Shown here: positions 1 through 44,236 of the stretch, in pieces
How positions within the stretch are numbered: position 1 is the first letter of the stretch
Layout: every line of letters begins with the position of its first letter
IMG/VR virus record: IMGVR_UViG_3300030116_007542
Coordinates: 1-44,236 of that record
DNA: 44,236 nucleotides
Direction: 5' to 3' (one strand)
Source: a virus
Program-made: the position numbers and the translations under genes
The notes under the pieces: model-generated
Databases searched by the model: none
Told to the model about the DNA's origin: nothing
What the model saw: only the letters and a program-made list of their open reading frames with translations

Positions 1-122
1 CCGTCACACATTCTCATAAAAACTAATTCCCAACTACTTCGATAAGTTGGTGTATGCTTACCAAAGTATTTTCCGGGATTTTTACAAACATATTTTCCTT
101 GATCGTACTTTCGTCTTCGCAT
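1..122 (-). CDS. 4: Head completion protein gp4 (5' part only)
   Basis: An ATG at 120-122 on the minus strand opens a frame that runs off the left window edge, so about 40 residues are visible. They include a basic start (MRRRKYDQGKY), a K-N-P-G-K-Y segment and YRSSWELVFMRMCD. This matches my memory of the N-terminus of T4 gp4 (gp50/gp4), a small protein that completes filled heads before tail joining and has an endonuclease-like fold (K-P-K-N-P-x-K-Y, then YRS-WELKFMR). It starts 3 nt after the stop of the upstream tail-tube paralogue, so it is probably co-transcribed with the tail genes. The catalytic part lies outside the window. Confidence 0.75.
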   Translation of the reverse strand, partial: MRRRKYDQGKYVCKNPGKYFGKHTPTYRSSWELVFMRMCD

Positions 123-125
123 TAA

Positions 126-887
126 TCATCCTATTACATCAGTAAATGAATCTGCGATATTTAATCTGCTACTAACAGATCTAGATTGGTCATCATTGTT
201 GCTTTCGTCGCTTTGGTTAGCAAGATAATGTACTTGCTCAAAACTAATATTCATTGTCCATGTAATTGGATCCGAAGATCCATAGTCTAATGTATCATGT
301 GAAATACTATTAACCGTTGGATTATATAAAACTATTGGGTCTAATTTTTTTACATTTTCTAATGTAAGTTCATCTGGCCAGCCTCTACTAATTATAATTT
401 CTTGAATAAAATTCTTTTGGTATAGATAAGTAGGTGGATTAAAACCAAATCCTCCGCCCCAGTCTCCGCTTTCTGAATCTGGTGTTACAGAATCATATCG
501 TCTTATTTTAGATGGAGAATTTATTCTATCTTTATAGTAATACTTAAAATAATTTTGATATAATGTTTGAAATGTATTATCAACAGTATCAAAAAAAACT
601 ATATTAATAGGATTATATTGATATCCTGTTTGTATAACTCTTTTTCTATTATATTGATTTACTACCTGTGTATCAAACTGCACTGATGGTAAATCAATTT
701 GAACTGCTAGTGGGTAAGGCACCGATCTTGTTGTATCTCGTTGACTGTCGTCCCCGTCGTCCTTTGAGAGTTTGGCTGTTTGAAACTGGACGTAAAAGTT
801 AAACTTTTGTCGGGGCCTTAATTCCATAGGCTCCCCGTAAGGAGCTATAGTGTTAAATTCTCGTTCTGCTAACGTATATGCTGACAT
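126..887 (-). CDS. Tail tube protein paralogue (gp19-like)
   Basis: 253 residues. The N-terminal part (RPRQKFNFYVQFQTA) and the C-terminal part (a strand with ISHDTLDYGSSDPITWTMNISFE split around residues 195-215) have the pattern of T4 tail-tube fold proteins: a phospholipid-binding-like beta barrel opening with F-x-V-x-F and closing with a strand that builds the tube. It directly follows gp19, with its ATG sharing one base with the gp19 stop. Marine T4-like phages often have two gp19-type genes. The second may be a tube terminator or a baseplate-proximal tube protein such as gp54; I cannot separate these. A loop rich in Asp and Ser (about residues 40-55) is specific to this copy. Confidence 0.6.
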   Translation of the reverse strand: MSAYTLAEREFNTIAPYGEPMELRPRQKFNFYVQFQTAKLSKDDGDDSQRDTTRSVPYPLAVQIDLPSVQFDTQVVNQYNRKRVIQTGYQYNPINIVFFDTVDNTFQTLYQNYFKYYYKDRINSPSKIRRYDSVTPDSESGDWGGGFGFNPPTYLYQKNFIQEIIISRGWPDELTLENVKKLDPIVLYNPTVNSISHDTLDYGSSDPITWTMNISFEQVHYLANQSDESNNDDQSRSVSSRLNIADSFTDVIG

Positions 888-1510
888 TAGTTACTAGACG
901 TTGCGCCTACATTAAGTCTAGATGGCGCCCGACTTAGAATTGCCAAGCCGTTAGCTCCCGTCTGTTCGGCATTGTCATATCTAATTGTCATTGTTACTGT
1001 CTGTGCATCATTATTACCGTAGTTACTCTCACCATATTGTATTTGTTGCAAATAACACCCACTTAAACTCCAAGCATCTAGAATATTTTCTTCTGCAACC
1101 GGATTTGCTCCGTCCAATGTTTCAATTAAAGTTGAAAACTTATAATTGACAGCGGCTACTGGTGCACTCTGTGCTGAGTGATCCATTTGATTTTGAATCT
1201 GAGCACCAATTGCTTTAATTACATGTCCATCGACATCGTCTCTAATTACACACTGAACTGGATTCCAGGTATGTTTACCTGCTAGATATACTCTTGAATT
1301 GTATACTTCAAGAGTAATGTCATCGTGTGTTAAATCAGGCCTTCCAATACTCACTAAGTTTCTTGTGAGCCTGATCAAACTATCAGTAGCGTTACTGCCA
1401 CCTAAGTTTTGAAATGTAACTCTAAACCTATATTGTAATTTAGGCATTAGAGTTGTACCTTCTGGTTGTGTTCCATCAACAGGTACTTTAAAATTGCTTA
1501 AAACAGCCAT
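887..1510 (-). CDS. 19: Tail tube protein gp19
   Basis: 207 residues from the ATG at 1508-1510. I chose this over an ATG four codons upstream because GGAGAG lies just before it and would otherwise be inside the gene. The product reads MAVLSNFKVP, then a basic-aromatic strand (LQYRFRVTFQNLGG), a central AGKHTWNPVQCVIRDD segment and a C-terminal strand ending TVTMTIRYDNAEQ. This is the layout of T4 gp19, the inner tube subunit that stacks in hexameric rings inside the sheath. T4 gp19 is 163 residues; the extra length is in loops. Its position right after gp18 is the normal T4 order. A late-promoter-like motif lies about 25 nt upstream. Confidence 0.85.
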   Translation of the reverse strand: MAVLSNFKVPVDGTQPEGTTLMPKLQYRFRVTFQNLGGSNATDSLIRLTRNLVSIGRPDLTHDDITLEVYNSRVYLAGKHTWNPVQCVIRDDVDGHVIKAIGAQIQNQMDHSAQSAPVAAVNYKFSTLIETLDGANPVAEENILDAWSLSGCYLQQIQYGESNYGNNDAQTVTMTIRYDNAEQTGANGLAILSRAPSRLNVGATSSN

Positions 1511-1533
1511 TATACTCTCCAAGTCGTTTCTAG

Positions 1534-1542
1534 TATTTATTA
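1534..1542 (-). promoter_or_regulatory. Late-promoter-like motif upstream of gp19
   Basis: The minus strand reads TAATAAATA in the leader between gp18 and gp19. This resembles the T4 late promoter box TATAAATA, which is read by gp55 with the gp45 clamp. It lies 24 nt before the gp19 ATG. The same core recurs before other virion genes in this window. Confidence 0.5.
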
Positions 1543-1606
1543 AATTTAGACAAATTTTGAGAAGCGGTATGCAGTGGCTACCAAATTAGGCGCCACTGCA
1601 TAAAGA

Positions 1607-4330
1607 TTAACTAGTACTGGAAAGTTTGCCAGTATTTAGAATTCTTACAGGTATGTAAATAAATTCTGCGGCTTTTGTAGGTTCGATACCAATATCAACA
1701 TAAAGTTCATTTCGATCAATTCTTGCAGGTGTATTATTACTTGTATCACACACTACTGCAAAGTCATACAATCCACGTTTTGCTTGTATGTCCCCTAAAA
1801 ATCTTTCGATCATGTCTTTAATATTAGCTCTCGTTAGTGTATCGTTAGGTTCAAAAATAAACGGTCTTACAATCTTATCAAGACGTTCTCTTAAGTATAT
1901 CACTAAACGAGAAACATTAATTCTATCTAATGCACTCGTTGCGGAATACAGAGTTTTTTGTCCCCAAACACATATACCTTCGCCTGGAAAATTTGCTATT
2001 GGATTTACTTTTTTACCATACAACGTGTCTCTCAAACCTTGTGTTAGTGCTACTGGTGCAAATTCACTTTCGCTATCTAGATATCCAACGTTTGTAGCAT
2101 TTTGTACTGAACCTCTTGCAATACCTGCTGGTGCAAACCACGGATAAGCAACATTATCATTATATGCTAATGTTCGCATAATAATATGACTTGCTGGTTG
2201 AGCTACTGTAAACCCGTCAACGTTTGTTGTTAATGCTACACCTGGATAGTAAGTACCCATTTTATCGTTCTTAGGACTTACTAATCCAACTTCGCCATTT
2301 TCTGATGCACTTGTACCATCAATCCATGTGCTAATATCTGTTGCTTTGTTAGCAAGTCTCATTGGAGAATCAATAATACAGAATGCAGTCTCTTTTCTAT
2401 CAATTGATAGAGTAGACATTTCGTCTGCACATTCTGGATATCCAGGAGTTGCAATTAAATTAAAACTTAATGTTTCTGCTCTTAAATCATCGTCTGATAA
2501 TGCGGCTTGCATTGCAATAACAATAACTTTTCTTTGTGCTTTTCTACCAAATAATCCCGATCCATCGGCGGCTGTTCCGCTTGCTGAACGCCATTTCCAT
2601 GTAGTTGCTAATGACGTATCGTATTTTCTAACATTATATGAAGAACGACATAAGTTCATTGCAAGTATTCCGTCCGGATATAATGCTGGATTTGGTCCAC
2701 CTGTTAAAACAGTTGCACCAGTTGATGCATTTGTTGTGTCGCCAGCAGTTTCAGTAATGTCTGCAAATACAATACCATTTGGTGTAGACTGATCTGAACT
2801 GTCACGTGTTACCCAGGCTGAAGTACTAGAATTATACACTTTAAATACCATGTCACCGCCTGTTGTGTCAATCCATAAATCATTGTTACTTGGACCAGTA
2901 GGTGCCGTAGTACCTACAGAACTAATTGCTTTTGGTACCCAAAGTCCTGTGCTTTTTATATACATATCAAATGAGGCTGTTGTAGTGGTACTATCATACC
3001 AATATGTTCCGTCAGTTGTATCGCCTGTTAATGCTGTCGGGCTACTTTGTAATTGACCTGTTGCAGTACCGACAGTAATGGTTGCCCATGCACCTGCTCC
3101 ATCAGAAGTTTTAACAACCATCTCTGGATCACCAGTTGCACTATCAATAGCATCGATATAAATTTCACCTGCGGCTGGTGTTGATCCGCCGTCAATTTTT
3201 ACAGTTACATCGCCTTGTACTAATCCTGTGTCGGCTGTTCCGCCTACTGTAATTGCAGTAATTTTACCAGTTGAATCAACAGATGCGGTTGCAGTTCTGT
3301 TTGTTGCACCGGATAATGTAATGGTTGGTAAATCGCTTGCACTATATCCTGATCCACCGTCGTCAACTGTAATACTAGCAACGTCACCGGCTGTAATAAC
3401 TGCGGTTCCAAATGCTTGTGATCCAACGCCAAAACGTCCTGGTGAATTTGCTTCTGTATCAGTAAATAACACCGGTACTGTCTTAGTTACCCATCCAGCA
3501 GTCGATGAACTATATTTTTTCATAACAACATTCATTCCAGCATTTGGTGATGTTGTCTTAACCCAAACATCATATCTGTTTGGACTTGCTGGTACACTTG
3601 TATGTGGATTTACATATACGTTTGTTGATGCATAACTTCCGCCAAGTGCTTGTAAATCTGTTTCTCTAACTTCTGTCCATACTGCTGATGCAGTCTTTTT
3701 ATAATATCTCCATCCTGCTAATGTTGTTCCTGCTGAATCAATTGTAACAATTGCATATGAATCAACCGCTAATGCCGCTACTGTACTGATAGCATTATTA
3801 GGAACTGCACTTGCGGCAGTACCTGTTACTTCGGCACTTGTTAATACAGTTGGAGTCTTGCTTACCCAAGCACCAGCACTATCTGCTTCAAAAATACCAA
3901 ATGTTGTTGAGGTTGTGTCAAACCATACTTGACCATCATTAGGTGGTCCTTTTGGCTCTGTCGCAGTTGCTTCTAATTCGGTAGTATTAATGTTTGCTCT
4001 TACAACATAGGCCCGACTTGCTATTCCTAAAAAGGAATATGCGGCTAACAAACCAAATTCATTTGTTTCGTGTCCGTGTACTGGAGTTCCGCTTGATACT
4101 TTAAATGTAGGATCTCCATAACTATTAAGTAAATCTCGTTGACTAGTAATAAGATATACTTTTCCAGCGGTTGCTGAAGTTGTATACGGTGCAGTGGTTG
4201 TGCCGTCTGTCAATTTTTTATCTTGCCCTGTTGCAATGATAAACATTGGTACTGTACCAGTTCCAACACTGGCGTAAAATGATTCGTCAGTTACCGAAAC
4301 ACTGACTCCTGGTGATACTAAAGTTGCCAT
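1607..4330 (-). CDS. 18: Tail sheath protein gp18 with large insertions
   Basis: 907 residues against 659 in T4. The N-terminus (MATLVSPGVSVSVTDES) and the C-terminal domain are typical of myovirus contractile sheaths. The C-terminal domain carries RLVIYLRERL, a stretch with FEPND, then DIGIEPTKAAEFIYIPVRI at the end. These parts form the conserved sheath core that contracts around the gp19 tube. Residues about 125-510 are a serine/threonine-rich insertion. It holds several copies of a module with P..G..W.DTT and a closing W (near residues 128-155, 248-285, 440-470 and 483-512) and a DDGGSGY segment. These probably decorate the sheath surface. The gene is preceded by a late-type motif and followed by gp19. 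Confidence 0.9.
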   Translation of the reverse strand: MATLVSPGVSVSVTDESFYASVGTGTVPMFIIATGQDKKLTDGTTTAPYTTSATAGKVYLITSQRDLLNSYGDPTFKVSSGTPVHGHETNEFGLLAAYSFLGIASRAYVVRANINTTELEATATEPKGPPNDGQVWFDTTSTTFGIFEADSAGAWVSKTPTVLTSAEVTGTAASAVPNNAISTVAALAVDSYAIVTIDSAGTTLAGWRYYKKTASAVWTEVRETDLQALGGSYASTNVYVNPHTSVPASPNRYDVWVKTTSPNAGMNVVMKKYSSSTAGWVTKTVPVLFTDTEANSPGRFGVGSQAFGTAVITAGDVASITVDDGGSGYSASDLPTITLSGATNRTATASVDSTGKITAITVGGTADTGLVQGDVTVKIDGGSTPAAGEIYIDAIDSATGDPEMVVKTSDGAGAWATITVGTATGQLQSSPTALTGDTTDGTYWYDSTTTTASFDMYIKSTGLWVPKAISSVGTTAPTGPSNNDLWIDTTGGDMVFKVYNSSTSAWVTRDSSDQSTPNGIVFADITETAGDTTNASTGATVLTGGPNPALYPDGILAMNLCRSSYNVRKYDTSLATTWKWRSASGTAADGSGLFGRKAQRKVIVIAMQAALSDDDLRAETLSFNLIATPGYPECADEMSTLSIDRKETAFCIIDSPMRLANKATDISTWIDGTSASENGEVGLVSPKNDKMGTYYPGVALTTNVDGFTVAQPASHIIMRTLAYNDNVAYPWFAPAGIARGSVQNATNVGYLDSESEFAPVALTQGLRDTLYGKKVNPIANFPGEGICVWGQKTLYSATSALDRINVSRLVIYLRERLDKIVRPFIFEPNDTLTRANIKDMIERFLGDIQAKRGLYDFAVVCDTSNNTPARIDRNELYVDIGIEPTKAAEFIYIPVRILNTGKLSSTS

Positions 4331-4365
4331 TTAGTCTTCCTTAAAATTATAGGTCTCTTTTACAT

Positions 4366-4373
4366 ATTTATGT
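4366..4373 (-). promoter_or_regulatory. Late-promoter-like motif upstream of gp18
   Basis: The minus strand reads CATAAATA, followed by TG, 36 nt before the gp18 ATG. It differs from the T4 late box TATAAATA only at the first base and fits the set of similar boxes before other virion genes here. Confidence 0.45.
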
Positions 4374-4395
4374 GGTATTTGGTATATAGTGGCGT

Positions 4396-5145
4396 TTAAC
4401 CGATGAGAAAATGGAGCGGATCGCCCCCATCTGAGTAGGTTACAATCTCTTGATCTAGTTTATCCATTGCGGCTTGTGCATCTGCACGTAATGCTTCGCC
4501 ATTTAGTGTAGTACCGCCTTGTGGACCTGCAATTTGACTGAACTTGCTTCTTGCTTCTGCTATTATTAATTTTGCTTCTGCTACTGCCCAACTTCGACAC
4601 CAATAACCAGCATATGTATCGCTTAGTAAATCGGCTTCAGGTCTAAAATTGTAACAATGCAAAATAACATTTTCGTCGTTACTTTTTATTTTTCGTTGAA
4701 TTGATAATGTTTTGCTACTAGGCTTCCATGTAAACATATATTCACTACCAAACATTCTGCCAAGCATTTCCCTATGCTCAGAATATGCTTCAAAAGTTAA
4801 CAAACCGCCAGCTCGTCCCGAATGTAACAAATACGTATTAAGATATGCCGCTTCAAATGGTTCAACATCATTACCATATGTTGTTCCAGAAATACCTGTT
4901 ACTGTTCTGTAGATATCCTTTACCTCAATAACTTCATCTGGCAAAACATAATCACTAACTTCTTTTGTTAGTGAAAGTACCATATAACTTTCTTCTGTAG
5001 AATTTGATGAACGTTGTCTATAACGGTCTAGTGCATGATCAATACTTAAATTGTAATGATCAGCATCTAATTCAATATCTACAATACCGCCACCGAGGCT
5101 AAGTTCTATATCTTTGATTAATTTTTGTCGCTGAGACTGAGCCAT
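4396..5145 (-). CDS. 13: Neck protein gp13
   Basis: 249 residues (T4 gp13 is 309). The N-terminus, LIKDIELSLGGGIVDIELD followed by a helix ending ALDRYRQR, parallels the T4 gp13 opening, where a rank of hydrophobic residues precedes VELTPDQ and RALELYGEY. The C-terminus also parallels T4: an aromatic WCRSWAVAEAK helix, a GG-TTLNGEALRADA turn like the T4 GGVTIDGQRLIEEA, and a final F-LIG like T4 FGILVG. gp13 forms the neck collar with gp14, sealing the filled head and receiving the tail. Here it sits directly upstream of gp18, while gp14 lies about 13.5 kb away on the other strand. Confidence 0.8.
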   Translation of the reverse strand: MAQSQRQKLIKDIELSLGGGIVDIELDADHYNLSIDHALDRYRQRSSNSTEESYMVLSLTKEVSDYVLPDEVIEVKDIYRTVTGISGTTYGNDVEPFEAAYLNTYLLHSGRAGGLLTFEAYSEHREMLGRMFGSEYMFTWKPSSKTLSIQRKIKSNDENVILHCYNFRPEADLLSDTYAGYWCRSWAVAEAKLIIAEARSKFSQIAGPQGGTTLNGEALRADAQAAMDKLDQEIVTYSDGGDPLHFLIG

Positions 5146-5162
5146 ACAACTACCTTTTACAA

Positions 5163-5171
5163 TATTTATTA
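5163..5171 (-). promoter_or_regulatory. Late-promoter-like motif upstream of gp13
   Basis: The minus strand reads TAATAAATA 17 nt before the gp13 ATG. It is identical to the box before gp19 and close to the T4 late consensus TATAAATA. Confidence 0.5.
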
Positions 5172-5210
5172 AGGAGAATGTATACTAAGGTAGTTGTATA
5201 AGCTCGAGAC

Positions 5211-6389
5211 CTATTTAAAAACTTTGAGGATTATTGTATCGTCACCAAATCGGGGAGTTAAACGGGTTTCTACTGCATTTACATCCGTAAACCATTTATC
5301 AAACTTAGTTCTACTAAGTCCTTTACACTCTTTTAATTGATCTTTAGGTTTTCTAAGTGTCTTTCTAACACTTAGTTTTTCATTTACATTTAATATAGTT
5401 GTACCCTTTGCCTTAAAACCCATACTATCGTCTGCAATTAATACTCCAATTTTTCTAAACTTAGTTTGGTAAATTATTGCCGCCGTTGCTCCAATTAATG
5501 TTACTGGTTTTTCACTTACAATTCCTAATTCGTCATTCTTAACACAATATTTTAATTTAGCAACTTGTTTTTCGGCACTCTTAGGTTTCTTTGTACGTTG
5601 TTTTCTATTAGCAAGAGATTCTCCAATAATCATATCACATGCATCAATTACATCCTGTAAAAACTTTACAAAACGATGTTTATCTGATGTTGACATATGT
5701 GAATAACCTTCGATTAAATCTTCGTCGGATTTAAGAAGTGCTTGATTAATCTCATCAAGTTCTAATTGGTATTCTTTTTTAATAACTCTTGCATGAGCTT
5801 GATTACAACCATTAGCTCTTAAATAATCAAGTGGTTTATTTTGCAAAGAAACTAATGCCCATGTGTCTCCTTGTCCTGTACACATATCTTTCCACTTTTC
5901 TAATTCAGCACCAATATCAAATGCTTGCTCTTTAACACGTTCTTGAATTGTTGGTCCTACTTGACGTTCTTCTTTCTTTTCTTCTTTTTGTTCTTGTTTA
6001 TTAAAACCTTGTGTACAAAGATAATCAATATGTCTATCTAGTTTTTCCTGTACTAATTCGTCAAACTCTGCACCATTAATTGCCATCTTTGCAAGCCATC
6101 CATATGTTGACAAAACAAATACATCTGGACATGCTTTTACCATTTTAGAATCATCTTGACGATTTCGTTCAACTAAGTATTCTACTATGAATTTTTTAGC
6201 ATCCTTTACATTATGATGATAATTGTAATAATTAAATCCCCATGAAATTTCACTATTAGTAACCGGTCCTGTATATATAGGCTCTGGTCCAGTATACTTT
6301 TCATCAAGATTTTTTTGTGTTATTCGCTTTTTCTTTTTAGGAGCAACTTTTAATAAATTTCCACCTGTTTTTTTTCTTGCTTTTGGCAT
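5211..6389 (-). CDS. Lysine-rich protein of unknown function
   Basis: 392 residues, not recognised. The N-terminal 35 residues are very basic (KARKKTGG, then KKKKRITQK). A central charged stretch near residue 135 (KQEQKEEKKEER) looks helical or disordered. The C-terminal part is richer in beta-type sequence and contains CKGLSRTKFDKWF. The basic start suggests nucleic-acid or nucleoprotein binding, but no catalytic motif is visible. The gene lies just downstream of tRNA-Trp and may be read from the sigma70-type promoter at 7038-7065. I expect homologues in other marine T4-like phages but cannot verify this here. Confidence 0.7.
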   Translation of the reverse strand: MPKARKKTGGNLLKVAPKKKKRITQKNLDEKYTGPEPIYTGPVTNSEISWGFNYYNYHHNVKDAKKFIVEYLVERNRQDDSKMVKACPDVFVLSTYGWLAKMAINGAEFDELVQEKLDRHIDYLCTQGFNKQEQKEEKKEERQVGPTIQERVKEQAFDIGAELEKWKDMCTGQGDTWALVSLQNKPLDYLRANGCNQAHARVIKKEYQLELDEINQALLKSDEDLIEGYSHMSTSDKHRFVKFLQDVIDACDMIIGESLANRKQRTKKPKSAEKQVAKLKYCVKNDELGIVSEKPVTLIGATAAIIYQTKFRKIGVLIADDSMGFKAKGTTILNVNEKLSVRKTLRKPKDQLKECKGLSRTKFDKWFTDVNAVETRLTPRFGDDTIILKVFK

Positions 6390-6408
6390 ACTGTTCCTTT
6401 GTTAAAGT

Positions 6409-6485
6409 TGGCAGACCATCTAGGATTCGAACCCAGACTTGGAGGGTTGGAGCCTCCCGTGCTAATCCATTGACACTAATGGCCT
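6409..6485 (-). tRNA. tRNA-Trp (anticodon CCA)
   Basis: Read on the minus strand, a 7-bp acceptor stem (AGGCCAT with ATGGTCT, one G-T) closes a full cloverleaf. The D stem is GTGT/GCAC. The anticodon stem GGAGG/CCTCC has loop CTCCAAC, so the anticodon is CCA. The T arm carries TTCGAAT. Discriminator G is followed by an encoded CCA. The first two bases overlap the TAG stop of the zinc-ribbon gene upstream, so the tRNA must be cut from that transcript. Confidence 0.93.
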
Positions 6486-6999
6486 ATATGTTTTGTGTAT
6501 GAGTACATGCTGGATAACTGGAACATCCCATAAAATCTTTCTTGGAACGTTTTGCAGTTCTCTTAACAAGTAAACTCTCACACTTTGGACAAATGTGTTC
6601 TCCGTCGGCAACATACTTCCAAAGCTCTCTAGCTCTTTCTTTCATATTTGAAAAAGCATTTACTGTTCTATTTACTCTACGTTCTGCTTTAACTGGACGA
6701 TCCTTTTTAAGATCGTACAATGTAACACGAATCGCATCTGAACCTATTTCCCGTGTTTTTTTAGTTCTTCTATCTACAGATGAAAAAATACGGATGGAGT
6801 AACGGAAGTCATCGCCTTTTAAGGCTCTCATAAAATCTTCAGGATTTTCATGTTTGATAACACGCTCAAAAACATATTCATTTGCATTAATGCCAAATCC
6901 TTCTGATTCAGGAGCAACATCATTAATACACTTGAACCCCATTTCGTCAACTAAAACTTTTTGTGCCTGATCAAATGTGAATTCAACGTATCCTGACAT
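6484..6999 (-). CDS. Protein with C-terminal topoisomerase-type zinc ribbon
   Basis: 171 residues. The C-terminal 35 residues hold a four-cysteine zinc ribbon: CPKC at 137-140, then Cys159 and Cys165 in GCSSYPAC. This is the pattern of the small zinc domains at the end of bacterial type IA topoisomerases, which bind single-stranded DNA. The first 130 residues (a mixed alpha/beta region with RYSIRIFSSVDRR) are not recognised and contain no topoisomerase catalytic domain. A role in DNA or RNA binding is inference. A near-consensus sigma70 promoter lies about 40 nt upstream, with AAAGGCA just before the ATG, so early expression is likely. The stop codon lies within tRNA-Trp. Confidence 0.75.
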   Translation of the reverse strand: MSGYVEFTFDQAQKVLVDEMGFKCINDVAPESEGFGINANEYVFERVIKHENPEDFMRALKGDDFRYSIRIFSSVDRRTKKTREIGSDAIRVTLYDLKKDRPVKAERRVNRTVNAFSNMKERARELWKYVADGEHICPKCESLLVKRTAKRSKKDFMGCSSYPACTHTQNI

Positions 7000-7037
7000 A
7001 AAGTGCCTTTTTGTTAATGTTTTAACGTAATATAAAC

Positions 7038-7065
7038 ATTATACTATCATATAAGCAAATGTCAA
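7038..7065 (-). promoter_or_regulatory. Sigma70-type promoter for the zinc-ribbon gene and tRNA-Trp
   Basis: On the minus strand TTGACA (7060-7065) and TATAAT (7038-7043) are separated by 16 nt and preceded by GG. Both hexamers match the bacterial consensus. The site lies in the 83-nt gap between two minus-strand genes, with the ATG of the zinc-ribbon gene at 6999. Confidence 0.8.
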
Positions 7066-7082
7066 CCAAAAAAAGTTATATT

Positions 7083-7568
7083 TTATTCAAGAGGATCGTA
7101 ATTTTTCTTAGGCATAGTTTTTGTAAAATCAAACTTATAAAATTCTAAGAATCCTCTTTGTTCCTTAGTGCCGTCGCTATTTTCTTGTGTGCCGTCTTGA
7201 TACTCACCTGCAATTACTTCACCGGCTTCCATTGCTTGACTTGCTTGTTCTTGTTTTTTATGTTCAGGTTCTGTATAAGGAACTTTATATGCAGTAGGAT
7301 CTATGTCGCCTTCGTGAATAACCCAATAATAAATCCAATCCGGTTCTTTTACTGCCGAAGACAATAACATAAATTTACCCTTCTTAATACTTTCAGTAGG
7401 ATACCCTAATAACCCTTGTATTGTAAGATATGTAGAAACTGTAAGAACCAATACAACAGGAATTACTATAAACATATAAAGTTTATCTTGTCCTTTTTGT
7501 ATTAAATCCCAAATTATTATTGCTAATACAATAACCCATGCTATTATTAAAAAACTAAAAAATACCAT
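7083..7568 (-). CDS. Membrane protein of a proton-channel gene cluster
   Basis: 161 residues, family not recognised. Two hydrophobic helices are visible, at about residues 2-21 and 31-52, followed by a hydrophilic domain of about 105 residues with a glutamine- and glutamate-rich linker and an aromatic, lysine-rich end (FLEFYKFDFTKTM). Its ATG shares one base with the stop of the ExbD/MotB-like gene upstream (TAATG), so the two are translationally coupled. The obvious hypothesis is an accessory subunit of the ExbB/ExbD-like complex encoded just before it. No holin or lysis motif is seen. It is the last gene before the sigma70 promoter of the next unit. Confidence 0.7.
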   Translation of the reverse strand: MVFFSFLIIAWVIVLAIIIWDLIQKGQDKLYMFIVIPVVLVLTVSTYLTIQGLLGYPTESIKKGKFMLLSSAVKEPDWIYYWVIHEGDIDPTAYKVPYTEPEHKKQEQASQAMEAGEVIAGEYQDGTQENSDGTKEQRGFLEFYKFDFTKTMPKKNYDPLE

Positions 7569-8317
7569 TAAAAACCTCCTAATTCATGATCTGGTTCGGC
7601 TACTTCAAGATCTTCAATAATCAACATTGACGGAGGAGGTGAATCGGGTATATTAGGAGCTTCTTCAATTGTTGAAGTACTGGTGCCATGATGAATAGTC
7701 GGCTCGGCGAGCGGCGACTGCTTTCCCGCAAAACGTTTTGGCAGTTTGTTTTTTGAAACTACCCTCCCTTGTTCGTCTACTTTAAATCTAAGTACTGTTT
7801 CTTCTTGCCTATTATGTTTAAGAGTAATTATACTAGAATGTATTTCACTATATGGATTTATTTTTAATATTTGTACATTAACATCTACTGGTCCTTTGTT
7901 ATGTCCTTTCATTGAATATAAATGTATGTTTACAATGAATTCACCAGATGTAATACCACGAACTGTCATAATTTCACGATTTATCCATATTGTTTTCTGT
8001 TCACCATTTGCAAGCATTATAGTATCATTACTATGTCCTAAGTCATCTCTATCTAAATGTAACCAACCTGCATCTCTATTTGGAAATCCTACTATTGTTC
8101 TATTAGGATCTTGCATCCATAAATCTACATCATAATGCGAACGTTCGTCCCATTCCATTATAACCATAAACTCGGCTTTTGCTTCTATGTTTGCTTCTTC
8201 GGTTATTGGATTAATTAAAATAAATGCTATAATAAACAGGAATGCAAAGCCTATTAATACATTAAACAATAAGTCCGTAAATGCTAATGTACTTTTATAT
8301 CGTGATTCACTGTCCAT
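7568..8317 (-). CDS. ExbD/TolR/MotB-like stator subunit with beta-sandwich domain
   Basis: 249 residues. A short cytoplasmic start leads to one transmembrane helix (about 12-35) opening FTDLLFNVLIGFAFLF. Asp15 sits where ExbD, TolR and MotB carry the proton-carrying aspartate. The periplasmic part has no OmpA-like peptidoglycan domain. Instead it contains YDVDLWMQDPN (about residues 61-71) and strands near GEFIVNIHLYS, resembling DUF2135/YfaP-type beta-sandwiches. The last 60 residues are proline-rich and acidic. The gene overlaps the ExbB/MotA-like gene by 11 nt and the next membrane gene by 1 nt. The family call rests on the helix, the aspartate and the paired channel gene. Confidence 0.7.
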   Translation of the reverse strand: MDSESRYKSTLAFTDLLFNVLIGFAFLFIIAFILINPITEEANIEAKAEFMVIMEWDERSHYDVDLWMQDPNRTIVGFPNRDAGWLHLDRDDLGHSNDTIMLANGEQKTIWINREIMTVRGITSGEFIVNIHLYSMKGHNKGPVDVNVQILKINPYSEIHSSIITLKHNRQEETVLRFKVDEQGRVVSKNKLPKRFAGKQSPLAEPTIHHGTSTSTIEEAPNIPDSPPPSMLIIEDLEVAEPDHELGGF

Positions 8318-8765
8318 ACTGCTTGTTCTCGTCTTCTACATTAACTAATTGTATCTTTAATGCTAAAGAACAAATAAGTCCAATTAAGGTAGTATATAAT
8401 GCAGTACTCATACCAAGAGCCATTTTTGTTAGAGAACTTTGTATAGTGCTTGTATTTGATAAGTCAATGTCTGCAAATGCACCACTTAACATTAAGAGAA
8501 ACCCTGTAACAGTACCTATCATGCCCAAGGCAAGGCATGCCTCAGCTACAAACCAACCAATACTAATATCCTGTACTGTCTCTTTGGTTAACTTAGTTTT
8601 CCACCCAATCCAAAACGATGTTAGAATAAAAACTAACAATATTAAAAAACTAATTTTGGTTTGATCTGCGTGGTATAGGTCAACGTGCAAATTGAAGTAT
8701 ACTGCGATTCCACCTGCAAGGATTGAGAGGCAAAATATAAGCCACCATCTTAATAGTGCTTTCAT
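8307..8765 (-). CDS. MotA/TolQ/ExbB-like proton channel subunit
   Basis: 152 residues with four hydrophobic segments (about 4-24, 38-55, 69-95 and 114-138). The third contains GMIGTVTGFLLMLSGAF and the fourth GMSTALYTTLIGLICSL. These are the two signature stretches of the MotA/TolQ/ExbB family: G-x-x-GTV-x-G followed by G-x-x-TAL-x-TT-x-G-L. The threonines line the proton path. The protein is shorter than TolQ or ExbB (about 230-240) because the large cytoplasmic loop is missing. Its neighbour supplies the aspartate subunit, so together they could form a small proton-driven stator in the inner membrane. What it drives is unknown. Confidence 0.8.
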   Translation of the reverse strand: MKALLRWWLIFCLSILAGGIAVYFNLHVDLYHADQTKISFLILLVFILTSFWIGWKTKLTKETVQDISIGWFVAEACLALGMIGTVTGFLLMLSGAFADIDLSNTSTIQSSLTKMALGMSTALYTTLIGLICSLALKIQLVNVEDENKQYGQ

Positions 8766-8772
8766 TTAACCT

Positions 8773-9213
8773 TTAATTTAATAATTTATCTTTAGTATTT
8801 ATTTCCTCTTCGAAGAGTTCATCTGGATTGTTTTTGATTTTTTCAAATATGTTATGCTTTAACTGTTTTATATGATTTTTTACAATCATTTCTGTTACTT
8901 TTAAAGCATCAAACGGACTTTCTTCGAGTATTTGTTCTCCAACTTTTTCTCCTTCTTCATGAGTATCATACCAGGTTGCTTCCCAGACACCTTTTATATT
9001 AGTATGTCGAATCTTATCATACACTATATCATTATCTTTGTTAACCCAATGTAAATGCAAGATACCAATAAATTCATCACCATTAGTAAACCCTTGAATA
9101 ATATCTTTTATACCTAAACTCTGAAAAAACGGAAAGGCAGGATCGTTATAAAGTTTATAACGGAATTGTGTTTCTAATGCAAATCGAAGTTCTTTTTTTT
9201 CAAAATCATCCAT
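8773..9213 (-). CDS. Unknown acidic protein upstream of the channel genes
   Basis: 146 residues, soluble and acidic, not recognised. The middle contains an alternating aromatic stretch with GILHLHWVNKDNDIVYDKIRH and GVWEATWYDTHEEGEK split around residues 50-90. The C-terminal third looks helical (VKNHIKQLKHNIFEKI). It ends 7 nt before the start of the MotA/ExbB-like gene, so it heads this four-gene set. The leader upstream is the structured non-coding region at 9236-9421. A cytoplasmic partner or regulator of the channel is possible but not shown by the sequence. Confidence 0.65.
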   Translation of the reverse strand: MDDFEKKELRFALETQFRYKLYNDPAFPFFQSLGIKDIIQGFTNGDEFIGILHLHWVNKDNDIVYDKIRHTNIKGVWEATWYDTHEEGEKVGEQILEESPFDALKVTEMIVKNHIKQLKHNIFEKIKNNPDELFEEEINTKDKLLN

Positions 9214-9235
9214 GCATATATTTAAGGTAGGAAAA

Positions 9236-9421
9236 GCGGATGGGTTTAAAGGCGGCTAATCAACTAACAACGGACAAAACTCAACGAACAACAATAACAC
9301 CTACTGCCCAACATCAACAAGCATCTGTTTTTTTGGGAGCAAAGTCTTTGGTGTTTTTCCATAGTCAGTATTGGGGGATTATCGACATTCGCCGACTAAA
9401 GCCTCTTCTACTAGCATCCGC
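9236..9421 (-). ncRNA. Candidate structured non-coding RNA
   Basis: The 220-nt gap between two minus-strand genes is visibly richer in G and C than its surroundings. A perfect 7-bp helix, GCGGATG (9415-9421 read on minus) with CATCCGC (9236-9242), closes the element. It is followed on minus by TTTTCC, like a terminator or processed end. Inside are further complementary pieces (GGCG near 9390 with CGCC near 9251; a CAAAG/CTTTG hairpin near 9342-9352) and a long G/U-rich, A-poor stretch at about 9255-9310. I match it to no known RNA family. The plus strand could be the transcribed one, but all neighbours are minus. Confidence 0.45.
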
Positions 9422-9433
9422 CTAACAACTGAA

Positions 9434-9997
9434 TTAGATCAATCCCTCATCGCTGAGTACTTGTTCTTCTTCAGTAGTTAATTCTATTGACTTTTTAACA
9501 TTAAGTTCAAGCAATTTATCATTAGCCTGTTGTTTTTTCTTTTTAAGATTTTTAACTGTATCTTTAAAAGTAAGGATTTGTTCTCTATCAAACAATCCAA
9601 CAGTAATGCTATCTCGACTTGAAAATGTGTCGTGGGACATAGATTTTAATTTATCAATACGCCCTTTTATCTCTAACAGATCTTTTCGAGCTTTATTCCT
9701 GCTAAGTTCCGCATACATCCGTATTTCATGATCTAGCCTGGCTTCTTCAGCAAGTAATGCAGACACACCACATTTTGAATTCATTTGAGCAGTCTTTGCT
9801 CTCATCGAATATAATGTAGTTAAAAGATTAGTTCGTAGTTGGATATTTTCTACTGCTTCTTGCAATTTTTTTGAAACCGCTTCCTTCGGTTCAACGAATT
9901 CATCTACTTCAACAGTAGAATTTATTTCTATCTCGGCTATCCGGGTTTGAAGTTCTTTCTGGATTGCCGCGGATTTACGCAGGTTAATTTTAGACAT
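9434..9997 (-). CDS. Helical coiled-coil protein, unknown function
   Basis: 187 residues, almost entirely predicted helix, charged, with long heptad-like stretches (residues 1-60 and about 90-175). The lysine cluster KNLKKKKQQANDKL lies near residue 150. No catalytic or metal motif is visible apart from one isolated cysteine. It has a good ribosome site (AGGAGAAA) before the ATG. A composite promoter region at 10048-10076 contains both a sigma70-type promoter and a late-type TAAATA box, so it may be expressed early and late. A scaffolding or DNA-associated role would fit, but the sequence does not decide it. Confidence 0.7.
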   Translation of the reverse strand: MSKINLRKSAAIQKELQTRIAEIEINSTVEVDEFVEPKEAVSKKLQEAVENIQLRTNLLTTLYSMRAKTAQMNSKCGVSALLAEEARLDHEIRMYAELSRNKARKDLLEIKGRIDKLKSMSHDTFSSRDSITVGLFDREQILTFKDTVKNLKKKKQQANDKLLELNVKKSIELTTEEEQVLSDEGLI

Positions 9998-10047
9998 CTT
10001 GTTTCTCCTATATTAGCCAAAGTGTTTAAAAGCCTTTATTAGTACAT

Positions 10048-10076
10048 ATTATATGTGATATTTATCGTAAGGTCAA
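10048..10076 (-). promoter_or_regulatory. Composite sigma70-type and late-type promoter
   Basis: On minus, TTGACC (10071-10076) and TATAAT (10048-10053) are 17 nt apart, with GG before the -35 box. The spacer contains CGATAAATA (10059-10067), the same box found before virion genes. The two promoter types are interleaved, so early and late polymerase would compete for one site. Downstream is the coiled-coil gene at 9434-9997. Confidence 0.7.
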
Positions 10077-10077
10077 C

Positions 10078-11088
10078 CTATTTTTTACAATTTTCTGCAC
10101 ATAATCTGTTTATTTTTGGTTTATCGAATGTACTTACAAGTTCATACATCTTTTTATGCTTTAGTACCTCTTCTACAGAATATTTGGTTAAATCATTCCA
10201 ATCACCATCTTCATTGAACCAATCATAAAATTCTTTATAATTATCCGAACTACAATAATATGTATTACAACATGGAAAAAATCGTTTATCTGATGTTACG
10301 TAAAACCAACCATCTCTAGTGCATTCGGGTTCTAACTCTACTCTGTCTATCCATAATTGTTTAGGCTGTTTGTATCCTGGCTTCCATCCATGCGGTGGAG
10401 GTAAGCCTGAAACTTGTTTAACTTCTTTTACTAACTTAAAATTTGTTTTCCATAGTTTTTGTAATTTTTTTTCTGCTACTTCTTTTGTCATTAAATTAGA
10501 ACTTATTCTAAAATTTTTAAACCCTAAATCGTATGCTAATTTTTTTGCCTGTCCTACTTGATGTTCATTATGTTTAAATACAATGAATTTCCAAGTTGCT
10601 ATACCACCGGCATTAATATATGTTTTTACATTATGCATTAATCGTTTCCAAGAAACACCTGCACGATATAAATGATTTGTATCTTCTAATCCATCTATTG
10701 AAAATATAATACTGCTTCCAAAACCTGTAATTATTTCTGCCAATTCTTCAAATGTTTCAGTTTTACCTAATGAACCATTTGTATGCATAGATAATTCTAA
10801 ATTTCTGCCATGTTTCTTTGCTTCTCGATATATTTCAGCAATACCTGGGTGTGACATTGGATCGCCATTATTACCTATTGAATATAATGATTTAACATCC
10901 TTAAACCAAGGTTGGTAAAAGAACTTTTCTTGTAAAAATTCTAAGTCTAAATTTAAATCTCTAACTCCAAACGGATTATAATACATTATTCCGTTGTCTT
11001 CGTCTATATCAACTCTAGTACAACTAACACATTTTGCATTACAAAAAGAACTTAATTCTAATTCTATACGTTTAGGAAAGTATATCAT
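10078..11088 (-). CDS. Radical SAM enzyme with C-terminal cysteine cluster
   Basis: 336 residues from the ATG at 11086-11088. A TTG four codons earlier is less likely because it lies within the upstream gene. The 4Fe-4S motif CNAKCVSC (Cys16, Cys20, Cys23) is the CxxxCxxC of radical SAM enzymes. A glycine-rich strand GNNGDPMSHPG and an FSIDG strand follow, as in the SPASM/Twitch type. C-terminal cysteines (FFPCCNTYYC and CAENC at the end) could hold a second cluster. Substrate unknown; relatives modify peptides or sugars. It lies 5 nt after a 2OG-Fe(II) oxygenase gene. A second, diverged radical SAM gene is at 16873-17865. Confidence 0.85.
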   Translation of the reverse strand: MIYFPKRIELELSSFCNAKCVSCTRVDIDEDNGIMYYNPFGVRDLNLDLEFLQEKFFYQPWFKDVKSLYSIGNNGDPMSHPGIAEIYREAKKHGRNLELSMHTNGSLGKTETFEELAEIITGFGSSIIFSIDGLEDTNHLYRAGVSWKRLMHNVKTYINAGGIATWKFIVFKHNEHQVGQAKKLAYDLGFKNFRISSNLMTKEVAEKKLQKLWKTNFKLVKEVKQVSGLPPPHGWKPGYKQPKQLWIDRVELEPECTRDGWFYVTSDKRFFPCCNTYYCSSDNYKEFYDWFNEDGDWNDLTKYSVEEVLKHKKMYELVSTFDKPKINRLCAENCKK

Positions 11089-11093
11089 TTTTA

Positions 11094-11663
11094 TTACCAA
11101 ATTAGTCTAGAGACCCAGACAATTCTATTAAACTCATGTTTTTGTTTAGGTACCGAGTGGTAACTGCTTTCAGTATTTAAATATGCAAAATAAGTTCCTG
11201 GTAAACATTTTATTTGCTTAACAGGTATCATACTACCTTTTTGTTTTTTATAAAATATAGCACCTGTCTCTGGGTATTGATCAGTGTCAGGTAGATAAAT
11301 GTGCTGAGTTATACTATGTATTACATCTAAATTTAATTTTCTTTTATAATCGTTGTATGCAATTTGATTATAATCTGTATGTATATCTAGTTGCCCGCCT
11401 TTCTTTTGTAATTGAAAAACAGAATTAAAAATATAATTTTTAGGAACATTAATTTTAAATGAGTTAAATAGATATTCTGCTTGTTCTTTTGTTTCAAACT
11501 CAGAACAAAATTTAGCATGTTTACTTATATATATTGCAGGACATAAATCAGGACGAGGATCTGGTTCCCATTCAGTTGTACTATATATTTTTTTATTGAG
11601 CTCTATTGGATTCTCAATAGCATTCTCTTGTACAATATGTAAAAAAGGTTCTTCAAATATCAT
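11094..11663 (-). CDS. 2OG-Fe(II) dioxygenase-like protein
   Basis: 189 residues. An HTD iron motif (His95, Asp97), a distal His169 in YHSVPK and Arg180 in EFNRIVWVSR give the order H-x-D, H, R of prolyl-4-hydroxylase-type and phytanoyl-like 2-oxoglutarate oxygenases. The histidines and aspartate bind Fe(II) and the arginine binds 2-oxoglutarate. The strand LPGTYFAYLNTESSYHS fits the jelly-roll core. Such genes are common in marine T4-like phages, mostly with unknown substrate. It starts on the stop of the small upstream gene (TAATG) and is followed 5 nt later by a radical SAM enzyme, so the two may modify a shared target. Confidence 0.75.
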   Translation of the reverse strand: MIFEEPFLHIVQENAIENPIELNKKIYSTTEWEPDPRPDLCPAIYISKHAKFCSEFETKEQAEYLFNSFKINVPKNYIFNSVFQLQKKGGQLDIHTDYNQIAYNDYKRKLNLDVIHSITQHIYLPDTDQYPETGAIFYKKQKGSMIPVKQIKCLPGTYFAYLNTESSYHSVPKQKHEFNRIVWVSRLIW

Positions 11664-11899
11664 TAATTTACCGAATATGATAAAATATCGCTATCAACTA
11701 CTTCGGGTGTTATTTCTCCCATTTTTATTATTACTTCATGTAATTCTTCAACCATCTTTTCATCTTTAGGATAAAATAATGCTTCCTTAGCACCTATAGA
11801 TTGAAGATATTGTTTTGATTCAAGTAATTGATTGTGTTCAAATGTTATGCCATTAATTACTAATTTACCATTTACTACTGTGATAATAGGATTACTCAT
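11663..11899 (-). CDS. Small protein of unknown function
   Basis: 78 residues. It opens with a beta hairpin (ISNP-type start, then ITVVNGKLVINGITFEHN) followed by helical sequence with two short acidic helices (KDEKMVEELHEVIIKM). It overlaps the stop of the amino-acid-binding protein gene (ATGA) and its own stop overlaps the next ATG, so it is clearly within an operon. No family recognised. There is no signal peptide or membrane segment, so it is probably cytoplasmic. Confidence 0.6.
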   Translation of the reverse strand: MSNPIITVVNGKLVINGITFEHNQLLESKQYLQSIGAKEALFYPKDEKMVEELHEVIIKMGEITPEVVDSDILSYSVN

Positions 11900-13089
11900 T
11901 TTAAGGGTGGTGAATAAAGTAGGCCGCCATCTTTGTACAATTTATTAAGTCCTCGATTTAAGCCTAACCGTGTAGATTTACCTAAATACATTTCAAAAAT
12001 TTCTTTATAATTTCCTACTTGGGAAATTATATCATAAGCAAATGTTTCGCTAATACCTAATTTTGCACCAAGCTCACCTCTTTCTCCCATAAAAATTTGT
12101 ATCATAGGATCCTTGTTACTGCTAAAATCATCTATATTAACTTGGTCTATTCCAAATTCTTCTGCAAGAAATAAAACATATATTGCCCATCTAACAATAT
12201 CTGAAAATTGTTGGTCCCCGTATTTTACTGCTGGACCTAATGGTTCTTTAGAAATAATTTCAGGTAATATTACATGGCTATTAGGATCAGAAAATGTAGA
12301 TTTTCTACCTGCTAATGCTGAACGATCTGTGCCATACATATCACATTCGCCATCTATATAAAAGTCAGTAGCAGATTCTCCTGCTTTTAGTGGTACAGGG
12401 ATATAGTCTACATCCCAAAGTTCAAAGAAATCTTTGATATTCTGTGCGGCCGTTGAATTTTCACCATAACATACTCTTGCACCTGTTAAGTCTTTTGCAC
12501 TTTTAACACCCAAACTTTTACGTACAATAAATCCTTGTCCATCATAATATGTTGTAGGCATAAATTCAATACGCCACTCGACGTCTCGCGAATATGTCCA
12601 TGTTGTTGTTGCTAAAATAATATCTACAGTACCATCAAACAAATATTCAAATCTAGTTTTACTATTAACTTCAACAGTCTTTATCGACCATTCTTCGCCC
12701 ATAACTGCAATAGCAATAGCTCTACAAATTTCTATTTCAAAACCGTCCCAATTACCACCACGTTTTTCGCTAAAACCGGGTTTATCGTTATACGAACCAC
12801 AAATCATGTAACCACGATCTCGAATACGTTTTACGGTTTCACCGTACTCTGGCATATACTCAATACCCATTGTATAAGGATCAGATTCGTGTTTTTTATG
12901 TTTTTCTTTAAGTGCTTCTAGTTCTTGCTTTACTTGTTCAAATTTATCTCTGTAATAATTGACATTAGATGCTTTTCCTGGGGGATAGCCGGCTATTTGG
13001 TCAGCAGGATTAGGACTGCCTGCATCACCAGCATTCGTTGTTAACAAAAGAATAATTGTTACTATAATCTTCCCAACGGGTAACCACAT
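11896..13089 (-). CDS. Periplasmic amino-acid-binding protein (AapJ/BztA-like)
   Basis: 397 residues. A signal-type hydrophobic segment (7-17) leads to a short Gly/Pro linker and a charged coiled-coil-like stretch (about 44-69). From about residue 82 it is a family 3 ABC-transporter solute-binding protein of the general L-amino acid (AapJ/BztA/YhdW) type. Signatures are GFEIEICRAIAIAVMGEEW, TTTWTYSRDVEW, YYDGQGFIVRKSLGV, LPEIISKEPLGPAVKYGD, QVGNYKEIFE and a final GLNRGLNKLY. No permease or ATPase is nearby, so it would have to serve a host transporter or act as a virion or receptor-blocking factor. The extra coiled coil before the binding domain is unusual for the family and may anchor or oligomerise it. 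Confidence 0.88.
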   Translation of the reverse strand: MWLPVGKIIVTIILLLTTNAGDAGSPNPADQIAGYPPGKASNVNYYRDKFEQVKQELEALKEKHKKHESDPYTMGIEYMPEYGETVKRIRDRGYMICGSYNDKPGFSEKRGGNWDGFEIEICRAIAIAVMGEEWSIKTVEVNSKTRFEYLFDGTVDIILATTTWTYSRDVEWRIEFMPTTYYDGQGFIVRKSLGVKSAKDLTGARVCYGENSTAAQNIKDFFELWDVDYIPVPLKAGESATDFYIDGECDMYGTDRSALAGRKSTFSDPNSHVILPEIISKEPLGPAVKYGDQQFSDIVRWAIYVLFLAEEFGIDQVNIDDFSSNKDPMIQIFMGERGELGAKLGISETFAYDIISQVGNYKEIFEMYLGKSTRLGLNRGLNKLYKDGGLLYSPPLK

Positions 13090-13550
13090 TACTTCAACGT
13101 CCTATATATTTCCATTAAATCTGCGTCGGATATAGGCGTTGTCATAGTGTAATATTTTTGATGTCCTACAGACATAAATCCTTTTAAGTCTGCAAAACTT
13201 GGATATGTACTTTGCAAACCTGAAATTAAATGATCTGGATCTAAATGACATTCGGCACACTCGTTGCCTTTTGACATTACTCTAGTTGCGGCCTTATATC
13301 GTTCGCTTTGTACTAAAACTGAGTTTAAATCTTTCTCGATCCAATTTACTTTTTCTTGCATGTCAGGAACAATAAAAAATATTAACCATGCTAACAAAGC
13401 AATAATGATGTAGTCTAAGGTTTTAATTCCTTTAACAGATTCAAACGTTTCACTTTCAATTTGCTTAACTGGTTCAAATTTCACTTCTTCTTCACCGTTT
13501 GTAGTTACTTTTGCTTCTACAGTATCTTTTGGTTTTTTCGCTTCTGCCAT
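13089..13550 (-). CDS. Membrane-anchored c-type cytochrome
   Basis: 153 residues. Forty-odd charged cytoplasmic residues precede one transmembrane helix (about 45-63). A periplasmic domain then carries the heme-attachment motif CAECH (98-102). Met136 in YYTMTTP is placed to be the sixth iron ligand, and SDADLMEIYRTL at the end matches the C-terminal helix of class I cytochromes c. Loops are short, so the heme domain is only about 65 residues. Maturation would need the host Ccm system. The gene shares a base with the start of the amino-acid-binding protein gene downstream. A phage cytochrome c is unusual; electron transfer at the host membrane is the inferred role. Confidence 0.75.
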   Translation of the reverse strand: MAEAKKPKDTVEAKVTTNGEEEVKFEPVKQIESETFESVKGIKTLDYIIIALLAWLIFFIVPDMQEKVNWIEKDLNSVLVQSERYKAATRVMSKGNECAECHLDPDHLISGLQSTYPSFADLKGFMSVGHQKYYTMTTPISDADLMEIYRTLK

Positions 13551-13564
13551 GGCGACCTAATAAT

Positions 13565-13909
13565 TTACTTTGCTTTTCCGATTTGCGTAAGTTTTTTGGT
13601 AATCTCTTGTTGAAACCATTTCAAAACTATTGGTATACTTACATTTGATGTTAGTCCAAATAAATATCCAACCGGATATTTATAACTTGCATAAGGTGCA
13701 AGTTGTGGAATATTTGAAAAAACAATCGATATGAGTAAGTATCCTGTTACTGCCATACCAAGATTTATAAACCAGTCAAATACAATAAGACTTTTATTGC
13801 CTTGATATTTGTCTTTATTATCTTGTCTGTAATTGAATAAAAATATAAACGTTGATGAGAAGGCTACTACACCCATCATCACTAATTCATTAATTGTGAA
13901 TAAGTCCAT
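13565..13909 (-). CDS. Small three-helix membrane protein
   Basis: 114 residues with hydrophobic helices at about 5-24, 40-63 and 74-95 and a lysine-rich cytoplasmic end (KKLTQIGKAK). The size, three helices and charged tail resemble some phage holins, but there is no endolysin gene beside it. Its position directly upstream of the cytochrome c gene, 14 nt away, equally fits a membrane partner for that cytochrome. I cannot choose between the two. It follows the GNAT-like gene by 24 nt, and the gap contains a TAAATA-type box. Confidence 0.6.
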   Translation of the reverse strand: MDLFTINELVMMGVVAFSSTFIFLFNYRQDNKDKYQGNKSLIVFDWFINLGMAVTGYLLISIVFSNIPQLAPYASYKYPVGYLFGLTSNVSIPIVLKWFQQEITKKLTQIGKAK

Positions 13910-13933
13910 AATACCTCGATATAACAGTATTAT

Positions 13934-14395
13934 TTAGTATTCAAAATTATAAGTTGTTTCGTTTTCTTGTAACAATTTGGCGCCATTTCGCAAATGGAAC
14001 TTCATTGCCATTTCAGTTTTAGGACTTAGAGTAACAAACCGGTCAACTTTGGTTCTACTTTCGCTTTTTAATTCATCTACTACATTAAAAATGATAGTTC
14101 TTCCAGCACCTTTTTGGTTAGACCATACAGTATAGAAAATTGCATTAGGGCCAGATATATCAGATTGTAGTAATTCTTCTTCGGAAGTAGGAATATTATT
14201 CAAAAGTGCTATACATAAAACTGCCTCTATTGTATTGTGATACCTATCTTCTGACGTACTAAAATAACAAAACTCATTAACATACATTCGACGATGTGGC
14301 AGTTGGACTCTCCACCAATGTGGTATATTTGGTCTTACCGGATCTTTAGTACATAATTCTTTTGCTTCTTCAAGTGTAGCAAGCCTCAATTCCAT
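13934..14395 (-). CDS. GNAT-like acetyltransferase fold protein
   Basis: 153 residues. The C-terminal third, with RFVTLSPKTEMAMKFHLRN and GAKLL, resembles the end of GNAT-family acyltransferases, where a beta strand with L-S-P is followed by a helix bearing FH-x-x-NGA (as in malonyl-CoA decarboxylase-type members). The middle has GAGRTIIFNVVDEL at the position of the acyl-CoA-binding loop and helix. No substrate can be named. It is downstream of the tRNA-Ile and tRNA-Met pair and probably on the same transcript as the PEP carboxykinase gene. Confidence 0.5.
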   Translation of the reverse strand: MELRLATLEEAKELCTKDPVRPNIPHWWRVQLPHRRMYVNEFCYFSTSEDRYHNTIEAVLCIALLNNIPTSEEELLQSDISGPNAIFYTVWSNQKGAGRTIIFNVVDELKSESRTKVDRFVTLSPKTEMAMKFHLRNGAKLLQENETTYNFEY

Positions 14396-14472
14396 TTTTC
14401 CTTAATAGTAAATTTACTATTATTTAATATTTTTTATTTTATATGAATGTAATTGGTAGGAGAAAAAATGAT

Positions 14473-14549
14473 TGGTAGGCGTGGTTGGATTTGAACCAAC
14501 GACTTCCACCGTATCAGAGTGGCGTTCTAACCAACTGAACTACACGCCT
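14473..14549 (-). tRNA. tRNA-Ile (anticodon GAT)
   Basis: A full cloverleaf is read on minus. The acceptor AGGCGTG/CACGCCT is perfect. Anticodon stem CCACT/GGTGG has loop CTGATAC, giving GAT. The T arm has TTCAAAT. Discriminator A is followed by encoded CCA. It lies 1 nt after the 3' end of tRNA-Met, so the pair is probably processed from one precursor. Confidence 0.95.
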
Positions 14550-14550
14550 A

Positions 14551-14627
14551 TGGTGGGCTAGGTAGGACTTGAACCTACGACCTGCCGATTATGAGTCGGA
14601 TGCTCTAACCAACTGAGCTACTAGCCC
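14551..14627 (-). tRNA. tRNA-Met (anticodon CAT)
   Basis: Acceptor GGGCTAG/CTAGCCC is perfect. The anticodon loop is CTCATAA (CAT) on stem TCCGA/TCGGC, with a T-C mismatch at the top pair. The T arm has TTCAAGT, and A plus encoded CCA ends it. It looks like elongator Met; an Ile2 tRNA with modified C34 cannot be excluded by eye. Its first seven bases are the last seven of the PEP carboxykinase gene, including the TAG stop. Confidence 0.92.
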
Positions 14628-15850
14628 GGGGTAAGCTCTTTCAACTGAATAGTTCCAACCTCACATGGTTGAATTGGATTAGTCCATTCAATATCGTTTG
14701 TAACATACTCGCCATTTATTGCTTGTTTAATACATGCACGAGTTTTATCTAGTGGAAATCTATTGCCTGTTTTGTCCATTCCTGTATTAACTAAAAATAC
14801 ATTACTTTCTTCTTCTGTAACTCTATCCATTAACAAATCGCTATATGTTTTTACAGGCAATGGCATAAACGGACTGCCATAGCAAGGCGAATATACTTTT
14901 TGTACTTCTTTTACACCGTCTTCAGTACCAGGCATTTTACTTGTATAACCTGTTTCAAATAATTTTCTAATACCCATTCCTTCTACCTTTGATACTGCTG
15001 GCAATGTACCGGTTGCATCTAAGGCTAAAAAGAATACGTCTTTAGGATGAGCAAACAAAGCTCTATTAGTTATTGCATTAGGTACACAATCAATTGGATA
15101 ACTGCTTCTTGCATTTGGCTCTTTTTCGTTTTCAATTATTATCATTCCTAAACTTTTTGCATTATCCATTGCTTGAAAAATTGTTGGTTGTGTTTCTTTA
15201 TTAAGTCCATCTGTTTTAGCATAACAACCTGTCTCTACATATGTAAGTCCAGCTTCGTCCCAAACAATTTCGTCATCACCTATTAATTGATATTCTGGAT
15301 CTGCACTTAATGTGGTTTTTCCTGTACCACTCAATCCAAACATTAATGCAGTATTATCATTATACTCAAAGGCACTACAATGCATTGGTAAACGCCCTTC
15401 TAGTGGCATTGTGTAACCAATAATAGTAAATACACATTTTTTAATTTCACCAAGAAAACTTGTACCTGCTATTAATACTTCTTGTTTATCTAAATTAATA
15501 TAAACTGTTGGATTAGATTTAATTTCCATATTATGATAAATTATCCAATCACCTGTTAACTTGTGATCTTCTTTTATTCTATGTTGTCTAAACATGTTGC
15601 CTACAAATTTATCATGAATTACACTTGTAGTTGCTACACCAAAATCAATACCACAAGTACGAAATATACTTCTATATTCATAATCACATGATTTCATTTT
15701 TTCAGCAAACTGTTCATAATCCAACATATTGCCTATCTGAACATCTTTTTGACGATCTCTACATAGTTTAATTGTGTTATCACCAAAATAAAATTTTCCT
15801 TTTGGACTTCTTCCGGTAGGGTATGTATTAACATTTACGTTGAACAACAT
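14621..15850 (-). CDS. pckA: Shortened ATP-type phosphoenolpyruvate carboxykinase
   Basis: 409 residues against about 540 for the E. coli enzyme, which converts oxaloacetate and ATP to PEP, ADP and CO2. Recognisable parts: TGRSPKGKF (Arg14, matching Arg65), EIKK (Lys137/138), PMHCSA (His157), the kinase loop GLSGTGKTT (172-180), IGDDE (Asp192/193), Arg248 before SSYP, FLALDATGTLPAVSK, and VFLVNTG with Arg364 and Thr370 for nucleotide binding. Compared with E. coli it lacks about 50 N-terminal and 70-80 C-terminal residues. Phe132 stands where E. coli has Tyr207, which helps bind PEP and oxaloacetate. The ATG follows AAGAAAGG and a structured leader RNA. Its stop lies inside tRNA-Met. Catalysis is likely but altered activity is possible. 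Confidence 0.88.
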   Translation of the reverse strand: MLFNVNVNTYPTGRSPKGKFYFGDNTIKLCRDRQKDVQIGNMLDYEQFAEKMKSCDYEYRSIFRTCGIDFGVATTSVIHDKFVGNMFRQHRIKEDHKLTGDWIIYHNMEIKSNPTVYINLDKQEVLIAGTSFLGEIKKCVFTIIGYTMPLEGRLPMHCSAFEYNDNTALMFGLSGTGKTTLSADPEYQLIGDDEIVWDEAGLTYVETGCYAKTDGLNKETQPTIFQAMDNAKSLGMIIIENEKEPNARSSYPIDCVPNAITNRALFAHPKDVFFLALDATGTLPAVSKVEGMGIRKLFETGYTSKMPGTEDGVKEVQKVYSPCYGSPFMPLPVKTYSDLLMDRVTEEESNVFLVNTGMDKTGNRFPLDKTRACIKQAINGEYVTNDIEWTNPIQPCEVGTIQLKELTPG

Positions 15851-15875
15851 GTTATTCCTTTCTTAAACGTAATGT

Positions 15876-16063
15876 AAAAAGAGTTAGGAGCCAGGAATTC
15901 TAGACTCAGGACGACTCCTTCTATTATCCTAGCCTGGCTTTTCACTAACTCTGTCAGGACGGAGCTACCGTCCCCCGCAAGTGGCAGAAAAACCTTATTC
16001 GTCGTAAGGGGAAACCCACTATTATGTTTCATTATATGTGTAGGATCGGAGACGAGAGCCTAC
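15876..16063 (-). ncRNA. Structured leader RNA upstream of PEP carboxykinase
   Basis: Read on minus, the gap between tRNA-Thr and the pckA-like ATG holds several exact helices. These are GTAGG/CCTAC (16059-16063 with 16040-16044), AGTGG/CCACT enclosing CCTTA/TAAGG (15980-16020), and GGACGG/CCGTCC (15957-15962 with 15968-15973). A long closing arm follows: GAGTTAG (15945-15951) with CTAACTC (15881-15887), extended by GCCAGG/CCTGGC, then TTTTT (15876-15880). The last arm plus U-run looks like an intrinsic terminator with an internal aptamer-like bulge. This suggests a riboswitch, an attenuator or a stable small RNA. I match it to no riboswitch consensus I can recall. Confidence 0.6.
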
Positions 16064-16073
16064 TACAATTCTT

Positions 16074-16149
16074 TGGAGCTGGCGACAGGAGTTGAACCCG
16101 CGACCTATTGATTACAAATCAATTGCTCTACCAACTGAGCTACGCCAGC
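16074..16149 (-). tRNA. tRNA-Thr (anticodon TGT)
   Basis: On minus, acceptor GCTGGCG/CGCCAGC is perfect. Anticodon stem ATTGA/TCAAT has loop TTTGTAA, giving TGT. The T arm has TTCAACT. Discriminator T is followed by encoded CCA. An extended -10 promoter lies 23 nt upstream. The structured leader and the PEP carboxykinase gene follow on the same strand. Confidence 0.95.
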
Positions 16150-16171
16150 TTCTTTTTTGCAATCGAAAAAT

Positions 16172-16180
16172 ATTATAGCA
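16172..16180 (-). promoter_or_regulatory. Extended -10 promoter for tRNA-Thr
   Basis: The minus strand reads TGCTATAAT 23 nt before the first base of tRNA-Thr: a perfect TATAAT with the TGn extension. No good -35 box is present at the usual distance. It would start a transcript covering tRNA-Thr, the leader RNA, the PEP carboxykinase gene and two more tRNAs. Confidence 0.55.
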
Positions 16181-16245
16181 TTTTCGCGAACAAAATACCT
16201 TATTTGGCCCTTTATACGGGGACCAACAATGCATACATTCTTTGC

Positions 16246-16533
16246 TTACTCTATGCATCCTAATGTTTCATATTTTACTTGTTTCCAAAGTTTACCTTCT
16301 TCGTCGTATTTGTGTCTTATCATGTTACCATGAGAATCACAATGATGAGAATAAATTGCATCGCCAATTTCAAAAAAGCCTGCTTGTTGCATATCTGTTA
16401 ATTGTTCTCTTGGTAGATATTGTGAAGCAACTACCCATTTAGGAGGATATTCTTCTTCCATCGGAGCACATGCAATTAATAATAATATTCCGCTAATTAT
16501 TAAGGTATTCTTCCAACTCGTTGTATTGACCAA
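16246..16533 (-). CDS. Small lipoprotein
   Basis: 96 residues from a TTG at 16531-16533; a GTG at 16570-16572 is the alternative and adds 13 residues. No ATG fits. From the TTG, a lysine at residue 8 and a hydrophobic run end in a lipobox (LLIAC), with Cys22 as the predicted lipidated residue. The mature part is short and hydrophilic (DAIYSHHCDSHGNMIRHKYD) with two more cysteines. It overlaps the glutaredoxin gene by about 40 nt. Phage lipoproteins at the host envelope often block superinfection or adjust the surface, but nothing in the sequence proves that here. Confidence 0.6.
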   Translation of the reverse strand: MVNTTSWKNTLIISGILLLIACAPMEEEYPPKWVVASQYLPREQLTDMQQAGFFEIGDAIYSHHCDSHGNMIRHKYDEEGKLWKQVKYETLGCIE

Positions 16534-16735
16534 TGTATTTGCCGTCCATAATAATTTGTGGCAATTTACCACTCTTTGTTAATCGAAACAATTCTCCAAA
16601 TAACTTTTTATCTGATTCTATTGTTGTAAATGGAATGTCTTTACTTTCTAGTAATTCTTTTGCCTTATCACACCATTCACAATCTGGCATTTTTTTATGT
16701 TTTATTAATACATTTCCTGTTATTTTTAAATCCAT
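16493..16735 (-). CDS. Glutaredoxin
   Basis: 80 residues from the ATG at 16733-16735. An earlier ATG in frame would put the start inside tRNA-Tyr, so I rejected it. The active site CEWC (Cys19, Cys22) sits at the N-terminus of a helix, followed by GKLPQIIMDGKYIGQYNEL, where Pro is the cis-proline and G-Q-Y-N-E-L aligns with the usual G-G-x-x-D-L. It would reduce disulfides using glutathione, typically feeding ribonucleotide reductase in T4-like phages. It is co-transcribed with tRNA-Tyr from the promoter at 16848-16876. Confidence 0.88.
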   Translation of the reverse strand: MDLKITGNVLIKHKKMPDCEWCDKAKELLESKDIPFTTIESDKKLFGELFRLTKSGKLPQIIMDGKYIGQYNELEEYLNN

Positions 16736-16750
16736 TATAATCTCTAATTT

Positions 16751-16835
16751 TGGTGGGGAGAGATGGAGTCGAACCATCACAGCACTCAGGCGGCAGATTT
16801 ACAGTCTGTTGGGTTCACCTATACCCAGCCTCCCC
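16751..16835 (-). tRNA. tRNA-Tyr (anticodon GTA)
   Basis: 85 nt on minus. Acceptor GGGGAGG pairs with TCTCCCC. Anticodon stem CAGA/TCTG has loop CTGTAAA, giving GTA. A long variable arm marks it as class II, as expected for bacterial Tyr. The T arm has TTCGACT; A plus encoded CCA ends it. The 5' end is about 6 nt after the predicted transcription start. Confidence 0.95.
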
Positions 16836-16847
16836 TTTCATTTTTAT

Positions 16848-16876
16848 AGTATACGTTATTTACTAAGACTTGTCAA
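16848..16876 (-). promoter_or_regulatory. Sigma70-type promoter for tRNA-Tyr and glutaredoxin
   Basis: TTGACA (16871-16876) and TATACT (16848-16853) on minus are exactly 17 nt apart and GG precedes the -35 box. The -35 box overlaps the last codons of the upstream radical SAM gene. Predicted transcription would begin a few bases before tRNA-Tyr. Confidence 0.8.
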
Positions 16877-17865
16877 CCAATTTTTTGTGCTCTATTAGGA
16901 TGTTGCATCCCAAAACCACAATTCTTTTTGCATAATAAATTTGGTTTATTTTTAATTGTATTGTCTAATTGTTTAAACTGGTCACCTTTAATTATATCAT
17001 AAAATTTATGTTTTTTAAGACTTATCTCTTCAGATCTATTTGAGGTTACTAATCGAGCCAATCGTCGTACTCTAGGATCTTCTTCAACCATATCTCCCCA
17101 TAGATCACAACACGGATAAACTTTTGAATCGCAACCAATGAAATAATACTCGTTATCAATGTGTCTACATTCAACAGTTTTATAATGATTAAAATTTTGA
17201 ACAAAACCATCTGGATAATCAATATGTTCTTTTGGTTTGTAATTTTTTGGTATATTAAAAATAGAGGCTCTTTCTTCTCTACTTTCTCTTCTATTAGGGT
17301 GAACAAAAAAAGATATAAATCCTAAACGTCTTGCAAGTTTTTCTAACTTTCTATAATCGTCCATATTTTGTTCAAAGAAAACTGCTTTTATAGCTCCTTT
17401 TCCTCCACCCTCAGAAAATGCTTTCATATTCTCTACAATTTTTTCCCAATCTGTACCTCGACGATATATAGAATTACGATTTCCATATGCATCAACAGAA
17501 AAATACAATTTTCGTTTTTTTGTATTCAAATACTTTGCTAATTCTTTATAAACTGTTTCATACTTTAATGAGCCGTTTGTTTTAACCTCAACTCTTGCAT
17601 CTTCAACAGAACATGCAATTTTTACTAACTCTAAAATATTAGGATGAGTCATAGGATCACTATATGATCCTTGAAAATCAAATAAAATGTTTTTTTCATT
17701 AAGTAAATTACATAAATTTTTCTCAAATGCATTAACATCTAATTTGCCATTAGCTAGTATTTTGTCTTTATTATATATTTCTAGATTTTTTCCATCATAT
17801 GTATATCTAGAACAAAAAGGACATTGAGCATTACAAACACTTGTTGCTTCTATTTCTAATATCAT
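16873..17865 (-). CDS. Radical SAM enzyme (second copy)
   Basis: 330 residues. CNAQCPFC (Cys11, Cys15, Cys18) is the radical SAM 4Fe-4S motif. A G-S-Y-S-D-P-M-T-H-P stretch, a KTNGSL strand and FSVDAYGN follow, in the same order as the radical SAM gene at 10078-11088, so the two are paralogues. C-terminal cysteines (VYPCCDLWG and LLCKKNCGFGMQHP) suggest a SPASM/Twitch-like auxiliary cluster. The ATG overlaps the stop of the SGNH-like gene upstream, so the two are coupled. The substrate is unknown; peptide or glycan modification are both plausible. The promoter for tRNA-Tyr overlaps its 3' end. Confidence 0.85.
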   Translation of the reverse strand: MILEIEATSVCNAQCPFCSRYTYDGKNLEIYNKDKILANGKLDVNAFEKNLCNLLNEKNILFDFQGSYSDPMTHPNILELVKIACSVEDARVEVKTNGSLKYETVYKELAKYLNTKKRKLYFSVDAYGNRNSIYRRGTDWEKIVENMKAFSEGGGKGAIKAVFFEQNMDDYRKLEKLARRLGFISFFVHPNRRESREERASIFNIPKNYKPKEHIDYPDGFVQNFNHYKTVECRHIDNEYYFIGCDSKVYPCCDLWGDMVEEDPRVRRLARLVTSNRSEEISLKKHKFYDIIKGDQFKQLDNTIKNKPNLLCKKNCGFGMQHPNRAQKIG

Positions 17866-18683
17866 ATCTCTTTTAACTTATCTGCAACAAATTCATGTAT
17901 AACTTCATTTTGATGTCCACACGAACATGTTTCTGTATCCCATAATTCTTTACTAAAATCTTTAAAATAAGATTTTTTAACACCTTTAAGTAACCTAGAC
18001 GGAACATGTTGTTCTATTATAGATTGCCATCCTGGAAGTATATTACCTCTAAAATCACCATGCCATCCAAAAAATATAAAGTTACAATTATGTTTATCAC
18101 ATATTGCTTTCATCATACAAATTAATGCAAACTGATCTACAACAAAACTTGTACTAAAAATCCAATGTTTAGATGCACTTTTTGCTAATCGTTCTGCTTC
18201 ATCAGTATATTCTTCAAGCCCACGTTCCTTCATATGTCCTCTAACACGTTTATTAATACTATTTGGAGAACCCCAGCCTTTATTCCACCATGAAGGAGCA
18301 ATAGGAACATAAAATCCTGGAAAGTTATTATTCTCAAAAGGGTGATCACCAGATTCAAATATTTCTCTTGTTACTAACTTTTTATTTGTTAATTCTTCAT
18401 GTAAATGTGTAATATTATCAGGAGAAGATAACCCATCAAAACTTATACTTGCCCTAGGTCGAGTAGGATGATTAAGTTCAATTATTACTGTACTATTTGG
18501 TTTAATATAATAATCTAACATTATTGCTATTTCTTGATTTGTAATAGCAATACAAGATAAATTTTCTACATCTAAATTTTTTTGTTTTGCAAGTACATAT
18601 GGCCATGTTTTCTGTATATCCATGGCTATATTATCACCACAACATCCAAAAGTATTACTAGTTCCAAAGGCTTGAATTAACAT
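17862..18683 (-). CDS. SGNH/GDSL-like hydrolase
   Basis: 273 residues. The start, IQAFGTSNTFGCCGDN, resembles block I of SGNH hydrolases, with Ser9 followed by N-T-F-G. VIIELNHPTR follows a strand at about residues 66-75. A late His in CGHQNEVIHEFVADKL is placed like the catalytic histidine of block V. The family covers esterases and acyl-modifying enzymes acting on sugars. The first block reads G-T-S instead of G-D-S, so activity is uncertain. It is the first gene leftward of the bidirectional promoter at 18705-18719 and overlaps the second radical SAM gene. Confidence 0.55.
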   Translation of the reverse strand: MLIQAFGTSNTFGCCGDNIAMDIQKTWPYVLAKQKNLDVENLSCIAITNQEIAIMLDYYIKPNSTVIIELNHPTRPRASISFDGLSSPDNITHLHEELTNKKLVTREIFESGDHPFENNNFPGFYVPIAPSWWNKGWGSPNSINKRVRGHMKERGLEEYTDEAERLAKSASKHWIFSTSFVVDQFALICMMKAICDKHNCNFIFFGWHGDFRGNILPGWQSIIEQHVPSRLLKGVKKSYFKDFSKELWDTETCSCGHQNEVIHEFVADKLKEI

Positions 18684-18704
18684 GAAATCTTAATAGACTG
18701 GTTA

Positions 18705-18719
18705 CGATAAATATTTATA
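18705..18719. promoter_or_regulatory. Bidirectional late-type promoter between divergent genes
   Basis: The 35-nt gap between the divergent SGNH-like gene and gp14 contains CGATAAATATTTATA. On plus this gives CGATAAATA (18705-18713). On minus it gives TATAAATA (18712-18719), identical to the T4 late consensus. On plus, a start about 6 nt downstream of the box would fall at the gp14 ATG itself. Confidence 0.6.
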
Positions 18720-19756
18720 TGCCTAGATTAAGTTTATATAAGCCAACGAAAACGAACGATTATTACTTTATGGATAAGACCATTGCCGAGCAATTTTTAG
18801 TCGGTGGTACTGAAATATTAGTTCACAAGTATATTGGCGTTGAAGAAATACACGACGATGATCCTGTAATACAAAATCCTGGTGCTTTAGATAAAGAAAC
18901 TAAGGAAACTATTATACAAGATCTACTATTTTTAGAGAATCGTGATAGAAAATACGATGTAGATATATATGATTTACGTGGAATTTATAATGTAGGTGAT
19001 AATGATTTTGATTTAAGTCAATTTGGCTTTTTTCTTACTGCTGATGTATTATATATGAACTTTCATCTTAATACAATGGTTGATATCATGGGTAGAAAAA
19101 TAATGCCCGGGGATGTTTTTGAACTTCCGCATTTACGTGATGATTTATTATTAGATTCTGAAGCAAAAGCAATAAACAAATTTTATATTGTGCAAGATGC
19201 TAATAGAGCATCTGAAGGCTTTTCACAAACATGGTATCCTCATATATGGCGTGTAAAATGTAGTCCACTAATAGATTCACAGGAATACAAGGATATATTA
19301 GGTACACATGATGACGACGATAGTCTTAAAAACATGCTTTCAACATACACAAAAGAAATTGAAATTAACGATAAGATTGTAGAAGCGGCAGTAAAAGAAA
19401 ATCCAGATAATGAGCCAGACAATAAACACTTAGCAAATGCAACATATCCTGGTGCATGGAATGCAACAGATGATTGGGGCGAAGCAATATCAGAAGTTAC
19501 ACAATTTCCAGCAAGTCCTAATATTGGAGATATTGTTATACGTTCTGATTTTTCACCAAAACGTATGTTTGAATTTACTGGGCAGAAATGGCAACGAAGA
19601 TATGATAATGATGAAACTAATAAGTGGGAAAAATCAACTTATCCTACTTGGGATTTTACAAATAACCAAGAAGATCCAATTATTAATGGCGAAACTATTG
19701 AAGGGGCAGAAGGGCTTAGTCAAGCAATTAAACCTAAAGACACGGATCCAGCATAA
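18719..19756 (+). CDS. 14: Neck protein gp14
   Basis: 345 residues (T4 gp14 is 256). The start PRLSLYKPTKTNDYYFMD and the blocks QDLLFLENRDRKYD, DFDLSQFGFFL, PGDVFELPHLRDD and YIVQDANRASEGFSQTWYPH match gp14 as I know it from marine T4-like phages. gp14 builds the neck with gp13, joining head and tail. The C-terminal third is acidic and holds an extra module (PASPNIGDIVIR then FEFTGQKWQRRY), similar in pattern to the modules inserted in the sheath. The ATG is fixed by the homologous start; there is no clear ribosome site and the late box lies only 6 nt upstream. gp15 follows at a TAATG junction. Confidence 0.85.
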   Translation: MPRLSLYKPTKTNDYYFMDKTIAEQFLVGGTEILVHKYIGVEEIHDDDPVIQNPGALDKETKETIIQDLLFLENRDRKYDVDIYDLRGIYNVGDNDFDLSQFGFFLTADVLYMNFHLNTMVDIMGRKIMPGDVFELPHLRDDLLLDSEAKAINKFYIVQDANRASEGFSQTWYPHIWRVKCSPLIDSQEYKDILGTHDDDDSLKNMLSTYTKEIEINDKIVEAAVKENPDNEPDNKHLANATYPGAWNATDDWGEAISEVTQFPASPNIGDIVIRSDFSPKRMFEFTGQKWQRRYDNDETNKWEKSTYPTWDFTNNQEDPIINGETIEGAEGLSQAIKPKDTDPA

Positions 19757-21117
19757 TGCAATATTTTTACGACAAACAGATACGAAGATACATACAACAA
19801 TTTTTAAGGTTGTTTAATAACTTCTCTGTACAAATGGGACATAACGAAGCAGGTGAGCCCGAATACTTACGAGTGCCTATTAGATATGCTAGTAAAGAAC
19901 GTATGACATCTGCTATTTTAAAGAACAATAGTGAAAATGTTGTTAATACTGTTCCTCTTATGGTAGGCTATGTTTCTAATATGCAAATGACTCCTGAAAT
20001 GAGAATGTATCAACATCATGAAGAAAAAGTTCAAGTTTATGAAAAGAAATTTAATTACACAACCGATGCATACGAAGATAAAGTAGGGCAAACTTATACA
20101 GTCGAAAGACACATGCCTGTTCCATATAAATTGTTAATGAACTTAGATATTTGGACCAGTAACATGGATCAAAAGTTACAGTTATTTGAACAAATAATGG
20201 TTGTGTTTAATCCTACACTTAATATCAAGTCTAGTAATAATCCACTTGATTGGAGTAGTTTAACATACGTTAATATGACTGAAGTTAATTTTACTACTCA
20301 AACTGTTCCACTAGGAACAGATGATGTTATTGATGTTGGAACTTTAACATTTGAGATGCCTATTTTTATTAACCCTCCAGCAAAAGTTAGAAAACAAACA
20401 ATTATTCATACAATTATTACCGATATGGATGTGGTTGCAACAGGTGAATTAGAAGAATGGGAAGGTAGCAGTCCAACATGGGATGCATCAGATCAACATC
20501 AAACGTATGTTATTGTTACACATGAAAATTATCATGCTAAAGTCACTGGTAACGTAATACAATTACTAGGTAGTGATTTATCATCAACTGATGCAAATGG
20601 CGATCCTTTAAGTTGGGCTACTGTACTTAAATCATATGGTGAACTTAGTGCAGGTATAAGTCAACTAAGATTTAGAAATACATCAGATCCTGCTGATTCA
20701 AGTGCTGATATTGTAGGAACAGTATCATTTAATAGTGGAGATGTAAATTTACTCGATATAACTTTTGATACAGATACGTATCCTGCAACTACACTTACTG
20801 CAATTACTGCTATTGTTGACCCACAACTTAATAAACCAGGCGACGGTACACTTGCGGCATCAACATTAGGACAAAGATATTTGCTTACAAACGATCTTCC
20901 AGAACTTGCTGATTGGAGTTCATTAGATGCCAAGAAAGATGATATTATAGAATATAATGGTTCTGCTTGGATTATAAGTTTTGATGCAAGTGCTACAAGT
21001 GCCGTTAACCATATTTTAAATAATGCAGATAGTAAACGTTACAAGTGGACAGGAACTGCTTGGGTTAATGCTATTGAAGGTACATATAAACCAGGGTATT
21101 GGCGAATTTACTTATAA
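19756..21117 (+). CDS. 15: Tail sheath stabiliser gp15
   Basis: 453 residues against 272 in T4. The opening, MQYFYDKQIRRYIQQFLRLF then RVPIRYASKERM, corresponds closely to the T4 start (YFYN-x-x-FRRY, then RVPITYASKEH). The middle MNLDIWTSNMDQKLQLFEQI matches the T4 LSIFTRYEDDMFQIVEQI region. gp15 caps the tail tube and sheath and contacts gp14 on head joining. Residues from about 245 onwards are an added region ending with LGQRYLLTNDLPEL and a W-x-G-T-A-W module. It shares its first base with the stop of gp14. Confidence 0.88.
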   Translation: MQYFYDKQIRRYIQQFLRLFNNFSVQMGHNEAGEPEYLRVPIRYASKERMTSAILKNNSENVVNTVPLMVGYVSNMQMTPEMRMYQHHEEKVQVYEKKFNYTTDAYEDKVGQTYTVERHMPVPYKLLMNLDIWTSNMDQKLQLFEQIMVVFNPTLNIKSSNNPLDWSSLTYVNMTEVNFTTQTVPLGTDDVIDVGTLTFEMPIFINPPAKVRKQTIIHTIITDMDVVATGELEEWEGSSPTWDASDQHQTYVIVTHENYHAKVTGNVIQLLGSDLSSTDANGDPLSWATVLKSYGELSAGISQLRFRNTSDPADSSADIVGTVSFNSGDVNLLDITFDTDTYPATTLTAITAIVDPQLNKPGDGTLAASTLGQRYLLTNDLPELADWSSLDAKKDDIIEYNGSAWIISFDASATSAVNHILNNADSKRYKWTGTAWVNAIEGTYKPGYWRIYL

Positions 21118-21123
21118 TCTAAA

Positions 21124-21591
21124 ATGTCATATAAAGCGGCAGGATGCCTAATATATTCGGTATCCACAAAAAGATTTTGCTTTCAACTTAGAAAAAATAA
21201 AAAAACACATACTAATTCATGGGGTACTTGGGGCGGTCAACTCAAAGAAAAAGAAAAACCTATGGATGGCATGTTACGTGAAATACAAGAAGAGCTTTCG
21301 CGAGATATACAAATATCTAGAATTATACATTTAAACACATATCGCAATAAAGACTTTTCATATATAAATTATATTATGCTAGTTCGTAACGAATTCGTGC
21401 CTAATTTAAATAACGAGAGTGATGGTTATGCTTGGGTTAATATACATAGCATACCTAATGGGTTACATCACGGATGCAAAAGACTTTTTGAAACGGATAA
21501 AATTAGGAAGAAAATTGAAAATATAACAGACAATTACGATATAAACAAAGCATTGTATGATTATATTAAAAGAAATGAGTCAAGATCGTGA
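21124..21591 (+). CDS. NUDIX hydrolase
   Basis: 155 residues. A perfect NUDIX box lies at residues 38-57: G-x5-E-x7-REIQEE, with the metal-binding glutamates at 53, 56 and 57. Such enzymes hydrolyse nucleoside diphosphates linked to another group, such as oxidised dNTPs, ADP-ribose, dinucleotide polyphosphates or capped RNA ends. The substrate cannot be read from the box alone. The last 50 residues are basic and helical. It follows gp15 by 6 nt, so this enzyme is in a late virion operon. Its 3' end overlaps the convergent gene by 12 nt. Confidence 0.9.
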   Translation: MSYKAAGCLIYSVSTKRFCFQLRKNKKTHTNSWGTWGGQLKEKEKPMDGMLREIQEELSRDIQISRIIHLNTYRNKDFSYINYIMLVRNEFVPNLNNESDGYAWVNIHSIPNGLHHGCKRLFETDKIRKKIENITDNYDINKALYDYIKRNESRS

Positions 21592-22161
21592 AGAATTACC
21601 GCCAAAAGTATCACTTAAATCAACATTAGAATTACCAATAGAACCACCATCTTCTGAATGTCTATTTGATTGTAGGCTACTAAATGTAACATTACTAAGA
21701 GATGCTCCTTGTAACCCGGCTACATCACCAGCGGATATTGCACTACCAGTTGCTGGTAATGGATTAAATGTATCACTATCACCTGCATTACCAATGTGAA
21801 TGGTATTGCCATAACTTTCCCCGCCTGCGGCAGAATAATAAAGAAAAGTTAATGCATGATTTGTTTGTGAAGAGTCAGTAACACCTTCAATACCTGAATA
21901 ATATTCTGGAACATAATTTGTTGCTACTGCCCATTCTGTATATGCTCCAGCAGTTCCTGGTGTTCCATTTTTTGTTACATTAGTTGTAAATTCGCCGGCG
22001 CCTGATTTTATTTTAAATTGTAATGTATGTCCGCTATTACTACCATCGGATTGATCAAACCTATATGTTTTGCCTTCATCTAAACTAATCGCAGGATTTT
22101 GATGAGATCCTAAATGAAATTTACTACTTACAACGGTAACAGTGAATGTAACATCAGCCAT
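21580..22161 (-). CDS. Virion surface-type beta protein
   Basis: 193 residues of small, beta-rich sequence. It contains GKTYRFDQSDGSNSGHTLQF and, further on, KNGTPGTAGAYTEW, a module that recurs in marine phage structural proteins and has a cupredoxin-like or fibre-like beta-sandwich look. The C-terminal 60 residues are serine- and glycine-rich and low in complexity. No copper ligands are complete enough to call a cupredoxin. A GATAAATA late box lies just upstream, supporting late expression. It is convergent with, and overlaps by 12 nt, the NUDIX gene. Confidence 0.6.
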   Translation of the reverse strand: MADVTFTVTVVSSKFHLGSHQNPAISLDEGKTYRFDQSDGSNSGHTLQFKIKSGAGEFTTNVTKNGTPGTAGAYTEWAVATNYVPEYYSGIEGVTDSSQTNHALTFLYYSAAGGESYGNTIHIGNAGDSDTFNPLPATGSAISAGDVAGLQGASLSNVTFSSLQSNRHSEDGGSIGNSNVDLSDTFGGNSSRS

Positions 22162-22181
22162 GAATCAATCCTTACTTTAAA

Positions 22182-22189
22182 TATTTATC
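22182..22189 (-). promoter_or_regulatory. Late-promoter-like motif (GATAAATA)
   Basis: The minus strand reads GATAAATA 21 nt before the ATG of the surface-type gene. The box overlaps the stop codon of the upstream glycosyltransferase-like gene, so late expression of the structural gene is separated from it. Confidence 0.5.
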
Positions 22190-23288
22190 TGTTCACTTCT
22201 TTAATGAATTCATTTTTAAGCCATTCATAATCATTAATTAATGACATGTTGTTATCTTTGTTGCTACCAAATTCTTTACCAGCAATAGCACCTTTAATAC
22301 AATATTTTCCAAATTTTTCTTCTTCTCCTTTTGTACACCATGTATTCAAACGTTCTTCATTTTCGTCGTTATTATTTCCAAAATAATTAGAACCACGTGC
22401 TAATTTTGCACATTCTCTAAATGCAGTACGCCAAGTACAAAGAGGATCAGTATTAAATTGATGTATGTTGCTTACTTCGTCTACTTGTATAAAATTTGCC
22501 AAAGAACTTATTGTCATATCTATATTATCAGAATGTAAAGTTTCTAATATTGTTCTAGGTATTAATTTAACTGCTCCATGTCCATATACTAATCCATTTA
22601 TAGGATTTTTTGCTTGCCAAATATAAATGGTATTATTTCGTCTGCTTTCAGGTGGTTGATAATCAAATTCAAATGTATCTACTAATCGTGCATCGGCATC
22701 TACTACCCATACCATTTCTGAATCTATACGTTTGCTAATTTCTTTATGTGCATTTATAATGCCATTAATTTGTTCAATTCTTTTTGCTTGTGGTGCTTTA
22801 TGTTGTATAAGTTTAAAGTTTGCATCAGCATATCGTTCATCATACGATAAAAACGCAATTTCAAAATTAGAACTACTTATACTTGCTCCATATTCTTTTT
22901 TAACTTTTTCTAATGTTAATAATTTAGCATGTGGTACATTAGGAATCAAACGTACACAATCCCACGTAATAACTTTTCCCGAACTAGAACTTACTCGGGG
23001 AAATTCCCATATATGATTCATTGCTAAAGATTTTCGAGGACGCCAATGCCAAGGAAAATCACTACGTATATTATATTTTTTATTAATAAGCCAAATTAAA
23101 TCTGTTTTTGCTTCTGGTACTTGAGCTAAATCTGTAACTGTATCTACGTAAATTTTTTCCGCATTATTTAATTCTATTAATTTCCATGCGACTCTATCAA
23201 TAGTAAAAGGATTATCTGGATAATCTAATATATCTTTATATGTTAATCGTCTTCGGGAGGTTATTTTAGTCCAAATTTTATTCTTCAT
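22185..23288 (-). CDS. Glycosyltransferase-like protein (DAD motif)
   Basis: 367 residues. The core runs from about residue 143: EIAFLSYDERYAD, then KRIEQINGIINAHKEI, then MVWVVDADARLVDTFEFDY and KNPINGLVYGHGAVKL. The DAD triplet after a hydrophobic strand is the metal and sugar-nucleotide site of GT-A-type glycosyltransferases. Proteins with this string of motifs are common in marine T4-like phages and are usually annotated as glycosyltransferases. The N-terminal 140 residues are a second, less conserved region. It overlaps the GT2-like gene upstream by 11 nt. The target could be virion proteins, DNA or host glycans. Confidence 0.65.
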   Translation of the reverse strand: MKNKIWTKITSRRRLTYKDILDYPDNPFTIDRVAWKLIELNNAEKIYVDTVTDLAQVPEAKTDLIWLINKKYNIRSDFPWHWRPRKSLAMNHIWEFPRVSSSSGKVITWDCVRLIPNVPHAKLLTLEKVKKEYGASISSSNFEIAFLSYDERYADANFKLIQHKAPQAKRIEQINGIINAHKEISKRIDSEMVWVVDADARLVDTFEFDYQPPESRRNNTIYIWQAKNPINGLVYGHGAVKLIPRTILETLHSDNIDMTISSLANFIQVDEVSNIHQFNTDPLCTWRTAFRECAKLARGSNYFGNNNDENEERLNTWCTKGEEEKFGKYCIKGAIAGKEFGSNKDNNMSLINDYEWLKNEFIKEVNR

Positions 23289-23898
23289 GAATATCCTTGT
23301 AGGAAAATGTTTTTATGCCAACATGTTGTAATTGTTGACTTACATCTCTATCACAATAAATTTTTGCTAGTGTTTTCTTACAAAAGTAAATATCTTCTCC
23401 ATGTTCAGGAGTAAACTGAAACCAAGGTGGTTTTATTTGTTTGAAAGTATTTATAGATACCAACATACATCCCATTCCACATGCTTCTATTTCAAATAAC
23501 TTAGGACCATTCTTGCTAATATGTACTCTATCAAAAGAATTTTCTGAATATGAATAGAATCCAGTACTATTAATTGGAGGATATCGGGTAGGATATATAC
23601 CTGCTACTATATCTTTATTGTGTGCTAAAAATAGTTCTATTAAATTATCTGGAAATATAATATCGCCATCTAACCATAAAGTATGTGTGGCATCAAGTTG
23701 TATAGCATCTTTAACAAGTTCATTACGATTACGTGCTAAATCACTACCTGATCTTATTTTAAGATGTATATCAAAACCAAGTTTTCCTGCTCGTAAAAAT
23801 AATTTTGCTAATCTATCAGCAAAATATGCATAAACTTGATCATATGCCGGAATGCATACACAAATTCTAGGTTGTTCCGCTTGTAAGTGCTTGTTCAA
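23278..23898 (-). CDS. GT2-type glycosyltransferase
   Basis: 206 residues from a TTG start at 23896-23898, preceded by AAGGA; no ATG fits. The N-terminus RICVCIPAYDQVYAYFADRL and the DxD-type strand HTLWLDGDIIFPDNL at about residues 71-85 are those of family 2 glycosyltransferases. GIYPTRYPP and EACGMGCMLVSINTF follow as in phage members. The catalytic base region is short. It overlaps the upstream gene by 32 nt and the next glycosyltransferase-like gene by 11 nt, so the cluster is translated as a unit. Confidence 0.75.
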   Translation of the reverse strand: MNKHLQAEQPRICVCIPAYDQVYAYFADRLAKLFLRAGKLGFDIHLKIRSGSDLARNRNELVKDAIQLDATHTLWLDGDIIFPDNLIELFLAHNKDIVAGIYPTRYPPINSTGFYSYSENSFDRVHISKNGPKLFEIEACGMGCMLVSINTFKQIKPPWFQFTPEHGEDIYFCKKTLAKIYCDRDVSQQLQHVGIKTFSYKDIHEE

Positions 23899-24316
23899 TA
23901 TCCTTAATCTCTTTATTCATAGCTGAAACTTTTACTAGACATTCTCTAATAGTTCTATACATAACATTAGTAGGTAAGCATGTAATAGCATCCATTGTTT
24001 CTGGTTGCAGTTTGCCAATAGTTAAAATATCAATAGCACCCATTTTACCAAGTTTTTCAACCCAATATTGTTCTTCTTCATCTTCAATTTGTCCTAATAT
24101 TTCATTAGTACCGGAACCTTCAGGAACAATATCATTTAAAATCTCTTGAAGTATTCCTATTTCTTGTTCTGCGGTAGCATCACCTTGCATTTCAAGTTTT
24201 TCAATTTCTTGGATTATTGCGGCAACTTTTCTTGCTAGACCTGGATGCCTGCCTAATAATAAATGTTCCATTTCAAATCTTGTTCTATGAGGAACAAATG
24301 TTAGTACTTCACTCAT
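23867..24316 (-). CDS. Helical protein of unknown function
   Basis: 149 residues, acidic and helical, not recognised. The first third has RFEMEHLLLGRHPGLARK; the middle is a glutamate-rich helix; the end has CLVKVSAMNKEIKDIEQAL. It overlaps the GT9-like gene upstream by ATGA and the GT2-like gene downstream by 32 nt. Being locked between two glycosyltransferases suggests a role with them or with the fibre proteins they might modify, but no motif supports a specific function. Confidence 0.6.
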   Translation of the reverse strand: MSEVLTFVPHRTRFEMEHLLLGRHPGLARKVAAIIQEIEKLEMQGDATAEQEIGILQEILNDIVPEGSGTNEILGQIEDEEEQYWVEKLGKMGAIDILTIGKLQPETMDAITCLPTNVMYRTIRECLVKVSAMNKEIKDIEQALTSGTT

Positions 24317-25221
24317 TTCTTTTCCTTTGTGTTTTTATTTTGATTTTTTCCTTGCAATATTTTTCGCAAATTATCTATAACGTCTTTTGGTTCTACTTTA
24401 ATTTCTGTAGGACTTAAACTTTGCATATTTGTATGCAGACTATGTCCTATCATTGTAGGTGTTGTTGTAGTACCCCATACTACAACTCCTTTTTTACGGT
24501 ACTGACGTGCCGCGGCAAAGTGATGTAAACTAGAATCAATAGCAAAAAATGTTTCTGCTTTATTAACTAAAGCCGCAAATACCATTGCATTTGTTTGAGC
24601 AGTTAATACTCTTTTTTGTAATTCAGCAGGAACTTGTACTGGTTCATTTGGTAATGCATATAAGAAAAATTTATAGTTTTTAAATTCTTCTCCTAATGCA
24701 AGCATCATATCATAATAATTTTGCAAATTTCTACCTTGTGTCATTGCATTTTGAGTATAACCTTTACCTTGCACATAATGATTATCTGCTGGTTGTCCTC
24801 CTGTAAACTGTAACATTATAAATTTTTCTTGGATAAACTTATCGTATATATTTTTTGCTTCGCCTGACCATTGTGGGTTTATAAACAAGTCTGGTTGCAT
24901 ATCCATACCTTCAACATCTAAATCAAAGCCAAATAGTCTAGCCCATTCTTTTACAATATGTCTATCACGTTTAGCATATTGTGATACGTAAGGTTCTCTA
25001 AAAATAATATCATCAAAATATTCTGCAATATCATGTCTTAAATCTCCACCTGTCCATTGTGGTGCAGAATTAATTTTTGGATGAAATTTAAATACCTCCG
25101 GAAATCCACATGCTATTGATATTTTATTATTATCACGTTTTGAAAAAATATCAATAAGGGAGGAAAATAAAACACATTTGCCTATTCCGCCATGTGCAAC
25201 ATAAAGATTAGTTTTTTTCAT
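24313..25221 (-). CDS. GT9/heptosyltransferase-like glycosyltransferase
   Basis: 302 residues. The N-terminal glycine-rich loop (HGGIGKCVLFSSLIDIF) and the C-terminal AETFFAIDSSLHHFAAARQY followed by VVVWGTT match the two ends of family 9 glycosyltransferases of the ADP-heptose:LPS type. There, D-S-x-x-x-H-x-A-A lies in the nucleotide-sugar pocket. Residues between are typical of a two-domain GT-B fold. LPS or a capsule-like sugar is the natural substrate type; in a phage it may alter the host surface or a virion glycan. The gene overlaps its neighbours on both sides by 4 nt. Confidence 0.7.
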   Translation of the reverse strand: MKKTNLYVAHGGIGKCVLFSSLIDIFSKRDNNKISIACGFPEVFKFHPKINSAPQWTGGDLRHDIAEYFDDIIFREPYVSQYAKRDRHIVKEWARLFGFDLDVEGMDMQPDLFINPQWSGEAKNIYDKFIQEKFIMLQFTGGQPADNHYVQGKGYTQNAMTQGRNLQNYYDMMLALGEEFKNYKFFLYALPNEPVQVPAELQKRVLTAQTNAMVFAALVNKAETFFAIDSSLHHFAAARQYRKKGVVVWGTTTTPTMIGHSLHTNMQSLSPTEIKVEPKDVIDNLRKILQGKNQNKNTKEKK

Positions 25222-25547
25222 AAAGTGGGATTAGGATCTTGGCCTTTTAATAGACGTTCTAATTTTTTCCATAATTGATCATACATATTTGACATATGTT
25301 CTATATCTTTAATTAATGATTTGTTTGTTTTTTTAAGTTCTTTTATTTTTTGAGACTGCTCGTTTAATGCATTAATTACCATTTCATTAGTTACAGTTTC
25401 TTCATCAATTTGATTTATTAACTCAGTTGCATTTCTAATTACAACACCTGTTTCGGCTTTACTTGATTTATATTTTAATATTAATAAATTAATTTGATTG
25501 TCATCTGCAACAGATAATAAATCTTCTATCCATTTAGAATCGCTCAT
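25218..25547 (-). CDS. Small coiled-coil protein, unknown function
   Basis: 109 residues, mostly helical, with a C-terminal heptad region (IKELKKTNKSLIKDIEHM, then LWKKLERLL). No family recognised. It could be an assembly chaperone or a fibre-associated protein, since the large fibre gene is directly upstream. The -10 box of a GGTTGACT promoter ends only a few bases before the ATG. Transcripts from it would be leaderless for this gene, so the main product of that promoter may be the glycosyltransferases downstream. Confidence 0.6.
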   Translation of the reverse strand: MSDSKWIEDLLSVADDNQINLLILKYKSSKAETGVVIRNATELINQIDEETVTNEMVINALNEQSQKIKELKKTNKSLIKDIEHMSNMYDQLWKKLERLLKGQDPNPTL

Positions 25548-25550
25548 ATG

Positions 25551-25579
25551 ATTGTAACAAATATATAATGATTAGTCAA
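25551..25579 (-). promoter_or_regulatory. Sigma70-type promoter for the glycosyltransferase operon
   Basis: On minus, TTGACT (25574-25579) and TACAAT (25551-25556) are exactly 17 nt apart and GG precedes the -35 box, as in the other promoters of this set. It lies after the fibre gene and before the 109-residue gene and the four genes downstream. Confidence 0.65.
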
Positions 25580-25604
25580 CCTGAAGTTTATCTCTTATTC
25601 TATA

Positions 25605-28085
25605 TTAAGAGCTTTTTTTAAATCCTGTCTGGTTTACCATATTCACCAGATTTAATATGTCTTTTTCAAGTAAATTAACAGTTTGTTTTAATTCAGTTAT
25701 TTTACTAGTTTGAGCATTAATAGCATTGACCAACAATGGAATTACTTTTTCATATTTAATTGTTAAGTAATCTTCACCTGATTTTGAACTACCATCTTCA
25801 GCAACATCAAACGGTGCTGGTACTACTATTTCAGGTAATATTTTTTGTACATCTTGTGCTATTAAACCAACTTGTCGTTTATCGCTATCATATCCAAATA
25901 ACTTTGCTTCGTCGCTTTCTTTATAATATACACCTGAAATTTCAGTTAATACATCTGCGGCATCTTTACCTTCAACATCTTGTCCTGGACCTTTTTCTTC
26001 AACAACCTTTAATCGTCTATCAGAATAGTATGCAGTAATTTCATTTGTTGCACGAATTTCACCGGTTGTTCCTGAAGCGGCAGTTCCAACTCCAAAAGAT
26101 GTAGCTCGCAATGATGTTATTGTTCCTACTGAAGTAAGGCTAGATGCGGTAACACTAGAGTTAAGTGTAGCGCCTGTTAAAGTTCCTGCGGCCGCGGTTA
26201 CTGTAATATTAGCAGAACCATTAAAACTTGTTCCGTTAATAGTCCTTGCAGTTTCAAGAGTGGTTGCAGTTGAAGCATTTCCTGTTACATCTCCCTCAAG
26301 ATTTGCAACTAAAGTGCCTACTGAGCCAGAAACAACTTCTGAACTTATAGTTGCATCCGGGACAAAGGTAAGTTTTCCATCAGAATCATCAAAACCCAAG
26401 AATGCAGTTTTTGGAGCTGATCCAGTGTGATACTGCATTGCAAGTCCAACATCTTTATTTGTATCAGATCCTAATGCACCACCGCCGACAGCAGTTTGTA
26501 GATGAATAATTGGATCAACTACTGTCATTGTTGTGCTATCTACAGTAGTAGTTGTTCCTGATATTGTTAAATCACCAGTTACTGCTAAATCTTGAGATAT
26601 AGTAACATTTCCATTTGCGGCAATAGCAATAGCATCAGTATCTGATGCAGAACCTATATTTCCAGCATCTTTTATTACAATGTTTCCGCCAAAATACCCA
26701 TTACATGCTACACTAAGTCCGCCATCTGATTGTAACGCACCATCAGTTGTAGATGTTGCATTTGTAGTATCGTCTGTAAGTATTCTACCTGTTGCGGTAA
26801 TAGTTGTTCCGCTGAATATTGCTTTAGCAGAACTTATTCCACCATCAGTTTGTATTGATCCATCTGTACCACTTGTTGCATCTGTTGTATCATCACTAAT
26901 TATTCTGCCAGTTGCGGTAATAGTTGTTCCACCAAATATTGCTTTAGCAGAACTTATTCCGCCATCAGTTTGTATTGAACCGTCAGTTGTGCTTGTTGCA
27001 TCAGTTGTATCATCACTAATTATTCTGCCAGTTGCGGTAATGGTTGTTCCGGCAAAGATTGCTTTAGCGGCACTTATTCCACCATCTGTTTGAATAGATC
27101 CATCTGTACCATTTGTTGCATCAGTTGTACTGTCACTGATTATTCTACTACTACCTACTATACAAGAAGTTGCAGTAATAAGTCCAGCTTGATCAATACA
27201 TAATTGCTTAGTGCCGGCAGTATAAAATTCTAAATCATCTGCATCAGATGATACTTCAGCACAAATATATGTGTCTTGATCAATATCAATTAATCCACCT
27301 AATGATCCCCAATCAGATCCACTATAACCTTCAAATGAACTTGTTGTAGTATTGTATCTTACACCGCCTTGTGTTGGTGATGCATCTCTTTGAGCAGTTG
27401 TACCAACTGGTAATACTAATGAATTAGTACCTTCAATAACTACATTTCCAGTACCATTTGGATCAAGGTTTATATTACCATTTGTATTTGTACTATGTAA
27501 ATCGTTTAAATTAGAAGGATCAAACGCTAAATTATGACTATCACCTCCGGGAGGTACACCTGTATTACCAGTATATCGTGACCCTTTAATATATATTTTT
27601 TTACCGGTTAATGCACTTGGGATACTTGTACCAATAAAATGTAAAACACCAGCATCATAATCAAAAAACCATTCGTATCCGTCTTCACCGCCAAGTAATT
27701 GTGTACCGCCTGTTTCTGGATCTGATTGTCCAGCATCATCGGCGTATACTTTTACTAAGTAAGTAGATCCATACGAGGGATCAATCCAATTTGTTAATCC
27801 TGTTTTCCATGTTCGTTGTGATGTTGCAGTTGCATCTTCTGTAGTCTCAACAGTTGCAGTTGAACCAACGGCATCTGAATATACAGTAACAACACCAGCA
27901 CTAGCAGTTGGTTGAACGGCAGGAATATCTCCTGATTGAGCCCATATGACCTGGCTATCAATTCTTTGTGTCGCAGGTATAGCTTCATTTGGGCCACCTT
28001 TATTATCTGAAGTATCCGTTTTCGCGGCTTTGTATCCGATCTTCTTCCATAAAAAGTCAACTTTTTGATCGCTTGTAATTGCCAT
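25605..28085 (-). CDS. Tail fibre with S74 intramolecular chaperone domain
   Basis: 826 residues. An N-terminal region (about 1-200) and a GTTAQRDASPTQGGVRYNTT module (about 229-248) lead into four tandem 40-residue beta repeats near 316-475, then DPIIHLQTAVGGG and further beta structure. The last 141 residues are a peptidase S74 chaperone. The site YYSDRRLK (Ser688 with Lys) cleaves the tip off after trimerisation, followed by QVGLIAQDVQKILPE and a C-terminal coiled coil. This is a typical trimeric fibre or spike that folds with its own removable chaperone. It is followed by a sigma70-type promoter. Confidence 0.85.
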   Translation of the reverse strand: MAITSDQKVDFLWKKIGYKAAKTDTSDNKGGPNEAIPATQRIDSQVIWAQSGDIPAVQPTASAGVVTVYSDAVGSTATVETTEDATATSQRTWKTGLTNWIDPSYGSTYLVKVYADDAGQSDPETGGTQLLGGEDGYEWFFDYDAGVLHFIGTSIPSALTGKKIYIKGSRYTGNTGVPPGGDSHNLAFDPSNLNDLHSTNTNGNINLDPNGTGNVVIEGTNSLVLPVGTTAQRDASPTQGGVRYNTTTSSFEGYSGSDWGSLGGLIDIDQDTYICAEVSSDADDLEFYTAGTKQLCIDQAGLITATSCIVGSSRIISDSTTDATNGTDGSIQTDGGISAAKAIFAGTTITATGRIISDDTTDATSTTDGSIQTDGGISSAKAIFGGTTITATGRIISDDTTDATSGTDGSIQTDGGISSAKAIFSGTTITATGRILTDDTTNATSTTDGALQSDGGLSVACNGYFGGNIVIKDAGNIGSASDTDAIAIAANGNVTISQDLAVTGDLTISGTTTTVDSTTMTVVDPIIHLQTAVGGGALGSDTNKDVGLAMQYHTGSAPKTAFLGFDDSDGKLTFVPDATISSEVVSGSVGTLVANLEGDVTGNASTATTLETARTINGTSFNGSANITVTAAAGTLTGATLNSSVTASSLTSVGTITSLRATSFGVGTAASGTTGEIRATNEITAYYSDRRLKVVEEKGPGQDVEGKDAADVLTEISGVYYKESDEAKLFGYDSDKRQVGLIAQDVQKILPEIVVPAPFDVAEDGSSKSGEDYLTIKYEKVIPLLVNAINAQTSKITELKQTVNLLEKDILNLVNMVNQTGFKKSS
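26712..27145 (-). repeat. Four tandem 120-nt repeats inside the fibre gene
   Basis: The fibre gene holds four copies of a unit of 40 codons, with period 120 nt. Conserved cores are RIISDDTTDATS then TDGSIQTDGGIS then AKAIF-GTTITATG. The two middle copies are nearly identical at the DNA level, so they probably arose by recent unequal exchange. Copy number may vary between related phages. Confidence 0.85.
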
Positions 28086-28095
28086 TCATATATCC

Positions 28096-31000
28096 TTACG
28101 TAAAGCTCAAACTATCTATATAATCACCACTTGCTAATTTAATATTAAAAAATAATTGGTTATTATGTGTATTACTTAAATTGGCTGTTCCTAAGTTCAT
28201 TGTAAATGTGTCGTTTACTGCTGAACCAGTTGTTACTCTATTAGAACTACCATCTGCTACTCCATCGCTTCCGTTACCACCTGCACCAGTATTAGATCCC
28301 GGCATACCAGAACCAGCGTATGTAGCCGTACAATCTAACCATCCACTTAATCCACTTGAACTGTCTGTAGTTTCGCCTGGTAATGCAATCCAAAATCCAC
28401 TAATTTTTCCATTTAACACAATTCCAAAAGACGAAACAACCGAACGTTTAAATGCTCCTCTAAAATATTGAGCACCAGATCGACCTGTATTTAAATCTGG
28501 GCCTGCAGGTAAGTAGCCTGACGATAAATCAGTTGAATAATGTTTTAATTGTCCCCACCTTACAATAGCTTCATCTGTGCCTGCAACCGTTTGTGAGCCT
28601 GTCCATGCATGGCTTGCATAATAATCAGTTGAACTATTGTATGTTGGATTATCACCAGAAGCAGATGCAATTACTACACGTTTTGCATTTCCTGAGCCTG
28701 TTCCTAAACTTGTTATAGTAATATCTTCTTCGTCAAATCCACTCAATGAAGTTCCTTTTAAATTAATTTTTGTTGAAAATGTACTATATGCACCTTCGCC
28801 ATTAATGTTTGATAAATTTGCTTTTACAGATGCTACGGCATTGACTGTTCCATTAACATTAAAAACAATATCTCCTAATGTATATTTACTTGCACTTGTT
28901 TTGCCTGTATTAGCAATAGGATTACCACTATTTAAAAATGTACTTGATCCGTCAATATTTGCATACGTATATGTTTGTGTCGCTATTATGTCACCAGACG
29001 TACTTTCATCATTAGTTCCATGTTCAACACTAAATGGTGTTGAAGTATCTTGAAATGTTTGTCCAATCCAATCATATGCTTTTACAGTACCTAATTGAAC
29101 TTGAGCGCCTGTTGTATAATATGGAACTCCACTAATATATGCTATTGTGCCTGCGGCTGATTGTGTTACAGTCGAGGCTGATATATCTAAACTTGGTGTT
29201 GCTGTCACATCATCTTTAACAAATTCTATTTCTGGTGTTGCACCTGTTGCAGTATGACAAATTTGATAACTATTAAGTCCAACACTAACTGCACTTGCTG
29301 TCTTAGAAACTTTTGCTTTAAACACTCTATAAAAATTACTTGGATAAATTTTACTTGATCCGGATACAGTTGAACCTGTTGCATTAACTGTATTAGCATC
29401 AATATCTTCTGTAACACAAATTGAATTTGTTAATCCAACGTTACTTGAAGCAGTAAAAGCAATGATTCCATCTGCGGCTCCATTAACTAATGCACAAACC
29501 GAACCTGCGGCTGAATTGTATGCATAACTATCGAGTACATCTGAGTCAATTGTTCCGGTTGTATCTGTTGTTCTATCAACTGCGGAACCGGCTGATAGTG
29601 TAGCACCACCTGTATTATCTGTAAATCCATGTGCTAACTTAGGACTTGTTCCTGTATCTTCTCCAGTAAATCCTATTGTTTTAGCACTTACACCAGCCGG
29701 TGCGGCAGGTGTTGCTAAAATACACAATGTAAAGTTTTCTGTATCGTCTGTAGCATTTAAACTTAATGTTGGATTGTATGCCAATAAATTACCGTTATAT
29801 GTTCCTGCACCTGCTGATGTATAATCATGTGTAATATTAGTACCTACATCACCTGGGTTACTACTACCATGTGCTACACAATCAAGAGATGAGCTATCAC
29901 CCCAATTATATTCATAACATGTAGCATTTTGAGATGTATTTGCGGCACATGCCATTGCATAATTATTACCATCATACCCTACATGAGCATATCCTTTATC
30001 ATTAGCGGAACTATCAATATCAGCGGCTAGATGTTGAAATTGAGCGGCTATATTTGCTCGAGGATCTGGTTTAATTGTAATTGTACATGCTGATGTTACA
30101 AACGGACTACTACTATGCCCGTTGAATGCTTGTAAACATACATCACGAGTTACTGTGGTACCTGCGGCCTGCTCGGCTCCTGATAATGCAAAAGTGTGAG
30201 CTACGGCAACATTATAATCGCCTGCTCCGCCACTACCTGCGGCAACTTCACATGTATCACCATCACCAAATGTCCACTTCCAACAGTTTCCTGCTCCAAA
30301 ATCACTTGCAGATCCTAGTGTATTAACACTACTTGTAAAGTTAACAACTAAACCACTTGTTGCTTCTTCGTTATTTCCACTATTAACATCACTTGTAAAT
30401 GCCGGAGTTTGTGAGCTCCAAACACATACACATTTAACTTCACTGAGAGGAAGTACTGTTGGATTAGTAGTGCTATGATTATCCATTCTTAAGCATACTG
30501 AATAACGTGTATCTTGATTAGGTGAGTTTGTCCATGTATGTGCTAATCCTGATCCATCACGACCACCTGAAGCGGCATCATTTGCAATACATTCATCATT
30601 ACTATCGCCCCAAAATATTGTATAATCAGCAGTATTACCATATGATGTTGTGGCACCTGTTTCTGTTGTTGTGTTACATAAACAAGCGGCTACTCCACTA
30701 TCCCAACCAGCGGTTGTAACATTTGTTGGAGTACCATCATAAATTGCATATTCAACATCAGGAGTTGGTGATGTAATTTGTAAGTAATTTGCACAATTTA
30801 AAGTATTTTCTGAGCCATAACCTATACCACTTGTATTTTTCGCAGTTGCACAAACTGTATTACATCCGATAGCACCTACTGCATATGTTTTACTAATTAC
30901 ACATGAGCTATCACATGCTACACTTGTTAACTTACAATCTGTAGATCCGTCACCCCAATCAATATCAATACATGTTGGATTGCCCATCCAGCAAAATGTA

Positions 31001-32370
31001 AAAGCAACAGGAGTATTAGCACTTGCAATGCATTGTCCGCCGTTATTACCTGAATCAGTACTCCAAGATATATCTCTAATATACGTATCTCGTCTTACAT
31101 TTAATATTGTATCATTTAAAATATGAATTGCATCTGCTAATTTATCTGTATTTTCAAGACAAACACTAGCACCTTCTCGTGTTCCGCTATAACCACTTGT
31201 TAGTTGTGGTGTTCTGTGGTAAACACATGCATATCCGGTTGGTGTACCAATATTAGATCCTGGTCCTGCTGTATCATTTATTAAGTCTTTAATACATAAA
31301 TCTGCAAATCCAGTTCCACATTTTAATTCCCATTTATCAGAAGTTTCGTTCCATGTAAGATGTGCATTATCAGCAGTTCCACGTTCAATTTCAAGTCCTG
31401 CATTTTCTGAAGGTGTTCCTGCTTCGTCAGCATTCAATGTCATAATTGAATCGCCAATTAGCACACAATTTGAACATACCGCAGTTTGTGTTCCTGCTAT
31501 TGTTAAATCACCACCTATATAAACATCACATCCTACACCTAATCCACCTGTTATAATAACTGCACCACTAGAAGCAGATGTTGAATTTGTTGTATCTGTT
31601 ACACAAGTTGCACCTGATATATCTGCGGCGCCTGTTACCGTTAAACGTGTTCCTGAAAAAGTTAAGTTCGAGCTATCTTCTACTTCACCATTTGTTCCTG
31701 CTAATACAATTCTTCCTGATGTTAAATCACATACTTGTAAACTACTTGCTACACCACATGCTAATGTTGCAGTACCTGTAGTAGTTAAAGTATCTGCACA
31801 AACATCATCAATGAATGCATCTTCCCATTTTTTTGTTGCAGAACCTAAATTGTAAGTATCACTACAATCAGGAATTAAACTGGTATTAAATTCTCCAGTT
31901 ATAGATACACAATCTGTATCAGCATCTCCTAATGTAACATTACCGCTAAGTTGTACGCCTTCAGCATAAATTTGTTTAAACGCCTGAGTTGAACTACCTA
32001 AACAAATATCACTTGTAAAAGTTAAATTAAAACATGCTCCAGAACCGCCACCGCCAGTAACTACATTTCCAGTAGTAGTTGTTGGTTTAACATCATAGAT
32101 ACCAGCACATTTAATAGTTGCGCCTGTTATCTCTCCGCTACCGCCGACAGTAGTAACACAAATTGTTCCAATTTCAGATCCGGATGCAGTAGTTGCTCCG
32201 GTGTTATTAACACAGACAACATCATTTTGTGCATATCCTGTACCTGCGGCATTAATTGCAACGGCAGAAAGTTTAAGAGATGCTACTAAATTGCCTCTAA
32301 GATAACCACCAGTTTTAGCTAATTTTTTCTTTTCAAGTTTGTTAATTAGCCCAGTATTAATTATACTCAT
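28096..32370 (-). CDS. Large cysteine-rich fibre protein with PKD-like domains
   Basis: 1424 residues of secreted-type beta sequence. The N-terminal part shares YNLGSATKKW and DADTD modules with the fibre protein at 34154-34948, and has MTLNADEAGTPSENAGLEIE, common in marine phage fibres. Around 460-880 are three or four PKD-like domains with WGDGSTDCK, FGDGDTCEV and NWGDSSSLDC cores. The C-terminal 300 residues are a distinct beta domain (FGIVLNGKISGFWIALP). Cysteine is very frequent (about 27 in the first 500 residues). The protein probably forms a long distal fibre that binds the host surface. A late-type box precedes it. Confidence 0.75.
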   Translation of the reverse strand: MSIINTGLINKLEKKKLAKTGGYLRGNLVASLKLSAVAINAAGTGYAQNDVVCVNNTGATTASGSEIGTICVTTVGGSGEITGATIKCAGIYDVKPTTTTGNVVTGGGGSGACFNLTFTSDICLGSSTQAFKQIYAEGVQLSGNVTLGDADTDCVSITGEFNTSLIPDCSDTYNLGSATKKWEDAFIDDVCADTLTTTGTATLACGVASSLQVCDLTSGRIVLAGTNGEVEDSSNLTFSGTRLTVTGAADISGATCVTDTTNSTSASSGAVIITGGLGVGCDVYIGGDLTIAGTQTAVCSNCVLIGDSIMTLNADEAGTPSENAGLEIERGTADNAHLTWNETSDKWELKCGTGFADLCIKDLINDTAGPGSNIGTPTGYACVYHRTPQLTSGYSGTREGASVCLENTDKLADAIHILNDTILNVRRDTYIRDISWSTDSGNNGGQCIASANTPVAFTFCWMGNPTCIDIDWGDGSTDCKLTSVACDSSCVISKTYAVGAIGCNTVCATAKNTSGIGYGSENTLNCANYLQITSPTPDVEYAIYDGTPTNVTTAGWDSGVAACLCNTTTETGATTSYGNTADYTIFWGDSNDECIANDAASGGRDGSGLAHTWTNSPNQDTRYSVCLRMDNHSTTNPTVLPLSEVKCVCVWSSQTPAFTSDVNSGNNEEATSGLVVNFTSSVNTLGSASDFGAGNCWKWTFGDGDTCEVAAGSGGAGDYNVAVAHTFALSGAEQAAGTTVTRDVCLQAFNGHSSSPFVTSACTITIKPDPRANIAAQFQHLAADIDSSANDKGYAHVGYDGNNYAMACAANTSQNATCYEYNWGDSSSLDCVAHGSSNPGDVGTNITHDYTSAGAGTYNGNLLAYNPTLSLNATDDTENFTLCILATPAAPAGVSAKTIGFTGEDTGTSPKLAHGFTDNTGGATLSAGSAVDRTTDTTGTIDSDVLDSYAYNSAAGSVCALVNGAADGIIAFTASSNVGLTNSICVTEDIDANTVNATGSTVSGSSKIYPSNFYRVFKAKVSKTASAVSVGLNSYQICHTATGATPEIEFVKDDVTATPSLDISASTVTQSAAGTIAYISGVPYYTTGAQVQLGTVKAYDWIGQTFQDTSTPFSVEHGTNDESTSGDIIATQTYTYANIDGSSTFLNSGNPIANTGKTSASKYTLGDIVFNVNGTVNAVASVKANLSNINGEGAYSTFSTKINLKGTSLSGFDEEDITITSLGTGSGNAKRVVIASASGDNPTYNSSTDYYASHAWTGSQTVAGTDEAIVRWGQLKHYSTDLSSGYLPAGPDLNTGRSGAQYFRGAFKRSVVSSFGIVLNGKISGFWIALPGETTDSSSGLSGWLDCTATYAGSGMPGSNTGAGGNGSDGVADGSSNRVTTGSAVNDTFTMNLGTANLSNTHNNQLFFNIKLASGDYIDSLSFT

Positions 32371-32394
32371 TTAACTTCCAATACACCTTTATAA

Positions 32395-32403
32395 TATTTA
32401 TTT
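32395..32403 (-). promoter_or_regulatory. Late-promoter-like motif upstream of the long fibre gene
   Basis: The minus strand reads AAATAAATA 25 nt before the ATG of the 1424-residue gene. It shares the TAAATA core with the other virion-gene leaders here. Confidence 0.4.
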
Positions 32404-32404
32404 C

Positions 32405-32833
32405 TCATATTTTAGTCCACGATGTACATATCAGTTGATCATCAGTGTTATATGACAAGCATTGAGTAAACAATTTAGTTGATCCATTTGTATCATAATA
32501 ATCGACTATTGTTAAATTATCATTACCATCATAACATAAACATTGCATATGTCCGGTTACATAACAAACTTTTTCCATTAAGTCACTTGCATTATATTCC
32601 ATGCATGATACATTAGTTTCATTTAATGCTGAATCTAATCTATTTGCTATTCGTACCCAGTTTGAATCATAATATGTTTCTAAGGAACAAATTGTTGTGT
32701 TATATCGTAGTAACCCGTCAGTTGGCGAAGCATCTCGTTGTGCAGTTGTACCAGCCGATACTTTAAGTGAACCGGTACCCTCAAAACGAGGATTTTCAAC
32801 AATCATTGATGTCGGTACTTTTGTTGTTGCCAT
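32405..32833 (-). CDS. Small cysteine-rich fibre module protein
   Basis: 142 residues. A GTTAQRDASPTDGLLRYNTT module near residues 28-47 is shared with the S74 fibre and is typical of fibre subunits. It continues with an aromatic ETYYDSNWVRI strand. The C-terminal half has seven cysteines in about 95 residues (VSCMEY, KVCYV, QCLCYD, QCLSY, ICTSW) on alternating beta strands. It is probably a short fibre component of the fibre cluster. No enzymatic motif is present. Confidence 0.6.
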   Translation of the reverse strand: MATTKVPTSMIVENPRFEGTGSLKVSAGTTAQRDASPTDGLLRYNTTICSLETYYDSNWVRIANRLDSALNETNVSCMEYNASDLMEKVCYVTGHMQCLCYDGNDNLTIVDYYDTNGSTKLFTQCLSYNTDDQLICTSWTKI

Positions 32834-32842
32834 AAAAAATCC

Positions 32843-33109
32843 TTATAATACTACATGTAACCTTATAACTATATCCACACTATTTGGTGGTTCCGTTGTA
32901 AATGTTATTTTTTGTGTAGTATTGCTAAAAGTATAATCTGTTGTCGGTTTCTGAAGTACACCGGATAATTGTATAATCAAATCTTTATCACTAACACTTC
33001 GTTCACTAACAGGAAAACTTGTTAATGTATATTCTGTGGTAGCACCGTCACCGGTAAACGTCCACATCATAAGATCTGAATTTACTAATGGTTGTCCAAT
33101 GTATGACAT
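32843..33109 (-). CDS. Small fibre-type beta protein
   Basis: 88 residues. GDGATTEYTLTSFPVSER, then DLIIQLSGVLQKP-TTDYTF, then ITFTTEPP form the beta-strand pattern of small attachment modules found in phage fibre and baseplate proteins. It is short enough to be a single domain, probably an adaptor or tip. It lies in the fibre gene row, 9 nt upstream of the 142-residue module gene. Confidence 0.55.
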   Translation of the reverse strand: MSYIGQPLVNSDLMMWTFTGDGATTEYTLTSFPVSERSVSDKDLIIQLSGVLQKPTTDYTFSNTTQKITFTTEPPNSVDIVIRLHVVL

Positions 33110-33131
33110 AAATTTCCCTTATTAATAGTAT

Positions 33132-33461
33132 TTAGCTGAGTTCTAAAACACTCATTACAACGTCACAATCCGTGCTTGAACTTTGCAATTTTAAGGCATC
33201 GTTTGCTTCTAAATTAACTACCTTATCTACCACTAATGTTGTGTTCTTGAAAACTGTTATGCCCTTCATGATATATTTCTCAGTACCTGCACTTTCGTCT
33301 CGCAAAGCAAGATCGACAACAATAGCAGAACTGATATTCTTATTAGAAATATATATTGCGTGAACTATACAACCTGTAATACTAGCGCCTGCGGTATACA
33401 ATGTTTCAAGTGTGTCTGCGGTGGTGATTGTAGTTGAAGTATTTTTAAATGCAATAGCCAT
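33132..33461 (-). CDS. Small structural protein of the fibre cluster
   Basis: 109 residues, all beta-type, with no signal peptide or catalytic motif. ITGCIVHAIYISNKN and a VVDKVVNLEANDALKL strand give the look of a compact virion protein found next to fibres in marine T4-like phages. A TAGATAAATA box lies upstream, so expression should be late. Function beyond a structural role is not visible. Confidence 0.5.
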   Translation of the reverse strand: MAIAFKNTSTTITTADTLETLYTAGASITGCIVHAIYISNKNISSAIVVDLALRDESAGTEKYIMKGITVFKNTTLVVDKVVNLEANDALKLQSSSTDCDVVMSVLELS

Positions 33462-33490
33462 TAGGCAACGTCCATAAAATCTATTTTAGA

Positions 33491-33500
33491 TATTTATCTA
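33491..33500 (-). promoter_or_regulatory. Late-promoter-like motif (TAGATAAATA)
   Basis: The minus strand reads TAGATAAATA 30 nt before the ATG of the 109-residue gene. It is one of the clearest copies of the GATAAATA box. It overlaps the end of the reading-frame extension of the 81-residue gene (see findings). Confidence 0.5.
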
Positions 33501-33541
33501 TTTTAGATCTTCCAGCGCCTTCAGTCTTGGTGAGAATTCTG

Positions 33542-33787
33542 TTACAATGCCGCTATTCTTGTCTTAAAATCAGCAAAATCTGTACTTGCGGCAACTTCTG
33601 CTTTCAAAGTTGCTAAACTAACATATCCCGGAATAGTGCCACTTACTGTTAGATTACCACTTATAGTAACATTTCTAAATCCAGAAATATCTTTATTAGC
33701 ATCAACGACAATAGCAGTATCGGTGGTTACTGTACCTTCTGTTATTTTATCTTTTGGAAAAGTTGGTTGAAAATACGTAAATGACAC
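33542..33787 (-). CDS. Short fibre-cluster protein, possibly frameshifted
   Basis: 81 residues, with NVTISGNLTVSGTIPGYV and ASTDFADFKTRIAAL at the end. The first stretch is a beta module common in fibres. The last is a helix that normally continues in such proteins. The frame stops at 33542, but the -1 frame from 33545 to 33498 codes VTEFSPRLKALEDLK without interruption. This would extend the helix, so the gene may be frameshifted, or an indel may be present. It lies 4 nt downstream of the 116-residue gene. Confidence 0.55.
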   Translation of the reverse strand: MSFTYFQPTFPKDKITEGTVTTDTAIVVDANKDISGFRNVTISGNLTVSGTIPGYVSLATLKAEVAASTDFADFKTRIAAL

Positions 33788-33791
33788 TTTA

Positions 33792-34142
33792 TTATCCTCC
33801 TAACGCTATTGCAAAAGCAATAGCACTCTCGTCTATTTTTGATTGCAATGTTTCGCTTGATGGCTGAAAACTTGAAGTTGATGAATTATATGTTAAAAAA
33901 TAACCTTCTGCTAGGCTTGCACTTGCATCGTATGAAACTACATTTTTCCAAGTAGAACTTGAATAATGTTCTATCATATGTGTATCAGTATTATATCGTA
34001 AAGAACCATTTGTTGCAACACCTGTTTGTGAACGACCTGATGTTGTACCAATAGGTACTATAATAGCACCGTTTTGATCTACAGTTAGAACTTGACTGCT
34101 ACTACTGATTTTGTTTAATTGATGATTTAAATTTATTGCCAT
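33792..34142 (-). CDS. Fibre-cluster protein with GTT-type module
   Basis: 116 residues. VPIGTTSGRSQTGVATNGS followed by LRYNTDTHMIEHYSSSTW is the same module as in the S74 fibre, the 142-residue protein and the 312-residue protein. The C-terminal 40 residues form helical sequence (LQSKIDESAIAFAIALGG). The module suggests a fibre subunit or adaptor that trimerises. It starts 11 nt after the stop of the 264-residue fibre gene. Confidence 0.55.
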   Translation of the reverse strand: MAINLNHQLNKISSSSQVLTVDQNGAIIVPIGTTSGRSQTGVATNGSLRYNTDTHMIEHYSSSTWKNVVSYDASASLAEGYFLTYNSSTSSFQPSSETLQSKIDESAIAFAIALGG

Positions 34143-34153
34143 TAGTGATTATC

Positions 34154-34948
34154 CTAGTTTAAATCTATCCATGCTCCGTTAGCATATCCTCTAAACTTAC
34201 AAGTATCAGATTTATAATATATTTGGCCTTCAGCACCTGTTGGGTCACTTGTAGCAGTATGAAGTTGAATGACATTAGTCATCGTAAGAGAACCATCTAT
34301 AGATACACCATCTGTTGTTGTTTCTAATTTTTTATCATCATCGTAATAAAGTTCAACTGTTCCATTAGCAATACCCCGAATCATGCGTTCTGTACCTGGA
34401 TGTTTAGAAAGTATAATATTAGTGTCACTTTGCAGGTAAAGGTCACCTGTTCCCGATTCTCGTATTATTGAATTGGTTCCACTGTGGAATATCTTTAAGT
34501 CATCGTCTGCACCAAATCCTGCATAGGTGTCAGTAGCATTACCATCAGATAATGATACCTTTCCACATACTGTTATATCATTTGATACAACAATATCACA
34601 TGTGGTTATACAATTTGATACATCAATATTACATGCAGAGCCTGTAGCAACAAAAATACAATTCCATTTTTTTGATGCAGAACCTAAATTATAACATTCA
34701 GTTTCGTCAGGTAAAATATGTGATATTACATCAGCAGTAAAACAAACGGAATCAGTATCAGCATCTCCAATAACTGTATTACCAGTAGCATATAAATTAC
34801 CACCTACACAAACATCACATGCAACGCCAATTCCACCTGAAACAATTAGAGCACCTGTTGTTGTACTAGTTGAATTTGTCGTGCTTGTTACTGTTACACA
34901 TGATGAATCAATACTATATTCGCCTGCTATTTTTTCTGTTGTTTTCAT
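34154..34948 (-). CDS. Cysteine-rich fibre protein
   Basis: 264 residues. A GALIVSGGIGVACDVCVGG module, a VIGDADTDSVCF module and YNLGSASKKWNCIF are shared with the 1424-residue fibre. YAGFGADDDLKIFHSGTNS is a typical fibre shaft element. The C-terminal module, AEGQIYYKSDTCKFRGYAN then GAWIDL, is duplicated in the next gene upstream. There are at least ten cysteines. The gene is probably a shaft or tip subunit built by swapping modules. It follows the 312-residue gene by 8 nt. Confidence 0.7.
   Translation of the reverse strand: MKTTEKIAGEYSIDSSCVTVTSTTNSTSTTTGALIVSGGIGVACDVCVGGNLYATGNTVIGDADTDSVCFTADVISHILPDETECYNLGSASKKWNCIFVATGSACNIDVSNCITTCDIVVSNDITVCGKVSLSDGNATDTYAGFGADDDLKIFHSGTNSIIRESGTGDLYLQSDTNIILSKHPGTERMIRGIANGTVELYYDDDKKLETTTDGVSIDGSLTMTNVIQLHTATSDPTGAEGQIYYKSDTCKFRGYANGAWIDLN
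34161..34195 (-). repeat. Copy 1 of a 35-nt direct repeat
   Basis: These 35 bases at the 3' end of the 264-residue fibre gene are identical to 34964-34998 at the 3' end of the next fibre gene. They encode the FRGYANGAWIDL part of the shared C-terminal module. Confidence 0.9.
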
Positions 34949-34956
34949 TTATATCT

Positions 34957-35895
34957 CTAGTGTAAATCTATCCATGCTCCGTTAGCATATCCTCTAAATT
35001 TGCAAGTGTCTGTTTTATAATACATCATACCTTCAGCTCCTGCAGGATCGCTAGTTGCACCATTTAATGTAATTGTTCCGCCCATTGTTAAACTTGATAA
35101 TGTACCAACACTTGTAATACCTGTTTGTGCGGCATCTACATTTAATGTATTAGTTGATAATGTAAGACCAGTGCCTGCAACTAATGCCGTTTTAGATACA
35201 TCAATTGCGGCTGAACTATTAATATCAGCATTAACAATACATCCAGCAGTTAACGAGGCTACGGCAGTAACATTACCTGAGCCATCAAATGCTGGTGAAG
35301 TATATGTAATATCACCAGTAATGCTTATACACCTGCCAGTTGCAAGTTTTGTTGCCGTAGCGGCATTTCCAGATGATGCACCAGTTGACATATCACATGC
35401 TAAAACTTTTTTAAACGAATTATCTGTTGCATCAATAGCGAGCAAATAATCAGCATTACTATCAATTGATACACATGTTTGTCCACATATAAGATCTGTG
35501 TTAACTTTTGTTCTTGTTACACAACCAGTTCCAATAGTCATACAACCACTAGAAGCAAGAGTTACATCTCCTGAGACTGCTTTTGCAGTATAACAACTTC
35601 CTTGTCCTACTAGCACGTTTCCTGCAGATGCAGTTGCACTAACAACATCTGTTAAACAGTTAAGAGATTGTCCAGTTGCATGTGCTACTGTTTTCCAACT
35701 AGTCGAAGATGGATTTGAGTCATAATATTCAATAACATATGTTTCATTATTATATCTTATTGATCCACCTTTTAATGTGCTACCTGAAGCACAACGAGAA
35801 GCAGTATTACCAGAAGGTAATACCATATTGCTACATGTGCCTACTTCTAAATTGCTCGGTGCTGAGCTTGGATATGGTACAATTACTGAAGTCAT
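34957..35895 (-). CDS. Cysteine-rich fibre protein with repeat modules
   Basis: 312 residues. LPSGNTASRCASGSTLKGGS then IRYNNETYVIEYYDS is the GTT-type module. LNCLTDVVSATASAGNVLVG and the ATKLATGRCISITGDITYTS stretch are fibre-shaft modules of the marine phage type. The C-terminal AEGMMYYKTDTCKFRGYAN then GAWIDL copies that of the gene downstream. About a dozen cysteines are present. It is the first gene after the capsid terminator, with its own late-type promoter (35920-35927), and probably starts the fibre transcription unit. Confidence 0.7.
   Translation of the reverse strand: MTSVIVPYPSSAPSNLEVGTCSNMVLPSGNTASRCASGSTLKGGSIRYNNETYVIEYYDSNPSSTSWKTVAHATGQSLNCLTDVVSATASAGNVLVGQGSCYTAKAVSGDVTLASSGCMTIGTGCVTRTKVNTDLICGQTCVSIDSNADYLLAIDATDNSFKKVLACDMSTGASSGNAATATKLATGRCISITGDITYTSPAFDGSGNVTAVASLTAGCIVNADINSSAAIDVSKTALVAGTGLTLSTNTLNVDAAQTGITSVGTLSSLTMGGTITLNGATSDPAGAEGMMYYKTDTCKFRGYANGAWIDLH
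34964..34998 (-). repeat. Copy 2 of a 35-nt direct repeat
   Basis: Identical to 34161-34195, at the matching place in the 312-residue fibre gene. The flanking bases are similar but diverged. Recombination between the copies would fuse the two fibre genes. Confidence 0.9.
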
Positions 35896-35919
35896 AGTTA
35901 TTTCGCTCTTTATTGTAAT

Positions 35920-35927
35920 TATTTATC
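35920..35927 (-). promoter_or_regulatory. Late-promoter-like motif starting the fibre cluster
   Basis: The minus strand reads GATAAATA 25 nt before the ATG of the 312-residue fibre gene, just after the gp23 terminator. It would restart transcription for the fibre row. Confidence 0.55.
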
Positions 35928-35950
35928 TTTAAGAAATAATGGTCATAAAA

Positions 35951-35976
35951 AAAGGTACTGCCGAAGCAGTACCTTT
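35951..35976 (-). terminator. Strong intrinsic terminator after gp23
   Basis: On minus, an 11-bp perfect stem, AAAGGTACTGC with GCAGTACCTTT, closes a TTCG tetraloop (c-TTCG-g, very stable) and runs into TTTTTTT. It starts 12 nt after the gp23 stop. It is the clearest intrinsic terminator in the window. It should end the heavily expressed capsid transcript before the fibre genes. Confidence 0.92.
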
Positions 35977-35987
35977 TGTAGTAAACC

Positions 35988-37157
35988 TTAAATGAAAGAA
36001 AGGTTTGTTGTATTGATTGCAATCTTTGCGAGATAGTCGCCAGCGTTACCCAAGGACGATGCTGAATTTGAAAGCTCAACATAACCGTACCTGGTTAAGA
36101 AACTTACGACTGGTTCGAAAGTTGATGGATCAAGTACAACACCGGAGCTCATCAACGGAACGTATGGGCAATAAAAAGAAGCCGCATCCATTTCGCCTGG
36201 TCCTTTATAACCAACAAGAACGTCTGTTGCGTCTGTTGCATAAGCATCAACGTATACACGAACTGAGCTATTAAGAGTACCAACAAACTTAGTGTTTGTA
36301 GGTGCTTCAAAAGTACCTTCAGTTGTTCTTGCGAAAGCGGAAGTAGTTGCACTTTGCAATATTGTAAGAGCAGTTGGTGAAACAACTACCCAGTTACCTG
36401 CACCACGACGTGTGCGTTGAGCAATCAAGTTAGCGGCTCTGTTTACAAGAACTGCCAAAGCGGCATGCTCGTCACCAACGTATGTGGCTGTACCGGATAC
36501 TGAACCTTGGTCATATGTACCAATGGCTGTACCGGACAATGTTCTTAAACTGCCAAGAATGTCTTGATCAATTTCAGCAGTAATTTCTTGAGCTAAAGCG
36601 GCCATAATTTCTGCTTCAACATCAAGACCATGCTGGGATTGTGCATCCTGTGCGGCTTCAAAAGTCCAACGAGCGGACAGTCTGCGTGACTGAGCTTCAA
36701 CTGTTTGCTTTAAGACTTGAATGGATAACCTGTTACCGGCTACGCCTTCAAGGTCGGCTGTTGGGCTAGGTGCGGCTGAACTTCCAGGAGCACCTGAATA
36801 ATTTGTTGCAATATCAAATGGACTAAGAGCTTCTTGACCAGCAGTTGCACCATTATCGGTGTCTGAGTGTCTGACTCTTAATGTATGAATTTGTGCAACG
36901 GGTCCACTCATAGGTTGGACTCCGATAATTTCGTTAGCAATAACTGTAGGCATAACCCTGCGGATAACCGGTAAAATAACCTTATTCAATGTCGCAACGT
37001 TACCAGCATGTGAAGCACCAGCGGTTGCTGTCTCCATCAACTGGGTACGTGTATTTTCTAAGGTTGTTTCCATGACAACTTTTTTGTTGCCCTGTAGACC
37101 GTCGCAGAGAGCCTCTTTTGTTTGTTGCCAATTTGACTCAAAAATTGCGTCTGCCAT
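35988..37157 (-). CDS. 23: Major capsid protein gp23
   Basis: 389 residues against 521 in T4. The start with FESNWQQTKEALCDGLQGNKK and the region NKVILPVIRRVMPTVIANEI followed by VGVQPMSGPVAQIHTLRVR-like sequence are gp23 signatures. T4 gp23 loses its first 65 residues to gp21 during maturation; a similar N-terminal propeptide is probably removed here. The shorter length means the T4 insertion domain and other loops are lacking, as in other small marine T4-like capsids. It has a good ribosome site (AGGAG) and a strong terminator. It lies directly after the scaffold gene gp22. Confidence 0.93.
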   Translation of the reverse strand: MADAIFESNWQQTKEALCDGLQGNKKVVMETTLENTRTQLMETATAGASHAGNVATLNKVILPVIRRVMPTVIANEIIGVQPMSGPVAQIHTLRVRHSDTDNGATAGQEALSPFDIATNYSGAPGSSAAPSPTADLEGVAGNRLSIQVLKQTVEAQSRRLSARWTFEAAQDAQSQHGLDVEAEIMAALAQEITAEIDQDILGSLRTLSGTAIGTYDQGSVSGTATYVGDEHAALAVLVNRAANLIAQRTRRGAGNWVVVSPTALTILQSATTSAFARTTEGTFEAPTNTKFVGTLNSSVRVYVDAYATDATDVLVGYKGPGEMDAASFYCPYVPLMSSGVVLDPSTFEPVVSFLTRYGYVELSNSASSLGNAGDYLAKIAINTTNLSFI

Positions 37158-37173
37158 AATATTTTTCTCCTAT

Positions 37174-38334
37174 TTACTTCATACCTGCTAATTTTTGCAG
37201 GTTTAAAATCTCAGCTTTTGCATCGCTGGTATCTGGATTGATGTGGATAGGTTTATTCCCGGTAACCACGGTCCGCCTCGATTGCGTTTCTGATTCTTTT
37301 ATTTCTTTAGTGTTTTCATTAAGTTTTTGCTTATTCTGCTTTTGAATTTTCTTGGCAGAAATTGCAGTTTCTTCATTTAATACACCAGGCAAGTACTTTT
37401 GATAAGAACTTCTAAGTTGATCTGTTTGAACACTTTCTAACAGTTCGTTCATAAGAGCTCTTTTACCCTTTGCCAGTGGGCTTAACAATTCGCTTAAGAC
37501 TTTTTCCCGCTTCGCGGAATCTTCAGCAATTTTAATTTTTGCATTTGATGTTTTAATTTCATCAATTGCTTTTTGTAGAGTTTCGTTACTTTCACTAAGT
37601 TTTGTCTCTAACTCGTCTACCCTGTTTTGGTACTTTTTGACTTCTGTTCCGTCTGCAAGATGACTTGTTAAGAATTCTGCCGCGAAAGACTCAAATATCT
37701 TTCTACCAAAGTTGTTCTTTTTGGCTGTTTCAATGTCCTCTTTAAGAGCTCCAATTTCACTCTTTAAAGCACCTGCAACAATGCCTTCAACTTTTTCAGC
37801 GGCTTTTTTAACAAAGTCACGTTTTGTTTCAGCAATTAAAGCCTTGCCTTCTTTTACTAACTTAACTCTTTGCTCAACAACCGCCCGTTTATCAATGTGA
37901 AATTCATTAAGTTCTTTAGAAATATTCTTAACAATAAAACTTTCCAACTTAGCGAAGTTTTCACTGCTTGTTTGACGATCTGCTCGAAGTTGTTTAACCT
38001 CGTTAACAAGAGCTTCAGTTACAAATTTTTCAAGGATACCAGCATGTTCTTTGACAGACTTTGTGTATTTTACACGGCTGTCAACCAAGCCTTTTTTATC
38101 CTCTGCAAGTTCTTCAATTTCTGCCTTAATCGCATCAGTAAGCATGTTGTCCATTGCTTCAACAATTTGAGATTTATCATGCTCATATCGTTGACTAAAC
38201 TCTTCACGCAATTCAGCTTTCATAGCTTCTTTTTGTTCTGTAAGTTTAGTATCCCATGCTTCCTGAATAGATGTCCTTGCATCCTCGGAGAGTGCCTCGG
38301 AACTTAACAGGTCCTCTATTGCATTATTAGCCAT
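37174..38334 (-). CDS. 22: Prohead core scaffold gp22
   Basis: 386 residues (T4 gp22 269). Almost fully helical and highly charged, with long coiled-coil stretches rich in Lys and Glu and no cysteine, as expected for a core scaffold that is later cut to small peptides by gp21. Its place between gp21 and gp23 is diagnostic. The C-terminal segment with KYLPGVLNEE and DAKAEILNLQKLAG resembles the end of gp22 in other T4-like phages. It has AGGAGAG before the ATG. Confidence 0.85.
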   Translation of the reverse strand: MANNAIEDLLSSEALSEDARTSIQEAWDTKLTEQKEAMKAELREEFSQRYEHDKSQIVEAMDNMLTDAIKAEIEELAEDKKGLVDSRVKYTKSVKEHAGILEKFVTEALVNEVKQLRADRQTSSENFAKLESFIVKNISKELNEFHIDKRAVVEQRVKLVKEGKALIAETKRDFVKKAAEKVEGIVAGALKSEIGALKEDIETAKKNNFGRKIFESFAAEFLTSHLADGTEVKKYQNRVDELETKLSESNETLQKAIDEIKTSNAKIKIAEDSAKREKVLSELLSPLAKGKRALMNELLESVQTDQLRSSYQKYLPGVLNEETAISAKKIQKQNKQKLNENTKEIKESETQSRRTVVTGNKPIHINPDTSDAKAEILNLQKLAGMK

Positions 38335-38346
38335 ATATATTCTCTC

Positions 38347-38976
38347 CTACTTACTGAGTTCATTTATAAACCCAACTATTTGTTTCTGTAAATGCGATTG
38401 AGCTCGCCTATCGTGCGTTGTCGCTTCTGCCAATCTAGTTAAAACATTAGCACCTTGCATATTTTGTAAAGCCTCGTAAATTGGCTTTGGATATGCGTCT
38501 GGGGCACTAGGCTGAGCAACAATATCTACAGTTACAATTTCAAAATCACTTACTTTACCTCCTTCAGAAACATTACCGCTTCCTCTTGAGCTTACACCAA
38601 GTTTAACACCTGATTCAAGTAAGGTCTTTACAATATTGCCCATAGGCGTTGGTAATACTTTAAGTTTACCTACGCCATCTGAGCCTTTCATACTCATTTC
38701 AGTAATCATGTGGCTAACACGATCCAAATTAACAGTTAAGTCATCTGGATGATCAGCTTCGCCTAATACTGAAAAACCTGAGTTAATTTTTTCAGACAGT
38801 GATTTCACTGCACTGGCAATTTCATTAATTGGATATACTCTTGAATTTTGATTTTTAACATCACCTTGGATGAAAACGCCATTCATGTAAAGATTTTTTC
38901 CTGAGCCTTCACTTTCCTGAACGGTTTCAACGTTTATTGCGGCTTGTTCAAAACTCAATTTTTCAATTAATTTCAT
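38347..38976 (-). CDS. 21: Prohead protease gp21
   Basis: 209 residues. LYMNGVFIQGDVKNQNSRVYP opens the catalytic domain (written here in parts: YMNGVF, then NSRVYP). GEADHPDD carries the catalytic His76, and GVSSRGSGN carries the nucleophilic serine near 129-130. This is the fold of herpesvirus-like assembly proteases. T4 gp21 uses His85 and Ser140. VDIVAQPSAPDAY follows. The enzyme sits in the core and cleaves gp22, the gp23 propeptide and itself before DNA packaging. Neighbours gp22 and gp23 are in the expected order. Confidence 0.92.
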   Translation of the reverse strand: MKLIEKLSFEQAAINVETVQESEGSGKNLYMNGVFIQGDVKNQNSRVYPINEIASAVKSLSEKINSGFSVLGEADHPDDLTVNLDRVSHMITEMSMKGSDGVGKLKVLPTPMGNIVKTLLESGVKLGVSSRGSGNVSEGGKVSDFEIVTVDIVAQPSAPDAYPKPIYEALQNMQGANVLTRLAEATTHDRRAQSHLQKQIVGFINELSK

Positions 38977-38985
38977 TGTTTATCC

Positions 38986-39885
38986 TTAAGATCCCATTGG
39001 GCTCTTTTTATTATCTGCATGTTCTGCATTGTCTGCTGACATTGACGAACCTTTAGGTGCTTTATTACCTGGCTGGTTAACGTTTCCTGCAGTATCTTCA
39101 GAAACACTACCTACACCATGATCACCTTCTGATCCTGAATTAGCCATATTAACAGCCGATCCACCCATATCATTTTTACTTGCTACGGGAGATTTTTGAG
39201 CTCCACCATCGGCACCAACTGGATCACTAGGATCTTTAACTGCTACCATATTAGCGGCTTCTTCGATTTCTTCGAAATCTTCTTCAACTGTTTCAGCAAC
39301 TCCGTCCTGCTCAACTGATTCCATTTCTTCCATACCATCTTCGGCATCCATGGCATCCATTGGCATTTCGTCGTCCATTGGTGCTTCATCTGCACCGCCG
39401 ACTAATTCCATAAACTCAGCCTTTAAACGATCTAATGCTTCTTCAGCGTCAACAAATGCTTGATCAACTTCTGGATCCCCAGTGTCTCCACCTTCGTCAT
39501 CCATTGGCATTGCTTCTTCGTCGTCCATTTCGTCTTCACTATACATTTCTTCTGACTCAATTTCTTCTAAGTCGGAATCAATTTCATTAGTTACTTCTTG
39601 AGCAAAATCTTGCTCAGGATTTTTAACGATTGCTTCGTCTACATCTTCTTTGTCGTCATTGTCTTCGTCTGTGTTTGCCTCGTCTACTTGTTCCGATTCT
39701 TCATTAACTTCTTCCGAGTTTTCGTCAAGAATTTCGTCTTCAGTTACTTCATCTTCGGCTACGAGGTTTTCATAAATTCCACGAGCCTTCTCCACAAATA
39801 CATCGTGAAGGAGGTCGCTTGCTTTGTCCGTTTCCTCGTTTATGATATATTCGAGGACCTTTTCTAATTTATCTCGTGTAGTCAT
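38986..39885 (-). CDS. Acidic prohead core protein (gp67-like)
   Basis: 299 residues from the ATG at 39883-39885, which has AGGAG 6 nt upstream; a TTG five codons earlier is less likely. The first 50 residues are helical (KLEKVLEYIINEETDKASDL, then VEKARGIYENLVAEDE) and resemble the start of T4 gp67. The rest is extremely acidic (runs of Glu and Asp) and ends with a Gly/Ser-rich tail. T4 gp67 is only 80 residues with an acidic end. Its place between the portal-proximal genes and gp21 fits a core protein destroyed at maturation. The gp67 relation is a memory-based inference. Confidence 0.65.
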   Translation of the reverse strand: MTTRDKLEKVLEYIINEETDKASDLLHDVFVEKARGIYENLVAEDEVTEDEILDENSEEVNEESEQVDEANTDEDNDDKEDVDEAIVKNPEQDFAQEVTNEIDSDLEEIESEEMYSEDEMDDEEAMPMDDEGGDTGDPEVDQAFVDAEEALDRLKAEFMELVGGADEAPMDDEMPMDAMDAEDGMEEMESVEQDGVAETVEEDFEEIEEAANMVAVKDPSDPVGADGGAQKSPVASKNDMGGSAVNMANSGSEGDHGVGSVSEDTAGNVNQPGNKAPKGSSMSADNAEHADNKKSPMGS

Positions 39886-39942
39886 AACAACTCCTAACAA
39901 ATTGTTGTATATGTTTATTTAATATATGAAATCAAAAGTGTA

Positions 39943-41112
39943 CTAAAATGGCTTAAAAACGGCGAGTTTTGGAAGATTTTTTAATATTTTTGAATTTTTT
40001 AGTATAAGCTCTTTAACAATTTTTTCAAAAAATCGGTAAGACTTGTGTGTTTTTAGTATTGAAATTAGTTTTTTATCAGTTTTTTTAATTAAATTATTAT
40101 AGTCAAATTTTTCTGCAAGTTTAACTGCTTCAAAAAATAGTTCATATATATTAGTAAAATCATTATATATTTCTCCTATACCTATATTTTGACTAATTAA
40201 ATCTATTTGTATTTCTTTATTTTTTATTAATTTTTCAATAATTTCATTATAATCTTCTTCTTTTACAAGTGCAGGTAACTCGTTAATTCTTTGTTTTTGA
40301 AACTGATCATACCTTTTAAAAATTTGTAAATCAGGATAAAATAGTGGGTATTTTGTATATTGATTTAGACTAATATATGTCTTGATTATCTGCTTAACGA
40401 CTGAATAATCTAACTTTAAATTAAGCCTTTGACTTAATAACATTACTTTATCAACATCTAAAATGTCCATCATTGGTACATTTATTATTTTATCATACTT
40501 TTCTAATATTGGTAAAGCTCTAGGCGATAACCCATAATTATGCGGCCAATTAAACATTACCATATGAAACATCATGTTACAAATTGTTTCATAATAATCG
40601 TTATCTACCCAACTATTAATGCTTTCAATTTCATTTGACCAGTCAACTCCATCAGAAACATGAAAAAAACATCTGTCCATAAAGAGTTTTATGGCTTGTA
40701 ATGATAATTCATGCATAGGATTTAAATAAACATTTATCAAGAATCTATTGTCACGTAACAGTTCAACAATGTTATCGTTATCAAATATTGTTCTAGCATG
40801 TAAAAAATAAATTTGTTGTTGGTTAGGAGGAAAATGTCTTTCAAAATTTAATACTTCATCAACAGTTATAGTATGATTGGATCGTATTGATTCTTTGTTT
40901 TTTGCATATAATAGTCCTAATGAAGATTCTGGCCCCCAGTTAACACTAGAATCAACAGTCATTTTATTACGTATAAATTTTTCTCGTTGAAATAATTCTG
41001 AAAATCTTTCCTTAGGATTTACAAAATATACTGAGGGGGAAGTTTGTAATACTCGACACAATAAATTTGCACTTACAAATGCCGGACCGGTAACAATAAT
41101 ATGGTTTGACAT
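39943..41112 (-). CDS. Sulfotransferase-like N-terminus, otherwise unknown
   Basis: 389 residues. The start HIIVTGPAFVSANLLCRVLQTSP resembles the nucleotide-binding opening of sulfotransferase-type proteins (strand, V-T-G loop, helix), but only weakly: the usual G-R-S-G-T-S is changed. The rest is rich in Asn, Ile and Lys, with long helices (EIIEKLIKNKEIQIDL) and no further motif. It is inserted in the head module between portal and core genes, where T4 has no such gene. It starts 1 nt after the small gene upstream. The sulfotransferase call is tentative; a kinase-like or structural role is possible. Confidence 0.35.
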   Translation of the reverse strand: MSNHIIVTGPAFVSANLLCRVLQTSPSVYFVNPKERFSELFQREKFIRNKMTVDSSVNWGPESSLGLLYAKNKESIRSNHTITVDEVLNFERHFPPNQQQIYFLHARTIFDNDNIVELLRDNRFLINVYLNPMHELSLQAIKLFMDRCFFHVSDGVDWSNEIESINSWVDNDYYETICNMMFHMVMFNWPHNYGLSPRALPILEKYDKIINVPMMDILDVDKVMLLSQRLNLKLDYSVVKQIIKTYISLNQYTKYPLFYPDLQIFKRYDQFQKQRINELPALVKEEDYNEIIEKLIKNKEIQIDLISQNIGIGEIYNDFTNIYELFFEAVKLAEKFDYNNLIKKTDKKLISILKTHKSYRFFEKIVKELILKNSKILKNLPKLAVFKPF

Positions 41113-41316
41113 TTACATGGCTTGGTCTTGAGTCATAGGTCGTGAATAAATTTTATCAAAAAATTCTTTACGTTTTAAAAGATCAACTTTCTTAATCTCT
41201 TGCATTTTACGTAGTTTATTTAGATGTCGTAAAGTAAGCCTTACTTTACGAGTATCATTAGGTTTTTGTTTAACTAGTTTATTATCATTGGCTTCATAAA
41301 ATTCAAATAATTTCAT
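41113..41316 (-). CDS. Small basic core-region protein
   Basis: 67 residues. It opens MKLFEFYE, followed by a basic helix with RKVRLTLRHLNKLRKMQEI. The start shares a base with the gp20 stop (TAATG). T4 places gp67 and gp68, prohead core proteins, at this position; the basic character would make it a good partner for the acidic core protein. It may be a gp68 equivalent, but the match is too short to call. Confidence 0.55.
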   Translation of the reverse strand: MKLFEFYEANDNKLVKQKPNDTRKVRLTLRHLNKLRKMQEIKKVDLLKRKEFFDKIYSRPMTQDQAM

Positions 41317-43028
41317 TATACTGCTCCTGGTTCTGGTGGAGGTGGTTGTTCTGCACCTGATATTGGACTTTCCGTTCCTCCAGCATCTGGAGCTCCGGCA
41401 TCCATATCTGCATCGGCCATATCATCAAGGCCTGGCTCTATTTCTGTATCAACTGGTCGCACACCTACTGCACTTAAATTATCCAATACGGCTTCCTCAC
41501 CACCTGGTGCCACTCCAGCCTGTAGCGGATTTTCTTCTGCCCACATTTGTTCATTTTCAACAATTTCATCTTCGTTAAGATTTAGATATTTCTTAAGAGT
41601 AAATCTACGTGCTAAGTATGGTACTTCTGCTAATGAACCAAATACTTGAGCTCGTTGTTGATTAAGTTCAATTTCTCTATATTCTGAAAAACTTTGTGGT
41701 TCAACGAATACTAAATCAAATAAACTACTATCAACATTGACGCCTCTAAACTTTAAAAACAATTTAAATTCTTTATCAAATTCAGGTGCCATTAATGACT
41801 GTAATCTTTGGCAGTATTTTGTAAATCGAAATTCTTGAATAAATGCAGTTCCTACTCGCCCATCTACATAACTAGCCGTTCCATCATCTGGGCCTGTAGG
41901 CAAATAAGAACTTGGAATTCTTAATGCTCTTAACATTTTATTTGTAAAATATCTTAAGTCGTCTATCTGTCCTAAGTTTTCTCCGCCTGGTAATGTTTCT
42001 ACTTTTGAACCACGCCCTTCAGCAGTTTGTGCAAAGAAATAATCTTCCATAACACTAAGTGGATTATAACTAGCATCTAGAACAGTTGCTCCACCACCTG
42101 TACGTGATGGAATACGTCTTTGATGTATTTCATTTTTAACACGTTCAACAAAGCCCATTGCTTTATGCGAAGGCATGTTTCCTACATCAATATAAAATAC
42201 CCTGCGTTCAGGTGCTCTTTGCACTCTGTAAATTATAATAGCATCTTCTAATAATTCTTTTTGTTTATATGTTTTATAAACAGAATCTAATACACTTTGT
42301 CCAAAAGGCCAATTTGAATCTAATCCTTCTGTTAAACTTAAATGTATCATATGTTCTGCGGCAACACCATATTCTTTAATTGAATCGGAAAGAGCTTGTG
42401 ATGAATTTTGATATTGCTGATTTTGTACTATACCGCCCTGTTGCATTGTTTGCATACTAGAATAGTTATCTGAGTGTGAAATAATTTCACTAGCGGTTTT
42501 TTCTTGTAAATTTAGTTGTAAATTACGTATAACATATTGCTCTATTTCTTTACCTTTTGCTTCGTTTATAATTGCTTTTTGTACATCTGCAGGATTAACC
42601 CATGTCCATTCATATGTTTCTGGATCTCTAATAAAAAATTGATCTCCGTATTTTAATGTACTACGAAACATTCTCCATAAACGTGTATCCCAATCATTAA
42701 TATTTGACCATTGTTTTAATGACTTTTTAAGTACATCAATTTCTGCTTCAGTTGCATCATCTTTAAAATTAAACTCAAAAGCCATGTGATCATTGTTACG
42801 TTGTTGCGTACAGAATTCAGCCAACGTATCTAATGCGGCATTTACTTCGCTATCAACATCAATCTGATCATACTGCATATAACGTTCAACACGGTTTGGT
42901 TGTCCTGTATATACTTCTGGTAACCAACTATGAAAACGATTATGTGAGTTTGATAATTGTGTGCCTGACGTTTTTTGTTGTAGTTTTTCTATATTAGCAC
43001 TTCTAAAGTGCTTTCTCCATCCTGCCAT
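41316..43028 (-). CDS. 20: Portal protein gp20
   Basis: 570 residues (T4 gp20 is 524). SWLPEVYTGQPNRVERYMQYDQ, here read as SWLPEVYTGQ then ERYMQYDQID, then WSNINDWDTRLWRMF and YGDQFFIRDP, are gp20 hallmarks. The RVQRAPERRVFYIDVGNMP region and GAGATV-like loops of the crown follow, ending with an acidic Pro-rich tail (PPPPEPGAV). gp20 forms the 12-fold ring through which DNA is packaged, and starts prohead assembly at the membrane. It is followed by small core genes, as in T4. Confidence 0.92.
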   Translation of the reverse strand: MAGWRKHFRSANIEKLQQKTSGTQLSNSHNRFHSWLPEVYTGQPNRVERYMQYDQIDVDSEVNAALDTLAEFCTQQRNNDHMAFEFNFKDDATEAEIDVLKKSLKQWSNINDWDTRLWRMFRSTLKYGDQFFIRDPETYEWTWVNPADVQKAIINEAKGKEIEQYVIRNLQLNLQEKTASEIISHSDNYSSMQTMQQGGIVQNQQYQNSSQALSDSIKEYGVAAEHMIHLSLTEGLDSNWPFGQSVLDSVYKTYKQKELLEDAIIIYRVQRAPERRVFYIDVGNMPSHKAMGFVERVKNEIHQRRIPSRTGGGATVLDASYNPLSVMEDYFFAQTAEGRGSKVETLPGGENLGQIDDLRYFTNKMLRALRIPSSYLPTGPDDGTASYVDGRVGTAFIQEFRFTKYCQRLQSLMAPEFDKEFKLFLKFRGVNVDSSLFDLVFVEPQSFSEYREIELNQQRAQVFGSLAEVPYLARRFTLKKYLNLNEDEIVENEQMWAEENPLQAGVAPGGEEAVLDNLSAVGVRPVDTEIEPGLDDMADADMDAGAPDAGGTESPISGAEQPPPPEPGAV

Positions 43029-43031
43029 TTT

Positions 43032-44236
43032 TTAACTCGTTGAAGTGTGTTTATCTGCCACGTTTAATAATCTAGTCTTAGTTCCATCTTGCATTGACTT
43101 ATCTACATAGGATATAAGCCGTTGATTAGTAATATCTAATGTATTTAGTGTATCTTGCATCCTGTTTGGATCCGTTGAGCCAAAGAAATCCATAAAATAA
43201 TCAATCCAGTCGTTAACTGTATTACTAAGTTTTTCAACTGCCGTATTAAATGTTCCAACACTTTCTTCAAATTTTGCAGTTGGATTTACTGCCGGACCTA
43301 CTCTTGGTTCGTTTCTAAGTGCTGGGTCGTTAGAAAAATCTCCTAGCAATGCTTTTATAAAGTCCGACCGTCCTACCTCTGTTCCCATTGCTTCAATATC
43401 TTCACGCTTTAAACCCATGTTATCAAATACTTTACTCATATATGCATTCATTTGTTCTGGTGAATTGAGTATCATATCACTTATAGTAGTACCATCTATT
43501 CCGTCTGCATTTAATTCTGTAAAAAAATTTCTTACAAATCCTTCGGCGGCTCCTACTGTTTCAAAGCCAAATGCAGATAATCTACTTACTATTCTTCTTA
43601 TAGCATTTTCCGAAACTAGCAATGTTTTAGTAGTTTCGTCAACTTGAAATGTTTGTGCTAGTTGAGCTTCATATTGTGCTTTAGTAAAATCACGTTGAGC
43701 ACCTGCTAAACTCATGAACATTTGTAATGATTCATCCTGTAATGCAATAGTCATTGGCATTTCTTTACGATATGCTCTCATTTGTTGATTAAGTGGTTGT
43801 ATTGCATCAAATCCGTCCTGTCCACCAGTAAGTAGAGAATCAACTATGCTTTCAAACATTTCTGTTGTTCCTGACATTGACATCATTTGCCTGAAACTAT
43901 CATCCATAAAGGCTGTACTTCCGCCTATGGCCGCTCTAGTAAGTTGCTCCATCATGTCTCTACCACCTTCTTCACCGTATGTAGAAACCAGTAGTCTAGT
44001 CATTTCGCCAAAACGTCGATTCATATCATTAGCAACATCCTGGCCTTGCGTTGCTCCTATTTGTGATAAGAATGTTTGTAAATCAACTCTGCCTTGGACT
44101 TCTTGTTGTGCTAATAATATTTCTCGTCTATCTCTACCTGTAATTTCAGCCATTGCAGTTGCTTCAGCGGCCATTCTTGCTAAAGCATCTCTTGCGGCAG
44201 TTGCGGCTTGCTCGTCTCGTAATCCTCGCAATCTTG
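43032..44236 (-). CDS. Incomplete helical protein upstream of portal, tape-measure-like
   Basis: About 400 residues are visible and the frame is open to the right edge, with no ATG near it, so the start lies outside. The sequence is nearly all helical, rich in Ala, Gln, Met and Glu (ARDALARMAAEATAMAEI; ETTKTLLVSENAIRRIVSRL), with NTVNDWIDYFMDFFGS near the end. This composition fits a tape measure or other long helical virion protein. In T4 the gene before 20 is 19, so this is a rearranged position. The stop is 3 nt before the portal start. Confidence 0.45.
   Translation of the reverse strand, partial: RLRGLRDEQAATAARDALARMAAEATAMAEITGRDRREILLAQQEVQGRVDLQTFLSQIGATQGQDVANDMNRRFGEMTRLLVSTYGEEGGRDMMEQLTRAAIGGSTAFMDDSFRQMMSMSGTTEMFESIVDSLLTGGQDGFDAIQPLNQQMRAYRKEMPMTIALQDESLQMFMSLAGAQRDFTKAQYEAQLAQTFQVDETTKTLLVSENAIRRIVSRLSAFGFETVGAAEGFVRNFFTELNADGIDGTTISDMILNSPEQMNAYMSKVFDNMGLKREDIEAMGTEVGRSDFIKALLGDFSNDPALRNEPRVGPAVNPTAKFEESVGTFNTAVEKLSNTVNDWIDYFMDFFGSTDPNRMQDTLNTLDITNQRLISYVDKSMQDGTKTRLLNVADKHTSTS

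Follow-up and report, generated by a model that had tools for sequence, protein, structure and literature searches.

A three-gene phage cassette related to MotA-MotB and ExbB-ExbD motors with an almost absent cytoplasmic loop

Three overlapping genes of a T4-like phage probably encode a proton-driven inner-membrane motor of the MotA-MotB/ExbB-ExbD class, which, in an infected cell, would act on the host envelope through its periplasmic head. The genes lie in a window of 44,236 nucleotides, that is, the whole stretch of DNA that was analysed (positions 1 to 44,236 of the 66,941-base IMG/VR virus record IMGVR_UViG_3300030116_007542). A tail sheath, a major head protein, and a T4-type portal in the record indicated a T4-like phage. 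The portal shares 52–53% identity with the portals of two jumbo phages, PA5oct and Phosso; a search of the whole genomes of these nearest portal relatives with the profile of the partner (B-subunit) gave no match.

Composition of the cassette and the A-subunit

The genes of the cassette and their main features are as follows:

8307-8765, minus strand: A-subunit gene, 152 aa, MotA/TolQ/ExbB family, PF01618 match, four hydrophobic segments as judged from the sequence
8664-8666, minus strand: codon of A-subunit Asp34, a residue of the TM1-TM2 loop that does not vary among the aligned phage relatives
8511-8513, minus strand: codon of A-subunit Thr85 (in GMIGTVTGF), aligned to the ExbB pore residue Thr148
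8388-8390, minus strand: codon of A-subunit Thr126 (in STALYTTLIGL), aligned to the ExbB pore residue Thr181
7568-8317, minus strand: B-subunit (partner) gene, 249 aa, helix 8-35, beta-sandwich 50-190, and low-confidence C-terminal tail (AlphaFold2)
8273-8275, minus strand: codon of partner Asp15 (in FTDLLFN), putative stator aspartate, conserved as Asp in 65 of the 66 partners aligned; hhalign places it on ExbD Asp25, although in a non-significant match
7748-8170, minus strand: DUF2135-like beta-sandwich of the partner, from the fold model and hhalign to DUF2135
7083-7568, minus strand: third-subunit gene, 161 aa, modelled membrane helices 2-25 and 29-54 and a small alpha/beta domain

The three overlapping genes claimed in the sequence-only reading are real open reading frames, with overlaps of 11 nt between the A-subunit and partner genes and 1 nt between the partner and third-subunit genes. 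A PHROG search with all three proteins gave nothing significant. Matches in NCBIfam and PADLOC were obtained for the A-subunit only, all of them to the MotA/ZorA core, and the partner and the third protein matched neither collection.

Several other genes of the window were noted. Immediately downstream of the cassette, the gene at 6484-6999 (minus strand) encodes a C-terminal topoisomerase-type C4 zinc ribbon (PF01396, 5.4e-11). Overlapping genes at 10078-11663 (minus strand) gave a radical SAM match (PF04055, 8.1e-10) and a weak 2OG-Fe(II) oxygenase-like match, and the gene at 11896-13089 (minus strand) matched the extracellular solute-binding protein family 3 (PF00497, 3.2e-11), which is unusual for a phage. 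Five tRNA genes (Trp, Ile, Met, Thr, and Tyr), all on the minus strand, are located within 6409-16835.

The A-subunit matched the Pfam family PF01618 (MotA_ExbB) with an E-value of 1.6e-7 and 31.5 bits, above the curated cut-off of 22.9, and the same family was matched by all 25 A-subunit relatives tested (E<=1; best 7e-9). The proposed MotA/TolQ/ExbB-like identity of the protein was thus borne out. Both family signatures that had been read from the sequence, GMIGTVTGF and STALYTTLIGL, were also conserved in the alignments, where Thr85 and Thr126 lined up with Thr148 and Thr181 of Escherichia coli ExbB. Thr126 was invariant in both alignments, A1 and A8; Thr85 was invariant in A8 and varied in some Rhizobium phages of the wider set. 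Asp34 is a family-specific mark of the aligned phage relatives.

Profile comparisons placed the phage A-subunit closest to a longer form encoded on bacterial chromosomes (hhalign probability 99.9%, with the loop missing). A joint profile bridging the phage and bacterial sequences matched ExbB/TolQ/MotA over TM3-TM4 with a probability of 92% and an E-value of 5e-7; the phage profile alone gave a modest value of 38%, with PDB matches at E 0.18–0.43. The link of the A-subunit to ExbB/TolQ/MotA thus runs through Pfam and the bacterial long form, and the structural match to these proteins that had been set as a check was assessed with sequence profiles.

The loop between TM2 and TM3 had a median length of 18 residues in the phage A-subunits (12–52), compared with a median of 79 in the bacterial long form and 90–110 in ExbB/TolQ/MotA. 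The cytoplasmic domain that separates the helix pairs in the PF01618 family was thus not found in the phage protein, and the absence of a large loop suspected earlier was confirmed. The core is present, and the short loop marks a variant of the family. A survey of these motors described non-flagellar members whose cytoplasmic domains are condensed to two or three helices and which bear various DUF appendages (PMC12505986); the phage protein, in which this domain is nearly gone, falls outside that range.

The partner and the third subunit

In the AlphaFold2 model of the partner (mean pLDDT 82.5), one N-terminal helix (residues 8-35) is followed by a confident sandwich (50-190). Asp15 lies in this helix, and its conservation in relatives had been set as a test beforehand; the only exception among the 66 aligned partners was a Bradyrhizobium sequence (L126). 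The claim of a single-helix partner with a stator aspartate was therefore upheld. A comparison of the very short helix with ExbD/TolR/MotB yielded a non-significant hhalign probability of 0.2% and an E-value of 0.16, with Asp15 placed on ExbD Asp25. The protein is therefore assigned as a putative B-subunit from its topology, the position of its gene, and the conserved Asp.

The head of the partner was not of a type found in the known B-subunits: no match to OmpA or ExbD Pfam families was detected, and the sandwich compared with the ExbD set gave 0.1%. The same sandwich matched DUF2135 members with an hhalign probability of 77.7% and an E-value of 1.9e-5, compared with 0.1–0.3% for the controls, and it carries invariant DxD and LDxDDxG motifs. 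In a Pfam search for PF09906 (DUF2135), the partner of the window gave no match and two relatives matched below the curated cut-off (best E 0.021). Together, the fold model and the profile comparison agree with the earlier suggestion that a DUF2135-like sandwich replaces the peptidoglycan-binding domain. The best solved relative of the partner model was 2qng (E 2.6e-4); a TerD identity, considered on the basis of this fold match, was ruled out (hhalign 0.3%).

The third protein was modelled with a pLDDT of 72 as two helices and a small alpha/beta domain, as expected from the two-helix protein described previously, and a fold search against the PDB gave no match at E 0.001. The loop between the helices is short and basic, which suggests, by the positive-inside rule, that the small C-terminal domain is probably periplasmic. 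The gene 7 nt upstream of the cassette had been proposed as a fourth component. This candidate was rejected, as relatives were present in just 6 of 82 loci and other loci had different upstream genes.

These features relate the cassette to several known motors (the comparison of each being given here for the phage proteins). With ExbB-ExbD and TolQ-TolR it shares the PF01618 core, the GT and T..GL signatures, the pore threonines, and a one-helix partner that has a membrane aspartate and is encoded directly downstream. However, the phage A-subunit has two N-terminal helices before the loop, unlike the single helix of ExbB/TolQ, and a cytoplasmic loop of about 18 residues instead of 90; the partner head is DUF2135-like and not an ExbD/TolR domain, and a two-helix third protein stands in place of TonB/TolA. 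MotA-MotB resembles the cassette in the four membrane helices of the A-subunit and the proton-binding Asp in the B helix, but the cytoplasmic torque domain, the OmpA-like peptidoglycan-binding domain, and the flagellar context are absent from the phage system. The likeness to ZorA-ZorB of the Zorya system is limited to a distant MotA-like core with weak ZorA profile matches, whereas the ZorA cytoplasmic tail, a peptidoglycan-binding ZorB, and ZorC/D/E are all lacking. Membership in Zorya was ruled out, as the weak match covered the ZorA core alone and the other two proteins had no PADLOC match.

Distribution in phages and bacterial chromosomes

The A-subunit scan of IMG/VR revealed 39 relatives, and the scan with the partner profile detected relatives on at least 346 contigs. 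These belong to a large number of uncultured phages, the majority apparently marine; two of the contigs reach 328 and 527 kb. Eighty of the 346 partner-profile relatives were retrieved. The three family profiles were run over all phage loci, of which 82 were left once duplicates had been taken out. All three genes were present in 78 of the 82 loci; in the remaining four (L074, L077, L081, and L086) the contig ended at the missing gene. Thus, co-conservation of the three gene families in every locus where the region was visible (78/78) is not a matter of chance. The genes were adjacent, in the order A-subunit, partner, third subunit, in 71 of the complete loci, including the window, and were separated by insertions of 155–1343 bases in the other seven. 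The gene order anticipated for phage genomes was consequently recovered for three genes, but not for a fourth.

No other gene family recurred as a neighbour in more than 13 of the 82 loci. In six loci, a small membrane gene, MscS-like by eye, was located downstream of the third subunit (for example, L079:9728-10135). An orotidine 5'-phosphate decarboxylase-like gene was located between the partner and the third subunit in L026, L027, and L028 (PF00215 on the L027 protein). An association with a trypsin-like protease was rejected, since it was seen in just some Rhizobium phages, with the motif in one other locus.

Among 50,697 phage records, the partner was found in 27 isolate records, all of them phages of Rhizobium or Sinorhizobium, and each of four different partner queries gave 27 records. 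The annotations call the genes hypothetical or give them a number; profile matches identified those of phage 16-3 as p038, p040, and p042. The 27 records represent about four unrelated kinds of phage:

Pootjesviridae and RHph_I1_18, 153-171 kb
N3_19 group, 68 kb
16-3 group, 59-64 kb, with 16-3 being temperate
X2_25

The occurrence of the cassette in about four unrelated kinds of phage, all rhizobial, indicates that its distribution is tied more to the host than to phage ancestry.

The sequence-only reading had described the system as phage-encoded. This holds for the phage loci, but the triad is not purely viral, as chromosomes of Bradyrhizobium and Burkholderiales share the gene order with a longer A-subunit. 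The bacterial genome scan yielded at least 559 confirmed relatives. Of the 80 retrieved, mostly from Bradyrhizobium and otherwise from Burkholderiales and related metagenome bins, 71 had the A-subunit, partner, and third-subunit genes in that order. The triad was present in 14 of 299 genomes from across the Pseudomonadota. Partners of the chromosomal and phage triads are 35–40% identical, and in the unrooted partner tree all bacterial sequences grouped together in a clade (96/94), among deep branches of phage sequences. The Bradyrhizobium partner that was checked (L126) differs in having DPLGVMLFK where the others have Asp, so this version may not use that residue. As far as could be found, the chromosomal triad has not been characterised; the annotation of phage AF3 names the Bradyrhizobium protein Bll5685.

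The surroundings of the chromosomal triad differed between the groups. In Bradyrhizobium (L124-L126 and other loci) it is located near a sensor kinase/response regulator pair. In several Burkholderiales it follows pqqBCDE, near genes for a PQQ alcohol dehydrogenase, a quinoprotein relay, or PedC. In four of these loci (L131, L133, L134, and L152) the triad lies directly behind pqqBCDE and is followed by a conserved putative lipoprotein gene, which was also observed in Comamonas (L123 and L127).

Proposed mechanism and alternative explanations

According to the reading that we favour, the products of the three genes would form one inner-membrane machine of the MotA-MotB/ExbB-ExbD class. A ring of A-subunits would surround a dimer of B-subunit helices, most likely with a 5:2 stoichiometry. 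Protons, or possibly another ion, would pass Asp15 of the partner and the ring of Thr85 and Thr126, and this passage would drive movement of the B-subunit dimer, whose periplasmic part would be a DUF2135-like head instead of a peptidoglycan-binding domain. The third subunit would be an obligate partner in the membrane and the periplasm. With so little of a cytoplasmic loop left in the phage A-subunit, the motor would exert its work in the periplasm rather than on a rotor in the cytoplasm. Its most likely use during infection is to act on the host envelope, by stabilising or remodelling it or by blocking later phages. This role in infection is the weakest step of the reading. Since the genomic context varies between phages, the role is not fixed by the neighbouring genes. 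In three Pootjesviridae genomes, however, the cassette lies between a topoisomerase/gyrase gene and a late sigma factor and not among virion or lysis genes; neighbours that serve replication and transcription speak for a use in the course of infection and against a function in lysis or virion structure.

The same position bears on a different explanation, in which the cassette would let protons leak in a controlled way or assist lysis, as a channel without a gate that lowers the membrane potential in the manner of a pinholin. Loss of the cytoplasmic loop could indeed remove control, and by eye an M15-like peptidase was seen upstream in some loci (L006 and L008) and spanin-like genes near others. 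Nevertheless, lysis genes were not recurrent neighbours, a leak would need neither the conserved sandwich nor the third subunit, and the cassettes of the three Pootjesviridae genomes do not sit with such genes; we regard this explanation as improbable. Superinfection exclusion, in which an early-made motor alters an outer-membrane receptor or blocks the DNA entry of later phages, is a somewhat better candidate, though still unlikely. It would be consistent with the presence of the cassette at different genomic places in the temperate phage 16-3 and in large T4-like phages, and with the tie to the host implied by the Rhizobium/Sinorhizobium isolates; yet no link to a known exclusion gene was detected, and the immX genes of 16-3 are near the cassette without adjoining it.

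The chromosomal triads suggest that a phage might instead sustain an envelope process of its host that is normally served by the bacterial version, for example that of PQQ-dependent dehydrogenases. The position of the long form behind pqqBCDE in several Burkholderiales favours such a metabolic helper, but the Comamonas and Bradyrhizobium loci inspected were without such PQQ genes, none was seen among the recurrent phage neighbours, and the bacterial partners form a separate clade, so that we give this explanation little weight. Far less probable still is that the cassette acts as a decoy for a defence motor of the host, for example Zorya, with the short A-subunit mixing with ZorA and poisoning it. 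The weak ZorA profile matches (1.2e-6 in PADLOC) invite the idea, but they cover only the shared channel core, the cassette brings its own B-subunit and third subunit, and the chromosomal counterpart shows no sign of surrounding defence genes.

Setting these alternatives beside the proposed envelope motor, we tentatively suggest that the cassette represents a phage-adapted class of proton-driven motor that has lost its cytoplasmic domain and gained a third membrane subunit and a DUF2135-like head, that alphaproteobacterial phages use it for mechanical work on the host envelope, and that it might be the first motor of this type to serve phages as a tool. No earlier description of a phage-encoded MotA/ExbB-type motor was found in the open-access literature, which is weak evidence of absence.

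Phages use the Ton and Tol motors of their hosts for cell entry. If the proposed reading is true, phages also bring machines of the same class for use inside the infected cell. Since isolates infecting laboratory rhizobia carry the cassette, its function is directly testable, and the near-absent cytoplasmic domain would offer a minimal system for studying the conversion of proton flow into force in the periplasm.
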